Below, one piece after another: positions 1-34,465 of a stretch of 34,465 nt of DNA (position 1 is the stretch's first letter; each line of letters opens with the position of its first letter). The stretch spans positions 1 through 34,465 of the forward strand of contig JAPOOU010000075.1 in the NCBI GenBank assembly GCA_026713245.1. The letters are read 5' to 3'. The stretch is from Chloroflexota bacterium (GTDB lineage: Bacteria; Chloroflexota; Anaerolineae; Aggregatilineales; Phototrophicaceae). The position numbers and the translations under genes were made by a program. The notes beneath the pieces were generated by a model. It saw only the letters and a program-made list of their open reading frames with translations, made no database searches and was not told the origin of the DNA.

Positions 1-186
1 CAAGTACCGAGGAGGGCATAAGAGTCACCCTTCCCCGATGCTTCGCTGAGGAGCGGGCAGTTTTCGACAGGCAGTTGATGGCAAGGCGTCGGCGTTCAAT
101 GAAGCGCAATTCGTCCTCAAATGCTGGGAAGATGCCCTCATTTTGCCCCCTTTTTAGGTAACAGTATAGATAGAGTATGGATTCGT

Positions 187-203
187 GGGGGGGGGGTACC
201 CCC
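187..203. repeat. G10 homopolymer run with C5 partner
   Basis: Ten consecutive G residues at 187-196 are followed by TA and five C residues. Positions 192-203 read GGGGGTACCCCC, a perfect palindrome. The run is unusual for the window and could be a site of slippage or of assembly error. Confidence 0.8.
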
Positions 204-393
204 TCCCCAGATCGGAAGCTGAGGACAGGCCAGGTTGACAGCGGCAGGCTGTCGGCAGGAAACCGGGAAATTCTGTGGCGATTGCGGACGAGCCAAGGGT
301 AGCGCAGGGCGCGTAGACACAGCCCTTCGACACAGCCCTTCGACACTGACCGTTGACTTTGAGCGCCGGCCGCCCCTCCAGTATTTCGTCATA

Positions 394-480
394 AGCCGCT
401 CGGCGCGTAAGCGGCGAACAGATTCCAGGAATGTCGCGCTCAGACAGAATAGTAAGCCTTCTCGTCGCATGAGAGATCGG
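394..480 (+). repeat. Dispersed intergenic repeat, copy 1
   Basis: The segment shares blocks in the same order with 26447-26540 (plus) and 32493-32583 (minus): 'CCGCTCGGCGCGTAA', then 'CGGCGAA', then 'TGTCGCGCT', then 'AAGC' followed by 'TCTCGTCGCATG'. All three copies are between genes and about 80-95 bp long. It may be a small non-autonomous mobile element or a REP-like element. No transposase is present near it. Confidence 0.7.
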
Positions 481-500
481 TTCGGTTTCAGTTTGAAGAT

Positions 501-603
501 TGTCCGTCTTTGTCCATTTTCGGACAAAACAAACTCTTTTTCGGACATTAGCGCCTCTTTTTGGACAATGTCGCTTGGTTTGGGCCGGGCGCGGGGCTTG
601 AAA
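501..603 (+). repeat. End repeat A with phased GTCC/GGAC boxes (left copy)
   Basis: Five GTCC or GGAC cores start at 502, 512, 522, 543 and 563. Their spacings are 10, 10, 21 and 20 bp, close to whole helical turns. The segment from 509 matches the reverse complement of the right window end (34370-34465) over about 95 bp, including 'TTTTTCGGACATTAGCGCC' and 'GGACAATG'. A second matching block follows near 663-700 ('CTATATGGTCGCG', also at 34246-34290 reversed). The spaced boxes could bind a protein or form RNA hairpins; function unknown. Confidence 0.7.
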
Positions 604-766
604 AGCGACGGCCCAAGCCGGGCGGCTGCGGATTCTCGGTTGTGGCGCACTGTCGAATGATACAGCAAGGCGGGGAGAAAAGGGCGGCTATATGGTCGCG
701 GTTTCGGCACAGAGTCGCGGGCTAGCGGGAGGGGCAGCGCGTCAGTTGGCAAAAGGTGTCAGCTCC

Positions 767-1525
767 TCAGCCGATGCTTCGGGGAGGGGTTGACGACCGC
801 TTCAGCCAAGCCTCATATTCCGCCCGGGCTTCGTCGTTGAGCGGGCAGTATTTTTCCAGTGCGCCGCCTTCTTCCAGTTTCATGCGCGAGAAGTCCTCCC
901 ATTCGGCTTTGGCCGAGGCTTTCTCCGCGATCTCCGCCGCCATCGCCGCCGGCGTCACTATAGCGCCGTCGTCGTCGGCGACAATGACATCGCCGGGCAC
1001 GACAAATACACCGGCGCAGGCGATCGGGACATTGACCGCATGAGGAAAGATATCGGTCTGCGTGTGAAAATTGGGCGTGACACCGCGCAGCCACAAACCC
1101 AGATCGAGCTGCTGTACTTCGGGAAAGTCACGTATGCAGCCGTCGATGACCAAGCCTTCGCCGCCACCCGCTTTGTAGGAAGTGAGCATCATCTCGCCGA
1201 AGACGCCGCTGGCCATGCTGCCGCGGGCGTCGACCACGACGACATCGCCGGGCGCGGCAGCCACGATGGCTTTACGGTGCAGCTCGCGCTCGGGCGCATG
1301 GGAATACTCGTCGCCCCAGTGCAAGTCCTCGCGCTTGGGCATGAATTGCAAGGTGACGGCTTGACCGGCCAGCGACTTGCCCGGATTAAAGGGAAGCAGG
1401 CCAACCATGTGCGGATTGCGAATGCCTTCTTTTGCCAGCGCGCCGGCGATGGTGGCCGTGCCGATGTCTCGTAACTTATCCAGTATCGCTTGAGAGATGC
1501 GTGCGAAGGTCGGAATCTCTGGCAT
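767..1525 (-). CDS. RraA-like / HMG aldolase-family protein
   Basis: This 252-residue protein belongs to the RraA / dimethylmenaquinone-methyltransferase-like fold family. Members are either 4-hydroxy-4-methyl-2-oxoglutarate or oxaloacetate aldolase/decarboxylases, which need a divalent metal, or RNase E inhibitors. Seen: the family core with G110-E111 in 'GVFGEMMLTSYKAGG' and the 'DGCIRD' segment whose Arg132-Asp133 correspond to the substrate-binding Arg and metal-binding Asp. A later 'VVPGDVIVADDDGAIV' strand pair is also typical. The C-terminal ~60 residues beyond the core are longer than in E. coli RraA, as is common in the metabolic members, so an aldolase-type enzyme is more likely than an RNase regulator. 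The ATG at 1525 is chosen from the start of family homology. It is transcribed divergently from ychF. The true substrate is not known. Confidence 0.85.
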   Translation of the reverse strand: MPEIPTFARISQAILDKLRDIGTATIAGALAKEGIRNPHMVGLLPFNPGKSLAGQAVTLQFMPKREDLHWGDEYSHAPERELHRKAIVAAAPGDVVVVDARGSMASGVFGEMMLTSYKAGGGEGLVIDGCIRDFPEVQQLDLGLWLRGVTPNFHTQTDIFPHAVNVPIACAGVFVVPGDVIVADDDGAIVTPAAMAAEIAEKASAKAEWEDFSRMKLEEGGALEKYCPLNDEARAEYEAWLKRSSTPPRSIG

Positions 1526-1565
1526 TTAGTCTTTGGTCCCCCCGCAATTTGACGAATTTCGGATG

Positions 1566-1571
1566 ATTATA
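1566..1571 (-). promoter_or_regulatory. Possible -10 element for the RraA-like gene
   Basis: Read on the minus strand this is TATAAT, about 41 nt upstream of the ATG at 1525. I do not see a good -35 box at 17 bp, so this is only a candidate. Confidence 0.3.
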
Positions 1572-1753
1572 ACACTTTTGCCGGCTTCCGTTGGCGATCA
1601 ACTTGTGGGGCGTAGGGCGAAGACTGAAAGAGCGCCGTCGCGACTGTGTCGAACCGTGCAAGCGGATCTCCGCCGTTGTTTGCGCTTTGCGCTGGTTAAG
1701 CATGACCGGCTCCTGTACGATAGGCAAGATCCGCACAAGCGAGGGACGAAAGC

Positions 1754-2854
1754 ATGAGCCTGAGTATCGGCATCGTCGGCTTGCCCAACGTGGGAAAGAG
1801 CACGCTCTTCAACGCCTTGACACGGGCGCAAAACGCCGCTGCGGAAAACTACCCTTTCTGCACCATCGAGGCCAACCAGGCGGTCGTGCCCCTTCCCGAC
1901 GCGCGCCTGACCCGGCTAAAAGGTTGGGTGGGCGTCCCGCAGGCGATCCCGGCCCGGGTCGATTTTGTTGACGTGGCGGGCTTGGTGAAGGGCGCCAGCC
2001 AGGGCGAAGGATTGGGCAATCGCTTCCTCGGGCATATCCGCGATGTCGACGCCATTGTGCATGTCGTGCGCTGCTTTGATGACGACAATGTCGTGCACGT
2101 CAATGCCTCGCCCGACCCGGCAGATGATATCGCCGTCATCAATACCGAGCTGGCTTTGGCGGACCTGCAGCAACTGGAACGTCGGCTGGAGAAACTGGAG
2201 CGCGAAGTCAAGGGCGATCGGGAACTCTTGCCCCTGCTGGAGATTGCGCGGGAGGTCGAAGGGCATGTCGGGGCGGGGGCGCCACTGCGCAGTTTCCCGG
2301 AAAGTGACGATTCCGCTTTCGAGGCGCTCAATCAAGAGATGCGCTTTTTGACGGCGAAACCGATGATCTACCTGGCCAATGTCGACGAAGAGGGCCTGCA
2401 AGGCGACAACGCCTATCTGTCGGGGACGCGAGAGATCGCCGCAGCGGAAGGCGCGGAAGCGATCGCGGTCTGCGCTGACCTGGAGAGTGAAATCGGCGGC
2501 TTGAGCGACGAGGAGCGGGCAGAATACTTGAGCCTGTACGATATTGGCGAAAGCAGCCTGGAGCGCTTGATCCGCGAATGCTATCGCAGGCTCGGCTTAA
2601 TCAGCTATTTCACCTTCAATGAGAACGAGACGCGGGCCTGGACCATTGGCGATGGCTGGACGGCGCCGCAAGCGGCCGGCGTGATCCACAGCGATTTCGA
2701 GCGCGGTTTCATCCGCGCCGAAGTCATCCCGTTTTCGGTCTTTGAGGAATATCAAGACCGCAACCTCATCAAGTCAGCGGGCTTGATGCAAGTGGAGGGA
2801 CGGGACTACGTTGTTCAAGACGGCGATGTGATTCTCTTCCGCTTCAATGTCTGA
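1754..2854 (+). CDS. ychF: YchF/OLA1-family ATPase
   Basis: This is a 366-residue Obg-related P-loop NTPase of the YchF/OLA1 subfamily, a universally conserved cytosolic protein that binds ribosomes, prefers ATP over GTP and acts in stress and translation control. Seen: the G1 loop 'GLPNVGKST' at residues 9-17, the G3 motif 'DVAGLVKGAS' near 72-81, and the G4 'NVDE' near 203-206 in place of NKxD, which is the mark of this subfamily and its ATP preference. A coiled-coil segment around 130-160 and a C-terminal TGS domain ending in 'VQDGDVILFRFNV' complete the usual layout. The length is the family norm. The ATG follows 'GAGGGACGAAAGC', an acceptable ribosome site. It converges on the M20 peptidase gene with only 6 bp between stop codons. 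Confidence 0.97.
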   Translation: MSLSIGIVGLPNVGKSTLFNALTRAQNAAAENYPFCTIEANQAVVPLPDARLTRLKGWVGVPQAIPARVDFVDVAGLVKGASQGEGLGNRFLGHIRDVDAIVHVVRCFDDDNVVHVNASPDPADDIAVINTELALADLQQLERRLEKLEREVKGDRELLPLLEIAREVEGHVGAGAPLRSFPESDDSAFEALNQEMRFLTAKPMIYLANVDEEGLQGDNAYLSGTREIAAAEGAEAIAVCADLESEIGGLSDEERAEYLSLYDIGESSLERLIRECYRRLGLISYFTFNENETRAWTIGDGWTAPQAAGVIHSDFERGFIRAEVIPFSVFEEYQDRNLIKSAGLMQVEGRDYVVQDGDVILFRFNV

Positions 2855-2860
2855 GCGGCG

Positions 2861-4003
2861 TCAGCGACAGAAATCCGCGATCAGCGCCGTATAGATCTCC
2901 TGGCAGCGCCCGACCGATTCCAAATCGACCCATTCGACGCGGGCGTGGGCCCCGGCGCCTGCCGGACCCAATACGACAGTGGGAACCCCGCGGTCGCCGA
3001 AAAGCGCCGCGTCCATCCACCAACTGCTGCCGATGACTGGCACATCGCCACCCAGACAAGCTTGCGCCTGCTGCTTGAGCGTTCGCACCAGCGGGTGATC
3101 GGCGTTGATGCCATAAGGGCTTCGAGAGAAAGTCGCTTTTACTCTCGCTTTGAAGTCGGGGTCCTTCGCGGCGATATCGTCGAGCAACGCCTGCGCTTCC
3201 GCCTGTACGCTTTCGGCGCTTTCGCCGGGGATGGTGCGCCGTTCAGCCAGCAGTTTGCAGCGCGCCGGAATCATCGAGATTTCTTCGCCGCCTTCGATGA
3301 AAGAGGCGTGCAGGGAACCGCTTCCCAGAAGGTCGTGCGTCGGGTGAGCGCGCAGTTTTTGATCCAGGGCGTCGAGCGCCGCCAGGGCCTTGCCCATTTT
3401 GACGATGGCGTCGACGCCGAGCTGGGGGCGGGATCCATGCGCCGCTAGCCCGGTGACGTCGAATTCCAGCCAGACGAAACCGCGATGGGCGATGCTGATC
3501 GCCAGTTCTGTCGGCTCGGCGATCAACACGGCGTCCGCGGGCCAGCGTTCCCATTCCGCCAGCAAGGCTTCGGTACCGATGCTGCCGTATTCTTCATCGG
3601 CGACGGCGCTGACGATGACATCGCCGGACAGGGCCATGCTCTGCGCCGCTTTTGCAGCCAGCATGCAGGCGGCCAGACCGCTCTTCATATCATAAGCGCC
3701 GCGCCCGTACATGCGCCTGTCTGCGATCGTTGGCTTGAAGGGCGCGTCCATGCCCGATACACCGACCACATCGGTATGCGCGTTGAGCATCAGGGACTTG
3801 CCGCCGCCGCTGCCGCGGGCGATCAGCACCGTATTGGGACGCCCGGCTGCGGCTTGCTGGACATGCGCTTCCAAGCCGTTTCGTCTTCCCCAGTCGGCGA
3901 TGAAGGCGGCCATAGCCACTTCGCCAGCGCCGCCTGGCGCGAGGTCTGGGTTGACCGAGTCGATGGCGACCAGGTCGGATAAGAGATTGATGAGTTCGGT
4001 CAT
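2861..4003 (-). CDS. M20-family metallopeptidase / ArgE-DapE-like deacylase
   Basis: This 380-residue cytosolic enzyme belongs to the M20 zinc hydrolases, which remove acyl groups or amino acids from small substrates (acetylornithine deacetylase, succinyl-diaminopimelate desuccinylase, carboxypeptidase G2 types). Seen: the metal-binding and catalytic 'AHTDVV' (H76, D78), the bridging Asp105 in 'GRGAYDMKSG', and the catalytic Glu137 with ligand Glu138 in 'ADEEYGS'. The C-terminal 'GAHARVEWVDLES' supplies the last His ligand, and a dimerisation lid lies in between. The ORF track starts 13 codons further upstream, but the ATG at 4003 is preceded by 'TCAAGGGAAACCC', a good ribosome site, and matches the family N-terminus ('LINLLSDLVAIDSVNPD'). 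It is a single gene; the exact substrate cannot be told. Confidence 0.92.
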   Translation of the reverse strand: MTELINLLSDLVAIDSVNPDLAPGGAGEVAMAAFIADWGRRNGLEAHVQQAAAGRPNTVLIARGSGGGKSLMLNAHTDVVGVSGMDAPFKPTIADRRMYGRGAYDMKSGLAACMLAAKAAQSMALSGDVIVSAVADEEYGSIGTEALLAEWERWPADAVLIAEPTELAISIAHRGFVWLEFDVTGLAAHGSRPQLGVDAIVKMGKALAALDALDQKLRAHPTHDLLGSGSLHASFIEGGEEISMIPARCKLLAERRTIPGESAESVQAEAQALLDDIAAKDPDFKARVKATFSRSPYGINADHPLVRTLKQQAQACLGGDVPVIGSSWWMDAALFGDRGVPTVVLGPAGAGAHARVEWVDLESVGRCQEIYTALIADFCR

Positions 4004-4044
4004 GGGTTTCCCTTGAAGAGTTGCGGAAAAACGGGACAGCACAA

Positions 4045-4195
4045 TCTTAGCGCGGCCGCGGTTTCTAGGCGCTTGCTCTACAGGTTAGGGGACGCTCGCA
4101 AGTTGGTGCAATGATTCACGGGGAGGAAATGACGCTGACCCAACGCGATCCCGCTCCGCGCCAACAACAGAGTGAGAATCGCGATTGCGCGTCAT
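4045..4195 (-). pseudogene. Decayed N-terminal fragment of an SH3b protein copy
   Basis: Read on the minus strand, an ATG at 4195 is followed after a one-base frameshift by a signal-peptide-like run ('IAILTLLLARSGIALGQ') and then '...CTNLRASPNL' stop 'SKRLET'. This aligns without gaps to 'SNTNLRASYSLESRPVET' of the intact gene just upstream (4211-5098); the Glu codon of that gene is a TAG here (4078-4080). The DNA 'GACGCTCGCAAGTTGGTG' occurs in both. The fragment stops soon after and has no protease part, so it is the remnant of a tandem duplicate. Confidence 0.7.
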
Positions 4196-4210
4196 ATTCT
4201 CGCTCCGCAC

Positions 4211-5098
4211 TCAACAATCTTCTGGGAAATGGTAATTTGCCGGATCGTGCCACCATTGGCACTCTGGTCTGTCAATAGTAGCGAGCAGGTTGTTGAGCCA
4301 GGCGATAAATCCCTGCGCGCCTGGGGGATTCGCAGCTTGAACGGCGTCGCGCCCTGCCGTCACACAGGCGCGCTCCTCGGTTAGGTCGTCCCCCCCTTGC
4401 CCGGATCGATGGTGGTGGACATGGCAGGCCTCGTGCGCCAAACTGCTGATCCAACTCGCCGGAGGCCTATCAGCGCGATGCGGGGGCATTTCCCAGACCC
4501 CAGTGCTAGAATTTACGCCGGAGTAAGCTGCGTCGGTGGTTACGCGAATCTTGCTGAGCCCGCTGGTGACATAGTCATACCAGTTTGGCGCTCGCGCTTG
4601 CAGTAGATCCAACGCGCGGTGAACCTGTGCGACAAAGCTGTCCGGCCCCTCGAATGCTATTCCGCTCGCCGGCGTGGAGACGGGTGACAGCGCTTGCGTC
4701 GGCGCAGAGCATTCATGATTTTGGAAAGCCCAATAGCCGGCCTGCCATTCCAGATCGGTCTGGCATTGGCGGTCGACGAAGCAGCAGTTGTCGATGTCTG
4801 CGGATCCCGTGTCTACAGATACGGTCTGGTCCTCGACGCGGCTGTGGCTCACCCAACTTGCCATCCAGGCATCCCCGCCGCTGCGGTTTATCTTCAGCCA
4901 GCGATTGAAACTGCCGACCACCTGCAGCGTCGTGCCGGCTGGCACGGTTTCTACGGGCCGGCTCTCCAGGCTATAGGACGCTCGCAAGTTGGTGTTGCTT
5001 GTCACGCGGATGGAATAGGACTGCGCCGAGACCACCGCGCAGATCAGAAAAGCAAGGAAGGCTAAACCAAAGGACTTGATTCTCACATTATTCTCCAT
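4211..5098 (-). CDS. Secreted SH3b-domain protein with HExxH motif
   Basis: This 295-residue protein has a signal peptide (residues 1-26, cleaved near 'VVSAQ'). A bacterial SH3b domain follows at about 28-86 ('NTNLRASYS', 'VPAGTTLQVVG', 'WLKI', 'AWMASW'), then a Cys-containing linker (105-130). A C-terminal region of about 145 residues carries 'HEACH' at 222-226, a match to the zinc-protease HExxH motif, followed by His-rich 'VHHH' and by Glu241/Glu242 in 'LTEERACV' where a third ligand would be expected. I infer a secreted or wall-associated zinc peptidase whose SH3b domain targets it to peptidoglycan or another polymer. Catalysis is not proven: HExxH alone can occur by chance. The ATG at 5098 has a weak ribosome site but begins the signal peptide. 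A decayed copy lies directly downstream. Confidence 0.8.
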   Translation of the reverse strand: MENNVRIKSFGLAFLAFLICAVVSAQSYSIRVTSNTNLRASYSLESRPVETVPAGTTLQVVGSFNRWLKINRSGGDAWMASWVSHSRVEDQTVSVDTGSADIDNCCFVDRQCQTDLEWQAGYWAFQNHECSAPTQALSPVSTPASGIAFEGPDSFVAQVHRALDLLQARAPNWYDYVTSGLSKIRVTTDAAYSGVNSSTGVWEMPPHRADRPPASWISSLAHEACHVHHHRSGQGGDDLTEERACVTAGRDAVQAANPPGAQGFIAWLNNLLATIDRPECQWWHDPANYHFPEDC

Positions 5099-5194
5099 GC
5101 TTTAATGAGGCATAGACAGAGAGTTTAGCGAGATGTACTCGCTGCCGCAAATAGATACGCCGGTTGATTTTGGCGGTGCAAAACGCGCAGCCAT

Positions 5195-5228
5195 GCGCCC
5201 CTAAGTAGGCTGCGGGAAGTAGGGGCGC
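5195..5228. terminator. Hairpin downstream of acyl-CoA dehydrogenase-like gene
   Basis: Perfect 9-bp arms GCGCCCCTA (5195-5203) and TAGGGGCGC (5220-5228) enclose a 16-nt loop, 15 bp past the stop codon of the gene ending at 5244. There is no U-tract, so it is either a weak terminator, an mRNA 3' stabiliser, or a member of the 'TAGGGGCG' repeats seen also at 34015-34144. Confidence 0.4.
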
Positions 5229-5243
5229 GACAGCCTGCGATGG

Positions 5244-6803
5244 CTATCGAGAGCGGGAGCTGCCGCCGCGTATCTGCCCCTTCACATCGAGCAGGCCGAG
5301 CAGGAAAGCGCGCGGATCTTCGACCGCGGGCAGCGGCAGTTGTCGCAGCGGCTCGACAAATGGCACATCGAAGTAGCCTTCGCTGATGATGCGGTTGATC
5401 AACTTGGCGACATCGTTGTACTGCATGACGATGGCGTTTAGATAGTGGTCGTTGCCGGTGACTTTCCACAATTCCACCGCCGAGAGCAAGGCTTCCAGGT
5501 TGTGGATGAGCATACCGATCTTGTAGCGGTATTCCGGCTCGTGGGTAGCGTCGCGCGCCTGGATGGCATTGATTATCTGTCGGCTGGTATTTATCGGCGC
5601 CGACGCGTCCAGCGCAATCGGCAATTCGCAGCGCTCGACATAATCGGCGTAATTGAAGAAGGGCGGATGACGCGTCTCGCGGCTGTTGTTGAGGATCTGC
5701 TTGCCCTCCAGCGGGATGTAGGCATTGTCCCGCAGGGCAGCCATGCGTTCGGTGATGTCGCCCTGGTTCGTCGCTTCCAGGTAACGCCGCGCATGTTTGT
5801 AGGTGAGCAGGGTATTGAGCGTATAATGTCCGTCGAAAACCGGGTAGACGAAGGAGTCGATCGCGTTGCCACCGATGTTTGATTCCTTCAGGAATCCCTT
5901 GGATCCCGTGACGAGCAGATTCTGCGAGAGGATCTCGTTGCACTTGAGCAGCAGCCAGGACTTCAGCATGATGCCGTGAAATTGCAGAAAGGGACTGTCG
6001 CTGAAAGCCAGGGCGCGGAAAAACGTGAAATTGATATGCGCCGCTTGTTGAACGAGATTGTAAAGCTGGCGGAAGACATTGCTGAAGCGAATGGGATTGT
6101 CGCCGAAGATATTCTTGCTCGATAGATGATCGATGGCGGCGGGCAGGGAATCCGCGACCATTGATACGCCCATGTAGGCGCAGTGATATTTTGAGGGCAG
6201 CGCCATGCGCTGCAAGATTTCCAGGCCGCGCCCGACCTGGCCAATCAAGATGCCCGGACCGTCAATCTCGAACTTGGTCAGGACCATGCTGCGCAGCACG
6301 TGAGTTTCCAGCCGTTCCCAATTGCGGGTGCTGCTGTGGGGCACGGCGAAGATGGACAGCGAGCGCGGGCCGCTAGCGGCGGGATCCACCTTGGCGATGA
6401 CCGAGTGATAGTCGGCATGGTAGGAATTATTGATCAGCCACTTCTGACCCTTGATGTGAAATTCCTTCTCGTTCGGATCGTCGCTTGCCGGCGTCGCCTC
6501 GGTCCGGATGCTGAGCAGATCGGTGCCCGTATGCTCTTCGGTCCAACTCAGCGTGAAGATCTTGCCCTTGAGATCGGCCGCCAATTCGTATTCTTCGCCG
6601 GCCACCAGCATCATATAAGCCAGCCCGCTGGCGGCGCAGGCGGTCATGTAACTGGGGTTGTTGCGGAAGAGACGGGTGGCTTCCAGCATGGAACCCATCA
6701 AGTTGAAGGTGGGGAAGACGTTGTCCAGCACCGACATCATGCCCCTGCGCAGGCGTTGATAATCGATGATGTCGCCGAATTCCCGGTCTTTTACGATGTC
6801 CAT
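5244..6803 (-). CDS. Acyl-CoA dehydrogenase-like flavoprotein (paralogue 1)
   Basis: This 519-residue protein resembles the acyl-CoA dehydrogenase superfamily, FAD enzymes that oxidise the alpha-beta bond of acyl-CoAs or related thioesters. Seen: the middle beta-domain with 'WTEEHTGTDL' and 'FHIKGQKWLINNSYHADYH', which corresponds to the substrate- and flavin-contacting strands, and a long helical C-terminal domain. It is longer than a standard acyl-CoA dehydrogenase (about 380-400 residues) and lacks a readily visible catalytic Glu. It is closer in size to the AidB-like or very-long-chain type members. It is about 60-70 % identical over the middle domain to the next gene upstream (6998-8560), so the two arose by tandem duplication. 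The ATG at 6803 fits the paralogue's N-terminus ('VKDREFGDIIDY'). Substrate unknown; the enzyme could also be a non-redox or DNA-protective relative. Confidence 0.8.
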   Translation of the reverse strand: MDIVKDREFGDIIDYQRLRRGMMSVLDNVFPTFNLMGSMLEATRLFRNNPSYMTACAASGLAYMMLVAGEEYELAADLKGKIFTLSWTEEHTGTDLLSIRTEATPASDDPNEKEFHIKGQKWLINNSYHADYHSVIAKVDPAASGPRSLSIFAVPHSSTRNWERLETHVLRSMVLTKFEIDGPGILIGQVGRGLEILQRMALPSKYHCAYMGVSMVADSLPAAIDHLSSKNIFGDNPIRFSNVFRQLYNLVQQAAHINFTFFRALAFSDSPFLQFHGIMLKSWLLLKCNEILSQNLLVTGSKGFLKESNIGGNAIDSFVYPVFDGHYTLNTLLTYKHARRYLEATNQGDITERMAALRDNAYIPLEGKQILNNSRETRHPPFFNYADYVERCELPIALDASAPINTSRQIINAIQARDATHEPEYRYKIGMLIHNLEALLSAVELWKVTGNDHYLNAIVMQYNDVAKLINRIISEGYFDVPFVEPLRQLPLPAVEDPRAFLLGLLDVKGQIRGGSSRSR

Positions 6804-6997
6804 GGTTCTTGGCAGAATCCTAATGCAACTAAGCTATGCGAATGACGAACCGACCCTGCGATTTACGAGCGCTGCGCGCGTCCTAAACTTGCTGATCTGC
6901 TCTCTTGCTCCAGGCAGTCGTTCCTCTAAAAGGGACACAGCAAAGGCCGTTCAGGCCTGGCCCGGCAAGAGCGGCATGCCCGCCGAAGGGCTCAATT

Positions 6998-8560
6998 TCA
7001 CTCCGCAACAAGCGCTTCTTGACGAACGGAAAACTGTTCGACCAGATGATACAGGCGCAGCAAAAACTCACGCGGCTTTTCAGCCTTGCGCATGGGGCGC
7101 TGCCGCATCAATGTCAGGAAAGGCGTGTTCAAGGCGCTCTCGCTGATGATCTGGTTGAATTGATTGACAAAGGCGTTGTACTGCATGATCACGGCATTGA
7201 GATATTCGTCTTCTTCTGTGGCTCGCCACATCTCGCAAGCAGCCAGCAATGCCTCCATCCAGTGGAGCATGGCGCCCATTTTGTATCGGTGTTCCGGATC
7301 GGTGGTCAGCTTGCGCGAGCCAAGTTCGTCAAAGAGCGATTGCATGGCCGCGACCACCGCGCGCGCGTCAAGATTGATGGGCAGGTCCAGGTCCTCAATA
7401 TACTTTGCGTAATCAAAGAAGTCGGGATTGCGCAGTTTGCGCGAGCGCGCGCGAATCTGATCGCCGGCCCCCGACATGGCGCTGCCCCCGCGCAAGATGG
7501 ACAGGCGTTCCTCGACGTTGGCGCGGCGGGCCGCCCCCAGGTAGCGCTTCATATGTTTGGCGGTCATCAGGGTGTTGATGGTGTAATGGCCGTCAAATAC
7601 GGGCAGGACAAACGATTCGATGGTATTGCGACCGATGACGGATTCCGCCAGAAAACCCTTGGAACCGACCACCAGCAGGTTCTGCCCCAGCAGTTCGTTG
7701 GCGCGCATCAATAACCAGGACTTGAGCATGACGCCGTGGAATTGCAGGAAGCTGCCCGCGCTGAATGCCAGGGCGCGATAATAGATGAAATTGAGCACTG
7801 CGCCTTGCAGCACCAGGTTATACATCTGTCGCAGGACGTTGCTGAAGTTGATCGGGTTCTCGTTGAATATGCGTTTTTTGGACAAGTGCTCAATGCCGGC
7901 TGGTATGGCTTCGTTGATCAGCTTGATACCGACGTAGGCGCACTGGTACTTGCTGGGCATCGCCATCCGCTGCAGGATTTGCAGGCCGTGCCCGGCCTTT
8001 CCCAAGAGCCGTCCGGGACCGTCAATATCGAAGGTGGTCAGCACCATTTTGCGCAAAACGTGGGTCTCCAGGCGTTCCCAGTTCTTGCAACTGCTCTGCG
8101 GCACCAGGAAGATCGAAAGCGAACGCGGTCCGCTGGAATCCGGATCAATCTTGGCGACGATGGTGTGATAATCGGCATGGTAGGAGTTATTGATCAGCCA
8201 CTTGCGGCCCTTGATGTGATAATCCACGCAGTCGGGATCGTCGTTGAGCGGCGTGGCGACGGTCTTCGCGCTCAAGAGGTCGGACCCGATCTCTTCTTCG
8301 GTCCAGCCCAGGGTGAACAAGCTGTCCTTCAGGTCTTCGGCGATCTCGTCTTCGCCGGCCGCGATAACTGTCATCCAGGCCAGCATGCTGGCGCCGGCGG
8401 CGATCATCAAGTCCGGTTCGTCGCCGTAAAGCTCGGCGCCGACTTGAAGCGACTTGTGCATATCGAAGTCTGGTAAAAGCGCATCGTACAAGTGGTGGAT
8501 TGACTCGCGCAACTTGTCAAAATCCACGATAGCGCCGAATCTCGAATCGTCTACGAACAT
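6998..8560 (-). CDS. Acyl-CoA dehydrogenase-like flavoprotein (paralogue 2)
   Basis: This 520-residue protein is the tandem partner of the preceding entry, with the same layout: helical N-terminal domain, middle domain with 'WTEEEIGSDL' and 'YHIKGRKWLINNSYHADYH', then the C-terminal helical domain. Here the motif is EIGSD, closer to the textbook acyl-CoA dehydrogenase sequence than in paralogue 1. The ORF track begins at a TTG five codons upstream. I prefer the ATG at 8560 because 'MFVDDSRFGAIVDF' then aligns with 'MDIVKDREFGDIIDY' of the paralogue and because a strong promoter lies at the right distance (8596-8624). The gene pair probably forms one transcript, with 194 bp between them. Two related subunits may make a hetero-oligomer, or they may act on different chain lengths; the sequence cannot decide. 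Confidence 0.82.
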   Translation of the reverse strand: MFVDDSRFGAIVDFDKLRESIHHLYDALLPDFDMHKSLQVGAELYGDEPDLMIAAGASMLAWMTVIAAGEDEIAEDLKDSLFTLGWTEEEIGSDLLSAKTVATPLNDDPDCVDYHIKGRKWLINNSYHADYHTIVAKIDPDSSGPRSLSIFLVPQSSCKNWERLETHVLRKMVLTTFDIDGPGRLLGKAGHGLQILQRMAMPSKYQCAYVGIKLINEAIPAGIEHLSKKRIFNENPINFSNVLRQMYNLVLQGAVLNFIYYRALAFSAGSFLQFHGVMLKSWLLMRANELLGQNLLVVGSKGFLAESVIGRNTIESFVLPVFDGHYTINTLMTAKHMKRYLGAARRANVEERLSILRGGSAMSGAGDQIRARSRKLRNPDFFDYAKYIEDLDLPINLDARAVVAAMQSLFDELGSRKLTTDPEHRYKMGAMLHWMEALLAACEMWRATEEDEYLNAVIMQYNAFVNQFNQIISESALNTPFLTLMRQRPMRKAEKPREFLLRLYHLVEQFSVRQEALVAE

Positions 8561-8595
8561 ATAGATCTGTTCCAACTGATCGTTAACAGCGGGCT

Positions 8596-8624
8596 AGTAT
8601 ACGATCATTTCCATTTCATAACAA
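8596..8624 (-). promoter_or_regulatory. Sigma-70-type promoter for the acyl-CoA dehydrogenase-like pair
   Basis: On the minus strand TTGTTA (8619-8624) and TATACT (8596-8601) are separated by exactly 17 bp. The expected start of transcription is near 8589, giving a leader of about 29 nt to the ATG at 8560. Confidence 0.65.
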
Positions 8625-8681
8625 TAGGTCGCCTGTCCGGCGCCATAAAGGAAAAATTTCACAAGCATCTATTGCTTACAA

Positions 8682-8695
8682 CACGTTGAAACGTG
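8682..8695. promoter_or_regulatory. 14-bp palindrome CACGTT-GA-AACGTG
   Basis: Perfect 6-bp arms around a 2-bp centre lie 13 bp past the stop of the KGPDC/HPS-like gene and about 60 bp upstream of the promoter at 8596-8624. It could be an operator or a weak terminator stem; no T-tract follows on the minus strand. Confidence 0.4.
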
Positions 8696-8707
8696 GCAAG
8701 CTACGAA

Positions 8708-9376
8708 TTATGCCTCGCGCACTGTCTTGACGATTTCGCGCAGTTGACGGTCGAAGTTGGGATCGGCCGCTTTGAATTCTTGCCCGCTGATCACCAGGGG
8801 CGCGCCAAAGACGACGATATCCGCGCCCATCCGCAGCGTCTGAATGGCCTGCGGCACACTCAAGCCGCCGACCGCTTGCACCGGGATATCAACCGCGTCC
8901 AGGATAGCGGGCAGATCATCAAGCGGGCTGAGCCCGGGGATCATATTACGCTCGTCGAAGCCGGTGTGCACGATGATATAGTCGGCGCCCATCTCTTGCG
9001 CCTGGCGCGCGCGGCCCGGTTTATCCGGGCAGAGCATGACATCGCACATGACCTGCTTGCCGTAGCGCCGCGCCATTTTGACCTGCTCGATGATGCTGGC
9101 GTCGTGGGCCTGACCCATGACGACCACCATGTCGCCGCCGGCTTTGAACATCATTTCCGCTTCCAGCCCGGCGCCATCCATGGTCTTGAGGTCCACGACA
9201 ATCGGCGTATCGGGGAAGGCTTCGCGGAAGGCGCGCACGGCGTGCAGGCCTTCGGCCAGCAGCAGCGGCGTACCGACTTCGAGCCAGTCAACGCCCGCTT
9301 TCACCGAAGCGCGGGCTAATGCCATCGCCTCTTCGAGGTCGATGACGTCAATTGAAATCTGGATCTTGGCGTCCAT
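8708..9376 (-). CDS. Hexulose-6-phosphate synthase / 3-keto-gulonate-6-phosphate decarboxylase-like
   Basis: This 222-residue TIM barrel belongs to the orotidine-phosphate-decarboxylase suprafamily, HPS/KGPDC branch. Members either condense formaldehyde with ribulose 5-phosphate or decarboxylate 3-keto-L-gulonate 6-phosphate; both need Mg2+. Seen: the 'DxKxxD' motif as 'VVDLKTMDG' (D62, K64, D67), the 'YIIVHTGFDER' strand, and the phosphate-binding 'QAVGGLS' and 'VVFGAPLV' loops near the C-terminus. The size is the family norm. The ATG at 9376 follows 'GAAGGAATAGCT'. It lies 23 bp after the dehydrogenase gene, so the two are co-transcribed. With a sugar dehydrogenase and a TIM-barrel isomerase upstream, decarboxylation of a keto-sugar acid phosphate is more likely than formaldehyde fixation, and no phosphohexuloisomerase partner is seen. 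Confidence 0.87.
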   Translation of the reverse strand: MDAKIQISIDVIDLEEAMALARASVKAGVDWLEVGTPLLLAEGLHAVRAFREAFPDTPIVVDLKTMDGAGLEAEMMFKAGGDMVVVMGQAHDASIIEQVKMARRYGKQVMCDVMLCPDKPGRARQAQEMGADYIIVHTGFDERNMIPGLSPLDDLPAILDAVDIPVQAVGGLSVPQAIQTLRMGADIVVFGAPLVISGQEFKAADPNFDRQLREIVKTVREA

Positions 9377-9399
9377 AGCTATTCCTTCATTCGCTTTGT

Positions 9400-10443
9400 C
9401 TAGGCGGGCAAAAGGACCGACTTGACGTTGTTGCCGGCTTCCATCTCTTCAAAGGCTTCGACCCAGTCGCCCAGGGGATATACGCCGCCGATAATCAGTT
9501 CCAGATCGATCTGCCCGGAAGACAGCAAGCCCAGGGCGCGCTCCCAGGTCGAATACAGGTGGCTGAAACTGCCTTGCAGCGTCACGGCCTTTTGCACCAA
9601 GGAGTCCAGGTTGAAGTTGAGCGGTTGCGGTCCCCAGCCGATTTTGGTGATGACGCCGTTGGGACGGACCATTTCCAGCGCCGATTGCAGGGCGATGCTG
9701 ACGCCGGTACAGTCGACGATCAGGTCGGCGCCGTAGCCGTCGCCCAGCGAGCGGACTAAATCGATGGGGTCGCCTTCGTCGATGTTGAGTGTCCTGGTCG
9801 CGCCGATCTGCTCCGCGATACCCAAGCGCTGTTTGTCGACATCAGTGCCGAGCATGATGATCTCGCTGGCGCCGCGCAGTTTGGCCACGAAGAGCGCCAT
9901 CATGCCGATGGGCCCGGGGCCTTGAATCACAACCGTGTCGCCCGGGCGCAGGGCCGGCGTCTTTTCCACCAGCGCGTTGTAGGCGACGCAAATCGGTTCG
10001 GTGAGCGCGGCGTATTCAAAGGGCACGTTGGCCGGGATGTGGTGGAGTATCCCTTGCCGGGCGGTTACGAAACGCGTGAAGGCCCCGTCGTAAAGAGCGC
10101 CGTAACCCAAGCGATGCGGGCATTGATTATAATCTCCCGCGTGGCAGAAGACACAGCTTTCGCAGATCTCGGCCGCTGTCTCGACGGCGACGCGGTCGCC
10201 GGCCTGGAAGCCTGTCACCGCGGCGCCGACGGCGGCGACAACGCCGCAGAATTCGTGCCCCAGCACAAGAGGCAGCTTGATCGTCCAACTCTGATGATCG
10301 CGCCACATGTGCAGGTCGCTGCCGCAGACGCCCGCTGCCCGCACGTCCACCACGACCTCGCCGGGACCGGGATCCGGCGGCTGCGCGATATTGCGGATCT
10401 CGACCTGTTTGTCCTCACGTCCGAACTTGACTAGGGCTTCCAT
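9400..10443 (-). CDS. Zinc-dependent alcohol/sugar dehydrogenase (MDR family)
   Basis: This 347-residue protein is a medium-chain dehydrogenase/reductase of the sorbitol/threonine-dehydrogenase type. It oxidises a secondary alcohol of a polyol, sugar acid or amino acid with NAD(P)+. Seen: catalytic zinc ligand Cys40 ('AGVCGSD'), His63-Glu64 ('LGHEFCG'), and the structural-zinc cysteines C94, C97, C100 and C108 ('CESCVFCHAGDYNQC'). A Rossmann fold follows with 'GPGPIGMMAL'. The ORF track carries 27 extra codons. I choose the ATG at 10443 because it has the ribosome site 'GGAGGATGGCGAC' and begins the family homology ('MEALVKFG'). It is 23 bp ahead of the HPS/KGPDC-like gene, which suggests it makes the keto-sugar that a later step uses. 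The substrate (L-gulonate, idonate, sorbitol or similar) is not fixed by sequence. Confidence 0.9.
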   Translation of the reverse strand: MEALVKFGREDKQVEIRNIAQPPDPGPGEVVVDVRAAGVCGSDLHMWRDHQSWTIKLPLVLGHEFCGVVAAVGAAVTGFQAGDRVAVETAAEICESCVFCHAGDYNQCPHRLGYGALYDGAFTRFVTARQGILHHIPANVPFEYAALTEPICVAYNALVEKTPALRPGDTVVIQGPGPIGMMALFVAKLRGASEIIMLGTDVDKQRLGIAEQIGATRTLNIDEGDPIDLVRSLGDGYGADLIVDCTGVSIALQSALEMVRPNGVITKIGWGPQPLNFNLDSLVQKAVTLQGSFSHLYSTWERALGLLSSGQIDLELIIGGVYPLGDWVEAFEEMEAGNNVKSVLLPA

Positions 10444-10457
10444 GTCGCCATCCTCCG

Positions 10458-10600
10458 CTAATGTTGGGCTGCTCGCCACTCCGCCATAGTCTTGCTGCCT
10501 TTGCTTTTGTTGCAGTGCGTACATAGCAGCTGCAAGTCATCGGGGTGGTCGTTGCTTCCTTCTATTTGCCCGAGGGCGGCAGCAGCTTTTCTCCCGCGTC
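10458..10600 (-). pseudogene. HNH-endonuclease C-terminal remnant
   Basis: Reading the minus strand in a frame not listed in the ORF track, the end of the fragment is 'NDHPDDLQLLCTHCNKSKG' followed by 'SKTMAEWRAAQH' and a TAG at 10458-10460. 'DDLQLLCTHCNKSKG' is the typical end of HNH nuclease domains (the N-LQ-LLC-xxCNxxKG block that binds zinc and closes the beta-beta-alpha fold). Upstream the frame is open only for about 22 more codons inside the 3' end of the RhuM-family gene, without a start codon and without the first HNH histidine pair, then meets a TGA. It is therefore a leftover tail of a lost HNH gene, probably from the same mobile island as the RhuM-family gene. Confidence 0.7.
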
Positions 10601-11581
10601 TCGCAAGCGCCGTGCGAATTCTTCTTCAGAAAGCCTTTCCTCTCGCATTGATCGCTCTCGATAGGCTTCATACTCTTGCCTGACGCGCGACTTCATAGCG
10701 TCGTGCGAAACTTTGCCAGCGTTTTGAAGCAATGGCATCTCGTTTAACTGGCTGATGAACTGATCAAGCTTCTTTACCCAATCCCTCATATACATCGGTC
10801 GCTGATCGACAACTTGCAATTCCGCAAATGACAAGAATTGCTCAACCAGCAAATTCAGGCGCTTCAATTCTATCGCTTCCAGGTAATTCTTGGCGACGAA
10901 GGCGTCTCGGATGGTCATCGTATCGCGCTTCCAGGTAGTTAAGCCCATGTTCAGCTTCTCGCTGCCGACGCGCTCCAAAATGAGTTCGGCGGCGGTGTGA
11001 CCATGAATCGCGTAATGGAACTTGTTTTGCACAGTCGCAAAGAATTGCTTCGCCACGGGGTTGCCCGATTGATAGTCGATGCTGGTGGCGAAGACATCGC
11101 GGACTTTGCGATAGAAGTTGTATTCTGAACCGCGGATATTGCGTATCCGCTGTTCCAGTTCTTCAAAGTAGTTGGAGCCACCATGCGCCAGCCGATCGTC
11201 GTCCATCACGAAGCCCTTGACGATCAATTCGCGCAATTGTTTGGTCGCCCAAATGCGAAACTGCGTCCCACGATAGGAATTTACCCGATAGCCGACCGAG
11301 ATAATCATGTCGAGATTATAATGAGCTATTTCGCGGGAAACTCTGCGGCCGCCTTCGAATTGAACTCGGAAGAAATACTTCCGAGTTGGGTCAACCGGCA
11401 ATTCGCCCTCTGTATATATGTTTTTGATATGGCCACTGATGTTTCTGGTTGTGACCTGTAGCAGTTCCGCCATATCACGCTGACTGAGCCAAAGACTTTC
11501 GTCTCGATACAGCACTTCTAAGCGAGTTTCACCATCTGCGGTTTGATAGAGCAGAATGTGATTATCACCGGCCAAGTTCAT
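10562..11581 (-). CDS. RhuM-family protein
   Basis: This 339-residue protein matches the virulence RhuM family, common on genomic islands and plasmids and sometimes near toxin-antitoxin or restriction genes; its biochemical role is not established. Seen: an N-terminal strand start 'HILLYQTADGE', the DNA-binding-like segment 'LWLSQRDMAELLQVTTRNISGHIKNI' (split here: helix-turn-helix like), and 'YNLDMIISVGYRVNSYRGTQFRIWAT', which is the family's best conserved block. A charged helical tail follows. The track begins with a TTG at 11596 and another ATG is at 11590; I prefer the ATG at 11581 because 'GGAGACC' sits just before it. The gene interrupts the sugar-enzyme genes on both sides and its codons look less GC-rich, which suggests transfer. 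An HNH remnant overlaps its 3' end in another frame. Confidence 0.85.
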   Translation of the reverse strand: MNLAGDNHILLYQTADGETRLEVLYRDESLWLSQRDMAELLQVTTRNISGHIKNIYTEGELPVDPTRKYFFRVQFEGGRRVSREIAHYNLDMIISVGYRVNSYRGTQFRIWATKQLRELIVKGFVMDDDRLAHGGSNYFEELEQRIRNIRGSEYNFYRKVRDVFATSIDYQSGNPVAKQFFATVQNKFHYAIHGHTAAELILERVGSEKLNMGLTTWKRDTMTIRDAFVAKNYLEAIELKRLNLLVEQFLSFAELQVVDQRPMYMRDWVKKLDQFISQLNEMPLLQNAGKVSHDAMKSRVRQEYEAYRERSMREERLSEEEFARRLRDAGEKLLPPSGK

Positions 11582-11695
11582 GGTCTCCATTACCAAACCG
11601 CCGCATCATTGTAGCATATTTGTTCGAAATCAGCAGATGAATCCGACCATCCAGACCTTGCAGCCAGCATATTTGGCTTAGCTCACGTAGTTTCC

Positions 11696-12586
11696 CTACG
11701 TGAAATACTTGTCGCGCATCGTTTTGAGAAAATCGATCGACGCTCGCATTTCTTCCATGCCGTTCATGCCATCCTCAATGCTGACCCAGCCAGTGTAGCC
11801 GACATCGCTCAGAATCCGAAATATCGCGTCGTAGTCGTTGAGGCCCTGACCCGTGACGCCGTGCTGCAAGCCTTCAAAATAGCCAATGCTGCCGTCGCTC
11901 CCGCGCAGGTCTTCCAGCGTGTAACCCGGTGCGAGAAAGCGGTCGCTGGCGTGCATGCTGACCACGCGGTCGGCGACGGCGCGCAGCAATTCGACGGGAT
12001 CATCGCCGGCGACGATTGCGTTGGACGGGTCGTATTGGACGCCGAAATGCTCGCGCTCGGGGATGGCGTTCAGCAGATCGAGGAAAACGTCCATCTTCTG
12101 CGCGAACTCCGGATATTTCCAGAATCCGTCCTTATAGTGGTTCTCCAGGCCCAGCACGATATTGTGCTTCCGCGCTACCGGCAGCACTTCTTTAATGCAT
12201 TCGACCACCCACTCCAGGCCCTGTTCGCGGCTGACATCGGGGTAACGTTGCCCGCTGAGTACGCGACATACCGCGCCGTCGCCGCCCAGCAGTTTCGTAA
12301 TGCGGATCATCCGCGCTTCTTTGTCCACGGCTTTGGCGCGTTCCTCCGCGTCGGGGTGGGTGAAGTCGGGCGAGCAGCAGAGCATGGGCATGGCGAAGCC
12401 GGCTCCGGCGATGGCGTCGCCCAACTCGCGGATATAGCTGTCATCAAGACTAGTGAAGAAGCCCTCGTACATTTCCAGTCCATCGGCGCCTAATGGCTTT
12501 GCCATCTCAATCCAGTCGAAGACGGTCATGCCGCCTTCATTCGAGATTTCCTCCAGGTAGCATTTGGGAAAAGCCGATATCTTCAT
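11696..12586 (-). CDS. Sugar phosphate isomerase/epimerase-like TIM barrel
   Basis: This 296-residue protein belongs to the xylose-isomerase-like TIM-barrel family (AP endonuclease 2 superfamily), which holds sugar isomerases, 3-epimerases, hydroxypyruvate isomerases and inosose dehydratases. These bind a divalent metal through Glu, Asp, His and Glu. Seen: 'IVLGLENHY' (a metal Glu on strand 5), 'FGVQYDPSNAI' (Asp), 'VVSMHASD' (His) and 'GWVSIEDGMNG' (Glu), in the right order. The track starts at a GTG at 12589; the next codon is an ATG at 12586, preceded by 'CAAGGACCGGTG', and I choose that. It is the first gene of the minus-strand sugar group. It may work with the dehydrogenase and KGPDC-like enzyme downstream, although RhuM-family and remnant DNA now separates them. 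Confidence 0.85.
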   Translation of the reverse strand: MKISAFPKCYLEEISNEGGMTVFDWIEMAKPLGADGLEMYEGFFTSLDDSYIRELGDAIAGAGFAMPMLCCSPDFTHPDAEERAKAVDKEARMIRITKLLGGDGAVCRVLSGQRYPDVSREQGLEWVVECIKEVLPVARKHNIVLGLENHYKDGFWKYPEFAQKMDVFLDLLNAIPEREHFGVQYDPSNAIVAGDDPVELLRAVADRVVSMHASDRFLAPGYTLEDLRGSDGSIGYFEGLQHGVTGQGLNDYDAIFRILSDVGYTGWVSIEDGMNGMEEMRASIDFLKTMRDKYFT

Positions 12587-12617
12587 CACCGGTCCTTGGT
12601 TTGTGGGGGATATGAGA

Positions 12618-13004
12618 TTAGGTGCCGCAGGCGCTCGAGATTATGATGCGGCTGCCCGGGCCGTTTTCCAGCGGCTGCACAAAGGAATCGCTCCAAGCGA
12701 TGCCGCGCGACTTCTCAGCTTTAAGCACCTCAAGGCGCTTGTCGCGATAGAATTGCTTGACCGTTTCGACATCGTCGGATGTTTCCAGGATCCATGTGGT
12801 CATGCCCAGGGCGCGGGGACGAAACAGGTCATACTCGACTGAGACAGTCTCGCCGTTGGGATAGAGCGGCGCCCACCAGTTTTCGATATCGTAACTGCAC
12901 TTGATATCGGCGATCAGGATTATCGCAGCGATAAACGTGACCGCGGCCCCGACCATCATAATTGTAGTCTTCAAGCAGCCTGCTTGGTTGCGAGTGGCTT
13001 CCAC
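12618..13004 (-). CDS. Small single-pass membrane or secreted protein, unknown
   Basis: I do not recognise this 128-residue protein. It has one hydrophobic segment at about residues 15-33 ('TIMMVGAAVTFIAAIILIA') after a short charged start. It is therefore either anchored in the membrane with about 90 residues outside, or secreted with an uncleaved signal. The outer part contains 'TTWILETSDDVETVKQFYRD', which reads like the small alpha-beta domains found in many Chloroflexota lipoproteins, and two Cys (one near the membrane, one in the tail 'SSACGT'). The start is a GTG at 13004; a shorter start at the internal ATG pair near residue 16 would cut into the hydrophobic segment. It lies 31 bp upstream of the isomerase-like gene and could be co-transcribed with it. 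Confidence 0.6.
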   Translation of the reverse strand: MEATRNQAGCLKTTIMMVGAAVTFIAAIILIADIKCSYDIENWWAPLYPNGETVSVEYDLFRPRALGMTTWILETSDDVETVKQFYRDKRLEVLKAEKSRGIAWSDSFVQPLENGPGSRIIISSACGT

Positions 13005-13191
13005 GATGCGTTTGGCCTTTCAGAAATCTGCGATCTGCGATTCGCTACGCGCCGCCGTGGCCGGCGATCGCGCGCTGCGACAGCCCTTTGACGCAGGGCT
13101 ACTGTGCGAGCTAAATCTTATCACAAAGGGCCTGAAATGCGATGGATTTTATTCAAACATGCACCTAAGCGGTCCGGGTTTTTTTCGTGTA

Positions 13192-13220
13192 TTGAAACCG
13201 GTAAACATCCATGATACCAT
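13192..13220 (+). promoter_or_regulatory. Candidate promoter of the GntR-LacI-type regulator gene
   Basis: TTGAAA (13192-13197) and TACCAT (13215-13220) are separated by 17 bp. The start of transcription would fall at about 13227, at the left edge of the palindrome at 13226-13249. Confidence 0.5.
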
Positions 13221-13225
13221 CAGAG

Positions 13226-13249
13226 ATTGTACATACATTTATGTACAAT
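13226..13249. promoter_or_regulatory. Perfect palindromic operator, 10-bp arms
   Basis: Arms ATTGTACATA (13226-13235) and TATGTACAAT (13240-13249) are exact reverse complements around the 4-bp centre CATT. The TTGTAC/GTACAA half-sites resemble operators of GntR-type regulators of the AraR kind. It lies 34 bp before the regulator's start codon and on top of the predicted transcription start, so autorepression is likely. This is inference from position and symmetry. Confidence 0.75.
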
Positions 13250-13283
13250 TCAAAAGTTCTATTTGCTTAGTTTATCGCTTTCT

Positions 13284-14456
13284 ATGCACGACAAACTCAA
13301 CGAAATTCGGCTTGACCACAGCAGCTTCATTTCATTGCATGTGCAGTTGCACAATCAATTGCGTCGTTTGATCGTATCGGAGCGATGGCGATACGGCGAG
13401 CGAATCCCCACCGAAACGCAATTGTCCAAGCACCTGGATATCAGCCGAACCACCGTGCGCATCGCCTTGCAGCGGATTGAAATCGAAGGCTTGATCAAAC
13501 GAACAGCGGGACGTGGCACCTTTGTCGATTACCAGCCCCAGGATCATGTCGCCAGCCGCTCCATCGGTTACCTCACCTGTAGTTTCCACAACGAGATTCA
13601 TACCAATATCCTAAACAGCGCCCAGACCGAATTGCGTTCTGCCGGCAATCAGGTGATATTCAGCAATTCACAAGATCGTGATGACGAAGCGCGTATATTG
13701 CAGCAATTGTTGGATGACAACGTGGGCGGCCTGATGCTCTGGGCGAACGCCAAACCCACGGATGTTACCAGATCCATCCTGTTGGAATACGAGCGCCGCA
13801 AGATTCCCATCGTCTTTATGGACCGCCCAATAGAAGGTATCCGAGCCGATTATGTATCGAGTGATAATTTCGGCGGCTCTTGTAATCTGGTTCATCATCT
13901 GATCGATTTAGGGCATCAGCATATCGTGCCATTGATGCCGAATATCGACGATCTCCATCCGGTCAATGAAAGGCATCGCGGCTATGTGACCGCCATTGAA
14001 GAGCGCGGAATGGCTGCCTATGCGCCCTGGAAAATCAACCCGCCGGCGCGCCACGAATTCCACGAGACCGATATCTACAGCTTGGTCGGCGAGCAGAGCC
14101 AGCAAATTATTGAGCAAGTTGAATGGCTTACCGATTCGGTAGTGCCCAAACCTACAGCGATCGTTTGCATAAACGATATTCTCGCGATTATCGCGATGAG
14201 CGCGCTGCGCAACCTTGGTTATGTCGTTCCCGACCATGTTTCGATTGTCGGTTTTGATGATATCAGCATGGCATCGCACATAGAGGTGCCGCTGACGACC
14301 GTATCACAGAACGCCTATGAATTGGGCAAGGTCGCCTCACAGATGCTGGTTGACCGCTTGCAAGGTCACGACGGGCCCCCGCGCTGTTTTCAAGTGCCGA
14401 CGATTATGCGAATCCGAAAATCTTCAGCCGAACCGGTGCTGGAGCAGTTGCGATAA
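13284..14456 (+). CDS. GntR-type regulator with LacI-like sensor domain
   Basis: This 390-residue transcription factor has an N-terminal GntR winged helix (residues about 12-80, 'HVQLHNQLRRLIVSERW', 'GERIPTETQLSKHLDISRTTVRIALQRIEIEGLIKR' in split view). It is joined to a periplasmic-binding-protein-like sugar sensor (about 95-380, with 'IPIVFMDRPI', 'HQHIVPLMP', 'PTAIVCINDILAI' and 'VSIVGFDDISMASH'). This is the AraR architecture: a repressor that lets go of DNA when it binds a sugar. The ORF track carries 19 extra codons; I choose the ATG at 13284 because the earlier one lies within the palindromic operator and the GntR domain begins soon after. It precedes the importer genes in the same direction, and a related half-site overlaps the ribosome site of the binding-protein gene, so it probably controls both. 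Confidence 0.92.
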   Translation: MHDKLNEIRLDHSSFISLHVQLHNQLRRLIVSERWRYGERIPTETQLSKHLDISRTTVRIALQRIEIEGLIKRTAGRGTFVDYQPQDHVASRSIGYLTCSFHNEIHTNILNSAQTELRSAGNQVIFSNSQDRDDEARILQQLLDDNVGGLMLWANAKPTDVTRSILLEYERRKIPIVFMDRPIEGIRADYVSSDNFGGSCNLVHHLIDLGHQHIVPLMPNIDDLHPVNERHRGYVTAIEERGMAAYAPWKINPPARHEFHETDIYSLVGEQSQQIIEQVEWLTDSVVPKPTAIVCINDILAIIAMSALRNLGYVVPDHVSIVGFDDISMASHIEVPLTTVSQNAYELGKVASQMLVDRLQGHDGPPRCFQVPTIMRIRKSSAEPVLEQLR

Positions 14457-14552
14457 CTGGAGCTACCCGCAACGATTTGGGGCTAGCCGACGCTATAGTT
14501 GAAAGGAGAGTCGCTATCGAAGATTTCAAGACACAGAAGCGTTGAGACCATT

Positions 14553-14571
14553 GGGCGCCGTCAACGCGCCC
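14553..14571 (+). terminator. Weak hairpin after the regulator gene
   Basis: GGGCGC (14553-14558) and GCGCCC (14566-14571) form a 6-bp stem with a 7-nt loop, about 100 bp past the regulator stop. Only a short T-containing run follows, so termination would be partial at best. Confidence 0.35.
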
Positions 14572-14588
14572 GTCATTTGTAGGCGAGT

Positions 14589-14634
14589 GTTTGCGCCGCC
14601 TCCGAATGACAAACCAATTTCGGAGTTGGCAAAC
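14589..14634 (+). promoter_or_regulatory. Leader hairpin before the binding-protein gene
   Basis: GTTTGC (14589-14594) pairs with GCAAAC (14629-14634), and inside it CTCCGAA (14600-14606) pairs with TTCGGAG (14619-14625). The nested arms make a 46-nt stem-loop in the presumed leader of the binding-protein transcript. It may stabilise the messenger or help regulate it. Confidence 0.5.
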
Positions 14635-14652
14635 GCAAATCTTTAGTGATTA

Positions 14653-14668
14653 GTTGTAGGAGTACAAC
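14653..14668 (+). promoter_or_regulatory. Ribosome site in the loop of a hairpin; operator-like
   Basis: GTTGTA (14653-14658) and TACAAC (14663-14668) are perfect arms around the loop GGAG (14659-14662), which is the Shine-Dalgarno core for the ATG at 14671. The same bases, TTGTA-N4-TACAA, resemble the half-sites of the palindrome at 13226-13249. It could be a display hairpin for the ribosome, a second operator, or both. Confidence 0.5.
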
Positions 14669-14670
14669 GC

Positions 14671-16413
14671 ATGAAAGCAAGAACCTTACTTTTCGTACTT
14701 CTCGCCGTCCTCGTTGCGTCCTTTAGCTTCACAGCTATGGCGCAAGATGTCGCGCGCGAAGACACCGTCATTCTCGATCGTGACGGTCGTGTCGGTCCCC
14801 AGCCCGCCTTCGATAACTACAATCCCTACGTGCCGAACAATCTCGGTAACGGTGGTTTGGGCCAAGCTGTTTTTGAGCCGCTCTTCATCCTGAACTATGA
14901 AACCGGCGAGATCGTGCCTTGGCTGGGCGAGAGCGCTTCCAGCAATGATTCGCTCGATGTCTGGACCTTGAACCTGCGCGAAGGCGCGGCCTGGTCGGAT
15001 GGCGAAGCGATGGACGCTGACGATGTCGTCTTCACCTTTGAGATGCTGGGCAACCCGGATAACTCGGGGCTCTGGCGCGCCGGTAAAGCCCAGACCTGGG
15101 TCGAGAGCGTGGAAGCCATCGACGCCCAGACTGTTCAGTTCAACCTGAAGGCGCCCAACCCGCGCTTCCAGCTTGACCTGCTGACCGTAAAGATCGGTGG
15201 TGAAATACTGATCATGCCCGAGCACATCTGGGCGGATGAAGATCCCTTCACCTTCAAGAACTTCCCGCCGGTTGGATCCGGTCCCTACACGCTGACCCAC
15301 GCCGACGAGACCACCTGGATTTATGACCGCAACGACGAATGGTGGGGCGCCGCAACCGGCGCTTTGAGCATGCCCGAGCCGCTGCGTCTGATCTGGATCA
15401 TCACCGGAAACGACCAGATTCGCACCACCCTGGCCGTCAATAACGAAGTTGACAGCATCATGGACGTCACTCTGGGCGCCTTCGAGGCCATGCAGGCGCA
15501 AAACGACAAGATCTTCGCCTGGGTCGACGGCATGCCATTTGTATGGCTGGATCCCTGCCCGCGGCAGTTGTCCTTCCAGACCGATGTAGCCCCCTGGGAC
15601 AACCCGGATATGCGCTGGGCGATTAACCACATCGTCGACCGCGACAACATCATTGAGGTCGCATACGAAGGCGTAACGATTCCTTCGCGTACGATGTTCG
15701 TTGAATACGGCGCGATGTTCCCCTTCATCGACGCGATCGAAGACGCCGGCATGGGTCTCAGCTCCACTTCCAACCATGAGGCGGCTGAGGCATTGCTGAC
15801 GGCGAACGGCTACGAGCGCGGCGGCGACGGCCTGTGGCAAGATGCTGACGGTCACGTCTTGAACCTGGCGATTCAGGTCCACGAGGGCTTCATCGAGAAG
15901 CGTCGTATCACATCGGTTCTGGTTGAGCAACTGCGCGCCTTCGGCATCAACGCCAGCGCCGCCGTCATCGCGGGACCCACCTGGGACGACAACAAGCGCT
16001 TCGGCAACTATGAAGCCACCACCGACTGGGACGCCTGTGGTTCGGTTAACGAGCCCTGGGCTTCGCTGGATCGCTACACCACCCGTCACTATGTGCCGAT
16101 TGGCGAGCGTTCCTCCGGCAGCAACCACGCCCGCTGGTCCGGCCCGAACAACGAGGCTTACAGCGCGCTCGTCGAGCAGATTGGTACGCTCCCGCTGGGT
16201 GATCCTCAAATTATCCCCTTGGTACTCGAGGCTTATGAGTACTTCTATGAAGACTTGCCGATCCTGCCGCTGAACCAGGCGACGAAGCTGATTCCTTTCA
16301 ACAGCACCTACTGGGAAGGTTGGCCCACATCTTCGAACAACTTCAACCATCCGGCCACCTGGTGGCAATCGACGCATCAGATCATCTCCGAACTGACCAA
16401 AGCTGGCATGTAA
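14671..16413 (+). CDS. ABC transporter substrate-binding protein, family 5
   Basis: This 580-residue exported protein is the substrate receptor of an Opp/Dpp-type importer. Such proteins bind peptides, but many bacterial ones bind oligosaccharides, nickel or opines. Seen: a signal peptide (residues 1-24, 'LLFVLLAVLVASFSFTAMAQ') and the family-5 start 'FDNYNPYVPNNLGNGGLGQA'. Also seen are 'VFEPLFILNYETGEIVPWLGES' in split form, 'WTLNLREGAAWSDGEAMDADDVVFTF', 'NPDMRWAINHIVDRDNI' and 'LPILPLNQATKLIPF'. There is no lipobox Cys, so it is either soluble or held another way. The ATG follows the hairpin-looped 'GGAG'. The permease genes follow after 246 bp with strong hairpins. With the amino-sugar enzymes downstream I infer a glycan-type ligand rather than a peptide. 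Confidence 0.93.
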   Translation: MKARTLLFVLLAVLVASFSFTAMAQDVAREDTVILDRDGRVGPQPAFDNYNPYVPNNLGNGGLGQAVFEPLFILNYETGEIVPWLGESASSNDSLDVWTLNLREGAAWSDGEAMDADDVVFTFEMLGNPDNSGLWRAGKAQTWVESVEAIDAQTVQFNLKAPNPRFQLDLLTVKIGGEILIMPEHIWADEDPFTFKNFPPVGSGPYTLTHADETTWIYDRNDEWWGAATGALSMPEPLRLIWIITGNDQIRTTLAVNNEVDSIMDVTLGAFEAMQAQNDKIFAWVDGMPFVWLDPCPRQLSFQTDVAPWDNPDMRWAINHIVDRDNIIEVAYEGVTIPSRTMFVEYGAMFPFIDAIEDAGMGLSSTSNHEAAEALLTANGYERGGDGLWQDADGHVLNLAIQVHEGFIEKRRITSVLVEQLRAFGINASAAVIAGPTWDDNKRFGNYEATTDWDACGSVNEPWASLDRYTTRHYVPIGERSSGSNHARWSGPNNEAYSALVEQIGTLPLGDPQIIPLVLEAYEYFYEDLPILPLNQATKLIPFNSTYWEGWPTSSNNFNHPATWWQSTHQIISELTKAGM

Positions 16414-16453
16414 GGGACGATTTGAAGATGGGTGGCTAAACCCCACCCCAAAG

Positions 16454-16482
16454 CCCCCTCCCCCATTGAAAGAGGGAGGGGG
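16454..16482 (+). terminator. Strong C/G hairpin after the binding-protein gene
   Basis: CCCCCTCCC (16454-16462) and GGGAGGGGG (16474-16482) form a 9-bp stem. It is 41 bp past the binding-protein stop and has no T-run. The typical effect in importer operons is to make less permease messenger than binding-protein messenger. Confidence 0.5.
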
Positions 16483-16512
16483 AACTGCTTTGAAGAAGGC
16501 AAAGTTATGATT

Positions 16513-16568
16513 CCCGCCCTCGTCTTTGATATGCTCGCCATAGAGATGGCAAATGGGAAGAGGGCGGG
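16513..16568 (+). terminator. Nested hairpin upstream of the permease gene
   Basis: CCCGCCCTC (16513-16521) pairs with GAGGGCGGG (16560-16568), and GCCAT (16537-16541) with ATGGC (16546-16550) forms a small inner stem with loop AGAG. Together with the hairpin before it, this fills the gap between the binding-protein and permease genes. Confidence 0.45.
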
Positions 16569-16659
16569 GCCAAGAAGCCTCACTACTTAATCTGATCGTT
16601 ATAATTTTGATTTATGCAAGTAGCACAGCGAAGAACGCATTGTAGAAAAGGGCGCTGAT

Positions 16660-17670
16660 ATGGGAAGTATTTCACTCAACTATTTGCTGCGCCGACTAAT
16701 GGTGTTTTTTCTGACAATATGGGTAGCGGCGACCTTGATCTTCATCATCCCGCGTCTGGCGCCGGGCGATCCTATTGGGGCGATGATCGCGCGCATGTCC
16801 CGTCAAGAGGGCTTTGTTGAAAACGCCGATCTGATCATCGAAGCCTGGCGCAAGCGCTTCGGCCTCGATGACCCGCTTCATGTCCAGTATTTGCGTTTTC
16901 TGGGCAATACCCTGCGCCTGGACCTTGGTTATTCGCTGGCGAATTTCCCGGCCAAGGTATCGGAGTTGGTGGCGCGGGCCTTGCCCTGGACGATCGGATT
17001 GGTCGGCATCGCGACGGCCATATTCTTCACCGTGGGCAATCTTTGCGGCGCCTTGTTAGCTTGGAAGCGAACGCCCAAGCTGCTCCAAGTGATGATACCG
17101 ATATCGATGTCTTTTACATCGGTGCCGCCGGCGCTGCTGAGTTTGCTGCTCGTTTATATATTCGGCTTCAAGATTCCTCTGTTCCCGCTAGTCGGCTCCT
17201 ATGCCCGCGGAATGACGCCCGAGCTGACGCTCGAGTTCTTCGGCAGCGTGCTCTATCACGGGTTCCTGCCCGCCATGTCCATCGTATTGGCAACCTTTGG
17301 CTTTTGGGCGCTGGGCATGCGCGGCATGATGGTCACCATTGAAGGCGAAGACTACATGATCCTGGCGCAGGCCAAGGGCTTGAAGCCCTTTTACGTCTTG
17401 TATCGCTATATGATCCGCAATGCGATCTTGCCGCAGATGACGGCGCTGGCGGTTTCGATCGGGACGCTGGTTAGCGGCTCGGTGCTGGTCGAGATTATGT
17501 TCACTTACAACGGGATGGGCAACTTGATCTATTCCGGCATCAACACGCAGGATTTTGGTCTGATTCAAGGCACCTCTTTCATCCTGATTGTGACGAGCGC
17601 GCTGGCGGTACTCATCATCGACCTGACTTACCCGTTGATCGATCCGCGGATTAGCCTGGAAGGGAGGTAA
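16660..17670 (+). CDS. ABC transporter permease, DppB/OppB type
   Basis: This 336-residue inner-membrane protein is the first permease of the Opp/Dpp-type importer. Seen: an N-terminal membrane helix 'LMVFFLTIWVAATLIFIIPR' leading to the 'LAPGDPI' motif of the DppB family, and a periplasmic region with 'GLDDPLHVQYLRFLGNTLRLDLGYS' (split), which carries the family's 'DLG.S' mark. About five more helices follow. The cytoplasmic EAA loop 'LAQAKGLKPFYVLYRYMIRN' docks onto the ATPases. The length is usual. The ATG at 16660 has 'AAAAGGGCGCTGAT' before it. The stop is 2 bp from the next start, so translation of the two permeases is coupled. No unusual residue is seen. Confidence 0.94.
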   Translation: MGSISLNYLLRRLMVFFLTIWVAATLIFIIPRLAPGDPIGAMIARMSRQEGFVENADLIIEAWRKRFGLDDPLHVQYLRFLGNTLRLDLGYSLANFPAKVSELVARALPWTIGLVGIATAIFFTVGNLCGALLAWKRTPKLLQVMIPISMSFTSVPPALLSLLLVYIFGFKIPLFPLVGSYARGMTPELTLEFFGSVLYHGFLPAMSIVLATFGFWALGMRGMMVTIEGEDYMILAQAKGLKPFYVLYRYMIRNAILPQMTALAVSIGTLVSGSVLVEIMFTYNGMGNLIYSGINTQDFGLIQGTSFILIVTSALAVLIIDLTYPLIDPRISLEGR

Positions 17671-17672
17671 AC

Positions 17673-18650
17673 ATGGCTGACTCCAATTCTTCTGGCAGCC
17701 CCCCTGTTAAAGATATTGACACGCGCTATGCTGGTCTCGCGCCTGTTGCTGGCGGCAAAAAGAAGGCCGGATTTCTCAATCGCTTCGACAACCCTTGGCT
17801 CAACTGGAAGTTCCTCAGCGGCGCGTTTATCATTGGTTTCATCTTCTTCCTGATTTTCCTGGGCAATCAATTCTGGGATACCGAATTGGCGCTGGCCGGC
17901 AGTTCGCCTTTGAATATGCCCCCCCTAGGCTTCACAAACTGGCGCGACCAAGAGGGTATTCCAGAGCATCCGCTCGGTACCGAAAATAGTGGGCGCGACA
18001 TGCTGGCCCTGCTGATTGTGGGTACGCCGCGCACAATCGGCGTCGGCGTGATTGCCGCCTCCGTTGGCATGGCTGTCGGCATCATCCTGGGTTTTCTGGC
18101 TGGCTTCGTCGGCGGCTGGGTCGATGATGTCGTTCGCCTGGCGACCGACGTGACCATTACCATTCCTTCCCTCCTGGTGCTCATCGTCATCCAATCGGTC
18201 TTGCCATATATCGATTTGGTGACGATGGCGCTTTTGATTTCGATGTTCGCCTGGGCGACGCCGACGCGTTATATCCGCGCTCAGGTGCTCAGCATGCGCG
18301 AAAGCGGATATGTGCAAATGGCCCGCCTTTCCGGTGTACCCATGCGCGACATTATGTACCGCGAGATCATGCCCAACCTGCTGCCCTACCTGGCCGCGAG
18401 CTATATCGGCAACATGACCGGCGCGATTCTGTCGGCGGTGGGCCTGGAGTTGCTCGGTTTCGGGCCACAGCGCATTCCTTCGCTGGGCGTCTCGATCTTC
18501 TTCTCGATTGAAGCGGCTGCCTTGCTGCGCAATATGTGGTGGTGGTGGGGTATCCCGACCGTGATTCTGGCGATTGTCTTCATTGCGCTTTTGCTGATCA
18601 ACCTGGGCTTGGACGAAATTGCCAACCCGCGCCTGCGCAAAGCGAACTAG
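17673..18650 (+). CDS. ABC transporter permease, DppC/OppC type
   Basis: This 325-residue inner-membrane protein is the second permease. Seen: a cytoplasmic N-terminal tail of about 45 residues rich in Lys and Gly, the first helix 'FLSGAFIIGFIFFLIFLGNQFW', and the family motif 'HPLGTENSGRDMLALLIVGTPRT', where DppC proteins have 'G.D..GRD...R...G.R'. The EAA loop is 'MARLSGVPMRDIMYREIMPNLL'. Five or six helices fit the family. It starts from an ATG with an ideal ribosome site ('GGGAGGTAAAC'), 2 bp after the DppB-like stop. It should form a heterodimer with that protein and receive both ATPases. Confidence 0.94.
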   Translation: MADSNSSGSPPVKDIDTRYAGLAPVAGGKKKAGFLNRFDNPWLNWKFLSGAFIIGFIFFLIFLGNQFWDTELALAGSSPLNMPPLGFTNWRDQEGIPEHPLGTENSGRDMLALLIVGTPRTIGVGVIAASVGMAVGIILGFLAGFVGGWVDDVVRLATDVTITIPSLLVLIVIQSVLPYIDLVTMALLISMFAWATPTRYIRAQVLSMRESGYVQMARLSGVPMRDIMYREIMPNLLPYLAASYIGNMTGAILSAVGLELLGFGPQRIPSLGVSIFFSIEAAALLRNMWWWWGIPTVILAIVFIALLLINLGLDEIANPRLRKAN

Positions 18651-18671
18651 AGGCGGAAGGGATCATAGATC

Positions 18672-19826
18672 ATGTCTGAGCAAAGTAGACCCGGCAGCGA
18701 CCGCGTAGTTCTCAATGTAGACAACCTGCGCATTCATTACGCGACCCCACAGGGCGATGTCATCGCCGTCAGCGATATCAGCTTTAAGTTGTACGAAGGC
18801 GAGACGCTCGGTTTGGTCGGGGAATCGGGCTGTGGCAAGTCGACCACAGCCTATGGCATTCTGCAATTGGTGCAGCCGCCCGGCTACATCGTGCATGGCA
18901 GCATTGAAGTCGATGGCACCGAGGTGCTGAACCTGATGGAAGAGGAGTTGCGCAAGTTCCGTTGGACTGGCTTGTCGCTGATCCCGCAAGGCGCTATGAA
19001 CTCGCTGAACCCGACCATGCGCGTCAAAGACCAGGTCATAGATGTGATCGAATCGCACGAAGGCAAGGCGAATTATCAATCGTTCAGAGAACGCCTCAAA
19101 GCATTCTTGCGGAAGATCAGGCGGCCAAGGCGAAAAGAGCCGTTCAGAAATTTCCTCGCTGAATGGCGCCGGAATTTGATGCTGCTCTTGCGTTACGAAC
19201 CGCTCAAAGAGCGCATCTTCGACTTGTTTCAGGCCGTCGGTCTGCCAAATCGCATCTACAATATGTACCCCCACGAACTCAGCGGCGGGATGAAGCAACG
19301 CGTTTGCATCGCCATGGGCGTGGCGCTGCATCCGACGGTCGTGATTGCCGACGAGGCGACGAGCGCGCTGGATGTGGTGGTGCAGCGGATCGTGGCGCAG
19401 ACCCTGGTGGAGGTGAAAGACGAAATCGGCGTTTCCTTGATCGTCATCGGCCACGATATGGGCTTGCTGGCGCAAATCGTCGATCGCATCGCGGTGATGT
19501 ACGCTGGCAAAATGGTCGAGATCGCGCCAGTGGAAAACATCTATGCCAATCCGCTTCATCCCTATACGCAACTGCTCATTGATTCCATCCCGTCGATCAA
19601 AGAGCGCAAACCCTTGAAAATCACCGAAGGCATCACGCATGATCCGCGCAATCCACCTTCGGGCTGCATCTTCCGGTTGCGCTGCCCCTTCGCCTGGGAA
19701 CATTGCGCCGTGGAAGAACCATCACAGATCATTGTGGAAGAAAAGCACGAAGTTGCTTGTCATTTATTCGACGAGCAATTTGAAGAAAGGAGGTCCAATG
19801 CCTTCGCCACTATTGCAAATTCGTGA
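18672..19826 (+). CDS. ABC transporter ATPase, DppD/OppD type, with insertion
   Basis: This 384-residue cytosolic ATPase powers the importer. Seen: Walker A 'GESGCGKST' (50-58), Q-loop Gln106, signature 'LSGGMKQ' (203-209), Walker B 'VVIADE' (223-228), the switch His261, and the C-terminal oligopeptide-ATPase extension with four Cys ('GCIFRLRCPFAWEHC' and a later 'ACH'), which in relatives can hold an iron-sulfur cluster. Odd: between the Q-loop and the signature there is an insertion of about 45 residues (roughly 132-178), very basic ('FLRKIRRPRRKEPFRNFLAE'), longer than in DppD. It would sit in the helical domain that touches the permease or the membrane. The 3' end overlaps the next gene by 29 nt. 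Confidence 0.92.
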   Translation: MSEQSRPGSDRVVLNVDNLRIHYATPQGDVIAVSDISFKLYEGETLGLVGESGCGKSTTAYGILQLVQPPGYIVHGSIEVDGTEVLNLMEEELRKFRWTGLSLIPQGAMNSLNPTMRVKDQVIDVIESHEGKANYQSFRERLKAFLRKIRRPRRKEPFRNFLAEWRRNLMLLLRYEPLKERIFDLFQAVGLPNRIYNMYPHELSGGMKQRVCIAMGVALHPTVVIADEATSALDVVVQRIVAQTLVEVKDEIGVSLIVIGHDMGLLAQIVDRIAVMYAGKMVEIAPVENIYANPLHPYTQLLIDSIPSIKERKPLKITEGITHDPRNPPSGCIFRLRCPFAWEHCAVEEPSQIIVEEKHEVACHLFDEQFEERRSNAFATIANS

Positions 19827-22329
19827 CGCTACCAAGATCTATTCTGCGGGTGGATTTATAGGCGGCAGCAAGAATTCAGTCGTCGCGCTCGATAATTTTA
19901 ACATGACTATCGCCGAATCCCCGGCGACTATCACGACAATCGCCGGGGAAAGCGGCAGCGGCAAAACGACCCTGGCGAACCTGGTCCTCGGTTTCATCAA
20001 GCTCAGCTCGGGCAATATCATCTTCGACGGTGAAGACATCACCGACATGACCAATGAGCAGCTGAAAGTATACCGCCGCAATGTGCAGGCGGTCTTTCAA
20101 GATCCTTTTGGCGTCTATAATCCCTTTTATCGCATCGACCACGTTTTTGATCTCGTCAACAAGCATTTCAGCCTGTCGGACAATCAGAGCGAATATCGCG
20201 ATATGGTGGAAGCCGGGCTGAACGTTGTCGGCTTATACGGCGAGGATGTGTTGCGCAAGTACCCGCACCAGTTGAGCGGCGGGCAACGGCAGCGCATCAT
20301 GATGGCGCGCGCTTATATGATCAAGCCGCGTTTGATCGTGGCTGACGAACCCGTCTCCATGGTGGACGCCTCGCTGCGCGCGTCGATTCTGGATGCTATG
20401 CTGCGCCTGCGCGACGATCACAACATCTCCTTCCTCTATATCACGCATGACTTGAGCACGGCCTACCAGATCGGCGACCAGATCTACATGCTCTATCAGG
20501 GCACGACTGCCGAACGCGGCAGCGCTATGGACGTCATTGACGCGCCGCAGCACCCTTATGTGCAACTCTTGATCGATTCGGTACCCGTGCCCGACCCGAC
20601 CGATAAATGGGATGTCAACATTTCGCTGCCGAGCGAAGAAGAGATGCGCACGGCTGCCTCGAAGGGCTGCCGCTATTATCCGCGTTGTCCGCATCGTATG
20701 GACAAATGCCTGGACGAGCAGCCGCCACTGTTCAAGATGGACAAGCCAAAGCACGAAGCGGCTTGCTACTTGTACGAAGAGAATGACATCGCGCCGATTG
20801 AGCCGCCTGTTTTGGTCAACCGGCCGATCAGCGACGCCATTGCCGCGCCCAGCCGCCCGCGTTTGCCTTGGGTAGCGGCGGCACTGGTCGTTGCCGCCTT
20901 TGCGATTGGTCTTCTGATTGGCTCGCAACAAGAACCGGAGACCATCGTTGAAGAGGTGGTCGTGGAGGTAACGGCTGTACCCGCAATCGCTACGGCAACG
21001 GAGGCGCCTGCCGAAACCACCGTGCAGATAGCCGCGCCCGCCGCCGCCGATGAAGACGAGATTGAATTCCGGTTGCCCCCCGATGGCGCGACGGACAAAG
21101 GCGCTCTAGCGCTCAACGTAGTGACGGAAGACGAAATCCAGGCTGGCGACGAGAAACATCGCTACACCTTCGACGCGGTTGACGGACAAGTGGTAACGAT
21201 CAAGATTCGCACCGGCGGCAGCGGCTTAAGCGGCGGCAACCTAAACTCGCCCTATGGCACGGTCTACGGGCCCGACAGCGAGTTTGTGGCGGCGCTTGGC
21301 GATACGGCAGTCCGCCCCAGACGCAGCTACAACGCGCCACTCACACTACGGTCGGGGACTTACACGATTATCGTGGGTCCCGCCGAAGTGGCGCGTTATG
21401 GCCTCGTGGGCGACGCGCCTTATCAGGTGGAAGCAGAAGGCGACGAACCGGTTATAAGGGCGGCGCCCGAACCGACGGCGCTACCCCAACCCGACTTCGT
21501 TTTGTCGCCCGCCGGCGCGACCGATAAGGGCGCTCTAGTCATCAACGTGGTGACGGAAGACGAAATCCAGGCTGGCGACGAGAAACATCGCTACAGCTTC
21601 GCCGGGACCGCCGGTCAAGAAGTGACGGTTAAGATCCGCACTGGCGGCAGCGGCTTAAGCGGCGGCAACCTCAACTCGCCCTATGGCACGGTTTACGGGC
21701 CCGACGGCGAGTTTGTGGCGCCGCTTGGCGACACGGCAGTCCGCCCCAGACGCAGCTACAACGCGCCACTCACATTAACATCGGGTACTTATACGATCAT
21801 CGTCGGACCGGCCGAAGTCGATCGCTATGGATTGGTCGGCGATGCTCCCTATCAGGTAAGCGTGGAAGGCGATGAACCGGCGCCCGCGCCAGAGCCGACA
21901 GCCGTGCCGGAAATCGATCCGACGCCGCTGCCGCAGCCGGACCTCATCCTGTCGCCCGATGGCGCCAAGGATAAAGGCATGCTGAGCATCGATGAGGTGA
22001 CGAGGGACGAAATTGCCGATGCTGACGATAGACACAGTTACCGCTTTGAGGCGACTGCCGGGCAACTCGTATCAGTCAGAATTCGGACGGGGGGCAGTGG
22101 CTTAAGCGGCGGCAATCTCAACTCGCCTTACGGCACGATCTATGGACCGGACGGCAAGTTTGTAGCGCCGCTGGGCGATACGGCAGTCCGCCCCAGACGC
22201 AGCTATAACGCGCAGCTCACATTGAAGTCGGGGCTTTACACCATCATCGTTGGCTCGGCGCAAGTGGAGCGCTACGGCCTGGTTGGCGATGCCGAGTATC
22301 AGATCACGGTTGAAAGCGCAGATGGCTAG
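19798..22329 (+). CDS. DppF-type ATPase fused to membrane segment and three beta repeats
   Basis: This 843-residue protein starts from the ATG at 19798, which has a perfect 'AAAGGAGGT' site inside the end of the upstream gene; the 53 extra residues of the ORF track are not needed. Residues 1 to about 335 are a DppF-type ATPase: Walker A 'GESGSGKTT' (50-58), Q-loop Gln101, signature 'LSGGQRQ' (about 159-165), Walker B 'LIVADE' (about 179-184), and the Cys-containing extension 'CRYYPRCPHRMDKC'. Then come one membrane helix (about 357-377), a 'VVVEVTAVPA' linker, and three repeats of about 120-130 residues (419-548, 562-691, 711-843), each with 'GGSGLSGGNLNSPYGT' and 'AVRPRRSYNA'. The repeats resemble pre-peptidase C-terminal type beta domains. 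With one helix they would lie outside the cell while the ATPase is inside. The stop is followed by a terminator. Confidence 0.88.
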   Translation: MPSPLLQIRDATKIYSAGGFIGGSKNSVVALDNFNMTIAESPATITTIAGESGSGKTTLANLVLGFIKLSSGNIIFDGEDITDMTNEQLKVYRRNVQAVFQDPFGVYNPFYRIDHVFDLVNKHFSLSDNQSEYRDMVEAGLNVVGLYGEDVLRKYPHQLSGGQRQRIMMARAYMIKPRLIVADEPVSMVDASLRASILDAMLRLRDDHNISFLYITHDLSTAYQIGDQIYMLYQGTTAERGSAMDVIDAPQHPYVQLLIDSVPVPDPTDKWDVNISLPSEEEMRTAASKGCRYYPRCPHRMDKCLDEQPPLFKMDKPKHEAACYLYEENDIAPIEPPVLVNRPISDAIAAPSRPRLPWVAAALVVAAFAIGLLIGSQQEPETIVEEVVVEVTAVPAIATATEAPAETTVQIAAPAAADEDEIEFRLPPDGATDKGALALNVVTEDEIQAGDEKHRYTFDAVDGQVVTIKIRTGGSGLSGGNLNSPYGTVYGPDSEFVAALGDTAVRPRRSYNAPLTLRSGTYTIIVGPAEVARYGLVGDAPYQVEAEGDEPVIRAAPEPTALPQPDFVLSPAGATDKGALVINVVTEDEIQAGDEKHRYSFAGTAGQEVTVKIRTGGSGLSGGNLNSPYGTVYGPDGEFVAPLGDTAVRPRRSYNAPLTLTSGTYTIIVGPAEVDRYGLVGDAPYQVSVEGDEPAPAPEPTAVPEIDPTPLPQPDLILSPDGAKDKGMLSIDEVTRDEIADADDRHSYRFEATAGQLVSVRIRTGGSGLSGGNLNSPYGTIYGPDGKFVAPLGDTAVRPRRSYNAQLTLKSGLYTIIVGSAQVERYGLVGDAEYQITVESADG
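21052..22329 (+). repeat. Three near-identical repeats in the ATPase fusion gene
   Basis: The repeat units begin near 21052, 21481 and 21928. Units 1 and 2 share a 46-bp exact match (21121-21166 and 21550-21595), offset 429 bp, and the block around 21305-21346 recurs at 21734-21775 and again near 22178. Such DNA-level identity points to recent duplication or gene conversion. Confidence 0.85.
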
Positions 22330-22361
22330 ACAGCGCAGTGGATAATACTCTTTGATGGCGG

Positions 22362-22391
22362 CGCCCCTGCGCGATATTTCGCGAAGGGGCG
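22362..22391 (+). terminator. Terminator at the end of the importer operon
   Basis: CGCCCCT (22362-22368) pairs with AGGGGCG (22385-22391), and inside it CGCG pairs with CGCG around ATATTT, with one G/A mismatch between the two stems. It is followed by AATTGTTTCC. This fits a Rho-independent terminator 33 bp past the stop codon. Confidence 0.65.
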
Positions 22392-22558
22392 AATTGTTTC
22401 CGAGCCCGTTGAGCGATCTCTTGAATGAAGCGGGGCAAATGCTTGACACCGCCAGCAATAGCGTTAAACTTTTCCTGCGTTCGCATCAGGTCATGGTGAA
22501 AGGACCGGCGCCGACGCGGCTTTGAAAGCGTTTCTGTCTAGCTGTAGAGGGAGTTGCG

Positions 22559-23350
22559 ATGTTAAGTCAAGAACAGATTGATTTCTTTCACGAGAACGGA
22601 TTTCTGCGCATCCCGCAGGTCTACTCTGAAGACGAAATCAGCCAAATGTCGGATAGCCTCGACCGTTTGATCGAGGATTGGGCTTTGACTAGCCCGGGCT
22701 GGTCTGGCCCGTGGCGCGATGTTTATTTGGACGAAGCAGTCGAAAAGCAGGTCAAGCTAACCGCCATGCACGACCTGCACCTGTACTCCGACGCCTGGAT
22801 GCGCGCGGTGACCAATACCAAGCTGGCGACGGCGCTTTCCCAACTACTGGAGTCGAGCGTCGAATTGCACCACACAACCATGCATATCAAGCCGCCGCAG
22901 ACCGGTCATCCCTTCCCTATGCATCAAGACTCTCCCTTCTACGAACATACCGATGGACGCTTTATCGATACGCTGGTGCACCTGGACGACACCTTCCACG
23001 AAAACGGAGAAATCCGTTTCCTGGTTGGTTCTCATAAGAGGGGCAAGCTCCCGCATATTCTCAAGAATCCGGATGGTACAGCCTGCTCGCCGCACCTCAA
23101 TACGGACGAATACAAACTGGAAGACACCGTGCCCGTGCCGGCCAAGCGCGGTGACGTGGTCGTCTTCCATATCTACTGCATCCATGGCTCGTACATCAAT
23201 CAAACCACAGAGCCGCGCCGAATGGTGCGTATGGGTTATCGCGATCCGCATAACGATCAGGTGGCTGGACAGAGCAATGAACGCCCCGGCTTGATCGTAA
23301 AAGGGTACCGTGAACGCCGTGGCGACGAAGAATTGTTGAAACAAACATAG
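22559..23350 (+). CDS. Phytanoyl-CoA dioxygenase (PhyH) family protein
   Basis: This 263-residue protein is a non-haem Fe(II)/2-oxoglutarate dioxygenase of the PhyH/ectoine-hydroxylase type. It would hydroxylate or oxidatively cut a small substrate. Seen: 'FFHENGFLRIP' at the start, typical of PhyH; the iron ligands H122 and D124 in 'PMHQDSPFYEH' and H209 in 'CIHGSYINQT'; and Arg220, placed to bind 2-oxoglutarate. The ATG at 22559 has 'GAGGGAGTTGCG' before it. It is separated from the importer by a terminator and stands 15 bp before the ROK gene, so it probably opens the catabolic transcript. Possible roles are the oxidation of a sugar ring substituent or of an aglycone. The substrate is not readable from sequence. 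Confidence 0.9.
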   Translation: MLSQEQIDFFHENGFLRIPQVYSEDEISQMSDSLDRLIEDWALTSPGWSGPWRDVYLDEAVEKQVKLTAMHDLHLYSDAWMRAVTNTKLATALSQLLESSVELHHTTMHIKPPQTGHPFPMHQDSPFYEHTDGRFIDTLVHLDDTFHENGEIRFLVGSHKRGKLPHILKNPDGTACSPHLNTDEYKLEDTVPVPAKRGDVVVFHIYCIHGSYINQTTEPRRMVRMGYRDPHNDQVAGQSNERPGLIVKGYRERRGDEELLKQT

Positions 23351-23365
23351 CTGGCAAGGTCATAG

Positions 23366-24271
23366 GTGAGCGACTGGGTTTCCGCGTGCGTCGTCGGCGT
23401 CGATATCGGCGGCAGCAAGATCAGCGCAGGTTTGGTGACGCCAGAAGGCGAGATCTTGCGGACCCGCTCAGTCGCTACTCCCGCAACGCCGTCAGCGATC
23501 CTGGCTGAAGTCAAGCAACTGTGTCATGAGTTGAGCGCCAGTTTCCAGGGCGAGATCGTCGCCATCGGGATTGGTAGCGCCGGCATAGTTGACAGCGAGA
23601 GTGGACACGTGATCCACGCCAATGACAACCTGCCCGGCTGGACCGGCACGCATTTGTCCGCGCTCGAGATTGGCGATGGCCTACCCGTCCTGGCCGAGAA
23701 CGACGCGCGCGCCCTGTCATACGGCGAGGCGAGAATGGGCGCTGGCCGGGACTATTCGTCGTTGCTCTGCGTCACGGTTGGAACGGGCATCGGCGGCGGC
23801 ATCATCCTCGATGGCGAGATTTGGCGCGGCCCAAACTACAGCGCTGGCGAAATCGGCTATCTGGTGGTCGGCTGGGATGGGGACAAACCGATCATCCTTG
23901 ATCAATTCGTCTCGGGACCCGGTATTGAACGCGCGTACCGGGCGTCCACGGGAGCGGCAGATCGCGTGCCTCTTACTGAAATCACTCGCCGCGCCTATGG
24001 GGGCGAGCTGGCCGCGGCGCAGACCATAGAAGACAAAGCTCGGCAACTTGGCATCGTACTGGGCGGTTTCGTCGCGGCGGTCAATCCGGCTGCGCTGGTG
24101 CTCGGCGGCGGCGTTTCGCAAATCGGCGAGCTTTGGTGGGGCGCGCTGGAAGCGGCGTTCCGCGAGAGTGTGCCGTCACTTCTGCGTTCGACGCCGATAT
24201 TGCCGGCGAAGCTGGGCGCCGAGGCGGTGCTGCTGGGCGCGGCCTTGCTGGCTTGGGACAAAATGGCGTGA
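23366..24271 (+). CDS. ROK-family sugar kinase, zinc motif missing
   Basis: This 301-residue protein is a ROK-family member, which are ATP-dependent hexose or amino-sugar kinases or, with an HTH, repressors. There is no HTH, so it is an enzyme. Seen: phosphate-1 'VGVDIGGSKI' (13-16 = DIGG), the catalytic Asp113 in 'ENDARALSYGEA', and phosphate-2 'VTVGTGIGGGIILDG'. Odd: the usual 'GEIGH' His is Tyr165 ('GEIGYLVV') and the CxCGxxGCxE zinc-binding motif is missing; 'GWDGDKPIILDQFVSGPGIE' takes its place. The start is a GTG at 23366 with 'CAAGGTCATAG' before it. The ATG of the next gene overlaps the stop. With NanE two genes on, N-acetylmannosamine kinase is the likely role, but a different amino sugar is possible. 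Confidence 0.87.
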   Translation: MSDWVSACVVGVDIGGSKISAGLVTPEGEILRTRSVATPATPSAILAEVKQLCHELSASFQGEIVAIGIGSAGIVDSESGHVIHANDNLPGWTGTHLSALEIGDGLPVLAENDARALSYGEARMGAGRDYSSLLCVTVGTGIGGGIILDGEIWRGPNYSAGEIGYLVVGWDGDKPIILDQFVSGPGIERAYRASTGAADRVPLTEITRRAYGGELAAAQTIEDKARQLGIVLGGFVAAVNPAALVLGGGVSQIGELWWGALEAAFRESVPSLLRSTPILPAKLGAEAVLLGAALLAWDKMA

Positions 24272-25734
24272 TGAAACTCGGCTTGATCCCGCTCGACGAA
24301 CGCCCGGCCTGCGCGCGTTATCCGCAAATGATTGGCGACATCGCTGGCGTGAAAGTGCTGTTGCCGCCGGCTACGGCCCTCAGTCACTTTCGTGAAGCCG
24401 GCGACTGCCTGGCGATCGCCGGCTGGCTGCGCGAGAACGCCAGCGAACTTGACGCCCTTGTCGTATCGATTGAGATGCTGGCCTGCGGCGGACTGATAGC
24501 GTCGCGCATCACTGACGACGCGACGGCCGCGCTCCTGAGCCGCCTTGAGATTCTACGCGAGTTGAAGCGGGGCCATCCGCAACTGCGTATCTATGGCTTC
24601 AATCTCATCGCTCGTATTTCCGGCAATCCCGACAGCGTCGCGGAACCAAGTTACTGGAGCGAATCGGGTCCGCAGATCTATCGCTATTCAAAGGCCTACG
24701 ACGCGCGCCGTTGGGGAGATGGGCCCGCGCCGCAGCGAGAGCAGCTAAACGAAGGTCATTTGCTGGATGTTCTTCGCCGACGACTGCGCAATCATATCGT
24801 TAATCTGGCTGTTCTGGATTTGTTGGCAGAGGACGTCTTTGACCTCTTGGTGATAAGCTCTGACGATACGAGCGAGTATGGCTTTGGCACGCGCGAAAAA
24901 ATCTGGATTCAAGAGTGGGTAGATCGGCGCGGCGGCGACGAAAGCTTGCATGTGTACCCGGGCGCGGATGAGGTGGCTTCAGCGCTGCTGGCGCGCGCGC
25001 TTGTCGATTTTATCGGCGAAGCGCCGCGCTTCTATACACATTATGCGATCGAGGCGGATAAAGAGCGGACCGCTCCTTTTGAGGACGGCCCGGTATGCTT
25101 GACCCTGGAGCGGCAGATCCGCGCTGTTGGCGCAACACAAGTTGATGACATAGATGCTGCCGATATGGTCGTAGCCGTCAATCCACCCGCGCCGAGCGCA
25201 CGATCGTACTTTCATCCGGACCAGGCAGAGAGTGAACGAAACTATCGGGGTGACGCTCTCGTAGACCTTGCCGAGCAGATCGGGTGCTGGATTAACGAAG
25301 GACGCCGCGTCATCGTCTGTGACCTGGCGTATCCCAATGGCAGCGACCCGGTGTTGATCGAGGCGCTGCAGCAAAAGATTCGGCTCCGGGATTTAGCAGC
25401 CTACGGCGGTTGGAATACCGCAGGCAACACTATCGGAGTGGCCCTTGCGCAGGGCATTGCGCAAAGTTGCGAATGCAACGAAGAAGCGGCGCTGCGATTC
25501 CTCACGCATCGTTTTGTAGAGGACTTCTGCTTTATGCACCGAGTCCGCCCGACCATGAATGCCAACATGTCCCGCTACGATGATACGACCGAGGCAGCAA
25601 TGATCGATCTTGTGAGCCAGGGATTGAATGAGCAAATCCGGCATTTGTCCGGTCTTGGCGCTTGGCAGGTGAGTAATGTTCGCTTGCCCATGAAGCGCCG
25701 CTTTGAAGTCGACTTTGAGCTGGAGCGCATATGA
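24271..25734 (+). CDS. DUF4127 family protein
   Basis: This 487-residue protein belongs to DUF4127, whose function is not established. The start 'MKLGLIPLDERPACARYPQ' with 'PLDERP' is the family's mark. No signal peptide or membrane helix is seen, so it is cytosolic. Conserved-looking stretches are 'LDALVVSIEMLACGGLIASRI', 'ISSDDTSEYGFGTREK' and 'GWNTAGNTIGVALAQGIAQS' in part, with Asp, Glu and Ser/Thr residues that could form an active site. The track start at 24133 would overlap the kinase gene by 139 nt; the ATG at 24271 (overlap TGATG) is right. It sits between kinase and epimerase, overlapping the latter by 4 nt (ATGA), so the three are made together. I infer a step on the same sugar, such as removal of a modification. 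Confidence 0.88.
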   Translation: MKLGLIPLDERPACARYPQMIGDIAGVKVLLPPATALSHFREAGDCLAIAGWLRENASELDALVVSIEMLACGGLIASRITDDATAALLSRLEILRELKRGHPQLRIYGFNLIARISGNPDSVAEPSYWSESGPQIYRYSKAYDARRWGDGPAPQREQLNEGHLLDVLRRRLRNHIVNLAVLDLLAEDVFDLLVISSDDTSEYGFGTREKIWIQEWVDRRGGDESLHVYPGADEVASALLARALVDFIGEAPRFYTHYAIEADKERTAPFEDGPVCLTLERQIRAVGATQVDDIDAADMVVAVNPPAPSARSYFHPDQAESERNYRGDALVDLAEQIGCWINEGRRVIVCDLAYPNGSDPVLIEALQQKIRLRDLAAYGGWNTAGNTIGVALAQGIAQSCECNEEAALRFLTHRFVEDFCFMHRVRPTMNANMSRYDDTTEAAMIDLVSQGLNEQIRHLSGLGAWQVSNVRLPMKRRFEVDFELERI

Positions 25735-26423
25735 ACGCCGACGCCTTCCTGGCCGCCGTCAAAGGCAAGCTGATCGTATCCTGTCAGGCGCTGGAGGATG
25801 AACCGCTGCACGGCGCGTCAATCATGGCGAAGATGGCGACGGCGGCGAAAATCGGCGGCGCGGCGGCCATCCGCGCCAACAGCCCGGCCGATATCCGCGC
25901 GATCAAGGAAGCGGTCGATCTGCCGGTGATCGGTCTTTATAAACGCGGGGGCAGCGGCGTATTCATCACGCCGACGTTTGATGACGCGGCGGCTGTTGCC
26001 GAAGCGGGCGCCGATATCATCGCTCTCGATTGCACGGATCGTCCGCGTCCCGACGGCATGCGCTTGCGCGATTTGCTGGCGCGCATCCAAAACGAAATCG
26101 GCAAGCCCACCTTCGCCGATGTATCGGCGCTGGAGCAAGCGCAGGCGGCAGTGGAATATGGCGTTGCCATGGCGGGACCGACTTTGTCCGGTTATACCGA
26201 TGCCCGTCCCATGACTAGCGAGCCCGACTTTGAGTTGCTGGGGGCGATGGTCGCTGCCCTGCCAATCCCGGTGATCGCCGAAGGTCGGATTCATACGCCG
26301 CAACAGGCGCGGCAGGCGCTGGATTTCGGCGCTTGGGCGGTGGTGGTAGGATCGGCCGTCACGAGGCCCCGGACCATAACGGCACGCTTTGTAGCGGCGC
26401 TAATGGATGAGGTCCCATGTTAA
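25731..26423 (+). CDS. nanE: N-acetylmannosamine-6-phosphate 2-epimerase (NanE type)
   Basis: This 230-residue TIM barrel converts ManNAc-6-phosphate to GlcNAc-6-phosphate in amino-sugar and sialic-acid breakdown. Seen: 'LIVSCQALEDEPLHGASIMAKMA' near the start, the catalytic Lys in 'VIGLYKRGG', 'VFITPTFDDAA', 'DIIALDCTDRPRPDG' (family form 'ALDAT.R.RPDG'), 'ADVSALEQAQ', 'AGPTLSGYT', and the phosphate site 'AEGRIHTPQQA' with 'AVVVGSAVTRP'. Length and motif order are normal. The ATG overlaps the DUF4127 stop by 4 nt. No lyase (NanA) or GlcNAc-6-phosphate deacetylase (NagA) is in the window, so those steps lie elsewhere or the imported sugar enters at ManNAc. This gene is the best clue to the pathway. 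Confidence 0.93.
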   Translation: MNADAFLAAVKGKLIVSCQALEDEPLHGASIMAKMATAAKIGGAAAIRANSPADIRAIKEAVDLPVIGLYKRGGSGVFITPTFDDAAAVAEAGADIIALDCTDRPRPDGMRLRDLLARIQNEIGKPTFADVSALEQAQAAVEYGVAMAGPTLSGYTDARPMTSEPDFELLGAMVAALPIPVIAEGRIHTPQQARQALDFGAWAVVVGSAVTRPRTITARFVAALMDEVPC

Positions 26424-26446
26424 CCCAGACTTGTATTGATCGAATG

Positions 26447-26540
26447 CGGCCGCTCGGCGCGTAACCGGCGAAAAGGCCCCAGGAATGTCGCGCTTGCGCA
26501 TAATCGCAAGCCTTCTCGTCGCATGCGCGACGCGGTTTAC
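26447..26540 (+). repeat. Dispersed intergenic repeat, copy 2
   Basis: It fills the gap between nanE and the next oxidoreductase gene. It has the shared blocks 'CGCTCGGCGCGTAACCGGCGA' (in part), 'CCAGGAATGTCGCGCT' and 'AAGCCTTCTCGTCGCATG'. In this copy CTTGCG (26493-26498) and CGCAAG (26505-26510) form a clean hairpin. The ribosome site of the next gene starts right after it. Confidence 0.75.
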
Positions 26541-26558
26541 GCTAATAGGAGGGAAAGT

Positions 26559-27590
26559 ATGAAAACGCTTGGTTTCCTCGGTGTGGCGCACATCCACACG
26601 CCGGGTTTTGTCAACAGAATTAACGAACGCGCCGATGCGTTCCGCGTCAAGGCGGTTTGGGATAATCAGCCGGAGAGGGCGCGTATCGCCGCGGGTCATC
26701 TGAACAACTGCGCGGTCACGGATGTCGATGCGATCGTGAATGACGACGAGATTGATGCCGTCATCGTCTGTTCGGAGACGGCGCTGCACCGCGAACTGGT
26801 AGAAGCTGCGGCGGCGGCCGGCAAAGACATGTTCGTGGAAAAACCGCTGGGCATCAAAGCCAGTGACGCCTATGCTATGCGGAATGCGATCGACGATGCC
26901 GGCGTGATCTTCCAGATCGGGCATTTCATGCGCGGCTTTCCCGCTTATCGTTTCATCAAAAAACTTATTGATGAAGGGACGCTTGGCGCGATCACGCGTA
27001 TCCGCCATAGCAATGTACATCAAGGCGCTATCGCGGGCATTTTTGACGCTGGCAATGGCTGGTACGATGACGGCTGGCTCTGGATGACGGATATGGAGAG
27101 ATCGGGTATGGGCGGCTTTGGCGATCTGGGCGCGCATTCCCTGGATATCCTGATGTGGCTGATGGGCGATGTCCAGTCCGTCACGGCGCAGATGGATTCG
27201 CTGCTGGGTAAGTACCCCTGCGACGAATATGGCGAAGGCATGCTGCGCTTCGCTAATGGCGCGATCGGGACATTGGCGGCGGGCTGGGTTGATCTGGCGC
27301 GCACTATGCCCATCCATGTCACCGGCGCCGAGGGCGTCGCCTATGTCGATGATGACAAATTGTATGTAAAATCCGATAATCTGCCGGGGGCGGACGGCCG
27401 CGAATGGAAGGATCTGCCGGACGCGCTGCCGCACGCATTCGAGCTGTTCCTCCATGCGATTAACGGAGCGGACGCACCGCTGATTTCGGCGAAGGAAGCG
27501 GCTGACCGCACAGCCGTGATGGAAGCTTTTTATCAAGCTGCGGAATCGAATGCCTGGGTTCAGCCTCAAACATCAAAAAAGGAGCGATAG
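26559..27590 (+). CDS. Gfo/Idh/MocA oxidoreductase (atypical nucleotide motif)
   Basis: This 343-residue protein is an NAD(P)-dependent oxidoreductase of the Gfo/Idh/MocA family. Seen: the 'VEKPLG' motif with its catalytic Lys ('DMFVEKPLGIKAS'), 'GVIFQIGHFMRG', and in the second domain 'GGFGDLGAHSLDILMWLMG', where His acts in catalysis. Odd: the N-terminal loop reads 'LGFLGVAHIHTPGF' instead of GxGxxG, so the dinucleotide may sit differently, or the protein may use a tightly bound cofactor. The track adds 41 codons that run through a repeat; the ATG at 26559 with 'AGGAGGGAAAGT' is clear. The next oxidoreductase follows 3 bp after its stop. I infer a role on the imported sugar, for example a redox-neutral epimerisation or deglycosylation. 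Confidence 0.9.
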   Translation: MKTLGFLGVAHIHTPGFVNRINERADAFRVKAVWDNQPERARIAAGHLNNCAVTDVDAIVNDDEIDAVIVCSETALHRELVEAAAAAGKDMFVEKPLGIKASDAYAMRNAIDDAGVIFQIGHFMRGFPAYRFIKKLIDEGTLGAITRIRHSNVHQGAIAGIFDAGNGWYDDGWLWMTDMERSGMGGFGDLGAHSLDILMWLMGDVQSVTAQMDSLLGKYPCDEYGEGMLRFANGAIGTLAAGWVDLARTMPIHVTGAEGVAYVDDDKLYVKSDNLPGADGREWKDLPDALPHAFELFLHAINGADAPLISAKEAADRTAVMEAFYQAAESNAWVQPQTSKKER

Positions 27591-27593
27591 AAC

Positions 27594-28649
27594 ATGAGCA
27601 CATTGAAAGTGGGTGTGATTGGCGTAGGCGGGATCGCCCGCACGCATATGCCGGGTTGGGAAGCGTCGCCGCATGCAGAAGTGGTGGCCGGCGCTGATCT
27701 GGCGCCCGAGGCGCTGGAACAATGGGGCAGTCAGTGGAATGTGACTAAACTGGAGACCGATAGCGCCGCCGTCATAAACGACCCGGATATCGATATCATC
27801 GATGTCTGCACCCCCAATATGTATCACGCCCCTTTGTCCATCGCCGCGCTGGAGGCGGGCAAGCACGTCATCTGCGAAAAGCCGCTGGCGCCCACCCCGG
27901 GCGATGTCCAGCGCATGATTGAGGCGCGCGACAAATCCGGCAAGATGCTGATGACCGCGCAGCATTTTCGCTTTGCAGGCACATCCAAAGCGCTGAAGGC
28001 GGAGATTGACGCGGGCGCGCTGGGCGAGATCTATCATGCCCGCAGTTGGATGCTGCGCCGCTCTGGCATCCCCACCAGCCTCGCCTTCCTCGCCAGCAAG
28101 CATAGCGGCGGCGGAGCCTGCATTGATATCGGCGTGCACATCCTCGATTTGACACTCTGGATGATGGGCAATCCCGAGCCGGTCTCGGTTACCGGCGTCG
28201 CGCGCAGAGAGCTCGCCAGCAACCCCATGGCATTCGGTCGCTGGCCACGGCATGGACGCATTCCCGAAGGAATGGATGTCGAAGAAATGGCGATGGCTTT
28301 CATCCGCTTCGCAACCGGCGCGACATTGGTATTTGAAATATCCTGGTTGCTGCATCACGATATTGAAGGCGAAGATATGCAGATGTGGCTCTATGGCAGC
28401 AACGGCGGCTCGCATTGGCCCAAGTGCGAAGTTTACGACACCAACTACGACAGCATGCAGCTTTACAATCGCAAACTGAAACTGACGCAGAACGCCTCCG
28501 AGCCGCACGCGCAGGAATGTGTCGAATTCGCGCAGGCGATCGTCGAAAGCGCGCCGTCGCCGGTGCCGGCCGAGCAATCGCTGCAAGTGATGAAGATTCT
28601 CAACGGCATCTATGAAAGCCAGAAGACCGGCCGCGAGGTCATGTTGTAA
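27594..28649 (+). CDS. Gfo/Idh/MocA oxidoreductase
   Basis: This 351-residue protein is a typical family member. Seen: the Rossmann start 'KVGVIGVGGIARTHMPGW' with GxGGxA, 'DIIDVCTPNMYHAP', the catalytic 'CEKPLAPT' (EKP), 'AQHFRFAG', and 'GGGACIDIGVHILDLTLWMMG' carrying the catalytic Asp and His. The middle part has a long loop rich in Trp and His ('SWLLHHDIEGEDMQMWLYG') that would shape the sugar pocket. The ATG has 'AAAGGAGCGATAGAAC' before it, and the gene directly follows the other oxidoreductase, so the two may work in sequence or as partners. A clear terminator lies 18 bp after the stop, closing this long plus-strand block. Confidence 0.93.
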   Translation: MSTLKVGVIGVGGIARTHMPGWEASPHAEVVAGADLAPEALEQWGSQWNVTKLETDSAAVINDPDIDIIDVCTPNMYHAPLSIAALEAGKHVICEKPLAPTPGDVQRMIEARDKSGKMLMTAQHFRFAGTSKALKAEIDAGALGEIYHARSWMLRRSGIPTSLAFLASKHSGGGACIDIGVHILDLTLWMMGNPEPVSVTGVARRELASNPMAFGRWPRHGRIPEGMDVEEMAMAFIRFATGATLVFEISWLLHHDIEGEDMQMWLYGSNGGSHWPKCEVYDTNYDSMQLYNRKLKLTQNASEPHAQECVEFAQAIVESAPSPVPAEQSLQVMKILNGIYESQKTGREVML

Positions 28650-28666
28650 GCAAGATTGGGATTGAC

Positions 28667-28697
28667 GAGGGCGACCAGCCGGATCGCCCTCTTTATT
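28667..28697 (+). terminator. Rho-independent terminator
   Basis: GAGGGCGA (28667-28674) and TCGCCCTC (28684-28691) make a perfect 8-bp stem with a 9-nt loop, followed by TTTATT. It ends the catabolic operon. The lipoprotein start codon lies just 13 bp further. Confidence 0.85.
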
Positions 28698-28709
28698 GAA
28701 TGGTCAAAG

Positions 28710-29132
28710 ATGCTTATTCGAATCTGCTGTCTGGCGCTGGCGGCGATCTGGGTTGCCGGCTGCGGCAGGATGGCCATGCCAATCGAAAACAGCATGGATC
28801 AACCGACGGACAGTCCGCAGGTCGGACGCTGGACGCTCCAATACACGGGCGAATGCGCCGGGCGCGAATCGGAGACGATCCAGGTCACAGAGATGGACGA
28901 TGCCGAATTGGTCTTCGACGACTTTCATTTGCGTCGTAGCGCAGATGGAGTCTTCGCAGGCAGCGCTGATTTCATCGCGCCCATGCCCGCCGACGGTCGC
29001 GATGTCATCTACACCATCAGTTACGCATTTCGCGCAGTAGCGGATGGCAGTTTCTCCGGTATTGAGCAAATCACCGAAGGCGGCGGGCACTCGCTCGATT
29101 GTCCGATCGAACTGGTGTTTGTCGGGGAGTGA
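28710..29132 (+). CDS. Small lipoprotein, unknown function
   Basis: I do not recognise this 140-residue protein. Its start 'MLIRICCLALAAIWVAGCG' is a lipoprotein signal with the lipobox 'VAGC', so Cys18 would be lipid-modified and the rest held outside the membrane. The mature part, about 120 residues, begins with a short Pro/Ser/Asp linker and then looks all-beta ('GRWTLQYTGECAG', 'YTISYAFRAVADGSFSGIEQI'), with two more Cys that could pair. The track start at 28656 would put 18 residues before the signal; the ATG at 28710 is better. It converges on the sugar permease gene. It could be a binding or adhesion accessory for the importers around it, but nothing proves this. Confidence 0.75.
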   Translation: MLIRICCLALAAIWVAGCGRMAMPIENSMDQPTDSPQVGRWTLQYTGECAGRESETIQVTEMDDAELVFDDFHLRRSADGVFAGSADFIAPMPADGRDVIYTISYAFRAVADGSFSGIEQITEGGGHSLDCPIELVFVGE

Positions 29133-29180
29133 TGCGCGCGATTTGTCTTGCGCTGTGGGATGGCCGGAACCTTTGCCGTC

Positions 29181-29195
29181 TCGTCGCAGCGACGA
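29181..29195. terminator. Short hairpin between convergent genes
   Basis: TCGTCG (29181-29186), loop CAG, CGACGA (29190-29195). It lies between the lipoprotein gene and the oppositely oriented permease gene and could help both stop. There is no T-run. Confidence 0.3.
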
Positions 29196-29225
29196 AATCC
29201 CTTGAGCGACGATCAAATGGTAACC

Positions 29226-30113
29226 TCACTCCAGCCCGGTGCCGGTGATGGCTTGGACATAATAGCGCTGGAAGGGGATCACCAGCAGGATGGGCACGAT
29301 GGCGGCTATCATGGAGCCAGCCAGCAATTCGTTCCAGATCGTGCCATATTGTCCGATCGCCAGCGATATCTCGACCTGAACAACGCGCATCTCCTTGGTA
29401 GGCGCGACCAGCAGGGGCCAAAAGAAGCTATTCCACTGGCTGATGAACATCAGCAAGGCGGCTGCCACCAGGACCGGCTTGGAGATGGGCAAGATGATGC
29501 TGACCAGCACGCGCAGCCAGGTTGCCCCGTCTACGCGCGCGGCATCGATGAGCTCCTGCGGTATCTCGGCGAAGAACTGACGAAAAAGGAAGATCACCAG
29601 ACTGTTCGCCAGACCGGGTATCAGCAAGCCCTGCCAGGTGTTGATCCAGCCGAAGCTATTGACCAGGATGTAACGCGGTATGGCGGTCAGATCGACCGGC
29701 ACCATAAATGTGAGCAGGACAATTGTCAGGAAGAGCGCGTTCTTGCCGCGGAATTCGAAGCGCCCAAATGCGAAACCAGCCAGCGCGTTAACGCCGCCGC
29801 CGATAATGACGGTCGCAATCGCGAGAAAGAAGGTATTGCCAACCGCCCGTCCGAATCCTCGGTCGAACAAGTTGTCATAGGCTTCCAGCGTGAAGTCGAC
29901 CGGCAAGAGCGCGCGCCAGGAGAAGGGATAAGCGTATTCAAATACTTTATGATTCGGCGTGAAAGAAGCGGCCCCCGCCCACATCAGCGGCACAATGACG
30001 ATGCCAACGCCCAAGATCAACAGCGCATAGACGGCAAGGGACCGCGCATGATCGCGCCAGGGCTTGCTGCTCATTGCCGCCGCGGCTGCCGTTGACTTAG
30101 TGTGATTGGACAT
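29226..30113 (-). CDS. Sugar ABC transporter permease, MalG/UgpE type
   Basis: This 295-residue inner-membrane protein is one of the two permeases of a CUT1 carbohydrate importer. Seen: a cytoplasmic tail, first helix 'SLAVYALLILGVGIVIVPLM', about five more helices, and the EAA loop 'PQELIDAARVDGATWLRVLVSIILP', which binds the ATPase. The MalG-type tail ends in 'PFQRYYVQAITGTGLE'; the final 'Q.yyV.G.t.GavK'-like segment is typical. It starts 31 bp after the MalF-like stop. No sugar ATPase gene is nearby, so a shared MsmK/MalK-like ATPase elsewhere must serve this system. The sugar bound is not known. Confidence 0.93.
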   Translation of the reverse strand: MSNHTKSTAAAAAMSSKPWRDHARSLAVYALLILGVGIVIVPLMWAGAASFTPNHKVFEYAYPFSWRALLPVDFTLEAYDNLFDRGFGRAVGNTFFLAIATVIIGGGVNALAGFAFGRFEFRGKNALFLTIVLLTFMVPVDLTAIPRYILVNSFGWINTWQGLLIPGLANSLVIFLFRQFFAEIPQELIDAARVDGATWLRVLVSIILPISKPVLVAAALLMFISQWNSFFWPLLVAPTKEMRVVQVEISLAIGQYGTIWNELLAGSMIAAIVPILLVIPFQRYYVQAITGTGLE

Positions 30114-30144
30114 GTTATGAACCAGGCCGTACTTTCATCTTCAT

Positions 30145-31008
30145 TCAATCGTTGCCGCGAAGCGCGTAGAGTTCGATCCCCACGATAATAAATACGATGA
30201 CCAACATAACGGACAGCATGGCGGCGGACGCGCCCAAATCGCCGTAAAGGAAGCCGCGCCGATAAGTCTCGTACATGATCAAATTGGTCGATAGCTGCGG
30301 ACCACCAGAAGTGAGCAGCAAGATAGGCGCGAACATCAAGAAATTGGCGACCGTATCTGCAACCAGCACAAAAGCGAGCACACGGCGCAATAGCGGCAAG
30401 GTGATCCTGGTGAAAGACTGCCAGGCGTTAGCGCCGTCGATCTTCGCCGCTTCCAGTACGGGCGGCGGGATGTTCTGCAATCCCGCCAGAATGAACAGGC
30501 TCCAGAGCGGGACGCCGATCCAGGAAGCGATTAATATGATCGACCACAGCGCTTGATCTACCGAATGCAAAAACGGCTGTCGCGCTATGCCCCACTGCGT
30601 CAGTATCCCGTTGACCATGCCTGAGTTTTGGTCCAGCATCAGTCCCCAGACGATGGCGGTGACGTTTAGCGAAACGGCGATCGGCAGCAAATAGATACTT
30701 CTGAACAGGCCGATGCCGTGGACGCGCTGGTTAACCAATACCGCCAATCCCAGCGCCAGGACAATCTGAATCGGATTGACCAACAAGCTGAAAACAACGG
30801 TAACTTGTAAGGACTTCCAAAAAATGGGATCGTTAAAGATGCGGTTGTAATTGGCGAATCCCGCAAAAACGCGCTCGCCACTGCGCAATGATATGACAAA
30901 CATGCTTTCGAAAAGCGTGGCGATCGTCGGCATCAGATTGAAGACGACAAGCAAAAGCAGCGCTGGCAAGAGGAACAGATAGGGGACAAGATGTCTGCTG
31001 ACGCGCAT
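30145..31008 (-). CDS. Sugar ABC transporter permease, MalF/UgpA type
   Basis: This 287-residue inner-membrane protein is the partner permease. Seen: the first helix 'LVPYLFLLPALLLLVVFNLMP', then a short outer segment with 'FAGFANYNRIFNDPIFWKSL', the family mark between the first two helices. The EAA loop is 'PPPVLEAAKIDGANAWQSFTRITLP'. Six helices fit the UgpA type; the large extra loop of MalF itself is missing. The ATG at 31008 has no strong ribosome site. It lies 130 bp after the binding-protein stop, and the gap holds a stable hairpin that may lower its expression relative to the binding protein. Confidence 0.93.
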   Translation of the reverse strand: MRVSRHLVPYLFLLPALLLLVVFNLMPTIATLFESMFVISLRSGERVFAGFANYNRIFNDPIFWKSLQVTVVFSLLVNPIQIVLALGLAVLVNQRVHGIGLFRSIYLLPIAVSLNVTAIVWGLMLDQNSGMVNGILTQWGIARQPFLHSVDQALWSIILIASWIGVPLWSLFILAGLQNIPPPVLEAAKIDGANAWQSFTRITLPLLRRVLAFVLVADTVANFLMFAPILLLTSGGPQLSTNLIMYETYRRGFLYGDLGASAAMLSVMLVIVFIIVGIELYALRGND

Positions 31009-31086
31009 GGCTCAAGTCCATCCCAAGGCGAAGTACTGGCGGACTAGACTTTATGAGGTCGCTTCGGACTGTTTCAGGCGATTGGG

Positions 31087-31127
31087 CAAGGGGCAAGAGC
31101 TAGTGCCGCCGCAGCGCCTGCCCCTTG
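31087..31127 (-). terminator. Hairpin between binding-protein and permease genes
   Basis: CAAGGGGCA (31087-31095) and TGCCCCTTG (31119-31127) are perfect 9-bp arms with a 23-nt loop. It is 12 bp past the binding-protein stop on the minus strand. As in the other importer of this window, it could be a partial terminator or a 3' stabiliser for the binding-protein messenger. Confidence 0.5.
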
Positions 31128-31138
31128 ACGATCAGTAT

Positions 31139-32422
31139 TTAGCGATATTTCGCCATTTCGCTTTCGATGCGCTGAACAGCCAGATTCAGCGATTCCTCGA
31201 CATCGGCGCCATTACGGATATCCTGGAAGGTATTCTGCAAGATCTGCTCGTATTCCAGGAAGCCGACGGTCACAGCGCGCGGCCTTGGATTGACTGTCGC
31301 CTCGTCGGCTGCGGTACGCACGAACGACATCGGCGGCGCATCAAACTCTGCTTCGGTTGCAAAGAGCGCGAGCACCGACTGTTGAGCCGGGAAGTCGCCA
31401 CTGCCGCGCCGCCACCAGATTTCCGCGCCTTCGCCGGTTGAAATAAAGTGGACGAAGCGCGTGGCCGCATCGACATTTTCGGTGTTGGCGTTCACGCCGA
31501 TATGCCAACTGCCGGTGGGCGTGGCCGGTACGCCGTCAGCGAAGTAGGGATGCCGGGATACGCCCCATTCGATATCGAGATCGGCATTGTTCGCGAAGCG
31601 CGGGATATTCCAAGGTCCGCCGACGAACATGCAGATATTGCCCGTTTCGAAGATATCAGCGGGCCAGAATTCTTCGCCCTGCGGGGCAGCGTTCCAGACG
31701 TTGAACATGTTGTAGTAGTAGGTATAGGCTTCGATCCACTCTGGCGAATTGATCACGCCGTCTACCGTCAGCCCGTCGTCGCCAATTGCGGCCGCCCCAA
31801 GCGATTCTGGCAGGACCTGCAACTGGTAGATGCGCACCATTTGCTCCCAGATAAATCCCCAGACATCAGGCGTGCCGTCACCATTGTCATCAAAGGTCAT
31901 CTGCTGCGCGATGTCCGCGATCTCTTCCCAAGTCAGGCGATCATCCGCGCCTGGTGGCATCAAGCCAGCGCGGTCATAGCAACCCTTGTTGTAGAACAGC
32001 AGTTGCGTCGAGGTGCTGACGGGCGCGGCATAAAGTGTTCCCTCATAGGAACCGGCATTGACGGCCGCGGGCAACCAGTCTTCGACCTCATCGCCGGTGA
32101 ATACCGGGTCCAGCGGAAGTAGCCAGTTGCGGAAGGCGTAGCCGGATACCAGCGGCACATCGACCGAAATGACATCGGGAACTCCCGACCCGGCGCCCAA
32201 ACGCACCTGGATCTGGGCGAAGAGATCGTTAAAGCCGACTTGCTCGACTTCGACGGTCACATCGGGATTGCGCGCCTCGAATTCTTCGACGATCGCCTCG
32301 GTCGGCCAGTCCAGCGTCAACCAGGTGATCGTTGTCGGTTCATCCTGGGCGCTCGCCGGCGCCAGCATAATTATGAATATGCCAAGCAGCATCGTTACAA
32401 GCATCAATTTACGTGTTAACAC
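31139..32422 (-). CDS. Sugar ABC transporter substrate-binding protein, family 1
   Basis: This 427-residue exported protein is the receptor of the CUT1 importer. Seen: a signal peptide ('LMLVTMLLGIFIIMLAPASAQ', cleaved near residue 26), then 'TTITWLTLDWPTEAIVEEFEARNPDV', the family-1 start where the first lobe begins. Further on come 'GSGVPDVISVDVPLV', the hinge-side 'TQLLFYNKGCYDRAG', and 'PTGSWHIGVNANTENVDAATRFVHFIST', the second crossing. There is no lipobox. The start is a GTG at 32422 with the strong site 'AAGGAGGATCTACC'; an ATG six codons later is possible but has none. It is divergent from an inositol-dehydrogenase-like gene, with a 358-bp gap. Such pairs often share a substrate, so inositol or a related polyol is one guess for the ligand. 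Confidence 0.92.
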   Translation of the reverse strand: MLTRKLMLVTMLLGIFIIMLAPASAQDEPTTITWLTLDWPTEAIVEEFEARNPDVTVEVEQVGFNDLFAQIQVRLGAGSGVPDVISVDVPLVSGYAFRNWLLPLDPVFTGDEVEDWLPAAVNAGSYEGTLYAAPVSTSTQLLFYNKGCYDRAGLMPPGADDRLTWEEIADIAQQMTFDDNGDGTPDVWGFIWEQMVRIYQLQVLPESLGAAAIGDDGLTVDGVINSPEWIEAYTYYYNMFNVWNAAPQGEEFWPADIFETGNICMFVGGPWNIPRFANNADLDIEWGVSRHPYFADGVPATPTGSWHIGVNANTENVDAATRFVHFISTGEGAEIWWRRGSGDFPAQQSVLALFATEAEFDAPPMSFVRTAADEATVNPRPRAVTVGFLEYEQILQNTFQDIRNGADVEESLNLAVQRIESEMAKYR

Positions 32423-32780
32423 GGTAGATCCTCCTTGAAACTAACGAAAATGATTTGACCTTACAGTGGCTTGCCGGATGACTCAGCACCTGTTTATGTA
32501 AACCGCGACGCTCATGCGACGAGAGCGCTTACTATAAGGCATGAGCGCGGCGGGGCTGTTCGCCGGTTACGCGCCGAGCGGCTACTTAACGGTACTTTTT
32601 CATCGCGATAAATCAGACGGATTATAACGTTACAGTTGCCGATCCGCAATTCCCGCGCTCGTCAATATGATATGTGTGGCGGCCAAGCCTTTTGCGAAAT
32701 TGACCGACCTTGCTAAACTTTTGGGACGAAGTAGTGGCAACTTGTCAAACGCCAATTGAGCAGGGTCACGAGGAATTCGA
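32423..32780. other. Divergent intergenic region with repeat copy 3
   Basis: This 358-bp stretch separates the importer's binding-protein gene from the oxidoreductase gene. It contains a copy of the dispersed repeat and AT-rich stretches that may hold promoters, for example TATAAC near 32624 and TAAACT near 32714 on the plus strand, without convincing -35 boxes. I see no small gene in it. Confidence 0.5.
32493..32583 (-). repeat. Dispersed intergenic repeat, copy 3
   Basis: On the minus strand it has 'AGCCGCTCGGCGCGTAACC', 'GGCGAACAG', 'CGCGCTCATGC', 'TAGTAAGC' and 'TCTCGTCGCATGAGCG' in the order of copies 1 and 2. CGCTCATGC (32509-32517) and GCATGAGCG (32539-32547) are perfect 9-bp inverted arms 21 bp apart, so this copy can form a hairpin. 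Confidence 0.7.
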
Positions 32781-33806
32781 ATGAATGACGGGATTGTGAA
32801 CGTAGGCGTCATCGGGACAGGCATGATCGGCAGTTTGCACGCCGGGATTTTGTCGGGCCGCATAAATGGCGCCCGCGTCGTCGCGGTGATGGACCTTGAC
32901 GGCGATCGCGCTGCGGCGGCAGCGGCTAATTGTGGCGGCGCGCGCGTCTTTGCCGACGCCGGTGCGCTCATCGAGGCCGCGGACGTCGACGCTGTCCTGA
33001 TCGCCAGTCCGGACGCCTTCCACGCCAAGGGAGCGCTGGCCTGCATCGCCGCTGGCAAGCCGGTGCTTTGCGAGAAACCGATGGCGACCACGCGCGCCGA
33101 TGCCGAACGCATACTCCGCGCCGAGATAGCGGCCGGGCGCCGGCTGGTGCAGGTCGGCTTCATGCGCGAGTATGATCGCGCCCACAGAGCGCTGCTTGAT
33201 CTGTTGCGAAGCGGCGATATCGGCCGGGCGCTGCGCTTCAGAGGCATTCATATGAACCCCTACCGTTCGAGCCACGCAACAGTCGCTACGGTAATCGTCA
33301 ATTCCCTTATTCATGACATTCATTCGGCGCGATTCATGATGGGCGCGGAGATCACCGAAGCCTTCGTGCGCTGGGTGCCGGCGATCCCGAAAGATGCGCG
33401 ATCCGCCCGCTACGCGATCATTCACATCAGCTTCGATAGCGGCGCCATCGGAACGCTGGAATGGAGCGGCGACTCCGGTTACGGCTATGAAGTTGAGGTC
33501 GAGATCACCGGTGAAAATGGCGCGGCGGGGACCACCGGTGTCCACAGCCCGATATTGCGGCAGGGCGGCACACGGTCTCAAGCGATCACGCCGGATTGGC
33601 CCGATCGCTTCTTTGACGCGTACGTGGACGAGCTGGCGGCTTGGACAGGCTCGGTTTTGGCGGGACAAGCGACAGGTCCTTCGGCATGGGACGGCTATAT
33701 GTCCCTCGTCGTGGCTGAGGCCTGCATCAAGTCAACCGAGTCGGGTCAACCGGAACCGGTTGCTGGCATGGAACGCCCGGCGATGTATTTACCGCGCGGC
33801 GCGTAA
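32781..33806 (+). CDS. Inositol 2-dehydrogenase-like oxidoreductase (Gfo/Idh/MocA)
   Basis: This 341-residue protein is an NAD-dependent oxidoreductase close to myo-inositol 2-dehydrogenase (IolG). Seen: 'VGVIGTGMIGSLHAG' (GxGxxG), 'DAVLIASPDAFHA', the catalytic 'LCEKPMATT' (EKP), 'QVGFMREYDRAHRALLDLL', which is the IolG-type 'vGFMRrfD..y' mark, and 'IHDIHSARFMMGAEI' with the catalytic Asp/His pair. It begins at an ATG with 'GAGGAATTCGA' in front. It is divergent from a sugar importer. The stop codon TAA lies in a piece of the dispersed repeat ('GGCGCGTAACCGGCGA'), so the last residues 'PRGA' may be repeat-derived. The substrate may be inositol or another cyclic polyol or sugar. Confidence 0.92.
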   Translation: MNDGIVNVGVIGTGMIGSLHAGILSGRINGARVVAVMDLDGDRAAAAAANCGGARVFADAGALIEAADVDAVLIASPDAFHAKGALACIAAGKPVLCEKPMATTRADAERILRAEIAAGRRLVQVGFMREYDRAHRALLDLLRSGDIGRALRFRGIHMNPYRSSHATVATVIVNSLIHDIHSARFMMGAEITEAFVRWVPAIPKDARSARYAIIHISFDSGAIGTLEWSGDSGYGYEVEVEITGENGAAGTTGVHSPILRQGGTRSQAITPDWPDRFFDAYVDELAAWTGSVLAGQATGPSAWDGYMSLVVAEACIKSTESGQPEPVAGMERPAMYLPRGA

Positions 33807-33860
33807 CCGGCGAATCACCCGACCGCGCTCACAGCAGAAAGTGCAAGGAAGTCATGCGAC
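33793..33860 (+). repeat. Dispersed repeat, partial copy 4 at the gene end
   Basis: 'GCGCGGCGCGTAACCGGCGAA' matches the start of copies 2 and 3 nearly exactly; the rest ('GACCGCGCTCAC', 'GTCATGCGAC') is weaker. It overlaps the last codons and the stop of the oxidoreductase gene. Confidence 0.5.
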
Positions 33861-34014
33861 AAGATCTAATTACATGAGGACACAGGGAGCACAGAGAAAA
33901 CTATGGCTTAAGAGGAAATTCATCTCTCTGAGGAAGTTTGGATCGACAACATAGTCCGCAACTTACGCTGGATTTATAGCCTCAGTAGAAGCAATTAAGT
34001 CGCGCAAATAAGTG

Positions 34015-34144
34015 AGCCTTGTAGGGGCGACCGGCGGTCAGTGTCGGCGGTCAGTGTCTACGCGACCTACGCGACCAATCTGGCCGCCCGCTGCCGCTGC
34101 GACTTGTGATTTCGGGCGACATGGTATGTCGCCCCTACAAGGCT
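34015..34144. repeat. Inverted-repeat element with inner tandem repeats
   Basis: Perfect 17-bp arms AGCCTTGTAGGGGCGAC (34015-34031) and their reverse complement (34128-34144) bound a 130-bp unit. Inside are two tandem copies of GGCGGTCAGTGTC (34033-34058) and two of TACGCGACC (34059-34076). The reversed inner part ('GCGTAGACACTGACCG') resembles the left end near 310-355. It looks like a MITE or a folded intergenic repeat. Confidence 0.7.
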
Positions 34145-34245
34145 TGTCCGCTACTTGTGATGAACAGAAACCTAGGCGAGCCCTCCCTCGGATTTTTCGA
34201 GGACCCCTGGGCGCAAAGAGCGTCTCCCGCTCCCAAATTCCAATT

Positions 34246-34465
34246 CACTCGCGCGACCATATAGTCGCCCCTTTCTCCCGCCTTGTGATATCCTTTCCTT
34301 GCGCCGCCATCGAAAACCCGCGTCCGGCAGGCCTCGATCTGCCCGACGCCGCTCGCCGCTCGTCAAACCCGTTTCCAACCCTGCGCGCGGCTCAAACCGA
34401 GCGGCATTGTCCAATAAGGGCGCTAATGTCCGAAAAACTATTTCTTTTGTCCGTTTTCGGACAAA
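34246..34465 (-). repeat. End repeat A with phased GTCC/GGAC boxes (right copy)
   Basis: On the minus strand this matches the left copy: 'TTTTTCGGACATTAGCGCC', 'GGACAATG', and further on 'CTATATGGTCGCG'. GTCC/GGAC cores start at 34409, 34428, 34449 and 34459, spaced 19, 21 and 10 bp. The end TTTGTCCG-TTTT-CGGACAAA (34446-34465) is a perfect palindrome. The window stops here, so the element may continue. Confidence 0.7.

Follow-up and report, generated by a model that had tools for sequence, protein, structure and literature searches.

A helically phased GTCC/GGAC box array dispersed in a Chloroflexota genome as a putative binding array for an HTH protein, with likeness to REPIN-RAYT systems

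In REPIN-RAYT systems (REPtrons; PMC8049555, PMC6006769), short non-autonomous units with inverted repeats occur in many intergenic copies per genome, a transposase-like gene bears the repeat, and several repeat types can be present in one genome; the box arrays described here are like them in all these respects. MITEs and other miniature mobile elements (review PMC10969869) are short, non-coding and dispersed, with empty sites in relatives, and in this they are like the 0.6-kb element B that carries some of the arrays. The N-terminal HTH of the protein considered below resembles HTH_Tnp_1 of the IS3/IS66-type accessory HTH proteins (PF01527), though weakly; one orthologue is above the Pfam cut-off. 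Small terminases of phages, e.g. SPP1, combine an HTH with oligomerisation helices and have a pac site inside their own gene. The HTH protein is similar to them in having an HTH followed by putative oligomerisation helices and a putative recognition site within the gene of the DNA-binding protein itself.

The window, i.e. the whole analysed stretch of 34,465 nucleotides from a Chloroflexota bacterium (own genome G000; 4.87 Mb, 300 contigs), was found to contain two arrays of boxes (Table 1). On the plus strand, the first has GTCC cores at 502 and 512 and GGAC cores at 522, 543, and 563 (spacings 10, 10, 21, 20), in exact agreement with the sequence-only reading made earlier of this DNA. Its further statement that the copy at the right end keeps 19, 21, and 10 was confirmed by GTCC cores at 34409, 34428, and 34449 and a GGAC core at 34459. 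TGTCCG alone shows no enrichment across the window (23 observed against 19.1 expected), and the signal lies in the clustering. The array module recurs across G000 beyond chance, with E-values down to 1e-16 and at least 51 places matched by the array profile R1, which was built from sequence only and scored up to 150 candidates per genome. A 221-bp query gave at least 42 matches in G000, a part of which concern repeat A alone. Both window arrays are members of this dispersed population.

Table 1. Coordinates of the elements and arrays in the window (strand of the arrays: sense strand).
Feature	Position	Strand	Basis and remarks
Dispersed element B (~0.6 kb), bears the first array	85..705	-	Coverage by other copies rises and falls there; ends approximate
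Element B, second copy, 5′ part only, runs off the contig end	34252..34465	+	Inverted repeat I8
Repeat A (83 bp), separate dispersed repeat inserted in the first window copy of B, outside the array	394..476	-	Also present elsewhere in the window
Box array, first copy	501..567	-	Sequence; sense (minus strand) GTCC-20-GTCC-21-GTCC-10-GGAC-10-GGAC; R1 profile match G000:C64:493-555
Box array, second copy, incomplete at the contig end	34409..34465	+	Inverted repeat I2

Array copies are dispersed into intergenic regions either alone or as part of larger pieces, for example element B or a truncated 5′ part of the HTH gene. The last form is represented by a repeat family in G025 consisting of decayed copies of the 5′ part of that gene. 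In the own genome, a 0.6-kb copy of element B (L023:2364-3008) separates two genes that are nearly contiguous in G008, G017, G021, and G032, and because of this empty site the copy is regarded as an insertion. No terminal inverted repeats were seen when the ends of element B were compared by eye, nor did the 0.6-kb element show a target-site duplication, the empty sites in G017 and the other genomes having diverged around the junction. The L023 copy extends up to the start codon of the gene that follows, and its sense 3′ end and that of other own-genome copies contain a conserved promoter-like TATCTATACTGTTAC stretch. Several array copies, among them the second one in the window, sit at contig ends, as expected because repeats break assembly. 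Besides the position given in Table 1, repeat A (~83 bp, GCCGCTCGGCGCGTAACCGGCGAA...CTTCTCGTCGCATG) was found at 26449-26530, 32511-32583, and 33792-33831 of the window and in many own-genome copies. The window also contains three 300 bp direct repeats with 74-86% identity (21064-22239) within an ORF at 19813-22329.

A DNA search of 61 genomes gave matches in one genus only, which consists of uncultured Anaerolineae (14 genomes including the own genome); the genomes compared throughout are MAGs. A scan of GTDB species genomes detected 45 stretches, 44 of which were in Anaerolineae/Chloroflexi MAGs; the sole Bacteroidales stretch comprised only the central part of the array. No match was found in the viral contigs searched, and a viral origin of the arrays was rejected on this ground and on the lack of phage neighbours of the HTH gene. 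Among the dispersed arrays of the GTDB scan, the GTCC-GTCC spacing was 10 in 44 of 44 (in part a product of the search pattern, which allowed only 10 or 11), the next GGAC was at +21 in 36 of 44, and extra boxes were present at -40 and +51. A further GTCC was located 10 bp upstream of the array in L098. At 39 short type I sites in related species, where flanks are mostly unrelated, extra boxes at -21/-20, +31..33, and +50..52 shared the helical phase of the anchor (resultant at 10.5 bp 0.61, background 0.09); with so few positions, a 9-bp period fits these boxes as well (0.58). At +21, type I carries GGAC and type II GTCC, i.e., this box changes its orientation in place.

The likely cognate of the array is a ~220-aa transposase-type HTH protein, the gene of which bears an array in its linker codons. 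The product consists of an N-terminal HTH, a linker, and a C-terminal helical hairpin. No catalytic domain (DDE or other) was found in it, and for this reason the protein may not copy anything alone. In an AlphaFold model (mean pLDDT 65.6), linker residues 63-99 are disordered and the array codons fall there; fold searches with this low-confidence model gave nothing significant. The linker codons of G017 read TTG TCC GAA AAA AGT ATT TCT TTG TCC GCC AAA CGG ACA ATG TCG GAC AAA (spacing 21, 11, 10). In distant orthologues, an inverted repeat is kept at the same codons, in some with other letters, and is perfect over 9-13 bp in many. It is CTGTCCG..CGGACAG in G001, TATGGCCGA..TCGGCCATA followed by CGGCCA at +11 in G029, and CCGCCGA..TCGGCGG followed by GGCGGCA at +11 in G002. 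The repeat rarely arose in synonymous-codon shuffles: for 9 of the 21 genes p<=0.008, whereas several distant genes were not significant (these p values ignore shared ancestry). Linker residue pairs were shown to covary among the orthologues (S/D to A/A, L/R to M/I), joint changes that would not be predicted from protein function alone. The genes of G009, G011, G014, and G032 had no clear internal array, although dispersed arrays are present in those genomes. A more distantly related HTH gene from another genus of the same family (L163, G121) has an inverted repeat in this part of the linker that is perfect over 12 bp (TTTTATGGCGGC/GCCGCCATAAAA).

We consider it about an even chance (probability roughly 0.5) that the phased array is a putative binding array for this ~220-aa HTH protein, dispersed as non-autonomous units in a REPIN-RAYT-like way. 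The boxes would form a helically phased multi-site array, to which an oligomeric HTH protein may bind along one helix face with one HTH per GTCCG/CGGAC box. The array inside the HTH gene would give autoregulation, the protein being predicted to bind its own linker codons, and copying of the arrays probably depends on the HTH protein as that of REPINs does on RAYT.

The distribution of gene and arrays was compared across genomes, with gene presence defined by profile hits below about 1e-45. Of the 17 genomes with a full-length HTH gene, 16 had at least two arrays, as did 2 of the 17 without it (Fisher p=2e-6, not tree-corrected). G008 and G019 contain arrays, and a full-length HTH gene was not found in them; G033 contains the gene and no arrays. 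The outer position is C/G at most G001 and G004 sites and A/T in G031, matching the gene of each species. An apparent common locus of G001 and G031, at which a gene of the same length ends 45 bp away, bears each species' own letters, with an imperfect left arm in G001. Letters common to gene and sites would also be explained by recent copying within each species. Two adjoining arrays that differ in their box letters (GTCCG in one, TGCCG in the other) were observed in L318 (~1980 on the plus strand) and in L326. A second HTH-gene paralogue in G021 (C88) matches the TGCCG letters, and together with the TGCCG array this suggests parallel gene-site pairs within one genome.

The dispersed arrays are mostly intergenic and situated 150-400 bp from gene starts (distances are approximate, as genes were called by a simple codon-usage method); in 39 of 49 cases (hand tally, p=4e-5) their sense strand is directed towards the gene. 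This placement would be expected if the arrays were operators for the HTH protein or another regulator, selected near promoters and carried along by larger repeats in some species, an explanation that we regard as unlikely. It is also in line with orthologous array sites at a histidine phosphatase (G001, G004, G019), at PhyH (G001, G004, G021, G025), and at epimerase/Sua5, where the arrays of G001 and G004 are 95% identical and the flanks 52-60%; some sites are common to near relatives though the surrounding DNA is hardly alignable. However, conservation is narrow (PhyH in 4 of 33 genomes, phosphatase in 3 of 30 genomes examined), the genes downstream of the arrays have no function in common, and over ~57 bp orthologous sites resemble each other no more than non-orthologous ones do, even in the spacer letters, which indicates copying. 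Copying is favoured over a conserved regulon because conservation across the genus is narrow and the arrays of the closest species diverge nearly as fast as their flanks. A conserved PhyH or histidine-phosphatase regulon was rejected, conservation being limited to small species groups. In G025/G013, the phased pairs found upstream of the phosphatase were attributed to chance. A transposase beside the arrays was also discarded, the homologous 'ORFs' there being repeat DNA read in frame. An effect of the arrays on neighbouring genes is possible.

It is improbable, in our view, that the functional form is an RNA or single-stranded DNA hairpin as in REP/REPIN, in which the boxes are the arms of a stem and not a double-stranded site. 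On the question of ALTERNATIVES, strong folds were predicted (z -2.4 to -5.2), and the arms covary in orthologues of the HTH gene, both of which agree with a hairpin. A stem, however, does not require one box to be repeated directly at 10-11 bp, and type II breaks two of seven type I stem pairs while keeping the box position, which argues against one conserved hairpin, with another nested stem being possible. The window had no Rfam match at gathering score, and a known structured RNA was rejected.

The own-genome statistics come from searches and from stretches that total 378 kb. In these stretches, 68 TGTCCG/CGGACA pairs at a distance of 8-100 bp were counted where 17 were expected, and their resultant at 10.5 bp was 0.70; after masking of the array family and the HTH gene, 14 pairs against 12 expected remained, with a resultant of 0.18. 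Since the genome-wide 10.5-bp periodicity is gone after masking, the spacing spreads by descent. Periodicity of the boxes throughout the genome, which the sequence-only reading had put forward as the test of its proposal, thus vanishes together with the family, and the window copies descend from one dispersed element. A genome-wide helical code was rejected on the same result, and the nucleoid protein proposed as an alternative found no support. In 23 own-genome copies (22 dispersed and one in the HTH gene), the cores were shown to be the most conserved columns, with a mean identity of 0.88 compared to 0.76 in the rest of the array and 0.69 in the flanks (p=3e-5). The box spacing is apparently still constrained despite its spread by descent. 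A plain repeat without present function, its spacing inherited from one ancestral element, is the least probable explanation: it would account for all own-genome periodicity coming from the array family, for the common copies with degraded boxes (a subfamily of which was also amplified), and for array divergence between close relatives nearly as fast as that of the flanks, but not for the conserved cores, for extra in-phase boxes at sites with unrelated flanks, or for inverted repeats in coding sequence that persist beyond synonymous expectation. The idea of boxes on one face of the helix for a cooperative DNA-binding protein therefore stands in part: the phase is kept across two populations with different flanks, a box flips in place, and arrays co-occur with the array-bearing HTH gene, but the family copies arose by descent and the binding itself is presumed.

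Compared to known systems, element B differs from MITEs in having no visible terminal inverted repeats and in that no parent transposon was found; a classical MITE was rejected on the absence of terminal inverted repeats. The ten neighbouring genes at nine HTH loci were metabolic or unassigned, with no phage, transposon, or packaging gene among them. A terminase/pac system was rejected, there being no linkage to a large terminase or packaging genes at these loci; the HTH gene also differs from small terminases in its lack of adjoining phage genes, in its many dispersed sites, and in a similarity below threshold. From the IS3/IS66-type accessory proteins it differs by another C-terminal part, no catalytic domain found, and tested neighbours that are not transposases. 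As in REPIN/RAYT, short inverted repeats are dispersed between genes. The Y1/HUH transposase PF01797 had no match in six of ten array-bearing genomes tested (G001, G004, G009, G018, G019, G025) and only weak matches of 24-30 bits, within 640-655-codon open frames, in the other four, and a REPIN driven by a RAYT, which is defined by its Y1 transposase, was rejected. In contrast to REPIN-RAYT, the candidate gene codes for an HTH protein and has the repeat within its coding sequence and not beside it, and the unit is a multi-box helical array; the system as a whole would work like REPIN-RAYT. We tentatively suggest, as a possibility short of an even chance, a RAYT-less REPIN-like system in which a transposase-derived HTH protein with the array in its dual-coded linker spreads array copies and the letters drift jointly across species. 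If true, this would be a second, unrelated case in which a transposase-like gene of the chromosome maintains short repeats as a population in bacterial genomes, and the species would form a natural series along which protein and DNA site seem to change in step.
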